A stretch of 64,000 nucleotides of DNA from Acholoe squamosa. Taxonomy: Eukaryota > Annelida > Polychaeta > Phyllodocida > Polynoidae. Where the stretch lies: positions 73,852,659-73,916,658 of the forward strand of contig OX439038.1 of NCBI GenBank assembly GCA_949317995.1, in the 5' to 3' direction. Numbering within the stretch: position 1 is the stretch's first letter; every line of letters begins with the position of its first letter. A model generated the notes under the pieces. The model was not told the origin of the DNA. It saw nothing but the letters and a program-made list of their open reading frames with translations, and ran no database searches. Shown here one piece after another: positions 1 to 64,000 of this stretch. The position numbers were made by a program, and so were the translations under genes.

Positions 1-249
1 ATAATCACAGAATCTGGGTAAATCATAGGATTGACATGATAGTATACGTACAGCATTATGCCAAGCACTAACACAGGTTTCTACACCTGGGATATTTCTA
101 GTATAGTTTTGAACAGTCTGATGCCATATTCCTTGTATTTCAATGATTCATTGTGGTTCAAAAGGCAGCATTGTGATTATTAACCAATTGTTCAATTTCT
201 GATCGTTTGAGACACGAAATATGGGGCACATCGTTGCCTGTTATGAAAC

Positions 250-400
250 GTACCCTAGGGTCATGTTCTTTTGTCCCCAGGATACACCAGTGCAGTTCTA
301 CCTATCACCAGCACTGCATCACGGCATCATGCCGACCTTTCAACGATCTGCAGTGTATCAATTCCAGAGGGTCAGAATAATGCGGTCCTGGTGAGATACT
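250..400. repeat. piggyBac-like MITE fragment
   Basis: This stretch holds the inner part of the window-wide hairpin repeat: a CCAGCACTGCATCACGGCATCATG-like arm with the words CAGCACTGCAT and GCATCATGCCGACC, and an AATGCGGTCC end. The CCCTTTAAGG terminus seen in better copies is not clear on the left, so it is a degraded or partial copy. The 249 bases before it hold nothing I recognise. Confidence 0.5.
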
Positions 401-935
401 TACCATTTCTGCACGATGTATTGATTCACTAATCATCCCTTAAGGAGTTAAGTTAAGTCTATGGAAGCGGAGAGGTGGCTTTCATCTTGACGTAATTTCT
501 GTTTGTGCCATAGCGATCATGGATCACTATTGATTTAATTAAAGACGCCATCTTGAGGCAATAGTGCACCTACATGACTCCAGGGGGCGTGTGTCAATTA
601 AATACCGATTGGTTCTGTCTGGATAGTTTAGCCTTTGATTTATAGCAATGAGGCTTTCTCAAAGGCAGGCTCTGGTGACTTTTAATGCCATGTCTTTGGT
701 ACTATGGTGGTAGGATGTATGTGTGGTGGGTGGGGGGAGGGGCTGGGTTGGGGAGACTGTAACTTATTCATCTTGCATGTCTATATTATTATACACGCCG
801 CCTTCTTCTCTTTCCTCCAGCACCCCACCCTATACCGTTGAGCTAACTCCATGACATGTTAAGATGGCATCAATTAGTCATGTCTGTGTACACCTCCCCT
901 GGTTCAGGTTCACTCTCTGTGTTTGACATGGGAAC
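401..935. other. No gene seen
   Basis: Unique-looking, mixed-composition DNA with no supported ORF. A G-rich patch lies near 721-747, and a C/T-rich patch near 800-835. I see no repeat structure beyond these. Confidence 0.5.
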
Positions 936-1181
936 TTAACCCTTTAAAGGTCTGCATAACGTCTCAAAATTCATAATCACTTTTCGTCATAATGCACTGA
1001 GGCAATGCTGGCGAGTAACTCACTGGTGCATAATGCGGATACTTCACCAGGAGTGCATCAGCAATGCAGGGTTGATTAAAGCGTAGCTTTATAGTACGTT
1101 ATTCACCCTACGAGGACTGAATCATTATTAGCACCAAAGGACACAGTAAGTTAAAACGATTTGCAGTCCTTAAAGGGTTAA
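936..1181. mobile_element. piggyBac-like MITE, complete copy
   Basis: A 246-bp element bounded by TTAA on both sides (936-939 and 1178-1181). The terminal inverted repeats read CCCTTTAAAGGTCTGCA on the left and, reverse-complemented on the right, CCCTTTAAGGACTGCA. The interior carries the family words AATGCACTG, GCTGGCGAGTAACTC and GGTGCATAATGC. A TTAA target and CCC..GGG ends are the known signature of piggyBac elements. There is no transposase ORF, so it is non-autonomous. This is one of the two best-bounded copies in the window. Confidence 0.75.
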
Positions 1182-1847
1182 AAGATGCTTCCTACATTAA
1201 CCACCTTTCATCTGCCTTCCTCCTGCCTCCAGTGGTGGGTTCATCCAGGTGTGACCTATTCACTCAGGTGTATCTTAACCTGTATCAAAGCTTGGAAGAT
1301 GTTCCACCTTAATGCATCAAACACAGGTATCATTAATGTAAGATACTTCCATCACTCACTAAGTCTAAGTAACTACGTTCACTGTCCCTAAAAAGGCCAC
1401 ATCTCTCAAACAAAACGGGCAGTCGGAATGAAGTAGTTTTCTCTGGAAGTTTTTGCCGTCCATCTTTAAGGTAATCTTAGATATAGGGATTGTCTTTTTG
1501 TTTTCTGTGTACAATGCATTTTTAGAGTCATACACGCAACCTTGTTCCCTCTCCATGTAATTGGAGCGTATGTTTACGCACACATGCAGGCCCACATTTA
1601 TGCAGCGTTCGTGCGGACCATGCCTATTACCACGAAATATGAAACTGCCTCCGTCCCTATACAAATATTTTAGCTAATTGTAAAGAAAGGTCTTGAGCTG
1701 CGTGTGTCCCTACTCTCCAAATGTACTCCTATTACTCAGCGCCAAAACAAAAGGAGTGAATGCGTGATAAGCAGCTCTACATTTTACTCTATGCTTCTTA
1801 ACTCTTCAAGGACAACATATGGTGAGTAGAGCCATCAGGTGTGCTTT
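1182..1847. other. No gene seen
   Basis: No supported coding, RNA or repeat feature. Short overlapping ORFs on both strands look like chance. Confidence 0.5.
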
Positions 1848-2205
1848 ACTACCCTTTAAGGGTCGCTAATGCATTAACGCATCATTCCCATTGGTCGTCA
1901 TACTGCATGATAGCCCTAATGTGTGGTAGCCCTGGCGAGTAACTTGTTAGGGCTAAATTCGATCATCCTGCTGACCGTACGGGGTTGAAAACCCTGGTCA
2001 ATAATGTACTCCTACAAAGAAGTAAATAGCAGCTCTGATGAATAGATGCTCCAGTGCTGTATTAGAGCATCGTACCCACCCTGCAGGGTCGAACATACCA
2101 TCTCAAAATATGGTGGCCTGATGCACCGATGCAGTGCTGGCGAATCAGCACTGTCGTTGATGGCAAAAGAGTACATATATCCCGGGGCATTATGCGGTGT
2201 TTCAT
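1848..2205. mobile_element. piggyBac-like MITE, composite or diverged
   Basis: Starts with ACCCTTTAAGGGTCGC near 1849 and carries two hairpin-type cores: GGTAGCCCTGGCGAGTAACT near 1925-1945, and GATGCACCGATGCAGTGCTGGCG near 2110. It ends near GCATTATGCGGTG. It is longer than the roughly 240 bp of intact copies, so two copies may be joined, or one copy has an insertion. Confidence 0.5.
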
Positions 2206-2819
2206 GGAATTAAGCTCAATCTTAATTAGTGACATCTTCCTACTGAAGCGGCATCTCCTCCAGTAGCTATGGTATGGTAGCTATCCATGCTGTCTCACTG
2301 TTATCTGGGTTATATAGATTCCCACCATAGTAATACATTAGTGAGATTAGCAATGAGCTGAGGGAAATGAAACGAGAAAAGGCCCTAAATACCATGATGA
2401 AAACTCCCCTATTACAGACCTAGTGTATGATGCGCACTCGTGCGCTGCTTCCATCTATAGCCCCTGTCTCTAACATCCCTCTCCTCTCCTTCCCCCAACC
2501 CATGTATGGTTTAGTTGATTGGGGCCAATTTGCCCATTTGAGTGATGGAATCTGGCACCAAAACAGTGCCAGCACAGAGCACTTGGCTAATATCACAGGC
2601 CTCCACGCTTGGTGGATCCATCTAAATTACAGAAATGAGCAGGCCGGATCAATCGCTGAGAAATGATAAATCCCGCTGCCCATATTAATAACGCAGCGCT
2701 CACTTAGGGAGGCCATTGATCCAAGCAGACTGTGGGGGACAGATTACTTATTACACTTAGTGTCACTAGGTGGCAGTGTTTAATTGACGCAGTCAATAGT
2801 CCTGACCTACCCGCCATAA
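2206..2819. other. No gene seen; one CTCF-like site
   Basis: A small + strand ORF at 2427-2666 has no recognisable domain and I treat it as chance. The region from about 2500 to 2780 is richer in GC than its surroundings, is non-repetitive, and includes the CTCF-like site listed separately. Confidence 0.4.
2763..2776 (+). promoter_or_regulatory. CTCF-like motif
   Basis: TCACTAGGTGGCAG matches the bilaterian CTCF core (CCASYAGRKGGCRS) at 13 of 14 positions. It is a motif match only; whether it is bound is unknown. Confidence 0.4.
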
Positions 2820-3262
2820 CTAGCCCTTTGAGGAATGCATGATTAAGTGATGCTCGGGTTTAATGACCATTGTGATGCATCAATACAGTGCTGGTGAGCA
2901 TATCAACCAGCACTGCATTGGTGCATCAAGACCTCAAACTGGGACCTTTATAAACCTCACAAGTAGGGTCAGCATGATAAATGAATGTAGGACTGGTGAA
3001 AGTGGTGGGGTTAGCCATAGTTACACGGGGTGCACGCTCCCTCCGTTAAATTTTTGTTTTTATCAAATATTTGCCCTTTTTAGGTCTAGAATTTATACAG
3101 AATTACGGGATATGCCCCTACTTTTACATACAAAAAGGGGCCGCCCCAGCTTTATCCAATTCCTGGATCCGCTACCTCGATGGGCTTAAAATAGACTTAC
3201 ACTGATTCATTATGATGACAAAATGGCATGTTGAATTAATGCATTATGCAACCCTTAAAGGA
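2820..3262. mobile_element. piggyBac-like MITE with internal insertion
   Basis: The left part (AGCCCTTTGAGGAATGCATG onward) contains a good hairpin: GTGATGCATCAATACAGTGC pairs with GCACTGCATTGGTGCATCA around 2870-2930. A right end, AATGCATTATGCAACCCTTAAAGG, lies at 3238-3262. Between about 3000 and 3205 is unrelated sequence, best read as a later insertion into the copy. Confidence 0.5.
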
Positions 3263-3269
3263 TTAGACA

Positions 3270-3670
3270 GAGCCAGTAAGGCTTGCTGCCAGAGCCAGCT
3301 GTGCATGCACTGCCCATTGCAGGCGGCAGACATTGCAGGAGGCCAAGCTCAGGGGGCACTGGGGCCCTCTACACAGATCTACGGCTAATTTTCCTCCCTT
3401 GGCTGTTGTTTCAAGCCAATTACCCATCTGTATTGTGCATATTCATAAATCAGGACGCAATTATTGCCCATGTCCTCCAGGAGGGGCCGATGGGCCGGGC
3501 CGGGAAGCCACCTCTGAACCCGCGCAATTAGACGTGGGATTGCTTGGGCAGCATTCATTAGAAGTGGACACTCTGTGAGGGGAGGTGGGGGAGGCCCTCA
3601 CAAGTTTTGACCAGCGCCCACGGAAATGGCCATTTGACCACCTCCAATCCATTTAATGCGGCGCCTTAGT
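3270..3670. promoter_or_regulatory. GC-rich candidate regulatory island
   Basis: Non-repetitive, GC-richer than its flanks. It contains a POU/octamer-like GTGCATATTCATAA word near 3437, several CAATTA/ATTAAT homeobox-type cores, and GGCGCC near 3660. No convincing ORF. Calling it regulatory is inference; a CpG-rich exon is the alternative. Confidence 0.3.
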
Positions 3671-3841
3671 AGTCTTACTGGAGGGCTCTGGTTTTCCCTA
3701 CTGCTGCTGCATCGGGATGCTGTTAACGGGAGTGTTTGTCTGTTCCAGGTTTTCATGTTCAAATATATATATATATGTACGCTTTGTGTGGAATTCACTA
3801 TAGATTTATACTAGTAATAGAGTGGGATCTTAAGGCCATAT

Positions 3842-3962
3842 GTACAGGATAAACCCCGAGTGTTTGCCTGTAAGCAGTATATTACCAATAGGGGCTGTCA
3901 CACAGCCCCTATTGGTGATATACTACAAGTACCTACACACAAACACAAGGGGTTTATCCGTA
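3842..3962. repeat. Foldback (long hairpin)
   Basis: Two arms of nearly 60 bases are inverted around a loop of a few bases. The left arm runs GTACAGGATAAACCCC ... ACCAATAGGGGCTGT, and the right arm returns ACAGCCCCTATTGGTGATAT ... GGGGTTTATCC. The innermost 18 bases pair perfectly and the outer parts carry small mismatches. It may be a foldback transposon or a hairpin-forming transcript source. No target duplication is clear. Confidence 0.7.
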
Positions 3963-4289
3963 CTTATGCCACTAGTGTGCTGTATGCAATATATAAGAGG
4001 TGTGAAACCCTTTGTTTTACGTGTCCACTGGGGTTTAAGGACATTTATACTTAGATACAACAGCTTTACTATGATTTATATTCGATTCCATTTTCATTCA
4101 ATAACTGAATTATCCCATTAATAATGGCAAATCAAATGTTTGCTGATTTCTGAGGTCGCAGGGAGGAGGGACTAACAAGGTGTTTATATGTTTACCACTA
4201 TGTCCATCATATCACGGTGGCTACCCCAAATGACTTCTCGAGTTGCTTCATATTTAGGACAGCAATAATATGCCCAATATATTCATTGG

Positions 4290-4850
4290 TTTGAGAGTTC
4301 TTTTCTACTGTTATAACACGGATGCTGTGCATCTATTCAAGTTGTTTTCTTGTCGTGCGTACATTGGGTTATATATGAATGACAGTCCAAAAGATGCACA
4401 GCTTCTCTAATAGAGGCTGTTGCTCCTATAGTAAAAGGAAGAGCTGGCTAAAAATGCCCTCATTTCCAGTCCTTTCTTTTCATGTAGCTATAACTTGTCC
4501 CTTTTGTTGCTCACAAGTTGTCATTCAAGTACGGTGCTCAAAAAGGGGGATTTGAGTAGGTACCTAGTTGGGAGAAGTCAGTCAGTACTATAAACTATAA
4601 ATAAACTATAGAGCGTGTGACATGAGTAGGTACCTGGTAGTGCAGCTCTATCTATTTTAAACAAGGCAGTTGACTTTTCAGACTAATGTGGTGAGTGCAA
4701 GTACTTAGGTGAAGCAGTGCACGACTTGTTTAGAAAAGAGGGCATATACTCACAGCTCTTTTTACACTAGGAGCAACAGCCTACAGTCTGCAGTGTGATT
4801 ATTGGGTAGCACTATCTGTTGGCACCGTGTTATAACAAGAAGAAGGTCAC
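4290..4850. mobile_element. Larger inverted-repeat element hosting a MITE
   Basis: GTTATAACACGG at about 4310-4322 is the exact inverse of CCGTGTTATAAC near 4825-4838, and the similarity continues a few bases outward. The 369-bp MITE at 4414-4782 lies between them, so it appears to have landed in an older inverted-repeat element. Confidence 0.4.
4414..4782 (+). mobile_element. MITE family 2, copy 1
   Basis: A 369-bp element with terminal inverted repeats of about 30 bp. The left end begins AGGCTGTTGCTCCTA and the right end finishes TAGGAGCAACAGCCT. The TIR continues inward through AGAGCTG and CAGCTCT. No ORF. A second copy lies in the opposite orientation at 12377-12730. No target-site duplication is clear. 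Confidence 0.8.
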
Positions 4851-4851
4851 T

Positions 4852-4934
4852 CGGAAGTGGAGGGGGCGCGCATCTATTCCCAAATAATTGTTTGGGAATT
4901 TGGGAATAGATACACACCCACTCCACTTACTTCC
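4852..4934. repeat. Foldback hairpin
   Basis: GGAAGTGGAG...ATCTATTCCCAAAT is followed after a short spacer by the inverse, ATTTGGGAATAGAT...CTCCACTTACTTCC. The arms are about 33-37 bases with a few mismatches. It adjoins the right end of the larger inverted-repeat element and may be part of it. Confidence 0.65.
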
Positions 4935-5147
4935 TCATGCCTTATTCCTAAAATATCCAGCGGTTCTGTTCTGGAATAATGGAGAATGGGATCATACACC
5001 ACATTTCCCCAGAGTTCAAGAAGAAGTCGGGGATATATATCCATTATCTTGTATACGTCACTAATGGAAAGGGCTGTTGAAGTTTCAAGTCGTATCTGCT
5101 AATTTAGCATTTGTTATACCTACTTTTATTAAAGATGTGCTTTTCCT

Positions 5148-5690
5148 AAGTACTATATAAAAAGGCACCCTGTCCCAGTAACTAAAGCTGTAAGTAGTAT
5201 ATGAAAAGACACCATGTCTCTGTGACTAAAACTGTAAGTAGTATATGAAAAGACACCATGTCTCAGTGACTAAAACTGTAAGTAGTATATGAAAAGACAC
5301 CATGTCTCAGTGACTAAAACTGTAAGTAGTATATGAAAAGACACCCTGTCCCTGTTGACTAAAACTGTAAGTAGTATATGAAAAGACACCCTGTCTCAGT
5401 GATTAAAACTGTAAGTAGTATATGAAAAGACACCCTGTCTCAGTGACTAAAACTGTAAGTAGTATATGAAAAGACACCATGTCTCAGTGACTAAAACTGT
5501 AAGTAGTATATGAAAAGACACCCTGTCCCAGTGACTAAAACTGTAAGTAGTATATGAAAAGACACCCTGTCCCAGTGACTAAAACTGTAAGTAGTATATG
5601 AAAAGACACCCTGTCCCAGTGGCTAAAAATTGTAAGTAGTATATGGAAAGACACCCTGTCCCAGTAACTAAACCTTGTATATGAAAACAG
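5148..5690. repeat. 44-bp minisatellite
   Basis: About 12 head-to-tail copies of a 44-bp unit containing TAAGTAGTATATGAAAAGACAC and then CC(A/C)TGTC(T/C)C(A/C)GTGACTAAAACTG. Spacing of the TAAGTAG word is exactly 44 in the central copies. Units alternate between ATGTCTC and CTGTCCC variants. There are no unique spacers between units, so this is not a CRISPR array. The reverse complement of the unit holds ATACTACTTACAGTTTTAG, shared with the repeat at 34 kb. Confidence 0.9.
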
Positions 5691-5890
5691 ACCTATGGAC
5701 AGCAATCACGTGCCTGTAGCTCGCACCACTGATGAAATTTGGACCTTAACGCTATGTGACTTTTAATCACTGTTTGGGCCACAGGCAGCTGATTTCAATC
5801 AGGGTATGGCTACAGGCAGCTGATTGCAGTGAGCCTCGTTTTCAGGTCCAACTAGGTCATGACATCACATGCAGCAATGACAGCCACCTA
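5691..5890. other. Insertion interrupting the 44-bp array
   Basis: About 200 bp of unrelated DNA separates the main array from four diverged units. It holds an imperfect direct repeat, C(C/T)ACAGGCAGCTGATT, near 5780 and 5813. I see no terminal repeats that would name it. Confidence 0.4.
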
Positions 5891-6040
5891 ACTAAAGATG
5901 TAAGTAGTATATGAAAGAGTGCCCTGTCGGAGTGACTACAGCTGTAAGTAGTATATAAAAAAGCACCCTATCCCAGTAACTAAAGCTGTAAGTAATATAT
6001 AGAACCACACTTTGCCTCAGTAACTACATTTGTAAGTAGG
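5891..6040. repeat. 44-bp minisatellite, diverged tail
   Basis: Three to four degenerate copies of the same unit (GTAAGTAGTATATGAAAG and GTAAGTAGTATATAAAAA words). They mark the right edge of the array beyond the interrupting segment. Confidence 0.75.
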
Positions 6041-6111
6041 AACTGGGAAGGGACAGAGACTCTTTGCCTATAGTAGTGTAGACGTGTACATTGTTCTTAA
6101 GGATTAAATTA

Positions 6112-6415
6112 CAGGGGTGTAGGAATAGGGGGGCAGTCCCCCAATACCAGACCAATGGGGCAGACTATCTTAGCCCCCCCCCCCAATTTTGAAACCAATT
6201 TACACTTTTATTGTGAACTTGGTCATTTCTCACAAATTGATCAAAATAGCAGGAGAAATTCTAAATTTTCAAAATTTTCCTTGGGGGCATGCCCCTAAGA
6301 CCTCTAAAATTCAAAGTGCTTTAGTCCCTGTTGAAATTGTCGATGTGACCCGCATGACCCGCATTGCCCCCCCCCCTCCCCCATCCTCCAAGTCAAGTTG
6401 CTTCCGACACCACTG
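6112..6415. mobile_element. hAT-like non-autonomous element (remnant)
   Basis: The left end CAGGGGTGTAGGAA is matched by the right end, whose reverse complement reads CAGTGGTGTCGGAAGC. Ends starting CAG, an interior with poly(C) tracts, and a GGGGGCATGCCCC block all recall hAT-derived short elements of animals. The expected 8-bp target duplication is not visible, so boundaries or family could be wrong. Confidence 0.5.
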
Positions 6416-6499
6416 CAGTAGATAAAAGAACATTATCTGACAGAGGTAAAATGAGACCTAGTGCAGAAGTTCACTTGTCATATATACTCATCAGTAAGA

Positions 6500-7205
6500 A
6501 CAGCAGGCATAATACTCTCCCCCGACCCATCGACCCACCCACCCCCAACACTTGCCCCTCCCCCTCTCCTCCTACCCCATCAGTGTACATAAGGTGGACC
6601 TCACATAGAAAAAGGTGTCGGGTGGCAAACGGTGTGGCCGACAGCTCCAAGAATATATCGACGTGTTTGTGTCATTCGTTTTTCTTACCATGGCGCCATC
6701 TGGCGACTTCCATCGCACGCTCCCATAATTCCATGGGGCGCCAGCCTAGCCTTGGTCAGTTGCCATCAGTCGACGACGTGGCATAAGTCATTCACAAGCG
6801 GGGGCAAAGCAGTGGGCGCACGTCATTAGCCCCCCGGCATGGCAAGCCTGAAGGCGCCAAACAAGTCCCCAAGAAGGCCATCCATGGGTGGAGAATATGC
6901 AAACGGGCCCCCACAACATAGGCACAAGTTCGTGGGGGTGTCACGTTTCGTCTGACACCGGATTACGACGTGAGCGATAATACGGGGAATGTGTGGAGGG
7001 GCGCGATAATGCGGCGTATGAGAGGTTGCGACCGATGGCGAATCGTCACGTTCAACAATGTCAGCGGCCGCTGCAAGGTGAAAGAGATAATAGTCGGAAG
7101 GTGGAAAATAATGGTGTACCCCGACTGTGACCTCGTCAGACGAGGTTCACTGCCAGTTGTGCCTGATGACTTGAATTGTCGTTATCCTGCTTACGAGGAG
7201 TGATC
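6500..7205. promoter_or_regulatory. GC-rich candidate regulatory island
   Basis: Mostly non-repetitive, with many CG dinucleotides. It includes GGCGCCATCTGGCGAC near 6693, a NotI-like GCGGCCGC near 7065 and ATAATTCCATGGGGCGCC. Small + strand ORFs at 6364-6786 and 6970-7203 lack recognisable domains. It could be regulatory DNA or contain unrecognised exon sequence. Confidence 0.3.
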
Positions 7206-7779
7206 ACGTAGGTCATGCGAATATACCCTTAGGTGTTCCGCCTAAAATTGTTCTCGTGCTTTGAATATACTTTCATGAGCGAAATGAGCACAATCGAGGG
7301 GGTTAATTTAGCATTAATCTATTCTTTCCATGTTATCTCAGATAGAATTAAGGAATTGGTGTGGGAAAAATGCAGTTTTATTCATATATGGTCTGACGCT
7401 TAATGTGAACGTGGTTAGCTATCAGTTGGTATGCACCTTTCCTGTGAGTTATAATTTCCCATTATGATTTGGCAATAGGGCGCGGGTACGAGACAAGGGT
7501 AGGGCTCTCTCATAAAAAGCCTCTTATTGGATCCTTGAAGACTATTACGCTCTAGCAAATGTCATTTTTCCCATTTGTGTGTAAGAACTGTCAGGGTTAG
7601 ACGACAAGGATCGGGGCATGATCCATGACATCATTTAATCCTGAGTAGTGGGTGCTCCCCTTTTGCAAGGGAAATCATCAGGCCTTGAGAAGTGGGTAGA
7701 GGAGACGATGTCAGGACAATCTATGTCCGACAGGCACATCTATAGAAACACCAGCAGCTTTCTGACTGACGTTTTCCCA
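7206..7779. other. No gene seen
   Basis: AT-richer unique DNA without supported ORFs, repeats or motif clusters. Confidence 0.5.
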
Positions 7780-7834
7780 ATCTGTCCGTGTAGGCTTAAT
7801 GAAAACAATCCCAAGCGCTGATTGGCCAGTGACC

Positions 7835-7844
7835 GTCACGTGAC
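7835..7844. promoter_or_regulatory. CACGTG (E-box, USF/MITF-type)
   Basis: GTCACGTGAC is a perfect 10-bp palindrome matching the preferred USF and MiT-family bHLH-Zip site. Confidence 0.5.
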
Positions 7845-7865
7845 CAGCGGGACAGTCCTTTTTGA

Positions 7866-7879
7866 CCTGTAGGGGGCAG
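7866..7879 (+). promoter_or_regulatory. CTCF-like motif
   Basis: CCTGTAGGGGGCAG matches the CTCF core with one mismatch. It lies between the E-box and the AP-1 site of the cluster. Confidence 0.4.
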
Positions 7880-7951
7880 GATAATTAGCGGACGCCTGAG
7901 TCATGTTCATGTAATCACCGCAGAAACAAAGCCAGCGTCTGGACGCTACAT

Positions 7952-7981
7952 GTTACCATAGCGACCCTTGCCCTGACGTCA
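7952..7981 (+). promoter_or_regulatory. RFX X-box followed by CRE
   Basis: GTTACCATAGCGAC fits the X-box consensus (GTHNYYATRRNAAC) with one mismatch. A perfect TGACGTCA follows 8 bases later. X-box and CRE pairs are known in animal promoters where RFX and CREB/ATF factors cooperate. Confidence 0.5.
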
Positions 7982-8165
7982 TTAGGCGGACGCTGACGAA
8001 GCTACAGGGGTCGGGGAGCATCATTATGATTAGAAAAACGTGTCCGCTGATGACCCCCTGGCGGCTGAAATTAGAACCGACAAAAAGTCGTCTGCTGGCT
8101 TGTCCGTCAGCTGATTACCGGTGGTTGGCGATGTCCAGAGCTGCAGCACGTTGGTTAGCGGCCAT

Positions 8166-8999
8166 CGTTGTTATGAGGGCTGGTTCCTAGATAGATGACT
8201 GTAAATATGTCTGCAGGAGGGAGAAAACTTGTTACGGTGAAGGTGACCGATGTCAGCACTGATTCTATCAGGAGCGAATGCTGTGTTTTGTTGATTTTTA
8301 TTTTATTTTGGTGTATGCCTTTCAGTTCCGGATGCACCTTCATCCAAATTAACAAATGAATCTGGGCCTCTACAGGATATGATTTTGGGGACATGATGCT
8401 ACGAGCAGCTGCCATCAGATATGTAATACATGATAAACTTACAATCGTGTATGTGAAGGTCCCGTTAAAGGGGGAATCTTCCCTGATCTCCCAAGAAAGG
8501 CGGAGTTTCTTCTGATTCATTCTTGTGGGCGAAATAAACTATTCGAAATCTTTTCAATTAAGAGACACACATTAACAACGAATTCCTCTTAAGCTTTGCC
8601 ATGTATCAAGTCTATGTTTGTAGACCTACATTTAGGCTGGAACACTGGTCCAAGAAAACATGATCCAGTATAATTAAAGAAACGTCTCTCCATGTTCTGT
8701 TATAGAATACTCCTACTCTGCACATGTAAAACAAGGCTTTTTTATTTACTGGATGCTCATTTACACTTACAGTAGTTAAGTGAAAAAAGTATTGTAAATA
8801 GAAATGTAAAACTTAACAGATCACAAGTAATGTCATACGTATCAGTCCCATTTTACAAGGAAGCAGATCAGAGGAAACACATCACATCTAAAAGGTCAAC
8901 CAATGCCTTCTAACTCCCACCTTTTTCCAAGAGGGACAAAAATCCTCCATTAGTGCCTTCTCATTCTAACACAATGACACAGCACATGCAATACTACAT
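8166..8999. other. No gene seen
   Basis: AT-richer unique DNA. A 121-codon minus-strand ORF at 8155-8520 has no recognisable domain and overlaps no other signal; I treat it as chance. Confidence 0.45.
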
Positions 9000-9232
9000 A
9001 TAATGTGGAATGTCTCCACGATTTGGTGTAGGATGGGGTGATGGAGGGGTGAGGGGGTGTCCCATGGACAAACTAGCGGTGTGTAGGGACCGTGGAGCAT
9101 CAAAGACCTCCAGTTGGGGCCAGAGGCGACTGGAGCGGGCCATGCAGGATCAGAGGCAGCCATCAGGCGACTGTGTCATTACGTACCAGGGTGTTAGAGG
9201 GCGCCACTGCAGGGTATAGCGTCCATTGGCGG

Positions 9233-9245
9233 CCATGGTGCTGAA
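9233..9245 (-). promoter_or_regulatory. RE1/NRSE half-site
   Basis: CCATGGTGCTGAA is the exact reverse complement of TTCAGCACCATGG, the first 13 bases of the canonical REST/NRSF element. The second half (ACAGCGCC) is not conserved. Confidence 0.35.
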
Positions 9246-9269
9246 ACACAAGGCCTGCCGTGCACACCA

Positions 9270-9283
9270 CTGCCATCTAGCGG
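9270..9283 (-). promoter_or_regulatory. CTCF-like motif
   Basis: CTGCCATCTAGCGG matches the reverse-complement CTCF core with one mismatch. Confidence 0.35.
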
Positions 9284-9620
9284 CGCACGTCACCCCGACA
9301 TGCAGATAACGAACTGGAGGGCATGGAGGGGTAGTAAGGGTGGAAGCACAAGCCGATATCCTACTGATGGCCTCCCCCTCCCCCAGCTTTACCCGGAACC
9401 AGCCCGGGGGGTAAGAGGTGGCCCGGTCCATGACTGCCTTTTACCAGTGCTCCCCCGGTCGCATGCTGCTTTTAATGAAGGGAGCATAATTTGTACTTTG
9501 ATGGGGGCAGTGGAGGCATGGCCGGCAGTTCTCGTAATGGCCACACGGTGTCACTAGTGGTGTGATGTCATCAGTAGAGATCCAAACGTGGCGGCCAAGC
9601 GTGCCCCAGGATCTAAGCAG

Positions 9621-10689
9621 GGCCTGATCCAGTGGATCATCCTCTCCATACCCCCTACCCCCCCCCCCACCTTACCCCCTTCTCCATATCAGCCATCACG
9701 ACGACCAACCCTGGCTCCCCATTTACTGAGCACCTACTCTTTCTGCAGTAATGACAAAAGAGAGCGACCTGTCTACCACCAAGCCATCATGTCTCATCCC
9801 CCAATTTCTGTGTTAATAAAGGAATTCTCTTGCTATATTTGGGTCCTGAATGACACAAAAAGGGCAGGGTTGTCCTTGGGTGGAGTGGAGAAATGGAAAT
9901 GAGACCCATTAAAAAGGGAGCGGATTATGTGCTCATTTAGCTTCATTTTTGCAATGAGGATTAAGTTACACAATAATGTTTTGTGCAACGATATTAACAG
10001 CGGAATTAATGACAAATTAGTTTGGCAAACTTTGGAAGAATTGTATTAACAACGAAAAAGTTAATTTGTAAAACAGACACAAGAAACACATATCGATTTC
10101 CGATGACCACAAGGCAGGCATGCTGAGAAGTTGAAATGACTTCCGCTCTAGTTCGATTTTATCTCACTAGGTGGCTCCCCTGCCGCCTGTTTTGTCCACG
10201 GATGACGCCAAGCCCAACATGGCATACTCATAACATGTGTATGTCTTCAAATTTCCACATTGACTCTAGCGAGGTACATTCAGAATGAAATAAAAACTCT
10301 GATGGTGGAACACTTTATGTTGTTTTTAATCAAAAGGCCCTTGTGATAGAACGATGCCGTCTTGGAAATTAGGAACCTATAGAAATGAAAGATAGACATA
10401 AGCAATAGATGTGTACATGTCATAACGGTGACTGGATCGATGACAAAGAATGACCTCTTATGAAAAAGTTGTCAAATAGCAGAATGAGTGTACATAGAAT
10501 GGTGATATATACACAGGGAGATATCAAATTATATACATAATACTTTATTAGGAACGACAAAATATCAGTACTCAAAAGAGGGCGAGTGATTATTAAGAAA
10601 TGGTTCTCAGTAAAGATTGAATATGACAGGCAAATGACAATGTTCCAAGATAATGAAAGAGTATAATGAAATGTAAGGGACATAAGAGC
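9621..10689. other. No gene seen
   Basis: Contains a C run near 9658-9672, then ordinary AT-rich DNA. A weaker CTCF-like word, TCACTAGGTGGCTC, lies at 10164-10177. No ORF looks real. Confidence 0.45.
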
Positions 10690-10990
10690 GAGGGGAGATG
10701 TCTGCAAGTGCAGGGAAGAGAGGAAGGAGTGAAGGAGATGAATGAGAAGTGAGTCGGGGAAGAACCAATGAATGGGACAGGAAGAAGAGAGGAACGGATG
10801 GAGAAGGAAGGGAGGAAGTGAACATTTGGTTAGGAAGGGAGAGTGAAAAGGAGTAAGAGTATAGAGAAGGAACAAAGAAAGAAAGAAAGAAAGAAAGAAT
10901 GAATGAAAGAAAGAAAGAAAGAAAGAAAGAAAGGGAGAGAGGAAGGGTTTGAGGAGGGAAGTGGGAACGAGGGGATGAAGCTTAAATCAA
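10690..10990. repeat. Purine-rich tract with (GAAA)n
   Basis: Strongly asymmetric G/A-rich DNA, with a GAAA tetranucleotide array at about 10873-10935, interrupted by GAATGAATG. The 151-codon minus-strand ORF crossing here (10420-10875) is low-complexity and not credible. Confidence 0.85.
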
Positions 10991-11849
10991 GCATTGCAAA
11001 TATGATAGGTGGATAGCCAGTTAGTCAAGGAGTTAAGAAAAGAGAATTGGGTAACCACACTAGACAGGGGCAGTAGGGTGTGGGTTAAAATTCTAATGGC
11101 AGACCTTACAGTCAGGTCAGGAGGCTGAGACATATAGATTTTATACATGTCCTCTATACTAAGCCATGCTGCATGTGCTGGAGCACGATGTGGCATGCAT
11201 GGAGGTGATAGGCAGGGTAGCTGTCAGCCTCAGGCTCCTCCATACCTCCAGGGCCGAGCCCTATCACCAGCCACTCCCCTCCTCACCTACATTCTCCCCT
11301 CCTCACCTACATTCTCCCAGCTAGTTTACACATTGCTCACTGAGGGCGCTACTGGCAAGCTGTCCATCTGGTACTGCCAGTGGGCTGCTGTTGTTACCCT
11401 GTTCTTGAATTTACACAAAAGAGATCACAGAAGAATTGACTGGTGATGATTATCCTATTCCTCGATCTTGAATTTGGGTTTTAAAATATATATTATAAAA
11501 ACAAACAAAAAATTAAATTTATCAATAATCATAATTTTCAATTATTTCGGGAACAATATTCTTGATAACTAAGACAGAGATGATAATGAAGTACTGACAG
11601 TCGACTGGTTCACCACTTCGAATTAAGAATAAAGGATTATAAATCTAAACTTTCCTTTACTGGTATGTCATGATGAGTGAGAGTATTCATAATCCACCGT
11701 TATCTTCTTTATCAGTTTCACACAAATATTATGAAGCCAGTCTATTCATGTCTCATTCTTTCAGTGTTGAAATTCATGCCATCACGTCAAACCTTGTTGT
11801 ACCTGTCTGACTCTGTTTATCGTGCTATCCATCTGTCTGCCTCTCTGTA
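10991..11849. other. No gene seen
   Basis: Includes a short tandem duplication of CTCCTCACCTACATTCTCCC near 11278-11317 and an AT-rich segment at 11470-11560. No supported gene. Confidence 0.45.
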
Positions 11850-12130
11850 TTGGCCTCTCCCTCTCTTTTTCTTTTTCCTTGCCTCTATTCATTGTCCGAT
11901 TCTGATACCCTCTTTGAATCGTCTACTATTTCTCTTATTCTCTTTCTCTCTCTGTGTGCCATTCTCTCAGTCTCCTTCTCTGTCTCTGCATGTCAGTCTC
12001 TCATTCTCTTCATCTGTCACTCTGTGCCAGTCTCTCATTCTCTTTTTTTTTATGTATCTATGTACCAATCTTCTATTCTCTTTTGTTCTCTCATTCTCGC
12101 TCTCTGTCCCTACCTCGCCTAGTGTCTCCT
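11850..12130. repeat. TC-rich degenerate tandem repeat
   Basis: Pyrimidine-rich DNA with recurrent TCTCTCATTCTCTT and CTGTGCCAGTCTCTC words. Three frames stay open here only because the sequence lacks A-containing stops; the apparent 202-residue protein is low complexity. Confidence 0.8.
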
Positions 12131-12376
12131 TTCCATCTAAGTTATCTCAGGTGACAACACACGTTCTCTCATGTTGTAAGTTACACACAACAATAGGTGA
12201 GCTATCAATCAGATCTCGCTGTACAAGATGTAGACGCTTTAGAAAAGGAATAACCCAAATACTCTCATTTTCTGTACGATACTGACACTATGACGCCCAC
12301 GCTCCCTCGTACCTTCAATGTTGTTTTCTTCAACTGCGTTTATTTAACCACTTGTCTTGTGCTTCCGCCCACCTGG

Positions 12377-12730
12377 AGCCTGTTGCTCCTATGGTAAAAA
12401 GAGCTGTCAGTAGGTACCCTCTTTTCAAAAGAAGTCACGCTCTGCTTCAGCATTCAACTTGCACTCATCACATTAGTCTGAAAAGTCACCTGCCTTGTTT
12501 AAAACAGAGAGAGAGCTGCACTATCAGGTACCTACTCATGTCACACACTCTATAGTATATTATACTGACTGACTTCTCCCAACTAGGTACCTACTCAAAT
12601 CCCCCTTTTTTAGCACCATACTTGAATGACCACTTGTGAGCAACAAAAGGGACAAGTTATAGCTACAGAAAGGACTGGAAACGAGGGCATTTTTAGCCAG
12701 GTCTTCCTTTTACTATAGGAGCAACACCCT
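12377..12730 (-). mobile_element. MITE family 2, copy 2 (inverted)
   Basis: A 354-bp copy of the element at 4414-4782, in opposite orientation. The whole interior aligns when reverse-complemented, including AGGTACCTACTCAAATCCCC and AGCTGCACTATCAGGTACC blocks. Terminal repeats are preserved (AGCCTGTTGCTCCTA at the left, TAGGAGCAACACCCT at the right) with a few substitutions. Visible identity is high, which suggests the two copies are not very old. Confidence 0.8.
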
Positions 12731-12814
12731 CCTGAATTCCTATGACCTAGCTAGAGGGGAAGGGGATTCTATTATGTTATCAAATATTATGTTCTTTTTC
12801 TTGTAATTGGTTAG

Positions 12815-13922
12815 CTACATGAGTGGATGTAGCTGTGAGTGGGTATCAGCAGTAGGGTGGAGGTAGCTTTAAGTGGGTAGCAGCAGGAGGAGTGGAGTTA
12901 GCTGTGTGTGGGTAGCAGCAGGAAGGGTGGAGGTAGCTGTGAGTGGGTAGCAGCAGGAGGGGTGGAGGTAGCTTTGAGTGGGTAGCAGCAGGAGGGGTTG
13001 AGGTGGCTGTGAGGGGGTAGCATCAGGAAGGAGTGGAGGTCGCTGTGAGTGGGTAGCAGCAGAAGGGGCGGAGGTAAATGTGGATGGGTAGCAGCAGGAG
13101 GAGTGGATGTAGCTATAAGTGGGCAGCAGCAGAAAGGAGTAGAGGTAGCTGTGAGTGGGTAGCAGAAGTGGTGGGGGTAGCTGCGGGTAACAGAAGGAGG
13201 GGCTGAGGTAGTGGGTAGAAGCATAAGGGGTGGAGGAAGTGGTGAGTGGGTAGCAGCAGGAGGAGTGGAGTTAGCTGTGTGTGGGTAGCAGCAGGAAGGG
13301 TGGAGGTAGCTGTGAGTGGGTAGCAGCAGAAGTGGTGGGGGTAGCTGCGGGTAACAGCAGGAGGGGTGGAGGAAGTGGTGAGTGGGTAGCAGGAGGAGGA
13401 GTGGAGTTAGCTGTGTGCGGATAGCAGCAGAAAGGGTGGAGGTAGCTGTGAGTGGGTAGCAGCAGAAGTGGTGGGGGTAGCTGCGGGTAACAGCAGGAGG
13501 GGTGGAGGAAGTGGTGAGTGGGTAGCAGGAGGAGGAGTGGAGTTAGCTGTGTGCGGGTAGCAGCAGAAAGGGTGGAGGTAGCTGTGAGTGGGTAGCAGTA
13601 GGAGGGGTGGAGGTAGCTGTGAGTGGGTAGCAGCAGAAAGGGTGGAGGTAGCTGTGAGTGGGTAGCAGTAGGAGGGGTGGGGTTAGCTGTTAGTCGGTAG
13701 CAGCAGGAAGGGTGGAAGTGGCTGTGGGTGGGTAGTAGCAGGAGGGATGGAGGTAGTTGTGAGTGGGTAGCAGCAGGAGGGGTGGAGGTAGTTGTGAGTG
13801 GGTTGCAGCAGGAGGGGTGGAGGTGGCTGTGTGGGTAGTAGCAGGAAGGGAGGAGGTGGCTGTGAGTGGGTAAAGCTGCGGGTTGATAGCAGTACAAGTG
13901 GGTTAGGTGTGGGGAGCAACAG
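12815..13922. repeat. 35-bp minisatellite
   Basis: About 30 copies of a 35-bp unit: GTGAGTGGGTAGCAGCAGGA followed by GGGGTGGAGGTAGCT. Spacing of the GCTGTGAGTG word is 35 in the regular part (for example 13581 to 13616). Because 35 is not a multiple of three and the minus strand lacks stops in the unit, long minus-strand ORFs run through it (12898-13224, 13271-13897); they cycle through three phases and are not genes. Variants with GTGGTGGGGGTAGCTGCGGG form a higher-order pattern around 13140-13510. Confidence 0.9.
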
Positions 13923-14240
13923 GTTAAACTTTTCCATTTTTTTATTTTTTCAAGGTTTGAAAAAAATGTTTATTGAATCCTTCACAATGGGGAACAAAGT
14001 GGTGACAAGATACAATATATCAGCGACTATATGCGCTTATTTAGCTTTTTTCTATTGATACCACATATTTATACAGTACAAGGAAAAAAGGTGACTATGA
14101 CGATGGAATAAATAAGGCGAAGATGAAAGACAAGACAATTTGGACACCACAGACTACACATGGCTGACAAAACAGGGACAATAGTTTTGACTGATTTAAG
14201 TATCATCTTATTTTTGTATTTATATCGGGAATATTGTCTT
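13923..14240 (-). mobile_element. Probable insertion in the minisatellite
   Basis: About 318 bp of AT-rich DNA splits the 35-bp array, which resumes at about 14262. It lies between two AGCAACAG copies (13915-13922 and 14241-14248), a possible 8-bp target duplication. Read on the minus strand, the left part gives AATAAA followed by an A-rich end, like the 3' end of a retroelement. The class is uncertain. Confidence 0.35.
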
Positions 14241-14261
14241 AGCAACAGATGGGTTCACTTT

Positions 14262-14310
14262 TGGGTAGCAGCAGCAGGTACAGGTAGCTGTGAGTGGGTA
14301 GCAGTGGTAT
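14262..14310. repeat. 35-bp minisatellite, remnant units
   Basis: GGGTAGCAGCAGCAGG and GTAGCTGTGAGTGGGTAGCA are the same unit as the main array, stranded beyond the insertion. Confidence 0.75.
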
Positions 14311-15360
14311 GAAAGAGGCCTGCGTGTTGGATAGTAGAATAAAGGCTGTCAGCCTCTGGAGCTGTCTGATACTTGTGTCCAGTAGTCCAGATCAGGCGAG
14401 TCCTGCTGTCCTAATCCCACCCACCTAAAGTGGATGGCTGCGGCACTGCCTCCTCCTACTGCCACCATCAATGAAATTATCAGGTTTGTGGCACTGCCTT
14501 CAGCCTCCAGCACCTCCACTGACTCGGCATTCCTTTGTAGGGTGTCAGGGGTGGGATGGGGACTGGGGTGTTTTGTGAGGGGAGTGTTAGAAACTCCACA
14601 TCTCCCTACCCAGCATCACCCACCAGCACCTCATCCACCTACCTTGATAGTACCACTCATTTGAGCTAGAGGGCCTTGTCACCGGAGAATTCCCCGACCA
14701 CCACCATCCTATGCCACCCACTCTCCCAACTCCCAACGAAAAGGGGATTAGGCAGCGGCCGAGGTGTGCCCTCTCCGCCAAAAAAGTATTTTAACCCGAC
14801 AAATTGAACAGAATATGACGTTCTGTGATTCCCTCCACTTAGCAGTCACCTAGAACTGGAATTTATTTATCTGGATTGGCGCTGCTCAATGGTCGGGGTG
14901 CAATCAGGAGGGGCGCGGGTCTTATTAGGGGCTGAATGGCCGTGTTTGGGCGCACCGACGTGTGTAGGGGACTGTCGGGCAGAGCGCCCTGACACGACTG
15001 TCATTGGGACGCCCAAAACTCCCTTATTATTAATTGATAGGCAAAAATCGGATAAAATTCGCCCTGATTATATTCCGGTCATTTCAGTCGGCGCCCAGCG
15101 TCATCCGATTATGATGAAGCATGACCAAAAGTCTTAAATAGATTCCGACAACCCCACAGTCCCGGCTGGCACTACTGACACTGCAAAGCCGACCTCCAAT
15201 AAAAAAATAAAAGAAAAATGTATATGAATGAGTAAATACGAATAAAAATGGGGATGGGTAGATTTGTGATGAAGACTGAGAATACCAGGACATGGAAGTA
15301 TATGGGTAGGAGATTGGAATATTATCGAAACAAAAGTGGGGTGACAACACGGTGCTATAA
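14311..15360. other. No gene seen; GC-rich patch
   Basis: The part from about 14880 to 15150 is GC-rich and non-repetitive with TTATTAATTGATAG and GGCGCCC words, and could be regulatory. The rest is ordinary. No credible ORF. Confidence 0.35.
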
Positions 15361-15829
15361 GGTGTCACCACCCTAAATCGGACCACTTCCGGGTTTACTG
15401 GCCAAATAGTCCCTTCTGAACTTAGTTATTTTGAGGAATTTGGCCCCAAGGGAAGGGAAAGAGGGGCCAAACCAATTGTTATTTGGTATAAGAATGATGA
15501 GGAGGAGTGTTTCAATAGGCCCAGAATATTTTTTGTTCAAAACATAAATTCAGTGGAAGTTTATGGGGTGAAGGGGTCCTGATGTGTATTCATGCGCTAA
15601 TCAGGCCTCACCATGCAAAAATCACTACCTGGTTACCATGGCAATTTGCGCAAAATCTAGCCTGACTTTGTTTATGTGGACCTATCTTATTTTTTTCTCT
15701 ATTTCATAAGCTAAAATATGGTGTAGGTTGCTAAGCACTGTGAGAATTTTAAGTATATTTAATATCAGGTCAACGGTGGAAGACCTGTGATTTTTCGGAT
15801 GGTCACAAGGCATTTGGGGTGGTGACACC
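15361..15829. mobile_element. 469-bp TIR element (MITE)
   Basis: Terminal inverted repeats of 18 bp with one mismatch: GGTGTCACCACCCTAAAT at the left and ATTTGGGGTGGTGACACC at the right. Both sides carry ATAA (15357-15360 and 15830-15833), a likely target duplication. No transposase ORF. The interior holds a near-perfect RFX X-box, GTTACCATGGCAA, at 15632-15644. I cannot assign a superfamily from the ends. Confidence 0.7.
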
Positions 15830-15833
15830 ATAA

Positions 15834-16839
15834 TGTAATGCCTGTCATTTCTGGCCTGACGTTTATCGTCGCGGAAATTTCAGGGAGGGAGGAGAGTCTG
15901 GAAAGCCTTGGTGGATGGGAGGGGATGAGCGAGTGGCCTCAGCCCAATTCTGACCCGGCTGATAATTTCGGAATACTCTGTATGTATTCGTATTCATAAC
16001 CCAATCAGCCGTGGAGGCTGCCTGCGCCACCTCCCCCTCACTGTCATAAATGCGTTACCGCAGCGCCGGGCTTAATACTAAATGTGTTTTTAATATGCTC
16101 AATCCGAGCCCATGGGTGGGGCAGTGCCTTTATCGGCATGCAGGCTTTGCAGAAGGACCAATGTAGCCCACTGGACATTGCCCTCTCCACACCACCCCTC
16201 CTCCACCCACCCTACCCAAAATGACGACTGCTCTTCAGCTACACAAAAGCTTCTTAGCCCTCCCCCTAACCCCACCTCCCCTCCTCCTGCCACCCATCTC
16301 TGTGGCCACTCACAAATGATGTTCATTTGCAATTTTCACCCCAGGATTGATTGGAGTTTTTCTTTACCCTTCCAACCTCTGCGCCGGCGGCCACGACCAA
16401 CCTGCATGCTTCTATAACCAAATAGAGGCCCGGCCGACCGGACAGCCAGGCCTGATTTGTAATTTGCTCTGGCGACCATGAGTTGCTCAGAGTTGCTTTG
16501 GCTTTTTTCTCCCTTCATAGCCCCCCTCTCCCCATTTTACAACCACCCTGCTCTAAGGCAGCCTACAGGTCTGGGACCTACAGTAGATGCCCAGAGGTCA
16601 ACCAGGGTAGGGGAGTGACCAGGGGGTGGGAGGCACCGGCCACGTTAGGCGCCATTCTTACATATTTTGCTGACCACTTTGGGCTGCATTCTTAATTGGA
16701 TGATCAACGCCTGTGCACAGGGCCAACACCTCCATGACCCGGTCAGTAACATGATTTAGAACCCTTATAGATACAGGCCTACTTGGCTTAACTCTCTTGT
16801 GGTCAAGTGTTGCATCTGGTTTCATATTCTTTAATTTTG
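15834..16839. other. No gene seen
   Basis: Mixed composition, including pyrimidine-rich stretches at 16180-16300 that keep short ORFs open on both strands. No domain or repeat recognised. Confidence 0.45.
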
Positions 16840-17035
16840 TTGTCATGATGCACCAAAGCAGCACTGGTACGGGAATGGCTAACATGGTATTGGGGCATCA
16901 TACAGAGCATTTGGGAGTCAATCCCACAGGCCCAGTTCAATGCAACCCTGACGCGTAACTAACCAGTGAAGCATTCATGCATCATGACAAGCAAGACTCA
17001 TGATGTATTAATGCAACTCTTAATGAGCTAAGAGA
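16840..17035. mobile_element. piggyBac-like MITE, degraded
   Basis: Contains TCATGATGCACCAAAGCAGC near 16844 and, further on, GCATTCATGCATCATGAC near 16972, in the order expected for the family. It ends with an AACTCTTAATGAGC word that resembles a decayed right terminus. Confidence 0.5.
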
Positions 17036-17374
17036 TACAGGTGAAAAGAAATAACCTTCTAACCCTTCCACCTCTACCCCAACCCATCATCGGGTTGAGC
17101 ATTAGAGCCAGCATGATGACCAAAGGGGAATGTGTTGTTCGGCATGCAATAAATAACTGCAATGGCTGTGACATAGATCCGTTTGTAAGCCGTGCATCCC
17201 GGAGCTCGCCTTTGACTGCTCCTGGTGCTGTTTAGACATACACTTTTCCCTGGTTGTGAGAGATAAAGTAATAACTTGTACGGTTGTACTGCTCTCTCTA
17301 CACAGCGATATTAAGAAACATAATGCCACCTGGTACATCGTGGTGATGCCATTGGTGTTTATCAACAATGTAAG
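17036..17374. other. No gene seen
   Basis: Unique DNA between two degraded MITE copies. No supported feature. Confidence 0.4.
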
Positions 17375-17642
17375 ATTGGTATGATGCCTGAATGTAGCCT
17401 TGTCAGGTTACTACCCTGGACTGCATTGATGCACCATGGATTAGAGCGAGTATGATTGGTTCTTAAAGCCATATTGACCTAAGGTTATATCCATGGGTAA
17501 AAGATTCATTAGACAAATTCACAAAGAAATGCGTCACTGCCCAGGTATAGATGGGACAGAAAAGAGATTAAGATCACTTTGAAATCGGCCACGGAAGTCC
17601 ATGAAGACCAATGAAGCAACTACATTTTGCGGTCCTTAAATA
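17375..17642. mobile_element. piggyBac-like MITE, degraded
   Basis: GTATGATGCCTGAATGTAGC and CTGCATTGATGCACCATGG form the hairpin core (about 17379-17442). TTTTGCGGTCCTTAAATAG near 17625-17642 is a plausible right terminus. The left terminus is not recognisable. Confidence 0.45.
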
Positions 17643-18240
17643 GTAAACAGGGGGGCACTGGGGTAAGGTGGGTGTAGAAGGGAGGGAGGGGGTATTGGTG
17701 TTGCGTAGCTGACAGGGCTAAGGTGCATGGGTTATAGGAACTCAGGGGGCTTTTTGGACTGATCCGTCGTGATTACATTCCCCGGCTATAATGTGATTAC
17801 CAAGGAGCCCCCTCCACCCCCAGCTCTCTCCCCTCAATGTCCGAGCGTGCATGGAGACGCTGTACTCCACTTGAAAAACTCCAAAAAGGAGCTGCTCACA
17901 ATTGATTCAGAATTCTCTCACCAGGGGGCATGAGTGTTTCCGCTGGAAGCCATAGACCGCGATACTGAGCTGTCCATGGTGCTTTTCCCTTTGCTTTTCT
18001 CTGCCATCCTGTCTCCTCTTTCTAATTCTACATTTCTGCTCCCTCCCCCAACTCCACTCACCCTGTCCCTAAGTACTTAGGGACCCTCAGGAGGAGAAAG
18101 ACTCCTTCCCCTTTCCTGAGCTGCTCACCAATAGCCCCGGCCACTGCGGCTTCAGGGCCTCTACAATATACTTGTTGGCGAATATCTTTAATAACATGAG
18201 GCTGATGACATGTGCGGCAAGACCGCTAGAGTTGAAGACG
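17643..18240. other. GC-richer DNA with RE1-like site
   Basis: Non-repetitive. It includes the RE1-like element at 17969-17983 and two exact GAGCTGCTC words near 17887 and 18118. No ORF looks real. It may belong to the same regulatory block as the next island. Confidence 0.35.
17969..17983 (-). promoter_or_regulatory. RE1/NRSE-like site
   Basis: GCTGTCCATGGTGCT is the exact reverse complement of AGCACCATGGACAGC, the 15-base core of the canonical REST/NRSF element. REST represses neuronal genes outside neurons. The match is strong, but whether this organism has a REST orthologue cannot be seen here. Confidence 0.5.
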
Positions 18241-18790
18241 TGGGCATCATTGGGGGTAGTGAAGAGGGGGGTTTAAGAGAGAGGAGAGGGGAAAGGGGGG
18301 GGGGCGTCGCAACGAATCCTCAGGCGTAATGGTCAATTTGGGAAGTGGGAGAGTTGCACACGAACAGGTTCTGATGGATCGCCAACGCTGGCAAGGTGCG
18401 GCAGAGCTGGTGGCAAGATATTTGCCCAAACGAACCAATTAAAGTGTTGGGCGGCGCGGAGTTACAGAGTCATTAGGTGGGGGATGGAGGCGGCGTCTAT
18501 TACACTCCTACAGCCTCCAGTTCCAGTGTCGTCTGCTCAACACACAGTCGGCACAAATGGCGGGAAGCATCTCATGGACGCCGTTCGCTGGTACCCGCCG
18601 GCCATATTCACTAACACAGGCGCCGACCACGAACCAGCGACAACAACAGAAGGCAAAAGTCGTCTGCTTTCTGCCAGCGTTCTGTAATGATCCAAAAGAG
18701 GCATGTGCATCACCAAAAAGAAGCGCCCGTATCTTCCTACCCTACTCAAATGAACCGGTTTTAACCAGTTGAGCAGGCCCTGCTTGCTTG
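18241..18790. promoter_or_regulatory. GC-rich candidate regulatory island
   Basis: CG-containing, non-repetitive DNA with a G run at 18295-18303, an E2F-like GGCGGGAA at 18559-18566, and CAATTTG/CCAATTA words. Overlapping ORFs near 18484-18772 on both strands lack domains. Could be regulatory or a CpG-rich exon. Confidence 0.3.
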
Positions 18791-19359
18791 TTACGACAGA
18801 TGTACACCGCGGAACGGGGCACTAATGATGCTGATATTTTATGGTGAGAGAGGGTAGGGGTGGGAAGTCATGGAGGTGGGTGGGTGCTTGAGCATACATG
18901 TGCTCTAAGGGCTTTGTAGCAGTGGTGCAGGAAACATGAGGGTTATCTCTTAATTTAGTAATAATGATATAAAATGGAACACAAAACAAAGCGCATGTAT
19001 ACCTGTTTTCCTTACTCAGTCAGTAACTTAGTAACTTTCTTATCTACACACACTAATTTAGTAGATATATGCGCTACATTCACATAGCACACACCATGCA
19101 CCACATTCCACAGATTAGCACAAAGGGCTGAAACACCATTAGAAATCTACTTAATACAAATCTAAAGACCCTATAAGCCTCTTCTCATGTCCTCAAACAG
19201 TCATCAGTGCTTGGAGCAGTGGGTGAGTTTGTCACATGAGCTATTAGCACCTAAGAATAAACCCAGGCTTTTTACCTATCAGACTGACAACGCCAGGCAA
19301 ACAACACGAATCCTATCCAATTTCCGAGTAGGTTTTTGCTTTGTTTAATCGCCAGCTTT
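18791..19359. other. No gene seen
   Basis: AT-rich unique DNA with no ORF, repeat or motif cluster that I can support. Confidence 0.5.
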
Positions 19360-19620
19360 TTACTTGGCCTATTAGCCAAGCCCCACTTAAGGGCTTACCA
19401 TTTGTGTCTCCGATTCTCACGCGCAGCACCGCAGTTGGCCTCCCATCGCCCAATGAACAAATTGGATTTGCGAAAAAAGATAGCGGAGGGTAATTTAATT
19501 TCTCAATACCCTGCGGACTGGATGGTGGGGGATCCACAGTTGTGTGGGCACGCCGATTGTAGTTTGTCCTATTGATGTGCCTTGTGGCCATTGTTTTGTA
19601 ATTGATACATTTTATCAAGC
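19360..19620. promoter_or_regulatory. Candidate regulatory island
   Basis: Contains CCCACTTAAG (NK-2-type homeobox site) near 19382, a TTGGC...GCCAA inverted pair just before it, CCATTGTTTTG (Sox-like) and GTAATTGAT (homeobox) near 19588-19605. Dense words of this kind are typical of developmental enhancers, but this is inference. Confidence 0.3.
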
Positions 19621-20320
19621 ATGTAAAAAGTCGAGAATCAATATTTTTCACATCTATAACTCAGCTAAATGGCAGGCACCTCCTCCCGAGTGCTGATATG
19701 CTTCCAATGTTTCTTCCTCACTGTGTTTGTCAATAGATCAGTGGATGAGGCTTTTCCATAGGTTTAAATACTTATCTTACCATCCTCTTCCTCCCCCGAT
19801 GAAGGCATTGTCTGGTGCTTGGGGCTAGGTTTAAAAACTTAATTGTGCATTGTGATTCATAATATGCCTGGAGAAATGTTATTCTTCTTCTAATTGCATG
19901 ACATCCGTCGTGTATTATGGCTGAAATCTATACCTTTAGGCGACATTAGCTGCTCCATTAAAGGAGCGTTAAAGGGAATTGGCTGAGACTAGTATGACTT
20001 CATAGGATAGATTTCAACTTTCAACAATTGTGCAAAATGAATAGTTGAAATTCATAATTCTAGTATTTCATATTTTCACACATGCCCTAGAATGATGATA
20101 TGATTATGTGATAAGTCAGCCTATTTGATAATTATATTATTAATGGAATATAGGTTCTAAATATTGAAGTTTGTCAGTGTAGGGAAATCAACAAATGAAA
20201 CACAACATCCAGCTGATTATCGACTATAACTATACTTAGAAAGACCAATAATGCAAAGTTAAATTGCTTGAGAAATTATTTTAAAAACGTTGGGCACTGT
20301 ACGTAATACACGTATGTAGT
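19621..20320. other. No gene seen
   Basis: AT-rich flank of the LINE insertion. No supported gene or repeat. Confidence 0.5.
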
Positions 20321-20363
20321 ACATTCATACACTACTCACCTTTCACAAAACCCTCATTTATAC
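20321..20363 (+). repeat. Left edge of 33-bp minisatellite / LINE target duplication
   Basis: This short stretch is one unit of the array that resumes at 25063. It shares TTCACAAAACCCTCATT with 25077-25094, a variant not typical of other units (which read CCACAAACCCCTCATT). The shared variant supports a target-site duplication of up to about 30 bp around the LINE, with three mismatches. Confidence 0.6.
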
Positions 20364-21416
20364 ACACAAAATATCCAAGCGCAAACAGACCTGTTATTAA
20401 AACATGCACAGAGATTCGAGAAAATAGATGAAGACATAAAGAGAAAAATTGTCGTGGTAAAAGGCCTAGAGGAATCCGAAAATGAAAACTTATTGGAAAA
20501 GATTAACCAGCTGTTCAGAGATGTGCGCGCGGATTTTGGCATTGAAAGTGTTCAAAGTTGTAGTCGCGCAGGAACACCCACCACACGAAACCAAGATGGC
20601 GGCGCCCATGATGTAAACAAGAAGACGTACCGACCGATTAAAATTGTCTTCAATAATGTATATACCAAGGCGAAACTGATGAGACTACTCAAGAATTTAA
20701 AAGGCAAGTTTCTATATAAGCATGTATCCATTGGCGATGAACTTGGAGAGGAAGAACAAAGAGAATTTAATGACTTACGTGCCATGCACTATCTGGCCAA
20801 GCGACAGGGGTACAACACACAACTGAGACAACGTAGACTTATAATTGAAAAGAAGCCTTACGAACACAGTCAACTTCACCAGCTACCATACCAAGACCTG
20901 AACATGCAGAAAGCAAATGAGGCCGATACACCTGATGGTCTAATGTTCAAGTCACACCTCCATAAACTGTCTAATCTTTTCCGTTGTCAAATATCCTACA
21001 GAGGAGTGGAGTACAACAGCTCCGAGCAGGCGTATCAAGTGTCCAAGGCCCAAGCTTGTGGTCAGAACAATCTAGTCCTATCCTTAAAGAAGCTAGAAGA
21101 CCCGGTACAAATAATGTATGAAGCACGAAAAATCAGACCCACAGCAGAATGGAACAAGATGGCCGCCACAGTCATGCAAGAGATCAACGAGCAGAAATTC
21201 TCCATACCATATATGAGGGAGTACCTAATCTCTACTGGAAACAAAAACTTGTATGAGGCTAGTTTCCACCCTATATGGGGGGTAAAAATGCACTTCGGAC
21301 AGGCAAACCATTGCACAACTGGGAATGCTAAAGGAGAAAACCTGATGGGACAAATCCTCCAAAAAATCCGTGGGCAACTAACCAGGGTACAGGGAAACCA
21401 AGATGAAAACCAATAA
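20364..21416 (+). CDS. LINE ORF1p fused to a NADAR domain (5'-partial)
   Basis: The frame is open from the element's left junction; the first ATG-like start annotators might choose (GTG at 20454) is internal, so about 30 residues of real protein precede it and more is missing. Order: a short heptad-like helix (20370-20445), then an RRM-like ORF1p region (about 20445-20870; KIVVVKGLEE strand, RPIKIVF strand), then a NADAR domain (about 20943-21395). NADAR hallmarks seen: KLSNLF, YRGVEYNSSEQAYQVSKA with the conserved Glu (21024-21026) and Lys (21045-21047), EWNKMAATVM, the TGNKNLYEAS...WG block (Trp 21276-21278) and GENLMGQILQKIR at the end. Known: NADAR proteins act on NAD/ADP-ribose derivatives, and some remove ADP-ribose from guanine bases. 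Inferred: this ORF1p binds element RNA and may process ADP-ribose on nucleic acid. No stop or frameshift interrupts the visible 351 codons, unlike ORF2. Confidence 0.85.
   Translation, partial: TQNIQAQTDLLLKHAQRFEKIDEDIKRKIVVVKGLEESENENLLEKINQLFRDVRADFGIESVQSCSRAGTPTTRNQDGGAHDVNKKTYRPIKIVFNNVYTKAKLMRLLKNLKGKFLYKHVSIGDELGEEEQREFNDLRAMHYLAKRQGYNTQLRQRRLIIEKKPYEHSQLHQLPYQDLNMQKANEADTPDGLMFKSHLHKLSNLFRCQISYRGVEYNSSEQAYQVSKAQACGQNNLVLSLKKLEDPVQIMYEARKIRPTAEWNKMAATVMQEINEQKFSIPYMREYLISTGNKNLYEASFHPIWGVKMHFGQANHCTTGNAKGENLMGQILQKIRGQLTRVQGNQDENQ
20592..20603 (+). promoter_or_regulatory. YY1-type motif inside ORF1
   Basis: CAAGATGGCGGC is a perfect YY1 core lying within ORF1 coding sequence. A second AAGATGGC occurs at about 21156. 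It may be coding coincidence. Confidence 0.25.
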
Positions 21417-21681
21417 CTATTTTCTGTACATTATATAGCCTAGTTCCTAACTGATATAATGACATAGTCCTCGAAATGTAACTGCCGACTCATACATAGA
21501 TCACCATGGGTAGCCAGAAGTGCTGTAAGCCCGTGGAGGGGGGGGGGTATGTATATTTTTATAACGTGTGGTCTACAACGACCTGGATAGATGTAACATA
21601 CGTCAATGGTATGAACACATATGTATACATTGTGCAGCATGTTGACAACATAGAATTTATATCAATTTACCAAATACCAAT
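21417..21681 (+). other. LINE spacer between ORF1 and ORF2
   Basis: A 265-bp spacer with a run of ten Gs near 21538-21547. No coding function is supported; the small + strand ORF at 21506-21691 lies in another frame. Confidence 0.6.
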
Positions 21682-24526
21682 ATGTCTTTAAAAAATAAAT
21701 TCAGAAAAGGTTTCTCAATAATACATATGAATGCCAGGAGTGTGAGAAATAAGTTTACAAAAATCAAAGAGGAGCTGGATAATATTTTCATAGATATCAT
21801 ATTATTTTCTGAGACTTGGTTGAATGAAATGGATTGTAGTAATTTATATAGCTTCCCAAGGTATAATCTCTTTCGTCAAGACCGTATTAGTATATATAGG
21901 TGAGGTGGACTTTGTGCGTACGTCGATGAAAGTCTATCATGTTCAATAGATAGATTTAAAGCTTTGAACAGGATTAATGAAAATATAGAAGTTCAATGGT
22001 TACTGTCAGCTAAAGGTGCAAATAAAAAATGTATTGTATGTAATATCTATAGACCACCTGCGGGAAACCTTATGGAATTCTGTAATACCATGCGAGCCTT
22101 GTTACTACAAATTGACAACTTGGATAGATATGATATTTTTATCCTTGGGGATTTCAATGTAAATGTATTAAGTAATACCCCAGATAGGCAACTTCTTATA
22201 GAAACCTTTGATCAATTTAATCTTGTGCAACTTGTTAATGAAGTAACAACCACATCAGGTACCAACACGTGTATAGAATTGATCTTCTCAAACTGTGACA
22301 CTATTACCTCCAGTGGTCCACTGAACGTACACCTATCTGACCACCTACCGGTACATATCTTAAAAGCCCAAATACAAACAAAGAAAAATTTTAGAACTTT
22401 TCTTGGAAGATCTTATAATAAACTTAATATAGAGAAATTTTATTTAGACCTAGAAAATTGTAACTGGGACTATTTCAATGAATCGAATGACCCAGGTGTT
22501 TGCTGGTCTATACTAGAAAATATGATCAAAAGAATGCTGGACCTACAATGTCCAGTAAAAAGTTTCAAGGTCGTAGACAAACCTAGCCCATGGATGTCTA
22601 ATGAGTTGCTTGAAAAGATCAATGATAAAAATGCATTATTAAAATTAGCTAGAAAAAACAAGGATATCATATCTTGGCATAGAGCTAGAGAAAGTAGAAA
22701 CCAGGTAAATAGAGACATAGAATTGGCTAAAGAAACATATTATTCTAACTTATCGGAGGTATATAAGAAAGATTCTAAAAAATTTTGGAGTACTATAAAG
22801 GATATCATACCTTCTAACAAATCTAATACTAAGTCGATCATGTTAACTGACGAAAATGGCCAGGTAATTTCAATTAATGATACTTCTACTTATATAAATA
22901 ATTTTTTCGCCGAGATTGGTCCTAAACTCGCTGAGAAGCATAACACTATGTTTAACTTTAATGGCACCCGATGTGAGGTGGATATGCCGGAGATGCACTT
23001 TACAGATGAAGAGATCATAAAAAGTTTATCTGATATAGACACATCTAAGTCATCTGCCATAGATTATTTATCTACTGAAATATTCAAAAAAACTATGGTA
23101 AAGTTTCCCCAAAAATTTATAAAAATTATTAACTTAATCACAAATACAGGCCGAATTCCAGACAGTTGGAAAATAGCTACAGTGACTCCATTACCTAAGG
23201 GTGGAGATCCATCCAATGTTTCAAATCTTAGACCGATTAGTGTCTTACCTGTACCAGGCAAAATTCTTGAAAGACTTATTCATAATAAATTAAGTGAACA
23301 CTTAGAAAGATATGATATATTATCGAAAAATCAAGGCGGTTACCAGAAATGTAAATCTACACTGGACTCGATCTCAGTAATAGTTGATGATGTATTAAAA
23401 AATAGAAATGAAGGTAATATAACAATGGCTGCTTTTATTGACATAAAAAAGCTATTGACATAAAAAAGCTTTTGATTCTGTAAATCATTTGATATTATTA
23501 AAAAAACTTGAGCAATATGGAGTAAGAAATAGGAATTTAACCTTAATTGAAGATTATTTGTCAAGAAGACAACAATGTTCTATAACCAACCATATACGTT
23601 CTGAAAAAGCAAATTTATCGTGTGGGGTACCGCAGGGCTCAATTTTGGGTCCTTTGTTCTTCTTATTGTACATTAATGACTGTATATCTGATAATGATAC
23701 ACATAAAACTTTGTTATACGCCGATGACTCTGTACTATATGTATCAGGTAAAAATTTAGAGGTATTAACAAATGAGCTTGCTATTGCACTTAACTCCTTC
23801 TCTCTTTGGTCTTCAGCCAACAAACTTACAATGAATGAATCTAAAACGAAAATAATGACCTTTGCCTCAGCAGTTAAGTTGAAAAGAATACAGAAGCCTA
23901 AGATTGTTCTTAATGGTAAAACTTTGATGAATGTTCAATCATACAAATATCTAGGAGTCACCCTAGACCAAGAAATGAATTTTAATATGCATATGAGAAA
24001 TGTTATTAAAAGTGTACGGTTTAAATCATTAATTCTGTATAAAACAAGAAAATATTTATCAACCGCAGCAAGAATATGAATGTATAAAATGCATATTATA
24101 CCTATTATTGACTACTGTGATATACTATATAACGGAACTAATGCTGAGTTGCTACAAATACTTCAGAGATTACAAAATAAGTGTTTAAAGACCTGTTTAG
24201 ACGTACACATACTGACTCCAACTGATCTCGTACATAAAGATACAAGGAGCCCGAAACTCGAAGCTAGAAGATTACACCATATAAAAATGTTTGCTTTTAA
24301 AAGATCTACAATGGAAGAATATGTTAAGCCAACTGGTAGGACAACAAGATTCTCTAGTGCTCCAGTATTAAAATATATGAAAATTAATTGTACAGCTTAC
24401 ACAAAATCTCCTGAATGTCTAAGTGCTCAAACATGGAATAATTTGGATATTGAAACTAGAAATATTAGAGACAAAATTAAATTTAAAGCGTTATCAAAAA
24501 AATGCATGCTAGAATCTATTGAATAA
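21682..24526 (+). pseudogene. LINE ORF2: APE endonuclease and reverse transcriptase, broken
   Basis: The ATG at 21682 starts an APE-like endonuclease: SIIHMNARSVRNKF, LFSETWL, the central ILGDFNVNV, and the C-terminal LSDHLPVHI block, over about 230 residues. The RT follows (WKIATVTPLPKGG, LRPISVLPVPGKILE, then GVPQGSILGPL near 23622 and YADD at 23717-23728). A C-terminal region of LINE type follows (YKYLGVTL, IIPIIDYCD), ending at 24526; total about 940 codons. Lesions: TGA at 21901-21903 in the endonuclease; a 17-bp tandem duplication at 23437-23470, with an A run one base short, that puts the RT active-site half out of frame; and TGA at 24077-24079. Known role: nick target DNA and copy the element RNA. 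This copy cannot do so. Codon use is strongly A/T-ending, unlike the GC-rich islands nearby. Confidence 0.9.
23437..23470 (+). repeat. 17-bp tandem duplication in the RT gene
   Basis: ATTGACATAAAAAAGCT occurs twice head to tail (23437-23453 and 23454-23470). The frame before it ends at the TAA at 23461-23463. The frame after it also needs one more base in the A run, so two changes occurred here. Confidence 0.9.
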
Positions 24527-25062
24527 AATATTCTGTAAATAATTATACATATTGTATCAAAGACGGACAATGTTAAACCTACTCCTTATATAGGTACATT
24601 TGATTTAAAGACTGCTTGTGATCATCTAAGTTGACTGTGTCAAATCCAGCATAATGTTATTTATTATTGGATTATATTTGTGTATGTGGTAAAATTGTTT
24701 ATATGACATGGGGGGGGGGGAAATCATAACTATTCTGCACTTAAAGTAGATTGTAAGTGCCCCAAACTGTTCAAAATAATTGTTATTGTATCTTATAAAT
24801 GTATGAATACCGGTAATGATTTACATGGCTAGATCATAACAACATTTCTAAAATGACGATCTGGTCATTAACTGTTTGGTCATGTTATTATAATAAAAAA
24901 TTACCTCATAAAAAAGGGTAATTTTCAATATACCAATGTATGTACTTAGGCCAATTATACAGAAGTCACAACGTGCATAATTACAATACAAAGCATGCCT
25001 ATGTTTACATGATGTATGTACTACTAGACCAAATAAAGTTTAAATTTGTTCAAAAAAAAAAA
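24527..25062 (+). terminator. LINE 3' UTR, poly(A) signal and tail
   Basis: A noncoding 3' region with a G run (24711-24720), a short stem-loop near 24894-24922 (AAAATTACC pairing with GGTAATTTT around an A-rich loop), AATAAA at 25032-25037, and an A tract at 25052-25062 that joins the minisatellite directly. This defines the 3' end of the element. Confidence 0.8.
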
Positions 25063-26800
25063 TACAGTACTCACCCTTCACAAAACCCTCATTCATATAT
25101 ACTACTCACACCCCACAAACCCCTCATTCATACACTACTCACCATCAACAAACCCCTCATTCATACACTACTCACCACCCACAAACCCCAAAGTCATATA
25201 CTACTCACACCCCACAAGCCTCTCATCCATACACTACTCACCACGCACAAACTCCTCATCCATAAACTACTCATATCTCACAAACCCCTCATTTATATAC
25301 TACTCACCATCTACAAACCCAACAAACCCCTAATTCATACACTACTCACACCCCACAAACCACAAAGTCATATACTACTCACACCCCACAAGCCTCTCCT
25401 CCATACACTACTCACCACGCACAAACCCCTGATCCATATACTACTCATATCTCACAAACCCCTCGTTCATATACTACTCACCATCCACAAACCCGACGAA
25501 CCCCTCATTCATACACTACTCACCAACCACAAACCCCTCATCCATATACTATTCACATCTCACAAACCCCTCATCCATATACTACTCATCATCCACAAAC
25601 CCTTCATTCATTCATTACTCACACCCACGAACCCTTCATTCATTCATTACTCACACCCACAACACCTTCATCCATATACAACTCACACTGACACACCCTT
25701 CATAAAAAGACTACTTACATCCCACAAACCCCTCACTCATACACTACTCACCATCCACAAACCCCTCACTCATACACTACTCACCATCCACAAACCCCTC
25801 ACTCATACACTACTCACACCCACAATCCCCTCATTCATACACTACTCACCATCCACAAACCCCTCATTCATACCCTACTCACCATCCACAAACCTCTCAC
25901 TCATACCCTACTCACCATCCACAAACCCCTCACTCATACACTACTCACACCCACAATCCCCTCATTCATACACTACTCACCATCCACAATCCCCTCATTC
26001 ATACACTACTCACCATCCACAATCCCCTCATTCATACCCTACTCACCATCCACAAACCTCTCACTCATACACTACTCACCATCCACAAACCTCTCACTCA
26101 TACACTACTCACCATCCACAAACCCCTCATTCATACATACCCTACTCACCATCCACAAACCTCTCATTCATACCCTACTCACCATCCACAAACCTCTCAC
26201 TCATACACTACTCACCATCCACAAACCCCTCACTCATACACTACTCACCATCCACAAACCTCTCACTCATACACTACTCACCATCCACAAACCCCTCATT
26301 CATACATACACTACTCACCATCCACAAACCCCTCATTCATATACTACTCATCATCCACAAACCCCACACTCTAACACTACTCACCATCCAAAAAACCCTC
26401 ATTCATACACTACTCACACCCCACAAACCCCTCATTCATACACTACTCACACCCGGAACCCCCTCATTCATATACTACTCTCCATCCACAAACCCCTCCT
26501 TCATATACTACTCATCATCCACAACCCCCTCATTCATACACTACTCACTATCCACAAACCCTTAATTCATACACTTCTCATCTCCTGCAAACCCCTCAAT
26601 ATTACACTCCTCACCATCCACAAACCCTTCATTCATACACTACTCACACTACGAACCCTTTTATCATATTCTACCCTCACCCACAATCCCCTCATTCCTG
26701 CACTACTCACCATCTACAAAGTCATACACTATGCACAGCCCACTCCTCATTCATGGGAAACCATAATTATATCATGCACTACCCACCACCCACAAACCCA
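25063..26800 (+). repeat. 33-bp minisatellite
   Basis: About 50 copies of a 33-bp unit whose typical form is ACTACTCACCATCCACAAAC followed by CCCTCATTCATAC. Spacing is exactly 33 in regular parts (25741 to 25774). Variants include AATCCCCTCATTC and CCCCACAAACC. Since 33 is a multiple of three, one frame stays open for 541 codons (24940-26565) reading a HTLLTTHKPLI-type repeat; this is an artefact, not a protein. The repeat decays after about 26560. Confidence 0.92.
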
Positions 26801-26999
26801 ATAACAATTTTGGAGAAGATGATTCTCAAACAAAACCCCTTAGGCTCGTTACCTAGTACCCTCTGGTTTAATACCGACTACGTGGAAGACATTCAGACGC
26901 AATATTGCACACGATAGGTGAATGGTAGGCAGACTTTGTTTCTCCATAGATCCTATATCTGGAACCACATAATAAATAGAGACCCATGATCATGATGGT

Positions 27000-27381
27000 G
27001 TGTTCCTTAGACTATAGTCCTTACTCTATCACAGTGTACACATAATTCATTTTACATGTGTGGGTCCCTAACCCCAGTCCTGACACATGCTCCCCTCCCC
27101 TTACCACCTTCCCCTTACCAATCTGGCGACAGGAGACACATTAAGTGAGCTCTTTAAGGATCTTATAATTGCATCATGGTCACAATTCAAGTGTTCCTTA
27201 GACTATAGTCCTTACTCTATCACAGTGTACACATAATTCATTTTACATGTGTGGGTCCCTAACCCCAGTCCTGACACATGCTCCCCTCCCCTTACCACCT
27301 TCCCCTTACCAATCTGGCGACAGGAGACACATTAAGTGAGCTCTTTAAGGATCTTATAATTGCATCATGGTCACAATTCAA
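27000..27381. repeat. Perfect 191-bp tandem duplication
   Basis: 27000-27190 is repeated base for base at 27191-27381; I found no difference on reading both. The unit begins GTGTTCCTTAGACTATAGTC and ends CATGGTCACAATTCAA. The unit's right part (CTCTTTAAGG...GCATCATGG) looks like a piggyBac-like MITE end. Perfect identity implies a very recent event, or an assembly artefact. Confidence 0.92.
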
Positions 27382-27384
27382 GAT

Positions 27385-27565
27385 GGTCAGTAGCTGACAA
27401 GGGCTCTATTCATGCATCATTCCCACTCCCCCAGAGTGTATTTCTCCATGAGATATAGGCACGATGAATGAATGTAGCCATGACGAGTAACACGCCAGGG
27501 TTGCCTCCATACATCATGACCACACTTGGGTATAGCACAATAAAACACTCTGTAACCCCTAAATG
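27385..27565. mobile_element. piggyBac-like MITE, degraded
   Basis: Carries ATTCATGCATCATTCCC, GATGAATGAATGTAGCCATG, ACGAGTAACACGCCAGGG and ACATCATGACCAC in family order, ending near CCCCTAAATGGTTC. The left end may lie inside the adjacent 191-bp duplicated unit. Confidence 0.5.
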
Positions 27566-28424
27566 GTTCAAACTAAGCGGGAAGGAGAGAGAAATGATAA
27601 TAGTCTTTGTATTTAGCAGGCGTTGCGCGGGGGGAGCAACTCCTAGTGTGATCCATGAGCACAAGTGAGTCCAATGGCCTTGATTTAAGGTCTGCACTCC
27701 AACCCGGGCCTCATCAGTGAACGACAGATTTGGGAAATGAAGTAGCAAACAGCACAGGGGTTGGGGTAAGGGACGGCGGCCCCGGCACGGGTAATTAAGT
27801 GTTGGTTGGAGGGTGGGGGCGGTGGGAGGTTGGTGAGAAGGGGGCTTTAATTATTTACTGGGGCAGAGCCAGGCCCAAGTAACAATAGATTTGATAGCAC
27901 CCCACCCCACGTAACCCACCTCTTGTAATAGTCCTCGTTTTTCATCAGGGGCCAATGGGCTACAATCAAGCTCTGATGTATCTGTGCCAAGCAAACTTAA
28001 TCCCACCACCATCACGTGTAGGCTACACAGCAAATGGTCGCTGGGCTACCTTGGACTGTTGGCTTCTGTGCAGGAGTATGACCAAGTTATCTGTACATAG
28101 AAACATGTCGTGGCAATGGCTATTTCTTGGGGGAGGCCAGTGTTGAGAAGAGGAAGTGGAGTTTCGCGTGACCAACTTAAAACCTCTGATGACCTTCTTT
28201 TCAAGCAAATACGAAAACAAGTTCACAGTGAAGACTGTGGTTGTCGAGGGAGTAGGGATAAGGGCGGAGGGGGGGGGGGATAGGAATGAAAAGGGGTGGG
28301 GGTGATGGGGGAGTTGACGGGTTGAGAGACACGTCCGTCCGCCATGATGTACGGAGTCCCTGTCTGACACAGACGGACCCCCTGCCCCAACCAATCCTGG
28401 AAAGAAGCTCCACCGATAATTTAT
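27566..28424. other. No gene seen
   Basis: GC-moderate DNA with G-rich tracts at 27800-27845 and 28264-28310. Short ORFs on both strands have no recognisable domains. Confidence 0.4.
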
Positions 28425-28625
28425 AATTTAGCGACACCCTAAGCGGCCCACCGCGCATACGTCACTTCCTGTTGTCCTAGATTCTCCTTCCGGTGTCTCC
28501 AAGTTCGCCAAAATGAAGGTTATCTGGTCCCGTAAAGCATGCTGGGATCGAGAATGGCATTTTGGGTGAATATGAGCCCCGGCGATAGAGGGAATCCCTT
28601 TTTTATGGACCATGAGATCATGTGG
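28425..28625. promoter_or_regulatory. Promoter-like block (CRE, ETS, ZNF143-type)
   Basis: TACGTCA (28458-28464) overlaps an ETS site ACTTCCTG (28464-28471); a second ETS core CTTCCGG follows (28487-28493), then GCATGCTGGGA (28537-28547), a ZNF143/Staf-type word. This set is typical of animal housekeeping promoters. An 18-codon ORF starts with ATG at 28513, but I cannot connect it to an exon. Confidence 0.4.
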
Positions 28626-30389
28626 GATTGAAGAAATCGTTTTATCTGACTGTTTCCACTTGAGCGATTATTAGTATTTGACAGATTTATTGTGAATCTG
28701 GCTTTGCATAATGGTCAGCCGAATGCTGACCCATTATTTTTCTGTCTTTTGTGGGTGAGCTAAATGTTGAGCTGTGTTATAGATTGTACCACTTTAACAT
28801 GATAATCATTTTCAGCAATTTGGTGTGGTAGGATAATGCAGGCTATCCTGACATCAGTCCTTTTGATTTGTCAACATCTCTGCCAACTCTGAGATGTCAG
28901 AATGTAAGATTGATTAATATGTATAGAAGGAAATGTTTGTGTGCCCAAAGATTAGGCCTCGATATTGTAGAAATGAACCAGGATGCTCTCTAAGGCAATG
29001 CTTGCTTTGCTGTCTACTGGTAGGCTCTCACTCCCTATAATCTATGTTATGCACGGTATTATACCACTCTGAATGTCCCCTACCCCTCACGTACTGGATT
29101 CATGCATCATGCTCGCCATACGTGGTAAAGTGCAATGCAATATTCACAATAGATTTATCAGAAGAGTATGCAGCAGGCGCCAGTGACACTGGATTTGTTC
29201 ATTCCCTGCCACAGGAGTATGCATCTAAGATCCTCACGTGGCCATAGCAGACCTACTGTACATTATAGTGAAATAACCCCATGGGCAAGGTATGAGATTT
29301 AGCCAGAGGTAAAAAGCAAAACATGGGGAAACACCTTGGGACCAATGGAAAATAATGCTCAATAAAGATAAAGGTCGTGCAGAAATGTAGGACGTTAGGA
29401 CTGGAGCCCATGACCTCTCTATACAACAACGCCATTCTATACTCCACATGGACTAGGACTGGGAATGTGGCCACATTACCATGACAATCGTCCTGCTTGA
29501 TCCAGTTATGGCTGGGATGGCAATTAAAACATTAGTATTCACATCAGCCGGTGCTCTATTTACACAGTGAGAAAACACTTGGTGAAAACAAAGCACCCTT
29601 CCCTCAGACCCTTTCCTCCAGCTCCCACACGGACCCACCCAGGCAGCTAAGCAATCCTTAGCCTGCTATGATTAATCCAAAACCTCCTTGGATCCACAGT
29701 ATCTATACCTCGTCTAGTTTAATAAGTGCTGCATCTTATCACGTCTTACGCTGGGTATCTACATCTATTGAGCTTCACCGGGTTAGTTTGTATGTATCAT
29801 TATGTCACCAAACTTGTACAATAATTGGTTAATAGAGGAAACAAATGAATGGACAATGCAAAAGCACATGCCAAGAATAGGGTGATAAAAATGGCTGTCA
29901 GTATACATGCATCCATTTGCTTCTAAAGTAGGAACCTGACCATGTGTCCTTACCTCATACATGTGTGCTGGATTTGACCATTGAGCACTCGATTCCCAAG
30001 GACTTCCTTCAATCCAATCGATATTATTTTGTTGGATATGGCCAATATCATTATAAGAATTCGGGATAACAATGATATGACTGTTCCCTTTTAATCTTCA
30101 GGCTTATGATATCCTCCTTTAATTAATATTACTCTTTGATCAAATATGCCAACTGCACGTTTATGAATCCCGAAATGTTTTATCATTACATCGATACTCT
30201 GAGATACAATAGAAATGGAAATTAGCGACGGCGGGAGTAAAGTTCTGTGACAGGAATGACATTCTTTTGCCCTGACCATGTTGTTAACTATTTGAAAAGG
30301 TAGAAACGATTTTCCCCCACCCCTACTTTAAGATTGTATAAGGTATAATACTTCCCAACTACTGTCCATGTGGCTTCTTCCCTTTTGTT
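28626..30389. other. No gene seen; possible MITE and SINE traces
   Basis: Mostly AT-rich unique DNA. GGATTCATGCATCATGCTCGCC near 29097 is a likely fragment of the piggyBac-like MITE. The minus strand near 29385-29445 (GAGAGGTCATGGGCTCCAGTCC) looks faintly tRNA-like. Neither is strong. Confidence 0.35.
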
Positions 30390-30740
30390 TGCGGCGGCAA
30401 ATGGACTCAGGACTCGTCTAATTATTTCCTGGGATAAAGACGCCGGCTTTGAGTGTCCACAGGCGCGGATTACACTGTCTAATGGCGTCCCCATCCCAGT
30501 TACGTCCGATGACAGTTTGCTGATCGTTGTTAATTGAATCGGCGCCGCTAATTGGCTGAGCATATATTCAAATTAGGCAGCGCCGCCTAGTGGGATAAAC
30601 AGGCGCGTGAACAATGGCCACATTGGTGGTGGGTGTGGGCACGGAGATGGCGCTCATAATCAGGTTTAGCCACCTAAATGAACGGAAGCTGTAAACCTCC
30701 GCCATCCACACCCTCAATCATACACCGACAACATGGCTAT
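30390..30740. promoter_or_regulatory. GC-rich candidate regulatory island
   Basis: Dense alternation of homeobox cores (CTAATTATT, GTTAATTGAATC, GCTAATTGGC, CAAATTAGG) with GC-rich words (GACGCCGGC, GGCGCCGC, AGCGCCGCC) and TTACGTCC. Non-repetitive and without ORFs. This is the clearest enhancer-like composition in the window, but function is inferred. Confidence 0.4.
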
Positions 30741-31489
30741 AAATATTTTTTTTTTATTTTTGCAAGAAACTAAGATAGAGATAAATCATCTTATTTTAGT
30801 CGACAAGAGGAACTGGCTTTACGAGAATAAATATTTAAATCAGGCATCCTCTCCGAAGAATAAGGGTAGTCTATGTCATAAGAAATTCATTTCTTTTTGG
30901 CTCTCTAATTGTGCCGCCAGCTCAAGTGTAGGGTTAAGAAATTAAAACCACATCTCCCAATCATCTAACATTTCCAACGCCTATAATTACATTTTTAGAT
31001 TTTCGACATCTCCATTAATCACTCCGCTTGAGGTTTAAATGTATTAGATTTTAACTTTTAATTACGATGTGGAATGAGATGGACGGAAATGACGCTGGTT
31101 TACGGCATATGTATAGGATGTGGGGTATATATGCATTATCCTTGTGTGACAGGGGAGATAACATTGATAAGAAGCTCGGGTTTTACGGTTATTATCAGCG
31201 CTCAATGCGTAATCACTAACCAGTCTGGTGGGAGGCGGCCACACGGCTAATTATGCACCTTAAGTATGCAGATACCCGCCTCTATAAGGTTATAGAACAA
31301 GCCAGTGCTTAATGCACCACCCACAGGAGCAACTCCAGCAGGAAGATTATCACTAAGTGGATTATGACACTGCCAACTGGGGCTGGGCATAGTTGGTGCT
31401 AATTCCATGCCAGGGTGTAGTGTCTCCAGTGAGGGAAGCCAAATGAGACGACTACCGCCTGCTATATAGGCCTTCACACTGCTGAACAG
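30741..31489. other. No gene seen
   Basis: AT-rich DNA. The small + strand ORF at 30733-30945 contains a QETKI word reminiscent of LINE endonucleases, but nothing around it supports that. Confidence 0.4.
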
Positions 31490-31702
31490 CACTGTAAAAA
31501 AGTTGTCAAAATAAAGGCAGAATGAATCTACCTAAGTTGCCAGAGATCCGTCATTTTTTTCACAGAGATTCCTTGTACCACCGTACTGCCACCTGGAGCT
31601 TCTTGTAAAGACTTCACTGGTTCACTGCAATACAATAACGGTGGTTCCACTGTTCAGTTTTACTAGTTTCCCTGGTATATTCTACAGTTATTTTTTAGAG
31701 TG
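31490..31702 (+). mobile_element. TIR family 3, copy 1
   Basis: A 213-bp element with ends CACTGTAAAAAA and TTTTTTAGAGTG. The interior block CACAGAGATTCCTTGTACCA, then GCACTGCCACCT-like and ACTGGTTCACTGCAATACAA words, is shared with 43626-43818 in the same orientation. No ORF. Confidence 0.7.
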
Positions 31703-32616
31703 AGCCCCACCCATATCAGCATAGGATTTACAGATAAATTGATATATGGAATCCCATCTCTGTGGTGAGCTGGGATGGTGGGAAAAGGGTGATTAGGTTA
31801 CCACCGGGAGTTTAATTACTTTTTCCTACATTAAAATCTTAATGGATGGTTCATTTTGAGAGATGATATGTGGATATATAACCTTCAGTTGTATATATGT
31901 GTCACACTGCTTGTATTGGATGGAAGTCTACATATGCAACTAGAGTTTGGGTGTTGAGGGCATACGATAGGTTTCCCCCTGATTAAGTTCAAATAACTTC
32001 TACAAGGCATATATGCCATATGCAATTAAAATTCTGCAAACCAATATTATGATATTGGTATTTGGAAACATCCGTTTCCCTATAATAAAAGAGAGAAACA
32101 ATGCCATATCTATAAATGACTGTAAACTTTAGGTTACCTAATGTTATTTGGGGGCGACCCTAGAAATATTCTTCTATTTCTCAAAAGAAGGACACACATG
32201 TTTGGCCATTCGAGGGAAAGGGTACTAGTCATTTGAGTAAAATAAAGTCCTCAATACATCAAATATTTTTCTGAATGAACTTAAAATACTTTATACTAGA
32301 TGTAACCTGCATCACAATATATTTTCCTAAACTGAATTCCATTGACTGGCGGACCTGTCAGTCTTACTCTCATCTAAGTGATAGATCATCTTATCTTCTT
32401 TCCCCCACTATTCTATCATGTCTTATGACATATCTTCATTGTCTCATCTATCAGAATATACACCCATTGGAATCATCCCTCCCGTTCCCTGTATAGACAG
32501 CTATTTCTAAAAAGGAGCCTAGTTTAGCCACCCTTGTCCCTCCGGCTGCATGGCGGCCTGCCGAGATGAGGGTACCACAGCATAGTAACAAGAGGTGGAG
32601 CAGGATGGTGTCTTAG
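31703..32616. other. No gene seen
   Basis: AT-rich unique DNA with no supported feature. Confidence 0.5.
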
Positions 32617-33068
32617 ATAACCCTTTAGATGCCGCGTAATGCATGATGCATGGATGCAGCCCTGGTTAGTAACCGCCCCTGGGAAGCAACGAGTTGTGCA
32701 ACTAAGTCTACACATGCCTATGATGATTTTATGAAATTACTGACAACCTAAACGACTGTGACTTTAGTACAAGAACGGACGATTACCAATTTTTGAAAGC
32801 ATTTTCTATTATCTATTATCTTTTGTATGTCTTCTCTTTCAGATACATCACCCTGGTGTAAGACTGGTTGACATCTTTTGACAAGAAAAAGCGATATGGG
32901 AATATTAATAAAATTCCAACTTCTTGAGCTGATACATTCCTGAGGGGTTGGCATGATGCAGAAATGCACTGCTGCTGGTGAGCCTATTCAACTGCGCTGC
33001 AACTTTACATAACGTCCTTCAAGAAGGAAGATGATTTCTGAGGCAGTATGCGGCCCTAAAAGGGTTAT
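32617..33068. mobile_element. piggyBac-like MITE with internal insertion
   Basis: The left end ATAACCCTTTAGATGCCGC is answered by the right end GCGGCCCTAAAAGGGTTAT, a clear inverted pair of the family with slightly mutated TTAA. Both hairpin cores are present (GCATGATGCATGGATGCAGC near 32639; GCATGATGCAGAAATGCACTG near 32951). At 452 bp it is about 210 bp too long, and the extra AT-rich DNA lies around 32730-32935. Confidence 0.65.
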
Positions 33069-33770
33069 TAGTGGTGCTGGTGGTGGCATGGTGGTGGTGC
33101 CGACCCCTACTGACCCCTCTCGGGGCACCACCCCCACCTGACATGTACGTTTACATTGGGGCAGTCGGCACTTGCCCCTTCCGGGCCCAGTTGCCATGGC
33201 AACATCCAATGCCCCCCGCTCTGAAGTTACCTCACCTTTCTTTGAGGCTGGCAAATTCATTTTGGTCCATTTATCAGCGTGGCGGGCCCAGTTTTCATTG
33301 AATTAATTGCAAGGGTTATGCAGCCGCCGAGCGAAGGCAGAGAGAGGAGGCATGGGAAGGGGTCGAAGCCACTGGGGCGGGCTAGGTGGGTGGATGGTAG
33401 TGATGGCCGAAGCCAGGCCATGACCACGGCCATGGCCGTCTGTTGTTTTATTGCTGTTGGGGGAGGCGGCGCTTGTCCGTGGTTATCTCGGGCGCTCCAT
33501 TGTCTTCGGGGCCTCTCCGGGGAGACAGGCTTCAGAGCCGAGGTGCTGGGGGAACGTGAGGGTGCTGGAGAGGAGATAACCACATGAAGAGGCTGGTTGT
33601 AGCCATAGATACATCCACGTGTCAGATGTGGTCAGCGTACCGGTCAGTGAGCCCCATGTGGCCGGACCACTCGCCCAGTGGCTTAATGCACCGGGCTTCT
33701 TGGCTGTCACCCGGCCCCGGCCTAACAGATGATGCCCCGTGAATACATCAATTTATGGCTCTTTGTCCGG
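33069..33770. promoter_or_regulatory. GC-rich candidate regulatory island with X-box
   Basis: Long, CG-containing, non-repetitive DNA. It includes a perfect palindromic RFX X-box (33190-33203), TTCATTTTGG and GAATTAATTGC homeobox-type words near 33295-33310, and GCCATGGCCG repeats. ORFs open on both strands at 33071-33710 reflect GC content. Confidence 0.4.
33190..33203. promoter_or_regulatory. Perfect RFX X-box
   Basis: GTTGCCATGGCAAC is the ideal, fully palindromic X-box bound by RFX factors, which control ciliary and neuronal genes in animals. Confidence 0.55.
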
Positions 33771-34059
33771 CCCCGACATGCGAATTACTTCATAGCAAGT
33801 GCTGCATATTGCAAGTGAGGAACACAGGAATTCCATATTTCAAAACGCCTACTACTTTCTGTATGGCTTTAGCCTTCATCTTATTCCTCACAAAGGGTAT
33901 TATTAATTCCTTTGATCTTTAATCCTGAGAGATATGTTGACATCAATATAGAATAGTCGAATCATGAAGCAAGATTCTTTCCCATGATGATTAACAAATT
34001 ATAGCTTAATAGCCGAGGCAAGGTGCCTTTCCATATTGTACTTGTGTTGAAATGGTGTC

Positions 34060-34451
34060 TTTCTAAATACTACTCACAGATCTGGTTCCTGAAGCTATGT
34101 GGCTTTTCATATATACTACTTTGGCTTAGTCCCTTAAGGTGAGGTGCTCTAAATAGTATTTACGCCATTGGTTCAAGATGCTTTGTGTCTTTCCATACAC
34201 TACATTCAAGTCCCTAACCTCAGGTACATTTCCATACATTACTTACAGGATTTATCCCTAAATCTAGATGCGTCTCTCCATAAAGTACTCATAGTTTTGG
34301 TCCCTGGTGCTAGGTACTTTACCACAATTATATTACTTTCAACGTTGGTTCCTGCCGCTATCGGTAACCTTCCATGCACTAGGCCTACAGTTTTTATACC
34401 TGACAAAATGTGCCCTTGGCATATACTACTTACAGTTTTAGTTGTGCCCTT

Positions 34452-34532
<81 letters not shown>

Positions 34533-34760
34533 TACTTACAGTTTTAGTTGTGCCCTTGGCATATACTATTTACAGTTTTAGTTGTGCCCTTGGCATATAC
34601 TACTTACAATTTTAGTTGTCCCCTTGGCATATTACAGTTTTAGTTGTGCCCTTGGCATATGCTACTTACAGTTTTAGTTGGACACTTTGCATACACTACT
34701 CACAGTTTTAGTTGGACACTTTGCATATACTACTTACAGTTGCCTAGCCTTGCGGAGTGA
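34060..34760. repeat. 34-bp repeat with embedded (AT)n
   Basis: From about 34400, units of 34 bp read TGCCCTTGGCATATACTACT then TACAGTTTTAGTTG (34411 to 34445 spacing 34). A pure AT dinucleotide run at 34458-34530 lies inside one unit, extending its own ATATAC word. From 34060 to 34400 only the core ATAC(T/A)ACT(T/C)AC recurs at irregular spacing with degenerate sequence between. The unit's core is the same as in the reverse complement of the 44-bp minisatellite. Confidence 0.85.
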
Positions 34761-36879
34761 CTGAGAGAGTGAGTATTGGTTGTTGGAAGTCATTCCGACA
34801 GCGTAAGTTTCAATCATGGTCAGAATGGTGCATCAATTGATGATTATGTTTGTCTTCGCCCGTGCATATGAAGCATCTTCTGTGGAAATATGACCTGCTA
34901 TTGGAGTAACACTGGCACAATTGAGAAAATAATGTATTAGAAAAGCACCGTCTTGGCTCAGCATCACCCCGTGTATATCCAATACGTTTAGATATTCCCC
35001 AGTGACCACCAAACACATGCAGTGAGAAACACATTATACGATACCTAGACATGATCACCTTAGCTCGGGCACACGCCCTTTAACTCTAACATTCCCCTGG
35101 TGACTTTCTATTGTGGCTGGATTCTCAGATGTGTGCCAGTGATAGTCAAGATGGGATATTTACTAACTTAATGTCCGTTCCGTGTGAATTGTAGGTGCCA
35201 CATTTGTATAAAACGCCCATATAGAAATTACATTCTGAATCGTGGGTAGCATCCCTCCAATATCATCTAAATTTTCTCTATCCTTAGGATTCCAAGACTT
35301 GTTTGACTTTTGCGCTGGAAGACCTTTCATCGCCATTCTTTGCAGAAAGAAAAGGTTAAGGTACTCTTTAAGTTGGCATAAGTGCGATCTTATTATACAT
35401 GTAGTAGGTATCACGTTATCTTTGAGGTGGTAAGAAATTTCATTAGAAAATCATATTAAAGGTCGAGGAAATTACTTTATGTTCATATAAATCTGAGATG
35501 AGATAATTTATATCTGGAGCCCATTTCCTCAGGTACTACGGTTACACCCAACGCTAGCTACGACTGCAAGTGACAGTGCTTTTTCTATGGAATGACTAGA
35601 AGGGTGCAGTCAGGGTGGTCGAAGAATATTAAGGAGTAACCTTTTGATAGACAACTCTCAGTTTATTATCTATTACAAGGTCTTTTAAAGGAATAATTCA
35701 CCAAATTAGACCTATATACTTAGAGTATATATAACAGGGTATATCAAACCGACCATCACATACAACGTGTGAACACACCTACCAAAGCCATCCCCACCGT
35801 CCACAATCTAAGTTTCCATTTCACATTTTGACATTTGATCAGTTAATCAATGCTAGCCTCCGGTGGGCAGGTAACTCTACACTGGTCTCCTGTGCACGCC
35901 TGCTCCACACCTAGCCCCTACTCCTAAATGCCCCCACCCCCATTCCACCCTGGAGGAAAATCACCTTTAGGTGATGACTCCACGTGTCACCGCGCGAGAG
36001 GGGATAAGCCAATAAATGCGCACCGAATGACACCTCGGGGCGCTTAGAAACAGTTTCGGCGCAAAAGCATTTTCCTTTGCGAAATGTCAATGCCATGTAC
36101 TAGTGGTTTGGGAGAGGGGGTGAGAGGGTGGGAGGGGGCATTGGGAGTGGTGTGAGAACGTGTAGAGAGAGTGAATGTGTGTGATGGGGGTGGGGTGGTG
36201 TTTATCTCTAAATGTGATTATTATAACTTTGATGTTACTTATCATTATGAGTTCCCTGACGATGTGTCCAAATAGGTTTCAGCCATCTTATCAATACTAA
36301 CATTTATAAGTCTTTTGAAAGTCCGTGACGTGAGGCCATATCGTAACATGTTTATGAGAATTTTTGAGGAACCGAGTACATTTAATACCTCTACTTTCAA
36401 TTTCTAAATATAGTCAATATACCCCCATCATATTGGTCGCTTAATGACAGGAGTGCTTACTTCTCATCCAAAAGCTTTCCAGCCCTGTCGTGTAATCTGA
36501 AAGCCTTTTTAGTGTTTATTCCTCCATGATTCATATCCACGCTCTCTGAAGATTATCTTTGACATGAAACGATCAAATTTCGGCTTTCATCTGAGGACCT
36601 GAAGGGTGGCTACCTTTTCGCCGGGGCTAATTCGTCCGGTGGCTGGTGCCTTGTCTTGGGGCCGGTACGTTGGGGCTGAGCCGGGGTCATTTATTCTTCT
36701 GGGCGACACTAAGTGCAGCAGCCACATTAAACATGTCGACTTTTTTCATGTCCTGTTGGCACGAGGCGAACCAATGTTATACCACTTCTACTGCTGCGGT
36801 TTTATACCCCACCCACATATACCCTTTTGTACCTCTGTCTATGGTATTTTAAGGAACACATGATACCTTCAGAACCATT
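34761..36879. other. No gene seen
   Basis: Mostly AT-rich unique DNA. A short GC-rich patch at about 36600-36740 (CGGGGCTAATTCGTCC, GGGGCCGGTACG) may be regulatory. The 83-codon minus ORF at 35163-35414 has no recognisable domain. Confidence 0.4.
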
Positions 36880-37045
36880 TCTTTATCGGCATGATGCACC
36901 AACTGGGTGCTAGTGGGTTTACTTGCCAGCACTGCATCGGTAAATCATGCCTACCAATACAACCCTTCATGAGCATGACCATTCATGCATCGTGACCACC
37001 AATGAGCATGACACTTTAATGCATTATTCTACCATTGAAGGTTTA
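36880..37045. mobile_element. piggyBac-like MITE, degraded
   Basis: GGCATGATGCACCAACTGGG, GCCAGCACTGCATCGGTAAA and ATTCATGCATCGTGACCACC are the family cores. The right end near AATGCATTATTCTACCATTG is decayed and the left end is unclear. Confidence 0.55.
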
Positions 37046-37314
37046 AATAAGTGTAGCGCCTGCCTATCAGGAGAGGCTATCTAATGGCCATGGAGTCATT
37101 TACTGCTTATCGAGAGGCAGTCGACATCGATAGGTTGATCTCTGTGAATTGGGCAGTAGGAACCATCTAGCCGCATGTATCGCCGCCTATCAGAGCACCC
37201 TTACCCTCCCGACCTCAGGCTTTTGGTCTCCCACTTGTTTTATCAGTTACTGAACAGGGACAGGTCCACCATCACACAGCTACCTATATCCATGACCCCC
37301 TCTGCCACTTACTC

Positions 37315-37326
37315 TGTGTGTGTGTG

Positions 37327-37402
<76 letters not shown>

Positions 37403-37623
37403 ATTATCTGTCTCCTCATTTTCCGTCCTCCCAACATCCCTGTCTCTGCCTCTCTTTCTGCCTGTGTCTCACTTACTTTCTATTTAGCTCTCTCTTTGTC
37501 TATATGTCACCCTGTCTCCCGATCTCTCTGCTTCTGACTGTCCTTCTGTCTTTCCGTCTGCATGTCTGCCTCTGTCTGTCTGTCTCCATCTCCTCCTGTC
37601 TCTTCCCCTGTGTGTCTGTCTGA

Positions 37624-37686
<63 letters not shown>

Positions 37687-37690
37687 CGCT
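37315..37690. repeat. Two (TC)n microsatellites in TC-rich DNA
   Basis: (TC)n at about 37327-37399 (preceded by TGTGTGTG) and again at about 37627-37682, separated by degenerate CTCTGTCTGTCTC-type DNA. Serine/leucine-rich and Arg-Glu-rich ORFs on both strands are artefacts of the repeat. Confidence 0.9.
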
Positions 37691-40199
37691 TTGTTTGCAT
37701 GCACTTTACCACTCCATGTATCACCTTGCTTCCACTTAACATTCATATTCTGCAGTTTTGAGCCTCTCCATGTTCTCGTCCTTTTGGGATTGTTGTTCAT
37801 GTATGACACGCTTTTATTAATGCTTACATATGTACTGCTTCCAGTATTCTTGATTTTTCTTTTTCACCTATCCAAAAATATAAGGATATTTCCCTCTCTG
37901 CATTCCTTATTTTTCCCTTCTTACTTTTAGGGTATTATTTTACAATCCCTGTAGAAGCCATGGTAGAAGCCAGCCCCACTACCTTACCCCCGCTCCAACC
38001 CTGACTGGCAAGGGTGGGACTAGGGAACGTAGGAGAGGGTGGGGTTGGGAGATTGCCGTTCCATTTGGTCAGCACCTGCCAAATTATCGAAATTATCAGA
38101 ATTACTTAGTCCCATGGGGAGGCACACGCGGCTCTTCGACGGCGGAACGCACAGAATGACATTTCCCACGTTGTATTGGAGCGCAAGGCTCTCCCGCCCC
38201 TGCACTCGTATCCCTCTGGTGATAATTACCACCTTTTAAAGGCCTGTGACAAGAGCTGATTTCTGGCCTGGTTGGGATTTATACTTTTTATGCCATTTTT
38301 ATCTGCTTTTCAGTAGCTGTGCTTGGTGGTAGGTTGCAAGGTCTGGGGGACTATGGCTTGCTGGTATTACCTGATTATAGGGTGGGTTATTTTCCCAGGC
38401 GACAGACATGCACCGGTCGGTGCCTCACCCTATCAAATGAGTTGATCGTCGTCAATTAATGGAGGTGGAGAAAAAAGGCTGACCACAAGAAGCAAACAGC
38501 CTTAAATTACCCAATCACTGTTCCTGCACTAATAAAAAAAAAAAGAGGGACCCCAAGCGGAATGCACGCGCGAGAGCCTACGTTAGTGGGTTTTGTTTTG
38601 CTTCAATGCAAAGACTAGAGATGGCGAGGGTTGCACGAATTTGCCTTTAATTATAGTTTGTTCCTAAAGGTCATTCAGTGCGCCGCCTCGCTGAGTGGCT
38701 TCAACTGTCATGGCCTCCGCTTGGCTTCCGAGAGGCAGAGACAGAAAAATAAATAAAAGATTGAGGGGAGAAAAAACTTGGTGTTCCATCAGCTATCACC
38801 GGCTCATGTCGCTTTGAAGTTCCCCTCCCTTGTCGTATGCACCGGGAACTGTCGGAATTAAGGCCTGCTGTGGTAGGTGCACATCAAAACATACTTTTCT
38901 GCTTCAATCCTTGGGCCAAGCCCCACCTTATATTGAGTCTCATCAGTTGGGCTAACTATCCCATCACCTCAGTGTGGTTATTAGTTCTCAACGCCTCACC
39001 CCTTCCTCTCCCCTCCAGCACTCTAAAGGCTTTGAACAGCTCAGTCCTATTGGCTCTAAACCTTCACAACACCGACTCTTAACTACGTCCTCCCTTTGTC
39101 CCTTCACCCCACCAGGCCTATGTCTCACCTTCGTAGAGAAGACGGGGGGGGGGGGTCTTTTTTTATTTTTGCCACTTCACAGGGATACAGGCAGAGACAC
39201 AGACAAAGGACAGGTGCAAAACTGACGACCTGAATCGATACCACTACACCATTTTACACAACTCACTCATTCCTCATCACAGCCTGCAGGTTAAACCGGA
39301 ACCTCGTGCAGCAGAAGGGTATTCTGGGTAGGCCCGGTGGTATCTTATAAGTGATTTTCTAGGTTGTCTACCGCACGCTATAGGTCTAAATGATTTGGGT
39401 ACAGTTTGTCTCCTGTTAGCCATGGAAAGAGGTCATAGACTAGAACAAGATGAGTTATAGGGAAAGACAATCAATAATTATGATACCTTCATAACACTTA
39501 TGGGAATTTGTGGATTTGGCTCTAGGTGGGGAACACCCTCCTCCACCACTCGGACATACCATTTTTAGTGAACGATCACGTGCTTTGTACCTAAACTATT
39601 ACAAGACAGTTGGGACCAAATGATCAAACCATACACTATTATCTAGTGGGGATCAGGGCCCTTCCTTCTTTCCGTTGGCTCTAGATGTGTATATTCAACC
39701 TGAACTCTACTTGGTGTTGTACTGTAAGTCAAATTAATACTGCATTTGATCCCTTTTGTGTGATATCCAAAAGAAAATCCCAATGCGAGTACTTGAAATG
39801 TAAGTTCTCCTATCTATAAGACGACAACAAAGTAAAGTAAACAGACAAACAGAAAGGCTCGGGCTGACAGTTTCAATCAATACATCCACCATAGAATCTC
39901 CAATCGTGGAATTCAATCATGATACCTAGGGAAAGGGACTAGGGAAAGTTCAACAAATATGTCACAGGTCTTGTTAGGACACCCTCTAGATAATACAGTT
40001 TTTTTTCTATGCCAGTACCCATAGAGTGGAGTTCCATTATCGCAGATAACCAGACACTTGAAAAGTTACTTATGAGCAGTTCCAGTTATGGTACCCTCTT
40101 GAACAGGCTTTCCATGGGTGGTAGAGGTAAGAACTACTTTGGTACCAGGGCGGGGGGAGAGGGTGATGTTTACTGGCATTATCCTAAGCTGAGATGGAG
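37691..40199. other. No gene seen
   Basis: Mixed composition. An A run lies at 38535-38545 and a G run at 39148-39156. The minus strand near 39220-39255 has an A-box-like word but no matching B box. No supported gene. Confidence 0.4.
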
Positions 40200-40460
40200 C
40201 GATAATCTCTCCAATCAGTGAGTGTCAAAGGCTTTGTCCCCAGAGGAGGGTCCCAAGGGCCCACATGGCGGGAAACACTCCCCAGAGCCGGGCTCAGGGC
40301 CATGGGTGCCGGTAGGGGGGTTCCTGGTGGTCCCATGGGGGTGCACACCAGCCAAAGTCAGGGGATGCTCCTGGGTGGGGTGTTTCTCATAAGCCACCCC
40401 CTTCGAGGATCCCTCACATATTGGCGGCAGGGGAATTCTGGAGGTTATTCCATAAGGGCA
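40200..40460. promoter_or_regulatory. GC-rich patch
   Basis: Short GC-rich, non-repetitive DNA with an E2F/YY1-like ATGGCGGGAAAC near 40266. ORFs on both strands lack domains. Function not established. Confidence 0.25.
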
Positions 40461-40711
40461 TACGATTACACACAACATTCTATTGTAAGCCATTTCTGAG
40501 AAGTCAACCAACATTCATATAGTACTATAATGTCCATACAAACGCCCTTGGTCCCTGCTGCATGCACATTGAGTAGGTTAAATTGCTCTAGTTGGCTATT
40601 CAGAAATAGCCTCCTGTTGTGTTTGAAGAAAGTGAAATTGTAGTTTGGTCTGAATGTTCCTTGTCGTAGGATCTTGTGAAATGACCTCTTGTCAGAGGAC
40701 TTTTTAGGAGG

Positions 40712-40750
40712 CATACACACGGAAGTGTGGCTACCGCCATCTTGATTATG
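40712..40750 (-). promoter_or_regulatory. YY1 and ETS sites before a possible start codon
   Basis: On the minus strand CAAGATGGCGG (YY1, 40734-40744) is followed by ACTTCCG (ETS) and then an ATG at 40714-40712. The ATG opens an 82-codon ORF (40714 down to 40466) starting MPPKKSSDKR, basic at its N-terminus, with no recognised domain. It could be a promoter and first exon, or the 5' end of another LINE. Neither is proven. Confidence 0.3.
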
Positions 40751-40919
40751 AGTGATGCGGTGGGTAATAACGATAAATACACAAAGCGGTGAAAGGCCAG
40801 TCTGGGCAAAATGTCGTCTGCTTTTTAAGCTCAAGTTTAAAAAACCTGTTTTAAATGTTCTCATAAAGAAAGAACTCTGTGTGTGCGTGAGTACAGACTC
40901 TGCCCTCATGGACATATGA

Positions 40920-42342
40920 CGTGATTCATAATGTCCCTTCTTTTGTTACCTTTTGGTCTAAATTGAGTGAGTAAATGCACCACCCAAAGACCTGACCACC
41001 GAATATCATGTCTTGGCTCAATTTCCAAAAAATACATTAAGTGTTTCTTAGTCGGTCGCCCTGCTATTATAAAGCCTTTGAATTGGGCATACTTTGACTA
41101 CGATAAATTACTCTAGTCCAAGTCTGTCGGTTTCCTCGTATAAAGCATCCGTATACAGATTATTACCGGTACATGCAGACACTTAAGATGGATATGAATA
41201 GCATGCCTTCCGTGAGCCACGTCTACTGCTATTCAGGCGTCATCCTAAAAAGAATAAAAAGGACTAGTACTCATATATCATTAACTCAGATCAAGAGTTT
41301 AATCGCTGCCATTAAGAACGCCGCGCCAAGTTTTAACTGGACCACTGAGCACGGCGACGCCATCTTTAACTCCTCCTCTTCACTCTCACCTCAAATAAAT
41401 TCGTGATATTTCTGTGGTCAAACTTGACTCTAATCTGTTTAATTCAATAGGAATCTAGGACGACTGTACCCACATTTCCAACGTGTAAATACGCTTGTAT
41501 TTTTCATCGATTTCGTGTGTTAAGGAGTAGGGAACGTTTTGGCTGCAAAAATGCCAGACGACAATTTGTTTAAGATATTGATCAATTAGCGGCGCATGCA
41601 CAGATTGTGGTGTGACGCCACTCCTTTTTCCTCCGCAAGCCTTGAGAATCACTTAAACTGTCAGCATTAAAAAGTGCTACACAGAGAAAAACACAATGCC
41701 CACATAGCTGGTTCTGCCTTCCCCGTGCTTGTGGGGTTTCCGACATCAATACTTTGATAGAACACTTCTTAGGACTATTTGTCACAGAGGCACTATTAAA
41801 ACACGCACACTGTCATTTAGCGGCGACTGGTGCCGGTACACATGGCGTACACTGGTGTACTTCATGTATTAATTAGAGGTAATGTGGGGGAAGAGGGGGT
41901 ACAAGCATGGTAGCCTATTAACCAGAATTGTCTCCTTCCCTGTCTTAATAGGGTGGAATTATATCCATCCTTACTGCAAGTTCCATAAAGAGTATGACTA
42001 CAAAATAAACAGCAGTTCCACATCCAGGACATAGCACATGAGAGTGGAGATTTCTTTATAATATTTGTTATAGGTGGAACTACTTATTCTATCTGTCATA
42101 TGTTATGTGAATACACCCCTATTCATTTATTGTTTCAATACTCCAGGTGTCTAGTTCCCAGAAGATGAAGACAGCACATATATATTCCTGATGATAAATT
42201 GTCATTTCCTGAGAAGGAGGGTTTAGATCTATCCATAACCTGACCTAGTTTTACATCAGTCTTCAAACCTCGATATCAAACATAGCATTCTACCCTCTAC
42301 TCCTAGGGCCAGCATACTCAATGAGCCTTTCCGCCCAGGAGG
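40920..42342. other. No gene seen
   Basis: AT-rich unique DNA. GCGCCAAGTTTTAACTGG and CGGCGACGCCATC near 41323-41365 are modestly GC-rich. No supported gene. Confidence 0.45.
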
Positions 42343-42540
42343 AATCCTTTAAAGGCTACATAGGGCATAACGCCATGATCCATTATAACTGCTGGTGAGT
42401 ACCTCACCAGTGCTACACTGGGGATTGGTAATGCCTCTCCAGGGCTGATACACTCTAGGAATATTGGCATGATGCACTAATGCAGTGCTTTGGCGCATCG
42501 CCCTGCCAAAGAAATGTATATACTATGCCGCCCTTAAGGA
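42343..42540. mobile_element. piggyBac-like MITE
   Basis: Ends ATCCTTTAAAGGCTACAT and ATGCCGCCCTTAAGGA. The interior has CTGGTGAGTACCTCACCAG (a short hairpin tip) and GGCATGATGCACTAATGCAG. About 198 bp, slightly internally deleted. Confidence 0.6.
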
Positions 42541-42843
42541 ATGGACACCTTCCCACCCCTTTCCACACTCTCCAAGCCAAGCCCTTGGGGAGTAGGTGAG
42601 CTGCTCACTATATAGATTCCAACACCTTGTGGTCACTCTCCATCACAATTCTCCACAAATGGCAGGAGGGGGTTGAGGAATAATTCTAACCACGGTCCAT
42701 GGCCTGAAACCATGACAAACATTGTCCATCTCAGACGGGCTTTTATTCCGCCTGGACGTGGCATCATTCATCGTGAGCTGCTCCTCACCGCCCTGAGCGA
42801 TCGACTCAGTGAGTCCATCATGAAGACAGGGAGTGGGTTACGT

Positions 42844-42908
42844 AGCCCTTTATAGGCAGCATATGGCATCAATGCATTATGCCCAGTTGACACACTCAGT
42901 TTGTCTTT

Positions 42909-42966
<58 letters not shown>

Positions 42967-43080
42967 GTCCCGGATGCGTAACTCGCCAAGTCCCCGTCCC
43001 AGCGGGGTATCTACCAGGGTTTGTACATTCTTAAAGGGTCGGCATGATGTACCATTGAAGTGATGACGAGTAAAAGACAC
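42844..43080. mobile_element. piggyBac-like MITE with (AT)n expansion
   Basis: The left end AGCCCTTTATAGGCAGCAT and the downstream words GCGTAACTCGCCAAG and CTTAAAGGGTCGGCATGATG flank an AT microsatellite at 42913-42966, which has expanded inside the copy. The right boundary is uncertain because another family fragment follows. Confidence 0.5.
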
Positions 43081-43202
43081 ATCGTTCTAGTCCCAATTTA
43101 TGTTCCAGCAGCGATCATTTTAATATCGGTTGGAAGGAACATTCCCCGCTTCAGAACTCTAACATCCAAATGCCCAATGCCCTTCTGTTGAAGAGATTTC
43201 AC

Positions 43203-43325
43203 TCTTAAATGTCGGCATGATGCACCAATGCTGGTGAGTAAACTCACCAACACTGGGTATTATATCTAGAAAGAAAGAAACAAGAGGAATCTGCTGGCAT
43301 CATGCAGGTCTTAAAGAGCTAAAAG
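43203..43325. mobile_element. piggyBac-like MITE, short copy
   Basis: CTCTTAAATGTCGGCATGAT, TGCTGGTGAGTAAACTCACC and GCATCATGCAGGTCTTAAAG in order. About half normal length. Confidence 0.55.
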
Positions 43326-43625
43326 GGGGGGGAGACATTTAGACCCTGGATGAAGAATTGCCTTAAAAACCTACTGTAGTGAGATGGTGACGGTTTTCTA
43401 TTCATTAGAGACCACTGCCAATTAATGAATCAATCCTGGGTCACTCATGATCAGAATCAATTATAAACATTGGCCTAGCCTCTTCTTCCCAGTGCCTTAG
43501 CCCTCCTGACTTCCCTTTGTCTTGTTTGACTCCAGGTTCTTGTCTCACCGACCATCTCCATATTCTGATATAGCCTATCAACATCCATCTACTTACTGAC
43601 TGAAGGTTGCAAGGTTGCTTTGATA

Positions 43626-43818
43626 CACTGTAAAAAGGTGTTGTCGACATGACGGTGGACCCTTTGTCCCAGAGATCTGCCGTTGTTTTCACAGAGATTC
43701 CTTGTACCACCGCACTGCCACCTTAAGAGCCTTGTAAAAACTACACTGGTTCACTGCAATACAATCACAGTGGTTTTACAAATGTACCTGGTATATTCAT
43801 CAGATATTTCTTAGAGTG
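43626..43818 (+). mobile_element. TIR family 3, copy 2
   Basis: A 193-bp element with ends CACTGTAAAAAGG and TTCTTAGAGTG, flanked by TA on both sides (43624-43625 and 43819-43820). The interior aligns with 31490-31702 over the CACAGAGATTCCTTGTACCA block and beyond. A TA target and short ends suggest a Tc1/mariner-type MITE. Confidence 0.75.
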
Positions 43819-44221
43819 TATCAGGAAATAACAAAACCAGAAAGAAATGTTTTTGATAATTATAACCAATGGAAAAATGAAGTATCCAATTATTCTCCAT
43901 CCACTCAGTGTCCACAACCCCCACCCTCCATTCACCATCTCCACCTTCTGGTTTGGACACTCAATCACAGAGTACCCCATCTACACATAACACACCTGCC
44001 AGTCAGTGGACAGCACAGCCATGCTAGACACTCTAAGGACATGTTTTGGAAATGACCAAGGCCAGGACATGGCCCTTGGGCTGACTGTTAGAATGGGCAT
44101 CTGACCGCTGGATGAAAGGGTCAGATGACACTTGACCTGTGACCTTTGTCCCTGGTGCTACCTCCTCCTAGGCCACTGGGTCTGTGTACCCCAGAAATGG
44201 GCCTCCTCCTCATGTGCATGG
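43819..44221. other. No gene seen
   Basis: Unique DNA between mobile elements, pyrimidine-rich near 43900-43950. No supported feature. Confidence 0.45.
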
Positions 44222-44730
44222 GTTAACCCTTGGAGGGCAGCATGATGCCTAAAATTTAGGATCCCAGTGGGCACAGAACTCTGCATGATCAATGGTAATC
44301 AATCATGTAGTAATTTTGATTCAACATCAAACACATATCAGGCATTACTCCACATCAATTCGTATTTTATGTTTTGTAGTCAATTGAGATGTATTCTGAC
44401 GCCTTGCTTAAGTTGCTGTATGAGGCACCTATTGAAATTTGTGATCATATTAAGAACATCTTAGTAAATTCGAAAATCACATTATTGTGGACATCAATGG
44501 AGTAACTACAAACAGGATTGTGCCCAGATGTTCGGTTAATGGGCATGATGCAATGTTCAATGCAGTGATGGAGAAAACTGCATCGGTGCATCATACCGGG
44601 TGTGTATTAATCATATAGCATAACTTTTATGTATAAATGCACCATGGGGAAATACACTTTATGCATTATGGTGACCAATAGACAAGAAACATTAATACAC
44701 TATGTTGTTCTAAAGGTGTTCAATAACTCT
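44222..44730. mobile_element. piggyBac-like MITE fragments
   Basis: A left end, GTTAACCCTTGGAGGGCAGCATGATG-like, begins at 44222 and breaks off near 44265. A second fragment at 44515-44730 holds GGGCATGATGCAATGTTCAA, AACTGCATCGGTGCATCATA and TTATGCATTATGGTGACC. The 250 bp between them could be a later insertion splitting one copy. Confidence 0.5.
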
Positions 44731-45448
44731 CTAGCGTTTTCTTCTGTCATCTCCTGTATTGACAGCCATTTATTGTGTTGAAGACAGATGTAAAGGGGTC
44801 ATGTAGATGTGCATTTAGCTGCGAAGTCTAATAAATACCAGCAAATATATCAAATTTAGAAATTATAAACCTAATAGATCTGTCAAAGACGTCAAATGTT
44901 ATAAATCTGAACACAGGCAAAGAAATTCTTATGGGATAAATAATCTTGGTGAACAAAAGGATGATTACAACGTAGGATATCTTATATGTTCTTGAAATGG
45001 TATAATTTAAGTTTGGTTGTGTATCTCTATGATTGTGTATAAATCTCTACCTGCTTCTCTCTCCTCGGCCCCTATCCATCAGGTCCTCTGCACTGAGAGT
45101 ATCAAGTCCTAAAACCATCCTCAGGCAAGGATGGGGATATTTTTGAATTAATAACTGCTGCTATCGTTTTCCCTGCACCCCTGTCTCCCTATACACCCAA
45201 CCCCTCCCCTCCCCTGAGGACCTGCAGTGTGCACTATTTATGTGAAAGCTAATTGATACTGTTTAATTCGTCTGGCTTCCCTCGGGGGTGCGCCAGTGAC
45301 GGCAGCAGGCTGGAGCTAACACGGCGCACATCATGTGGTGTCGACTATAAAGACGCCACAATGCCCGTGGTGTAACACTGGGCCAGGGCATTAAAATATG
45401 GCTCCTCTAGTGCATGGTGACAACTAGGTTTGCTTGTTTGCTCTCCCC
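44731..45448. other. No gene seen
   Basis: AT-rich, then a GC-richer patch at about 45270-45380 with GGCGCACATC and AAAGACGCCAC words. No supported gene. Confidence 0.45.
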
Positions 45449-45705
45449 TTAACCCTTTAAGGTCTGCAAGATATCTCAAGGTTCATGTTCCTTTGTCGCA
45501 TGCACCGATTGCAATGCTGCCGGGTCTACTCTATGAATTGCATTGAAGCATCAAGCCAGCCCATGAGGTTTATCCCACACCCATAGGGTCGGCATGATGC
45601 ATGAATGCAGCCCTAGTGAGTTACTCACCAGGGCTGCATTCATGCATCATGACGACCAATGGGTTTTATACATAAATGCCCTATGCAGCATTTGGTGGGT
45701 TTTAG
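45449..45705. mobile_element. piggyBac-like MITE with perfect hairpin
   Basis: Starts TTAACCCTTTAAGGTCTGCA at 45449. The right half contains the best hairpin of the family: CATGATGCATGAATGCAGCC (from 45593) pairs without mismatch with GGCTGCATTCATGCATCATG (to 45651), tip GTGAGTTACTCAC. The right terminus is not clear, so the copy may be truncated. Confidence 0.65.
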
Positions 45706-47099
45706 ATGCAATTTACGATGGCTTCTACTGTGGCTGCTGTGGATCGCTGGCTTCAGGCGGCGTTTCTCTGCAGAAGCCAACCCCACCTTCAGGACACTTT
45801 GCTTGAAGAGAGGAGTCAACAAGTGAATTTCTGCTACCTTCCTACATACTACGTATGGAAGTCTGAGTCATTGATTGCTAAAGTATTTAAGGAACTTTCT
45901 TAAAATCTGTAATATTCGAGAAACCTAGAGTTTTCTGTGACTTTGATTGTTTCTAGTCTAATTACCGTTAGCAGTTATAATGTTGATCCAAATTTTTTTC
46001 CCTTAAGTTTATTTGCAAACCGTCTCACCTTTATTTATATTCAAAGCCACTTACATTCCTTTGTCAGCTGTTGATCCTCCAAAACTAGCTTTAATCTATT
46101 TTTCTTTTAACTTATTTATTTTTCATTCGCCTTTTTATTTCAATAGTCTCCTTGATTCAAACGCTAATTTAACGCGAATAGTGATAAGCAAGAATTAAAA
46201 GATGATTCAATTGGTCTGTGACCACTCTGATATAGGATGGTCTTTAGGGCTGGCGAATAGATCTATGTTTCACTCGTCTGTAAGAAACAAAGGGTAAGGC
46301 GCCCCGGACTCGATCACCTAACATGTTGGTACCTTGAGTCGTCCATTCTGAACTAAACTCTTTCAGATGGTAGGACAAAAGTAATAATTAATTGTTCCTC
46401 ATTAATTTTACTGTAAAAGGGAGGATCTTGCATAAATCTAAGCCACACTAATATATCATGACATTTCGTTTCCTGGAGGTGCAATAGTCATATAGACGTT
46501 AAAGGGTTAGCTACATCCTGGTTCAGAGGTTAGGGGTGACCAGTAGTGGATGGGTTAGGGTGGGGTAGGAGGCCTGTGTGGCAATGTGAAACGTGCTTCA
46601 GGGCTGACCATGGAGGTACCTCACTGGTCTTCTCCAGTGTTCCGTGTGAGTCTGCCAAGGCCCAGGAGGAGGAGGACTGTGCTACATGTGCGCCTAACTG
46701 AGGGGTCCTCAAATTAAGGGGTTATTTCGAGGTTTTCCACCGCCATTAACAGCAGCTACTGATTTACCTGAATCGAAACTTTAAGAAACTTTAATGGTAA
46801 TTTATGGAAGTGAAAGCACTCATTGTGAAGACCTAGCTGTTCATGAATTCTCAGCCCTCCTACTGTCCTTTTTGTTGGTAGACCTTGAACTGTATAGTGT
46901 AATCCGGGTTTCCAGGTAGAGGGCTCAGCCTGTAGGAATAACTAGGATTCAAATGTCCAAATTGAGTTTTCTCACTCTAGGAGAATCTATCTTAAGATAA
47001 CGCAATCGATACCTATACATAGTCCTACACTGTGTCTCGGCCAAGACAACTGCTGAGAGATAAAGGATAAGGGTAGGTAGGCTGAGGTGAGGATACGGA
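45706..47099. other. No gene seen
   Basis: AT-rich unique DNA with a lone TTAAAGGGTTAG near 46498 that may be a stray MITE end. No supported gene. Confidence 0.45.
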
Positions 47100-47560
47100 G
47101 AGATGACCCGACGTGTGTGTGGTGGGTTAGGGGTGAGAGGATGTGCCGAGTGAAGGTGGGTGGCGGACGCACGGACTGCCATTGATTGCCCATACAATTA
47201 TCCGTGTGACCGACGCGGGAGTCGTCCCCAACCCAACCCGATCAGCGCCGACCTATTACTGCCCAACCATGAACGGAATAACCGTTAATTGTTCCCACCG
47301 TGGAGGCCAGGCCAAATGGTCAGACCCTCCCTCTGGCGGGGCCAGGAGGAAGGAGGCGTAATTTGCATTGATCATGCTAATTACAGGGCCCCCTCGGACG
47401 GCCCGGTCAAAGGTATATGAAGGTGCAGCTGTGATCCCCAGCCCCTACCTCCAGGGGGTGAGAGCTGGGGACGCTGGAGGATTAAGTTGATCTTCTAGAT
47501 TGCCTCCAGGGTGTTAATAGTGCCCGGCACGGAGGGACATCCGGTGCGACTTGTATAGAT
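47100..47560. promoter_or_regulatory. GC-rich candidate regulatory island
   Basis: Contains ATTACTGCCC, CCGTTAATTG, GGAGGCGTAATTTGC, GCTAATTACAGG and a GGGGACGCTGG block. Non-repetitive, with homeobox cores embedded in GC-rich DNA as in the other islands. Confidence 0.35.
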
Positions 47561-47839
47561 CCCTCAAAACTCCTTCCACTCATTGCTAGACTCTCGGCCT
47601 CTTCAGCTTTTAGCATTCTGAAGTCTTAAAGTTGGTCATATGAATTGTCAAAATCAACCTTCTTATGTTGGATGAGGCGATTGATTGCCTTCCATGTGAT
47701 TCATCTATTTTTGAGGTAATGATTTTAACATGTAAAATTATGACTGTAAATTTGAATAACTAAGTATTGGGGTTAAGTTATAAGCTCTGCTTGCATTTGT
47801 ATAAAAAGATGAACACTCTTAGCGAACTCTCCTCTTGTA

Positions 47840-47988
47840 CACCACTATCATTTTCCTTTCTACTCTTCCCCCATACTCTTCTCCTAGACTACTGACCCCT
47901 CTACTATACTACTCACCCTTCTCCTATACTACTGACTCCTCCCTATATACTACTTACCTTTCCCTCATACTACTCACCCTCCCCTATA
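47840..47988. repeat. Degenerate ~20-bp minisatellite, left part
   Basis: Irregular copies of CTCCTATACTACT(C/G)ACCCTT. It is interrupted by the TIR element at 47989 and continues at 49162. Confidence 0.75.
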
Positions 47989-49161
47989 GGGTAGGTTAAC
48001 CTAATGACGACCACATACCTTGAGTTGACCACCTGCGACCTTGTTTTCTCACTTTTACATCTACTGTATGGGGCTGTACCTCTAATAATCCTGAAATAGA
48101 GGTGTTATAGTATCCCATGGACTGGCCACCTATGATATGTTGAGTAGTTATCATTGTATAACAATACACCAAAGTACCCATGTTTGGCTGGTTTCTATCA
48201 TGGCCAACTGGCCATTTCCTCAGAAATCCTTAACTTTGATTGCAGATTCTGAACATTGAGATTGTTCACATGTACCAAATATTGATTCTAGACATAGATA
48301 TACATCATAGGTAAATCATGACATAAACAAATGTTCAGAAATGTTAAATACTTTCAGTTTAGGACTCATTTTCCCAGGCATGCCAATTTCACCATAAGTT
48401 GACCACCATTTCACCTTGAGTCGACCACCACTCAGAGAGAGAATTATGCCTTTAATTGAGTAGAAACCACTGATTATGTAGGATTACATCAAAAGATTCA
48501 TATCCATAATATCTTGGGACATTGCATTCTCTAGATGATATCTCTATGCATGGGTTTCAGACTTTGCTGTTTTCCTATTATGAGTAGTATGCAAAGGAAC
48601 CATATGACATCAAGAACATAAATGCTAAGTCAAGCAAAATGTTACTGTGGCAGATATTGATAGATAATCATAAAACAAAGCCTTTTTAATGCAGGGCTAG
48701 GATTATTACCTCTAATTGGATGGGAATGGCAACTACGACGAATATAATCTTTACTGAAATATCCCTTCCAATTTAGCTGCTGCAAAACATACATTTTCAT
48801 TACAATACAGCACCATCACTATATTGTATATTTATGTAATAAACTTATTCTTTTTTGAAATTATGGCTTAATGAATATGGCCCCATTCAAAGGCTGTGTA
48901 TCAAGTGGTCGTCTCAAGGTGCAAAGTGGTCATCTCAAGGTGAAAATGAACTAAATGGAATGTTCTTAGTAAGGGTGATAAACTAGATATATACCATACA
49001 CATGGATTTTCAAGATATAGCAGGTAAAAAAGCCTAAACAATTATCTATCATTAAGTGCCTTTTGGAAGTCTGAGGACCGAAAACTCTCAGAGATATTAC
49101 CCACTACAAATCCCTCATTGAAGGCCTGCACAGGAACGGTCGTCTTTAGGTTAACCTACCC
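47989..49161. mobile_element. 1.17-kb TIR DNA transposon, non-autonomous
   Basis: The 24-bp terminal inverted repeats differ at one position: the left begins GGGTAGGTTAACCTAAT and reads inward to GACGACC; the right is its inverse. TA flanks both sides (47987-47988, 49162-49163). Removing the element and one TA gives an ordinary unit of the host minisatellite, which confirms the boundaries. Subterminal copies of ACC(T/A)T(G/A)AGT(T/C)GACCACC lie at 48017-48033, 48391-48407 and 48413-48429, with inverse copies AGTGGTC(G/A)TCTCAAGGT at 48904-48920 and 48925-48941. No transposase ORF. Confidence 0.85.
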
Positions 49162-49430
49162 TACTACTGACTCCTCCCTATATATACTTACCATTCTTCT
49201 ATACTACTCACCCTCCCCCATACTACTGACTCTCCCTACTTACCATTATCTTATACTACCCACCCTTCCCCTATACTTCTTACCCTTCTCCTAATCTACC
49301 CCCCCCCCTTTCCCATACTACCTACCCCTTCTGAAACTATTCACTTCTACCCTATGTATACATGTAATAAATACTTACACCCTTCTCATATACTAATCAC
49401 TGCTCTTGTGTATCACTTACCATTCTCGGT
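49162..49430. repeat. Degenerate ~20-bp minisatellite, right part
   Basis: The same TATACTACT(C/T)AC units as at 47840-47988, decaying rightward, with a C run at 49301-49309. Confidence 0.75.
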
Positions 49431-49989
49431 CATAAAATATTTGTAATAAATCAGATCATTTTACAATTCCTCCAGTCTATAAGGTTTTTCTGTGAAAATC
49501 ACCTAAATAGCGTATCTTAGTTTACAGAAGTTAGTAATGATTCCGAACAATATGGGAAAAATAAAGAAGAATAAAAAGAAAAGTAGACTTAGTGACAAGG
49601 TTCAATCTGAAAAGTTACATAACTTGCTGTGAAAACTCGCTAGAATTATACTTTTCCAACTATGAACCTCCGCAAGCAATATATGAGGTACTTTTGAAGA
49701 ATGACATTACATACATTAATAAACTACCACGCACATATTATTTGACAGCCCTTATGTGAATTACTGCTTCTGGTCTCTAGTATTTCCCAGCACCTAGTGT
49801 CAGATAACCCACCATCTTCGGCAGGTGCTACACTTGAGTTAACGACAAGTAAAGTGACGAGATAGATGATACGGGGACTGAAGATGACCAAAGAACGTGA
49901 GAAAATGAGCACGTGTCGCCCAGAATTTCATATGTGCCTCAGGTTGCCCTCCCCGCTGTTTCAGATTCTTCATAAAGAGTACTCATCGT
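49431..49989. other. No gene seen
   Basis: AT-rich unique DNA with no supported feature. Confidence 0.5.
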
Positions 49990-50228
49990 TTAACCCTATG
50001 AGGACATCAATGTAATTCAAACAATAATATGGATGGCGCCCTGGTGAGTAACTCGCCAGGGCTACAGCCATGTGCCTTGCTGACCTTACAGTGCTGACGC
50101 AGTGCAGAGAAGACAGTATAATGCACCAATTTTAGGCTGGCAAGTAGGCTGACCAGAACTGTATCTCTGCTTCAAAATGAAAGAAATCACATGGACCTGG
50201 AGGCATCATGTGGCCCTAATAGGGTTAA
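49990..50228. mobile_element. piggyBac-like MITE, complete copy
   Basis: A 239-bp element with TTAA at both ends (49990-49993, 50225-50228). Ends CCCTATGAGGACATCA and TGTGGCCCTAATAGGG. The hairpin tip CCCTGGTGAGTAACTCGCCAGGG lies at about 50039-50061. Confidence 0.7.
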
Positions 50229-51462
50229 CAAGCAAGTGCTTGACGAGCCGCTCTTTGTGGCGCACTTGTCAGAGTTTTAATATGATGGTCAGAATTTAGT
50301 AAAGAATGGGGCTGAGGGACGAGTCATTTTCTGGTTCATGTGGGGACGGTGTTGAAGGATTAAGTGAGGTGGGGGCGGGATAGTGGAGGCTGCGGGAGTT
50401 ACGTTAGATCTGATGGGAAGGAGTACATGAAGGAATCTAAAGGATTTGATTATTTTGAGGCCATGCTTAATTTTACCAGATGACTTACAGTTATATTTCT
50501 GTGACAACTGATGGAGGGGGGATTTCTACATTATTTGTGGTCAGGACGTACTAGTTACAAAAACTTGAGACACAGTATTAGTGTATTATATTGAGCTTGC
50601 TTGGAAACGATATGTGCTACAATTGAACTTGATTTAATAATTGTATGTCAATTTTCCACTTATTTTATTTGTGAGACGTACAATAAAATACTTTTCAAAC
50701 TCAAAAAAATATATGATGTGGATTAAAGACAAGTATCAATTTCTTGAACAAACCCCCCTATCATCCCACCCCACCCCCTTCACATAATAAATTACTCGTC
50801 CCTTCCACAGAGATAGGTATCCAGAAGTTCGCTTTACTTATTTAACGGAAATGAAATGCCATTGGAGCCACCAACAGAAAGTGTCCGGGGGATGGTGATT
50901 TCTCGACATTCATTTAAGAAGTAAATGAGATACCGGTGGTGTTTCAGTAATGTCCAGGGATTATCTTTCATTTCACGATAGGCGTTCTTAATATCAATAA
51001 CTTTGGAATGGCCGGAAGGTGATTAAATTACTTCTACTCGGGCTTTCCACTTAAACATACATTCAGGTGTTTTATAATACCAAACTTTGTTCAACAAAAG
51101 ACGATGTATTAGCAATGATTACATGGATCTACTTGGAACCTTTTGCCCAACCAATCATTATTCCGAATTGGACATAGATGACATATATAGAATCCCGCTT
51201 TTTTGTGTTAGGCCGTAAATCTTAGATCACTAAGAGCTTCTTGGCATAGCTTTGAACATCAACTATTTGATTTTCCTATTTTCTTTTTAATTAGGAGATG
51301 CGCAAACTTTGGCCAAACCCATGAGGAGCATCCGTATGCCTAATTCTGCAACAGACCACGAAATATACCAACAAATCATGTTTGGATGTAATGTGTAAAT
51401 AGAAGGTGCCATTTCATATACTACTTACTATAGTTTGTGTATGTAAAGTAATGGTTGGTTGT

Positions 51463-51465
<3 letters not shown>
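50229..51465. other. No gene seen
   Basis: AT-rich DNA. CATATACTACTTAC at about 51416-51429 is a lone copy of the core shared by several minisatellites here. Confidence 0.45.

Positions 51466-51523
<58 letters not shown>
51466..51523. repeat. (CA)n microsatellite
   Basis: About 29 uninterrupted CA dinucleotides. Confidence 0.95.
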
Positions 51524-51524
<1 letters not shown>

Positions 51525-51829
51525 CATGAAGAGTCTGTGCCAGGGCCAATAGTTTATTCCACAGGCTTTGCCCTGTTTAATTCATGCTACTGACTTTGAA
51601 GGTGTTCTTTCAGTGCACTAATCCTTCAATTGAAAACAAGATAGTTATATAAAAAAAACATGGCGTTTGCATACCCTGTGTGAAACTTCCATTTTATATC
51701 CTACTCACGCGATCTTAAAAGACCATATATATCGACCAGACAAAGGCACAGTGATTTGGAGTTGAAGAATCCTTCATTTGGGGCTTAAGACAGCTTTAGT
51801 CTTACTCATCCTCTACCTCCAGCAGCAGC

Positions 51830-52340
51830 CAAGTGGACAGTGCCTCCTCCCATCCACCCACCCACCCTGGAGGAGCCATTGGCCGGAGCCGTGCCTCTGA
51901 TGAATGACGTCCGCTATGGTTATGGACACTAATTGTGCTGAATTGGCAAATCTTGTCGGCAATCTAGGACTGGCCGTGAGGTGGCGAGAGCGTCTGGAAT
52001 TAATGGGAATTTATCAAGGCCTAATGGCGTCCGAGTGTTTTGTCATGTTGCGTAGCGGCACTGACCCGCCTCTAGCCCACCAGGGGCGCTAGGGTAGAAC
52101 ACAGGGACACTACTGCCAACCAAGCCCACATTCGTTTTCATTAATTTTTGACAGAGGCGTTAAGTAAGGGCTGGAGGGGACATCTGAGGGGGATTAATTA
52201 TTCAAGGATGGCGAATCTCGGAGGAGACAAAGCTGAATGCATCTTTGTCTTGGCTGGTAGTGGACACAATGGAGATGTATGAGGATATAAGAGTGCCTTA
52301 GTGTCCAGGGGGAGGCTGGGCAGTGGGAGGGGGCGCTCAT
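51830..52340. promoter_or_regulatory. GC-rich candidate regulatory island
   Basis: CACTAATTGTGC, GGAATTAATGGG, CCTAATGGCGTCCG, TTTTCATTAATTTTTG and GGATTAATTATTC alternate with GCCCACCAGGGGCGCTAGGG (near 52075), which resembles a CTCF site short of one base. Non-repetitive, no credible ORF. Confidence 0.4.
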
Positions 52341-53582
52341 TGAGGTGGGGAGTGGCTCGCCATTGATGAGGCCAGGCTATTCTGGCCCTAAGGGCAATGG
52401 TATGTAGATGGCCAAACACGTGCAGGAGGAAAAAACAAGGGGCTCATCCATTATTTGTCTGCAGCTAGACATCTTAAGGGGAAAGGCTGGTGGATGAAGG
52501 CAGCAATTACCTTAAGGTATTAAGGAGGGATACTATATTCTACCCTTTTGTTGTCTACATCGTATCATAATAATGCTCAGTAATTCATTTCCTTTGGAAC
52601 AAACAACACCAAGACCTCATGATTCTTAATCTCCATGCGGGAATTGATATCTAATAGTTATCAGGTTTGACCTTTAGGGGTTAGGTGCCGAGGCAATATA
52701 CAATAGAAAAATATTACATAATCACTAACAGTGTTGGTAAAATATGAGATAACATACGACGTCCAAAGAATATTACACTCGGAATATGACAATAGCACGG
52801 AAGAAGAGATTTTGCCGGCCGTAAATGTATATCATAGAGAAGTAATTTCCATGTATGAATAATATAAGGGACCTCGTCTGAGACAAAGCTACACCGGGAT
52901 ACATACTGGTATGTGCTAAGGGAAGGCTCAGCATAGATATATAGCGCAAAGTATAAGGTAGTATAATTCTAGGTTATGTCATGAGCTCACTCCTAAACTG
53001 CATTATCTTGTAGTATTTGTTATCTTTTGGTATGAATGTGAAACATCTATGTACCTAGCTTTAAGCAATGCGCAATTCTACTTTGCAAATTAATGTCAAA
53101 CTCTCTCACTGTGAGAGGGTGTCCGATACTAGTGCCATAGGCCTGGAAGTATTCTCTAGGTATACATGTACAGCAGTAGTGTCTATATATCACACCTTAA
53201 TATTCATACACGAATTCCTACTTTCATTGCAGGGAACTGAAGCAAGTCCTACAAGAACCATGTCTGCAGACAGCCTTAATTCCCAGCTACTGATAGCTGA
53301 AACGTGCTTAAAGGGATTAGTGTTTCTCTTTATAATCCCTTAAAGGGTTTAGTTAATGACAGGCCCTGACAAACAGATTATCGCTGCTGTCTTGCTAGTG
53401 CTGAAACACAAAGCTTGTCAACTAATTAGAAGTACATTTGCCATCTCCACAGTCATCAGTGAGCGCCTATAAAACGTAGGGCAAAAACAGACAATTGCAT
53501 AATCAAGGTAATAGGGCCTGAGTCCTATGGAAACAAACAGAGCAGGAGGAAAGGGAGAGATAAGTAGAAAGATGATGCTGTC
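52341..53582. other. No gene seen
   Basis: AT-rich unique DNA. An isolated CCCTTAAAGGG at about 53337-53347 may be a solo MITE end. No supported gene. Confidence 0.45.
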
Positions 53583-53820
53583 TTAAGCTCTGTAAGATCT
53601 GCATGATGCATTAATGCATCATGTCCTTTTGTCTTCATGATACAGGAATGCAGGGCTGAGGAGGCCTTCACAGGTGCTGCAATCATGTATCATTCTAACC
53701 CCATGGGGTTGATACACTCCCAAAGAACCGACATGATACATCAGTGCGCCACTGAACTGATGCCTCATATCAACAGAAAAACATGAAGCTAGAGGCATTA
53801 TGTGGCCCTTAATGGTTTAA
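53583..53820. mobile_element. piggyBac-like MITE
   Basis: TTAA at both ends (53583-53586, 53817-53820). The interior has GCATGATGCATTAATGCATC, CCCATGGGGTTGATACACTC and a GGCATTATGTGGCCCTTAAT right end. About 238 bp, like other full copies, though the first hairpin is collapsed. Confidence 0.65.
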
Positions 53821-53939
53821 TAGTACTGTTTGCCACCTAACAGCCCCTGTGGGAATGAAGAAGTAAGTATCCGAAAAAGAAATATTGATACGATTACGAT
53901 ATGCTGCCTGACAGCTCTTTTCATCAATGCTTCATTAAG

Positions 53940-54315
53940 TGGTGGAGGAAATCTAATTGAGCATGCTGAGAGATGCAACCATCCATTCTCTCAGCCCCCA
54001 CAGCCATAGCAGTAATTAACGCTCCCACCATGAGCTGCTCCCTTTGGCTGAGGGCGTGGGAATGGCTCAGGGCGTGGGAAGTGAGCTGCTCACCACTGGC
54101 AAATTGCCAGAGAAGTCTTATCGGCGGGGCTAATGATAGTGGGACAATTAGCGGGGTGTTTGTCGGCAGTCATATGTTTTGTTGCCGCTGGTGGTCGATA
54201 AGAATGGAGGCTGTGGTGAGTTATGAGCTGCTCCACTGCATCCCTCCCTCCCCCGAGCTGCTCCTGCAGCTCTCTCACATAGTGGCAGTGTGCAATGGTG
54301 CTTTAAGCTGCATAC
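53940..54315. promoter_or_regulatory. Candidate regulatory island with GAGCTGCTC cluster
   Basis: Four exact GAGCTGCTC words (about 54030, 54072, 54225, 54256) lie within 240 bp. GTAATTAACGC and GGGACAATTAGCGGGG add homeobox cores. A short tandem repeat of GGCTGAGGGCGTGGGAA-type sequence is at 54047-54080. Confidence 0.35.
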
Positions 54316-54319
54316 TGCC

Positions 54320-54540
54320 GTAACCCCTTATGGACTGCACAGTGCGATAATACCTAAGGCCTAAAGCATGATGCATGAATGCAGCCATGGCTAGGCCAAT
54401 CCCTAAGGCTTCATTTTTGCATCATGCTGGCCCTATGGCGTGATACTCCCCTGTAGGGTACACTCACCATGGCTGCATTTATGTATCACAATGACGAATC
54501 TGTGCAAGGTATATTGCACCAATGCTACTTAAAGGGTTAA
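54320..54540. mobile_element. piggyBac-like MITE
   Basis: Left end GTAACCCCTTATGGACTGCA, right end ACTTAAAGGGTTAA. The core GCATGATGCATGAATGCAGC near 54367 pairs with a decayed inverse at 54408-54425. A second core lies near 54470. TTAA is intact only at the right. Confidence 0.65.
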
Positions 54541-55418
54541 GATGCGTTTTGTCTTTAGGGAGGTAGGCGGTGCAGAAAGATTGGACATAAAGATAGTGTT
54601 TAAAGACTATACTGCAGGAACAAATAAAGGCACTGTTGCTTCATGTTTGCATAGATCTATGTTATAGTCTTTGTAATTCCCAGTTTCAAAAATGGGATTA
54701 TGATAAGGAGGAAGGAAAGACAGGACTTTTAAGCCTCCCCAAGTTTAATCATTACTCTGCACACTAAATGGGGATCTCACATTTTTCATTGCCTGGCAAG
54801 GGGTCATTTAGAAAATAATTTTGAGTTCAACCCTGCCATTATTTTTATATCTGCCTTACGAGCAAGTTCATATGCCACAGTTTGTACAGAATCATATCAT
54901 TTTCTTAAGGAATTACTAGCAAAAAGATGTTGTCAAAGGTACAAATTATATGTACTCTAGATTTGTATGGATTCCAGAGAAAGGGGAAGGAAAGTCTACC
55001 TTCAACCTATTTAAGGGTAAGTATGGTAAAACAGTCTATGTCCACGTTATCATTCACCTAAATAAATGAAATTATATTAAATATTTTGACGACAACCTCT
55101 GATCTACACAGCCTAAAATGGATATATAATTTAAACATGACAACCAATACTACCGAGCAGCAAAAGAACGTCCTTCAGGCTTTGACTCAAAACAGATCTT
55201 TTCACCTTGATTATGAATCAGAACGAATGGTACAAACCCTAACACGCCTCCTTTATAGTGAAAAAAGTGGGTCATATTTAAATGTTTCCTCCTTTCCATA
55301 TGACTGTTGGCACATGTGGAGGTCATATTCCAAATCAACGTCAGCCCCATGCCGTGAAACTTAATGCGTTGTCCTGCTGAACTTCCTCTGACTTTACACC
55401 AATAATAGGAAAGATACA
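54541..55418. other. No gene seen
   Basis: AT-rich unique DNA; the 92-codon + ORF at 55086-55364 has no recognisable domain. Confidence 0.45.
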
Positions 55419-55743
55419 TTAACCCTATAAGAACCGTAAATTACTCCAGGGAGTTATTTTTTAACATACTACGACTGCACCCTCCAAGTGGTACGGTTGT
55501 GTGTGGTCTCAGTGCATTAATAAATAACCTCAAGAATCCATTTTTCCTTTTGGCAGAAATACAGCCGTGGTCAGTATACCTCACAGGTGTTTTATGCAGA
55601 GCCATTGGGGATATTTCAACCCTGCAGAGTCGCCATGGTGCATGTATGTAGCTCTGGTGAGTAACTCGCCAGGTCTGCATCCATGCATCAAGTTGGCCCA
55701 TGGCATAATGCAATATAGCATTGTAGAAGCCTTAAAGGGTTAA
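55419..55743. mobile_element. piggyBac-like MITE with insertion
   Basis: TTAA at both ends (55419-55422, 55740-55743), left CCCTATAAGAACCGTAAA, right GAAGCCTTAAAGGG. The hairpin tip CTCTGGTGAGTAACTCGCCAGG lies near 55654. At 325 bp it is about 85 bp longer than normal. Confidence 0.65.
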
Positions 55744-56659
55744 ATTGACATGTGGCCTTACTTAGAGTGTATGAATGGCACATGGATCCAATTTGGTGTA
55801 AGGGAGGCATTACCATCATTAAAAGGATACGGACATGCAATACCTGTCATAACCAATGTGATTATATCAAATGTAGATTTATGATAAATGACGTTTTACA
55901 GAGTCATTATTTTGGATGCACATATGATTATCATCATTCTATAATGATCATACCAACTGGAACTTCTTTTTGCCCAAGTTTCTGTCATAATGAGACCAAC
56001 TCAAATTGACATCACTCTTGAATTCCAAAAGAAAAGGGAAATGAGGAATAAATGTTGAATTACCATGACAAATAGTTGACATTGCCTACACTGACAGCAC
56101 CGTGACCCCATAGACTCAGGGTCTCAGGAGGAAGCCATGCTTTTCTTAATTCCAAGTCTCACTGGCCTGACAGTGCCGCATCACAATGTTATTACCTCGG
56201 GCCACATTTCATTTGCAGTCCGTTGTTTTGCACTATCGTCCTGGTCCGAGTGGTCGTTGTGCCGAGTGGACATTATACCATGAAGGCAGGATGAGGTGCA
56301 GGAGGAATGGGCCTCAGGCCGGCCTGGATATAAGCAGGGGTTACAATGATAAACTTTTAATGAAGTTGGCTGAGGGCTGCACGCGGCTACTGGACAGGGT
56401 CAGATAGGGTCGGGGCTATGACAATTGCGGGGAGATGGGTGCTTGCTGATTGGCTACAGCCAGAGCCCCCATGAGGTTGGGCGGCGGTCCGTGAGGGGGG
56501 AGGCACTGGTCCCCCTGCTGTCGGCGGCGACTGGACCCCCACGGGACCAGCAGTGGGCTGGCCGCCAGACCACGATAACTTACTGCCACTTTCTTTATCA
56601 TCACAAGAAACACGTTCATTAATCAATGTTGTTGGAGCCCGGAAGAGGTATCTGCGCAT
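55744..56659. other. No gene seen; GC-rich patch
   Basis: AT-rich until about 56170, then a GC-rich patch (56400-56590) with ORFs on both strands that lack domains. Possible regulatory DNA. Confidence 0.35.
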
Positions 56660-58400
56660 GTTCAGAGGGGAGGGTGGGTGTGGGCGGTCAGGGAAGGTGA
56701 AGGAAACGGAGGAGGGCGATGGTAGTATAGTTAGGGGGTATGGGGGTGCTGGGAGGGCAGTGGAATGTTAGTTAGTGAGTATGGGGTGCAGGGAGTGTAA
56801 TGGTAGGATAATTTGGTAGTATGGGGTGATGGGAGGGCAGTGGTGTGTTAGTTATTAAGGATGGGGTGCTGGGAGGGTGATGGTAGGATAGTTAGTGGGT
56901 ATGGGGTCCTAGAAGGGAGCAGTGGTAGAACAGTCATGGAGTATGGGGTGTTGGGAGGGACAGTGATAGGACAATGAGGGAGTATGGGGTGCTAGGAGGG
57001 GCAGTGGTAGAACAATTACGGAATATTGGGTTCTAGGAGGAGCAGTGGTAGGACAGTTTGGGAGTACGGGGTGATAGGAGGGGCAGTGGTAGGACAGTTT
57101 GGGAGTATGGGGTGATAGGAGGGGCAGTGGTAGGACAGTTTGGGAGTATGGGGTGATAGGAGGGGCAGTGATAGGACAGTTTGGGAGTATGGGGTGATAG
57201 GAGGGGCAGTGGTAGGACAGTTTGGGAGTATGGGGTGATAGGAGGGGCAGTGGTAGGACAGTTTGGGAGTATGGGGTGATAGGAGGGGCAGTGGTAGGAC
57301 AGTTTGGGAGTATGGGGTGATAGGAGGGGCAGTGGTAGGACAGTTTGGGAGTATGGGGTGATAGGAGAGGCAGTGGTAGGACAGTTTGGGAGTATGGGGT
57401 GATAGGAGGGGCAGTGGTAGGACAGTTTGGGAGTATGGGGTGCTAGGAGGGGCAGTGGTAGGACAGTTTGGGAGTATGGGGTGATAGGAGGGGCAGTGGT
57501 AGGACAGTTTGGGAGTATGGGGTGATAGGAGGGGCAGTGGTAGGACAGTTTGGGAGTATGGGGTGATAGGAGGGGCAGTGGTAGGACAGTTTGGGAGTAT
57601 GGGGTGATAGGAGGGGCAGTGGTAGGACAGTTTGGGAGTATGGGGTGATAGGAGGGGCAGTGGTAGGACAGTTTGGGAGTATGGGGTGATAGGAGGGGCA
57701 GTGGTAGGACAGTTTGGGAGTATGGGGTGATAGGAGGGGCAGTGGTAGGACAGTTTGGGAGTATGGGGTGATAGGAGGGGCAGTGGTAGGACAGTTTGGG
57801 AGTATGGGGTGATAGGAGGGGCAGTGGTAGGACAGTTTGGGAGTACGGGGTGATAGGAGGGGCAGTGGTAGGACAGTTTGGGAGTATGGGGTGCTAGAAG
57901 GGGTAAGGTGGTGAGGCATCCAGAGAAAGGTGTGGAGGACAGTGGTAGGGTATAAGGGCCATCAAGGAGGGTGTGAAGGGCAGTAGTAGGACGGGAAGGG
58001 TAGTCAGAAAGGGGTGGCGAGGACAGTGGTAGGGTGGGAAGGACAATCAGAGAGGGGTAGGGAGGGCAGTGGTAGGGTGGTAAGGGAAGTCAGAGAGAGG
58101 TGGGGCGGGCAGTGGTAGGGTGGTAATGGCAATGAGATAGAGGTGGGGAGGGCAGTGGTAGGGTGGTAATGGCAATGAGAGAGGGGTGGGGAGGGCAGTG
58201 AAAGGGTGATAAGGAAAGTCAGAGAATGCTTAGGTGGGCAGTAGTAGGGTAGTCAGGGCAGTCAGAGAGAGGTGGGTAGGGCAGTGCTAGGGCAGTCAGG
58301 GAGGGTGGAGCGGGCATTGGTAGATTAGTAAGGGCAAGAAGCGTGGAAGAGAGCAAGGGGGGTACATAAGGGGATGGGGTCGGAGTAGTTAAGGAGAGGG
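56660..58400. repeat. 41-bp minisatellite
   Basis: The core at about 57040-57897 holds some 21 nearly identical 41-bp units (GATAGGAGGGGCAGTGGTAG, then GACAGTTTGGGAGTATGGGGT; spacing 41, for example 57121 to 57162). Flanks at 56660-57040 and 57900-58400 are degenerate, with related GGGCAGTGGTAGGGTGG words. The 158-codon minus ORF at 57443-57919 repeats a PLPLLSPHTPKL-type sequence with 41-residue period and is an artefact. Confidence 0.93.
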
Positions 58401-58429
58401 GGGGTTAGAGGAACGTGAGGGTCTATACA

Positions 58430-58770
58430 CACCACGTGACGTGGACGCCATTAGTCTGTTCCGGATGTCAACTATGGCGCCCCCTCGTGCCTGACCGTGA
58501 TTAACATTTTGAACACGGGGTGGCGTTGCCGACTCAATTAACATGGCGGCCGGGCGCTGGGTTGAATCAGAATTCATATTTGGTACCAAGCAGGGGCAGC
58601 GCGGTGCCGGGTTAAGGGGCGGGTGCAGGGGTAGGGACGCAGGGATCTTTACGTCCGCACTGATCATGACAGGCTCTGATGACGTAGGCAGGGATCGAGT
58701 TACGTCAGGCTCACGTCGTGCCTAATGAACGCTACTTCCAATATCTCACGGCGCGTCCCAAGCAGGGCCA
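58430..58770. promoter_or_regulatory. Promoter-like block (ETS, YY1, CRE-type)
   Basis: TTCCGGA (ETS, 58459-58465), AACATGGCGG (YY1, 58540-58549), TGACGTA (58680-58686) and TTACGTCA (58700-58707) lie in CG-rich, non-repetitive DNA just right of the minisatellite. This mix fits an animal promoter, but no exon is recognisable. Confidence 0.4.
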
Positions 58771-59011
58771 CCAAAATGTAGTATTCGCAAACTTGATGAA
58801 TGTATGTCACATGAAAGGTCAAGAAGACTCATCATCTAATGTTGAGAACTCGCCCCTGTTGAAATATTTTGCACTTTGATATAGGTCTAAAAAAGAGAGA
58901 TATGGACTGCTTTATTAACCCCCTCCTTCCATATTTCCACCACCAAGGCGTCCTTCATACACGTACACAAATCCCCAATACGTCTTAGCCCTCACCCCCT
59001 CCCACCCATGA
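58771..59011. other. No gene seen
   Basis: Short unique stretch without features. Confidence 0.45.
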
Positions 59012-59026
59012 CCCCCCCCCCCCCGG

Positions 59027-59078
<52 letters not shown>
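59012..59078. repeat. C run and (CA)n microsatellite
   Basis: A run of C at about 59012-59024, then about 23 CA dinucleotides from 59031. Confidence 0.95.
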
Positions 59079-59480
59079 ACTGGTGCCTGCTCCTGTAGGT
59101 TGGCATTACAGGGGGGCCTGTGGTGGCACAATGTTGCCTCCACGCGCCCTACCTTCTCCCACCTTCGCCCAACCCCCGAAAAAATTGATTAGGAGCTGGG
59201 TTGGCCCGCCGGTCGTGCCCTCTTCCACCCACTGTGAATTACGCCGGGCACAAATTGACTTTTTCGCTTGGCTGCCTCCAATCCATATTCGAGCCTGTCG
59301 CTTGGTGGATATGCTAACCAGACATGCTGCCAGCCAAGCATGAGCCCGACCAGCGCCGCCTCAGCGTTGTGCTCCGAGGAGCAAAATCTTGCTTCTTCTG
59401 TATCGGTGGCCCATGGGTTTCTTTTCAGCTTGGCCCCCTCGGGCAGGGGGTAGCCCTCGACACGGGCCCAAGGCCCTTTA
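59079..59480. promoter_or_regulatory. GC-rich candidate regulatory island
   Basis: GC-rich non-repetitive DNA with AAAATTGATTAGGAGC and GTGAATTACGCCGGGC words. Overlapping ORFs on both strands have no domains. Confidence 0.3.
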
Positions 59481-61439
59481 TTGTGACCGGCCGGTATCCT
59501 TGAGAGAATAGCAATCAATACTGGAGGATAGGGACTGGTGGGTGTAGATAAAGGGGCCGATACTTAGACCCGTCAAATGAATCTTGGACTCCCTCTATGG
59601 GCATTTGGGGGCAAAGCAGCAACAGCAGTAGTAGCAATACTGAGACACTAGAGATATGTATTAATAAGCTGTGTATGACTCCCTCTGATTCACCTTGCTA
59701 TACTACCAGGTTATTAACTAATTCCTTCCCATATTTTCAACACCTCTTGGCACTTAGGTTACAAAAAGCCATTGTATGGTAGATTCACCATAAGCCGAAC
59801 ACTGTAGTTATTTCTTGATGAAGAGCTCTCTTAATAATAATTGTTGGTAAGAATGAGACTTACAATGCATTCTGAAATTAAGAAATCAAGGGCTCAGAAT
59901 AGATGGCATGAATTATTGTATATCTATATATCTATATTATATGTCTATACACGAATCCGAATCATGGAAAATCTACCCTACACGGGCATCACTCCCATTC
60001 TTTTCTCAAACCTCACTCCTCTATTTCTGACACATTGCTCCGTCCTCCCCAATCCCAATCTTTTATACTCCTTCCCCCTTCCCACCCCATCACTCCTATA
60101 CCCCTAGGGGCCCAGCACACCACCCCCAGAGACTGTCTCCAATCGGCGCCTTTGGGACGTCAGGGTTCCCCTTTGGACGATGGCAGGCACCCCAGCACCC
60201 TCCCACCCACCCATCCACCTCCTCCTGTGGCCCCAACAGGGCTTCGTGATGAGTGGATCTTTTGGGTAGTTAAAACGGGTCCGGCATAGCAGCGCCGGTT
60301 GATAAGGGCGGCCACGTGGACGGATGATGAGCTACTGGAGTCTGCCTCCTCCAGGGCGTCGTCCTATTGACGTGGTGGTGGGTGGTGGTGGGGTGGTGGT
60401 GTCAGGGGGTTTACTGGGCAGGGGTGACGTCTGGTCTCAACCCTCTCTCCATGGTCTTCTGTGCCTACGCAGCTACCCACCCATCTACCCACTCTACCCC
60501 TCACCCACACACATACATACTTGCTAACACTGTCCACTATACCCCTCAATGCCCTACTCGTACTAGGACCCAACCAATCACAATTTTTAAAGACACATCT
60601 AACCCAGTTCCTGATGATTAAACCCAAGCTACAGACTTTCTCCACTTTTTTCTCTGATCCTTTTTATTGATAGATCTATGGTAGGCTAAGCACAACTTCC
60701 TGTTCAGATCCATAACACTTCTCATAACAGGCTCTTGGCCAAAGGAAATTTTATGTCTAAATATAATGACCCTGAGCTAAGAGTTGGTATACAGGAAAAT
60801 GACTTGCTCAAATCTCCATAACCATTAACTTTGGTACAATGGGGTTGACCGTTTGTATGGAAGGTTTTGAGTCAGCTTAAGAAGTCATTAGGTCTCTCTA
60901 GTTGATCCATTAACATTCAAGAAAGTAACACAAGGGTGTCTGCAGAGAGCAGCAAAGTCAACTTCACCCACAGTTCCCTATTCTTCTCGTATTTTTAAAT
61001 TGAATATCTCACATTTTGTACCCGAATCCATTGTCATAATCATTAACAACGATCTTTATTGGATTCTAGCCACTTAGACATACCTAACCCTAGCCTCAAA
61101 TGGCTCTTGTCCTTCGTTTCCGACCAGAATTTGTTCTTTTCAAAACCACTACTTCCCCTGCCAGCACGCCCACAAGGGCCGCAGGTGGGGTTCTTCTGGG
61201 CCCTCTGGGCTGGCCCAGATGTTGGCTCAAGCTGGTAAATGTCTGAGCTGCCAGATGGGGCCCAGGTGGGCTTGGCCCACACACCTTTTTTCACTATAAG
61301 CAATAGCTAAGTTTTACTATTCCCCTCCTCAAATGGCATTTCAGTTGGTAATGTACCAAAATATGTACATTGGCATGTCTATCAAAACCAGTCTACTTGA
61401 AACTAAAAGCCTAAAAGACCATCATTTAGTTCGCATTCT
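59481..61439. other. No gene seen
   Basis: Mixed composition; pyrimidine-rich around 59990-60110 and 60460-60560, which opens short ORFs. A GC-rich patch lies at 61140-61280. No supported gene. Confidence 0.4.
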
Positions 61440-61560
61440 ATAGCAGGCTTAGGTCCCCACCTGAAAAAGGGAGGACCTCGGGGGACTAGAACCATTGACC
61501 TTTGGATATTGGGTCCAATGTTCTTCCTACTGACCTAACTTAGCAGATGTCGTTGTTGTA
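61440..61560 (-). mobile_element. tRNA-like SINE fragment
   Basis: On the minus strand TTAGGTCAGTAGGAAGAACA resembles a tRNA D-arm/A box. ATTGGACCC-AATATCCAA forms an anticodon-like stem, and GGTCAATGGTTCTAGTCCCC is a B-box-like TψC arm at the right spacing. The acceptor stem does not pair, so it is a tRNA-derived repeat rather than a working tRNA gene. Confidence 0.5.
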
Positions 61561-61954
61561 GTCAAAATGATTGACAGATAGTAGAGAGATGCATCATTAC
61601 TTTATTATATAGACTACTAAGTATGTCTAAGACTTGATTATTTCGGGTAGTGTTAAACTATAAAATATGTAGTCTAAGAGCTGGTGTACATACACACCAT
61701 AGTCAATGCCTAAATCCCAATTGTGCTCCATCTCCTTACCCTCCCCCCCACCCCCTCTAACCTCTCACTCCACTTTGCAGTCCTTGCCTCCCCGCCCACC
61801 CATGCCCCACTGAACACTGACATAAATATGCTTTAGGGAAATCAGAAAGCGACTTTTGGTGTAGGGGAATTACGGAGAATGTATATAGCGTGTTTCCTCG
61901 TTTTTTGTATTAGCATTGATGATTAAATGGCAGATCAGGAGAATACTGGTACCT

Positions 61955-62625
61955 TAGGTAGCAGAGACACTTAGGGTGCAGACACTTAGGGTGCATGCAG
62001 GTGGACACTTAGGGTGCTAGGACATGTAGGGTGCAAACCACAGGACATGTAGGGTGCAAGGACACATATGGTGCAACGGCAGGACATTTAGGGTGCAAAA
62101 CAAACTGGTCTAGATTTGTAAACTGTAAACTATTCTGCCCCCCTCAGAGTGTCTGCCCTCCCCCCTCAGAGGCTGGCGGCCGGGAGTCAGCCTCCCGTCG
62201 GCAGTGATAGTGCAATTAAAAAGATTTGGGATTAATAGAGAACCAAATAATCATACTCCAAGCTCTAATAGAACTATAAACAATTAAAGGGCTAAGGATA
62301 CTGTCCCTAGGGGCGTCAGTCAACAGTTTTGTTGTGTATACTAAGATGAAATCACCAGCCTCTAGCCCTACCACTGATTTTATTCCCCATAGCCTTATAT
62401 GCATAGATAAAATCAGTGGTGCGAGCTAGAGGCATGTGATGTCTGTTCAGAGGGGACTCCCTACAGACAGATGGGCTATAGACCGACTGCACCCTAAGTG
62501 TCTTGGTATTTTCACCCTGCACCCTACCTGTCCTTTTTGTGCACCCTAAGTGTCTGCTACCTAAGTGTCTTCGCACCCTACATGTCTGCAACCTAAGTGT
62601 CCTTGCACCCTAAAGTACCTGTTAC
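61955..62625. repeat. Foldback element built from a TTAGGGTGCA motif
   Basis: The left arm (about 61966-62098) holds seven copies of GACA(C/T)(T/G)TAGGGTGCA-type words. The right arm (about 62488-62615) holds about seven inverse copies (TGCACCCTAAGTGTC). They enclose about 390 bp of unrelated DNA with its own hairpin: GCCTCTAGC...CCACTGATTTTAT at 62358-62383 pairs with its inverse at 62407-62433. No ORF. Some foldback transposons have such repeated-motif arms. Confidence 0.7.
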
Positions 62626-63470
62626 CGATCAGAATACCTAATGGTGTACTCCCCAGGGGTGCCCTGTGTGGGTACATTCATTTTTTACATTGCACTTAAG
62701 GGTAATAAAAACACAGCTCCAGCGTTACATCCTAGTGTCAAATGACCTTTTTTTATACTACTTACACAGATTTCAGTTTTCAAAATCATTATGTAACGGT
62801 AATGTCAGCTGGGTCAACCACTATTTCTTTGCATGAAGTCAGATGATTTAAAACTTAAAAACTAGAGCTGAATGGCATTTAGTCAAAAGCAGATCTATAG
62901 TTACAAAATAACCTTAAGCTCCTCGCTATTTCTAGAAGCCACAACACACTACCCCCTCTCTCACTTTCCAGTCACTATCACCACAGCTACTTTCCTAATG
63001 GCTATAACTTTCCCTCATACTACATCACCCCATTTATATCTTATTTCGGGTAGACTAGATGGATGGCTGTGGATCCCCTTGTCTCCATTATTTTCTAAAT
63101 GGCACGATGGGTCCTTAGGCAGCATTGGTGTTAGGTACTTAGCAGGGTTACCCCCTTACCTCCCCCCTCCCCTCTCTGCCTCCAGGCTCTCTGTGCCGAG
63201 CCTGTGAGACGTCGGCCTCTACTGGTCAGCGAATACATCACTTTCTTTATGCCCCTGTGCCGTGTATAGGCGATAATACCTTCCTCCATGGGCAGGCCAT
63301 GGCTGGGGTGTGTTATTAATTGCACGTGAGCTTCTCCCACCAAAGAGCCTAATTACTGAGCATCTCCTGACCTGCTCATTCTGTGACCACTATAGACATG
63401 TCTCTCACCAGTGGCCCATGTGTAATTCGTCTGAGAGCCGCTGCACTGCGATCTCCTACTAATATAAGAT
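62626..63470. other. No gene seen
   Basis: Ordinary DNA; TTATACTACTTACAC near 62755 is a lone copy of the minisatellite core. No supported gene. Confidence 0.45.
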
Positions 63471-63985
63471 TAATTTCAATTTGACGCCTCAGCTTCGGCC
63501 GCTGCCGCTTCGGCCGTTAGGGCCGCGGGAGTTGGGGGCGAGGGGTGGGGCTCACTTCCAAAGCCCATTATGTGTTTTCGGTAAATGTCAAAGTAACGAG
63601 TTTATGAGGAAGAATGGGAGGTCTTTTTTAGGTGGTCGCATCAGTGTCCGCCGGCTCTTTGGGAGGGTGGGGAGAAAGACCCTCCCCCACCCATCCTTCC
63701 TGCAAACACACCTTAGTCCCCTACCCCCTCCCCACCCCCGTCCGCCCTGCGTCACAATTGATGAGCTGTAATCGTGGAACGGGCGCGCTGCTCCGAGGAG
63801 CCCCCTCGTCTACATTTTCCTGTGAGAAATTGAGAAAAAGTGCGACTCGTATTAATGGCGACCGGCGTGTCAGGAAGCGTAAGGAAGAAGATGTATAAGA
63901 CGCGCTCAGTTGGCGCTGGTCTCCGGTCGGCGATGACCATCTTCTCAATGGACAATGCGTGGCCGAAGGAACCAACGGAATAGTG
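63471..63985. promoter_or_regulatory. GC-rich candidate regulatory island
   Basis: CG-rich DNA with CTTCGGCCGCTGCCGCTTCG, CACAATTGATGAGCTGTAATCG and GTATTAATGGCGACC. ORFs on both strands lack domains. May continue past the window edge. Confidence 0.3.
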
Positions 63986-64000
63986 GTTTTTAAGAAAGGG

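Follow-up and report, generated by a model that had tools for sequence, protein, structure and literature searches.

The 64,000-nucleotide stretch of Acholoe squamosa DNA analyzed here (the window) was found to contain a LINE whose ORF1 protein (ORF1p) carries a NADAR domain at its C terminus. Judged by its sequence, the element is a dead, 5′-truncated copy of a LINE family in which a LINE-1-type RNA-binding ORF1p is followed by NADAR. Codon comparisons among copies of this family indicate strong purifying selection on the NADAR part, as on the RNA-binding part, and the domain is almost certainly a selected, functional part of ORF1p. As an explanation of the whole, we favor, with a probability of about 0.5, a role in which the ORF1p NADAR would clean guanine-ADP-ribose from the element's own RNA or cDNA in cis.

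A truncated LINE copy with an open ORF1 frame

The features of the element in the window are as follows.

20366..25063 (ends approximate), forward strand: LINE insertion, 5′-truncated, inside a 33-bp minisatellite, with an A-run at its 3′ end.
20364..21416, forward strand: ORF1 remnant, open, 350 aa; about 105 N-terminal residues were removed by truncation.
20364..20933, forward strand: LINE-1-type ORF1p RNA-binding part (RRM, possibly CTD), residues 1-190; profile match to human LINE-1 ORF1p 2yko, E 6.4e-05; fold search rank 19, E 0.058.
20934..21398, forward strand: NADAR domain, residues 191-345, with putative active-site residues E221, K228 and E298; Pfam E 5.8e-21; alignment; fold search match 8bau, E 2.9e-09.
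21682..21903, forward strand: beginning of ORF2, ended by its first stop and sharing the frame of the following piece; read by eye from the DNA and by likeness to the start of the ORF2 of copy L026.
21904..23463, forward strand: ORF2 piece with the endonuclease and the start of the reverse transcriptase; Exo_endo_phos_2 E 7.6e-10 and RVT_1 E 3.8e-07, scanned from 21964.
23436..23469, forward strand: 17-nt tandem duplication breaking the ORF2 frame; repeat detection.
23459..24079, forward strand: ORF2 piece with the remaining reverse transcriptase (YADD); RVT_1 E 1.6e-17, scanned from 23489.
24080..24526, forward strand: C-terminal ORF2 piece beyond a stop; open frame, no Pfam family above cut-off.

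An earlier note on this DNA had described positions 20364-21416 as one uninterrupted frame bearing NADAR hallmark motifs. Translation of this region indeed yielded 350 residues without a stop, and the quoted motifs were present. The surrounding stop-to-stop frame spans 20307-21416, its opening bases belonging to the flanking minisatellite. Other copies possess approximately 105 additional N-terminal ORF1 residues, and thus the window copy is 5′-truncated. The insertion is bounded by a minisatellite unit at 20322-20365 and by an array from 25062, with an A-run ahead of 25064. This 33-bp minisatellite (20322-20365 plus 25062-26720) comprises about 50 copies, part of which form a 541-aa open frame. 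Rfam and tRNA searches of the window yielded no matches, and no Pfam family was detected in six other window ORFs that were scanned.

ORF2 of the window copy encodes an apurinic-type endonuclease (Exo_endo_phos_2) and a reverse transcriptase (RVT_1), which is the LINE layout. As had been noted, it is broken in three places, namely a stop at 21901-21903, the frame break at the 17-nt duplication (23436-23469) and a stop at 24077-24079. For the intact ORF1 beside this broken ORF2, chance or later selection had been suggested as possible reasons. In our judgement, chance is sufficient for an intact 350-codon frame, because divergence from the nearest relatives is only about 2%; later selection on the window copy is needless, because constraint acts on the family during replication. 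Compared with its nearest copy, L029, the window was 97.8% identical over 1050 bases, with 15 silent and 7 replacement codons; the comparison with L030 gave 18 silent and 9 replacement codons.

ORF1p combines an RNA-binding part with a NADAR domain

The RNA-binding part had no Pfam match of its own. When a profile built from 12 ORF1 N parts was used in hmmsearch, human LINE-1 ORF1p (2yko) was the best among the matches listed (E 6.4e-05), and the best 4 of the 10 matches listed were L1 ORF1 proteins. In a Foldseek search, the L1 ORF1p central domain ranked 19 (E 0.058), amid other ferredoxin-like folds. The full-length copies L029 and L022 gave coiled-coil-like Pfam matches, all of them below cut-off. 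Hence, of the coiled-coil/RRM-like ORF1p proposed earlier, the RRM part is borne out by the profile match to human LINE-1 ORF1p, and the supposed coiled-coil part is mostly absent from the window copy owing to 5′ truncation. The element shares an RNA-binding part, and an ORF1 followed by an ORF2 with endonuclease and reverse transcriptase, with the LINEs of the L1, CR1 and L2 groups that carry type II ORF1 (coiled coil, RRM, CTD; PMC4120745). That 2014 survey, covering 448 Jockey-superfamily elements, reported ORF1 types with CCHC, RRM, PHD, esterase and Transposase 22; its main text contains none of the terms NADAR, YbiA, ADP-ribose and DUF1768.

The NADAR assignment was examined by profile search, structure prediction and alignment. 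Pfam NADAR (PF08719) matched residues 208-339 with an E-value of 5.8e-21 and 75.9 bits (cut-off 35.1). The NCBIfam model of the riboflavin-intermediate N-glycosidase scored 69.0 bits and so fell slightly short of its cut-off (73.7); by its sequence the domain is therefore a NADAR, yet no clear orthologue of the riboflavin enzyme. AlphaFold2 was given the window protein together with 20 prokaryotic NADARs, which may guide the model, and the ten-residue block means of pLDDT were 90-98 for residues 201-300, 51-97 for residues 301-350 and below 70 for residues 1-180. When the model was compared with the PDB by Foldseek, only two entries were matched at E ≤ 0.001, the NADAR 8bau with bound ADP-ribose (E 2.9e-09) and YbiA 2b3w (E 5.2e-07). 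The profile search and the structure comparison proposed in the earlier note thus both returned NADAR, with ADP-ribose-bound 8bau as the best PDB match.

In the Phytophthora NADAR, the distal ribose is held by E43 and E125, and in the E. coli C7 NADAR, residues E88, K95 and D171 (the E125 position) are reported as important (PMC11543638). HMMER alignments to 8bau, together with spacing (K95 = E88 + 7), mapped these positions to E221, K228 and E298 of the window protein. Among 18 aligned domains (16 LINE, 2 host), the positions of E221 and E298, corresponding to Phytophthora E43 and E125, were occupied by E in every case, and the K228 position by K in 16 domains and by R in the other 2. W263 (W89) was invariant. 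Other positions were less constant. Arginine occupied the R79 position in 4 of the 18 domains, namely those of the window's family and of the two host genes; at the R93 position R was found in 3, with A in the window, and at the W133 position W was found in 12. Overall identity between the window NADAR and the 20 aligned prokaryotic NADARs was 22-30%. The domain thus shares with the YbiA-type hydrolases (E. coli YbiA 2b3w and Phytophthora nicotianae 8bau) the fold, the Glu/Lys/Glu active site and the conserved Trp, and differs from them in being fused to an RNA-binding ORF1p and in the variation of several ligand-contact positions. The retained residues suggest that the NADAR of ORF1p is apparently catalytically competent, and it is probably, with good confidence, an active hydrolase. 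Because the ligand-contact positions R79, R93 and W133 vary while the catalytic core is kept, its substrate may differ from that of the Phytophthora enzyme.

The fusion recurs throughout the family

When the genome (1.48 Gb, 63 contigs) was searched with the 350-aa protein, at least 119 matches were obtained (116 scored of 3407 candidates). By our own count, 33 of the 119 matches listed had open, stop-free frames of at least 455 aa, four of which represented a sister family at 55-56% identity. The 350-aa fusion recurred at dozens of loci with 83-98% identity. In a separate search with the NADAR profile, all 150 scored matches (of 3224 first-look candidates) lay above the Pfam cut-off. The 148 non-host NADAR matches and the 116 places from the protein search, 2 of them shared, amount to approximately 262 places, of which part were inspected. 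Many genome matches of the 350-aa protein end between residues 286 and 309, beside the run TGGGGGGT (window 21273-21280); this run in the NADAR reading frame is likely prone to frameshifts, through slippage or assembly error.

The RNA-binding part alone gave 151 matches. For a test of the join, 11 rows of the window's family were picked by eye from the list (at least 72% identity, reaching residue 188 or beyond, and absent from the list of the 350-aa search), and 0.9 kb was read for each; 12 further rows ending at query residues 132-180 were left out. In 9 of the 11 copies NADAR continued past residue 260, frequently with a disrupted frame; in L087 it reached no further than residue 267, where a gap follows. 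The other two, L086 and L089, broke off inside NADAR at residues 203-206, and the L086 deletion also takes most of ORF2. Among the copies examined across the join, none ended ahead of NADAR, and NADAR is present throughout the window's family as far as examined. That other genomic copies carry the fusion, as the earlier note had proposed to check, is shown by the matches to the whole protein and by the nine further copies. A fusion unique to this locus, or one due to chance, is ruled out by the 150 of 150 profile matches above cut-off, the recurrence at dozens of loci, the dN/dS values given below and the join test. None of the three outcomes set beforehand as refuting was seen: the profile match was significant, the predicted fold was NADAR-like, and other copies carried the domain.

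The NADAR part is under purifying selection

Selection was assessed in the window and 17 fetched copies of its family, chosen for open frames (153 pairs). For the NADAR part (18 copies), mean dN divided by mean dS was 0.056 (dS 0.768, dN 0.043; 6 pairs saturated). The corresponding ratio was 0.060 for the RNA-binding part (18 copies; 8 pairs saturated) and 0.098 for the N-terminal part (17 copies). Differences in NADAR at codon positions 1, 2 and 3 were 6.56, 3.44 and 25.72%, respectively. Against the sister family, dS was saturated in 53 of 54 pairs, and thus dN/dS was taken from within-family comparisons only. The choice of open frames removes stops, yet it cannot alone produce a ratio of about 0.06. 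Selection that keeps the domain intact in many copies suggests that NADAR helps the element.

NADAR is carried by at least three groups of LINEs

Twenty loci of 7-9.5 kb were taken from the table of NADAR matches, picked non-randomly for variety and mostly long frames. LINE ORF2 sequence lay downstream of the NADAR frame in all 20, at L009 only as a weak endonuclease match at the end of the locus. The reverse transcriptases of the NADAR-ORF1 loci formed at least three groups. Group A, which we take to be Jockey/CR1-like, comprised the window, L010, L015-L018, L020 and L022-L028; group B, which is L1/Tx1-like (Tx1 lies on the L1 side), comprised L013 and L021; and group C comprised L011, L012 and L014. 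In comparisons with human L1 ORF2p, for which query lengths differ, L021 of group B (1051 aa) scored 272 bits (its zf-RVT match was below cut-off), L012 of group C 96 bits (72 to R2), L018 of group A (949 aa) 36.6 bits (48.1 to R2), L026 of the sister family in group A (699 aa) 54.6 bits, and the window's ORF2 piece (499 aa, with only the start of the RT domain) 39.9 bits over 114 residues. The window's piece and its sister L026 thus lack the strong and extended likeness to L1 ORF2p that L021 shows (39.9 and 54.6 versus 272 bits).

Where loci were placed in both trees, NADAR clades and reverse transcriptase groups shared members: the window with L026; L015, L017 and L027; L011, L012 and L014; and L013 with L021. 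Likewise, L023 and L024 with L010, L025 and L028 matched in both trees (RT group 85/98; three rows partial). L018 and L020 formed a NADAR clade (100/99) and were unresolved in the RT tree. From these trees, NADAR and reverse transcriptase appear to have moved through these LINEs as a pair. An apparent swap of NADAR and reverse transcriptase at L019 is better read as two neighboring elements, its own endonuclease piece matching the group of its NADAR.

The NADAR tree included 28 rows labelled LINE (L004 and L007 without an ORF2 check), 2 host rows and 18 prokaryotic loci out of 36 detected; left out were 15 of the 20 copies L029-L048 (near-repeats), L003 and L005 (broken), and L006 and L008 (doubles of L010 and L009). 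Of the LINE rows, 25 of 28 fell in one clade (100/99), and the three L1/Tx1-side rows (L007, L013 and L021) were placed elsewhere on a long branch. A single clade of all 28 was not rejected (p-AU 0.262), nor was a clade of 21 without L007, L013, L021, L011, L012, L014 and L019 (p-AU 0.29). One capture of NADAR and several captures are both compatible with these tree tests.

Two canonical-looking, single-frame NADAR genes are likely host genes (L001 and L002). In a prokaryotic sample that leans toward this grouping, as it was fetched with L001 as query, they clustered with NADARs of Paenibacillus and Bacteroidota, and the identity of L001 to bacterial NADARs reached 59%. That the LINEs recently captured the NADAR gene of their host is disfavored, as L001 and L002 group with bacterial NADARs, away from the LINE domains. 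A search of IMG/VR with two NADAR queries found no relatives.

Between ORF1 and ORF2, several group-A NADAR LINEs have an additional ORF, or two, of roughly 215-266 aa (L010:4470-5270, L010:5386-6120 and L023:4499-5242; also in L009, L024 and L025). These ORFs form one related family with the motifs GGFNDLC and PTPP. Scans of the first L010 ORF and of the L023 ORF gave no Pfam family, and the profile gave one PDB match (E 0.57); by eye these ORFs may be SGNH-hydrolase-like. In L011 (group C), the ORF1 frame of 729 aa on the NADAR strand contains a second stretch beyond NADAR, with the motif IIGNSNARG, which also looks SGNH-like to us, and the L011 ORF1p may thus have two hydrolase-like domains in one protein. 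An extra ORF of L015 (4602-5324) gave a sub-threshold NarE match (E 0.0011, 19.7 bits, cut-off 27), which is probably chance.

A proposed role for the ORF1p NADAR and its alternatives

In the favored explanation, ORF1p would coat the element's RNA, and NADAR would thereby be carried on the retrotransposition RNP. There, it would free guanines in the element's RNA or first-strand cDNA of ADP-ribose, and the cleaned template would stay readable for the reverse transcriptase; NADAR would in this way counter ADP-ribosyltransferases, whether from the host or from intruders. Guanine is proposed as the substrate by analogy with characterized NADARs, and action in cis is what we infer, as sequence cannot separate cis from trans. 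That guanine-ADP-ribose on the element's nucleic acid would be the main substrate has, on this analogy, a little less than an even chance. Among hydrolase families, only the NADARs are reported to have reversed the ADP-ribosylation of guanosine in RNA, and those tested were inactive on 5′- and 3′-phosphate ADP-ribose (PMC11833690). Because of this inactivity, the earlier suggestion that the element's NADAR processes ADP-ribosylated RNA ends is disfavored; NAD-capped ends, which that suggestion also named, lie outside this evidence. A guanine-N2 ADP-ribosylating activity has been described in six edible clams, from one of which CARP-1 was cloned (PMC11209040). NADARs are also encoded by RNA viruses of animals, where a role in undoing ADP-ribosylation by the host has been proposed (PMC9503650). 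In this one genome, no DarT (PF14487) match was found by a weak test that detected 1 of 14 controls, so that no DarT partner like that of the DarT1-NADAR toxin-antitoxin system accompanies the window's NADAR in this search; a search for Scabin-like proteins (PF22596), also a weak test with no control detected, likewise gave no match. The counter-defense reading is thus without a host writer of guanine-ADP-ribose in these two weak tests.

The ORF1p NADAR might instead hydrolyze a small compound that host TIR/ART enzymes derive from NAD (cyclic ADP-ribose variants, or other signaling or repair products), and so blunt host signaling or clear by-products. We regard this as unlikely. The variable ligand-contact positions would permit other substrates, YbiA is an N-glycosidase on riboflavin intermediates (PMC11543638, PMC9303266), and a possible preference of viral NADARs for soluble ADP-ribose derivatives has been posited (PMC9503650); however, the same viral survey favors macromolecular targets for the NADARs of eukaryotic RNA viruses, and fusion to an RNA-binding ORF1p would argue for a nucleic-acid target near the RNP. 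It is similarly improbable that NADAR serves chiefly as a module of RNP assembly or RNA metabolism which binds ADP-ribose-like ligands or partners, with hydrolysis secondary. Such a module would resemble nematode SNA-3, in which NADAR has essential RNA-processing roles that do not necessarily involve defense (PMC9303266), and processing of transposition RNA intermediates was suggested for an Ectocarpus element (PMC12477816). Yet both catalytic glutamates were found in 16 of 16 LINE domains, down to 21% identity with that of the window, which would be beyond the need of a pure scaffold.

A neutral or chance fusion, with NADAR as a functionless passenger, would suit a window copy that is dead and one of many. 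For the family, this notion is refuted by the NADAR dN/dS of about 0.06, and the third-position excess in NADAR, the active site conserved across diverged families and the association of NADAR with three reverse transcriptase groups also speak against it; we consider it extremely improbable.

Relation to known systems and significance

For several families of Tx1 LINEs in Crassostrea gigas, a NADAR domain in ORF1 has been reported, in one sentence and without a selection analysis beside it (PMC12477816, Genome Biol 2025); this was the one relevant source among the papers listed by our search of the mostly open-access literature on NADAR in retrotransposons, and more may exist. The Acholoe element resembles these LINEs in being an animal LINE that encodes NADAR within ORF1, whereas its reverse transcriptase shows no close similarity to L1. 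The same source describes NADAR in Ectocarpus Gypsy Pol, again a retrotransposon lineage with a conserved NADAR, but an LTR element of a brown alga with the domain in Pol and not in ORF1. The NADARs of animal RNA viruses are likewise found in RNA-based selfish elements, although in viruses and not in endogenous retrotransposons (PMC9503650). Taken together, NADAR in ORF1 of Tx1 LINEs was already known; new here are the carriers outside the L1/Tx1 group, the evidence of selection and the retained active site.

The repertoire known from LINE ORF1 proteins comprises RNA binding, zinc knuckles, and PHD and esterase domains, to which a conserved ADP-ribosyl hydrolase adds an activity of another kind. 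If NADAR acts on the element's nucleic acid, a defense against transposons by reversible guanine ADP-ribosylation would be suggested. A broader proposal, which we put forward tentatively and with considerable doubt, is that a large and anciently diversified set of LINEs in this genome depends on the ORF1p NADAR as an ADP-ribosyl-guanine hydrolase, implying restriction of retrotransposons in animal germ lines by guanine ADP-ribosylation of RNA or cDNA that is undone in cis. Should NADAR act on the element's nucleic acid, the purpose of animal NADARs and of the guanine-ADP-ribosylating activity of clams (PMC11209040) would become testable, and the arms race argued for animal RNA viruses and phages (PMC9503650) would extend to endogenous retrotransposons.
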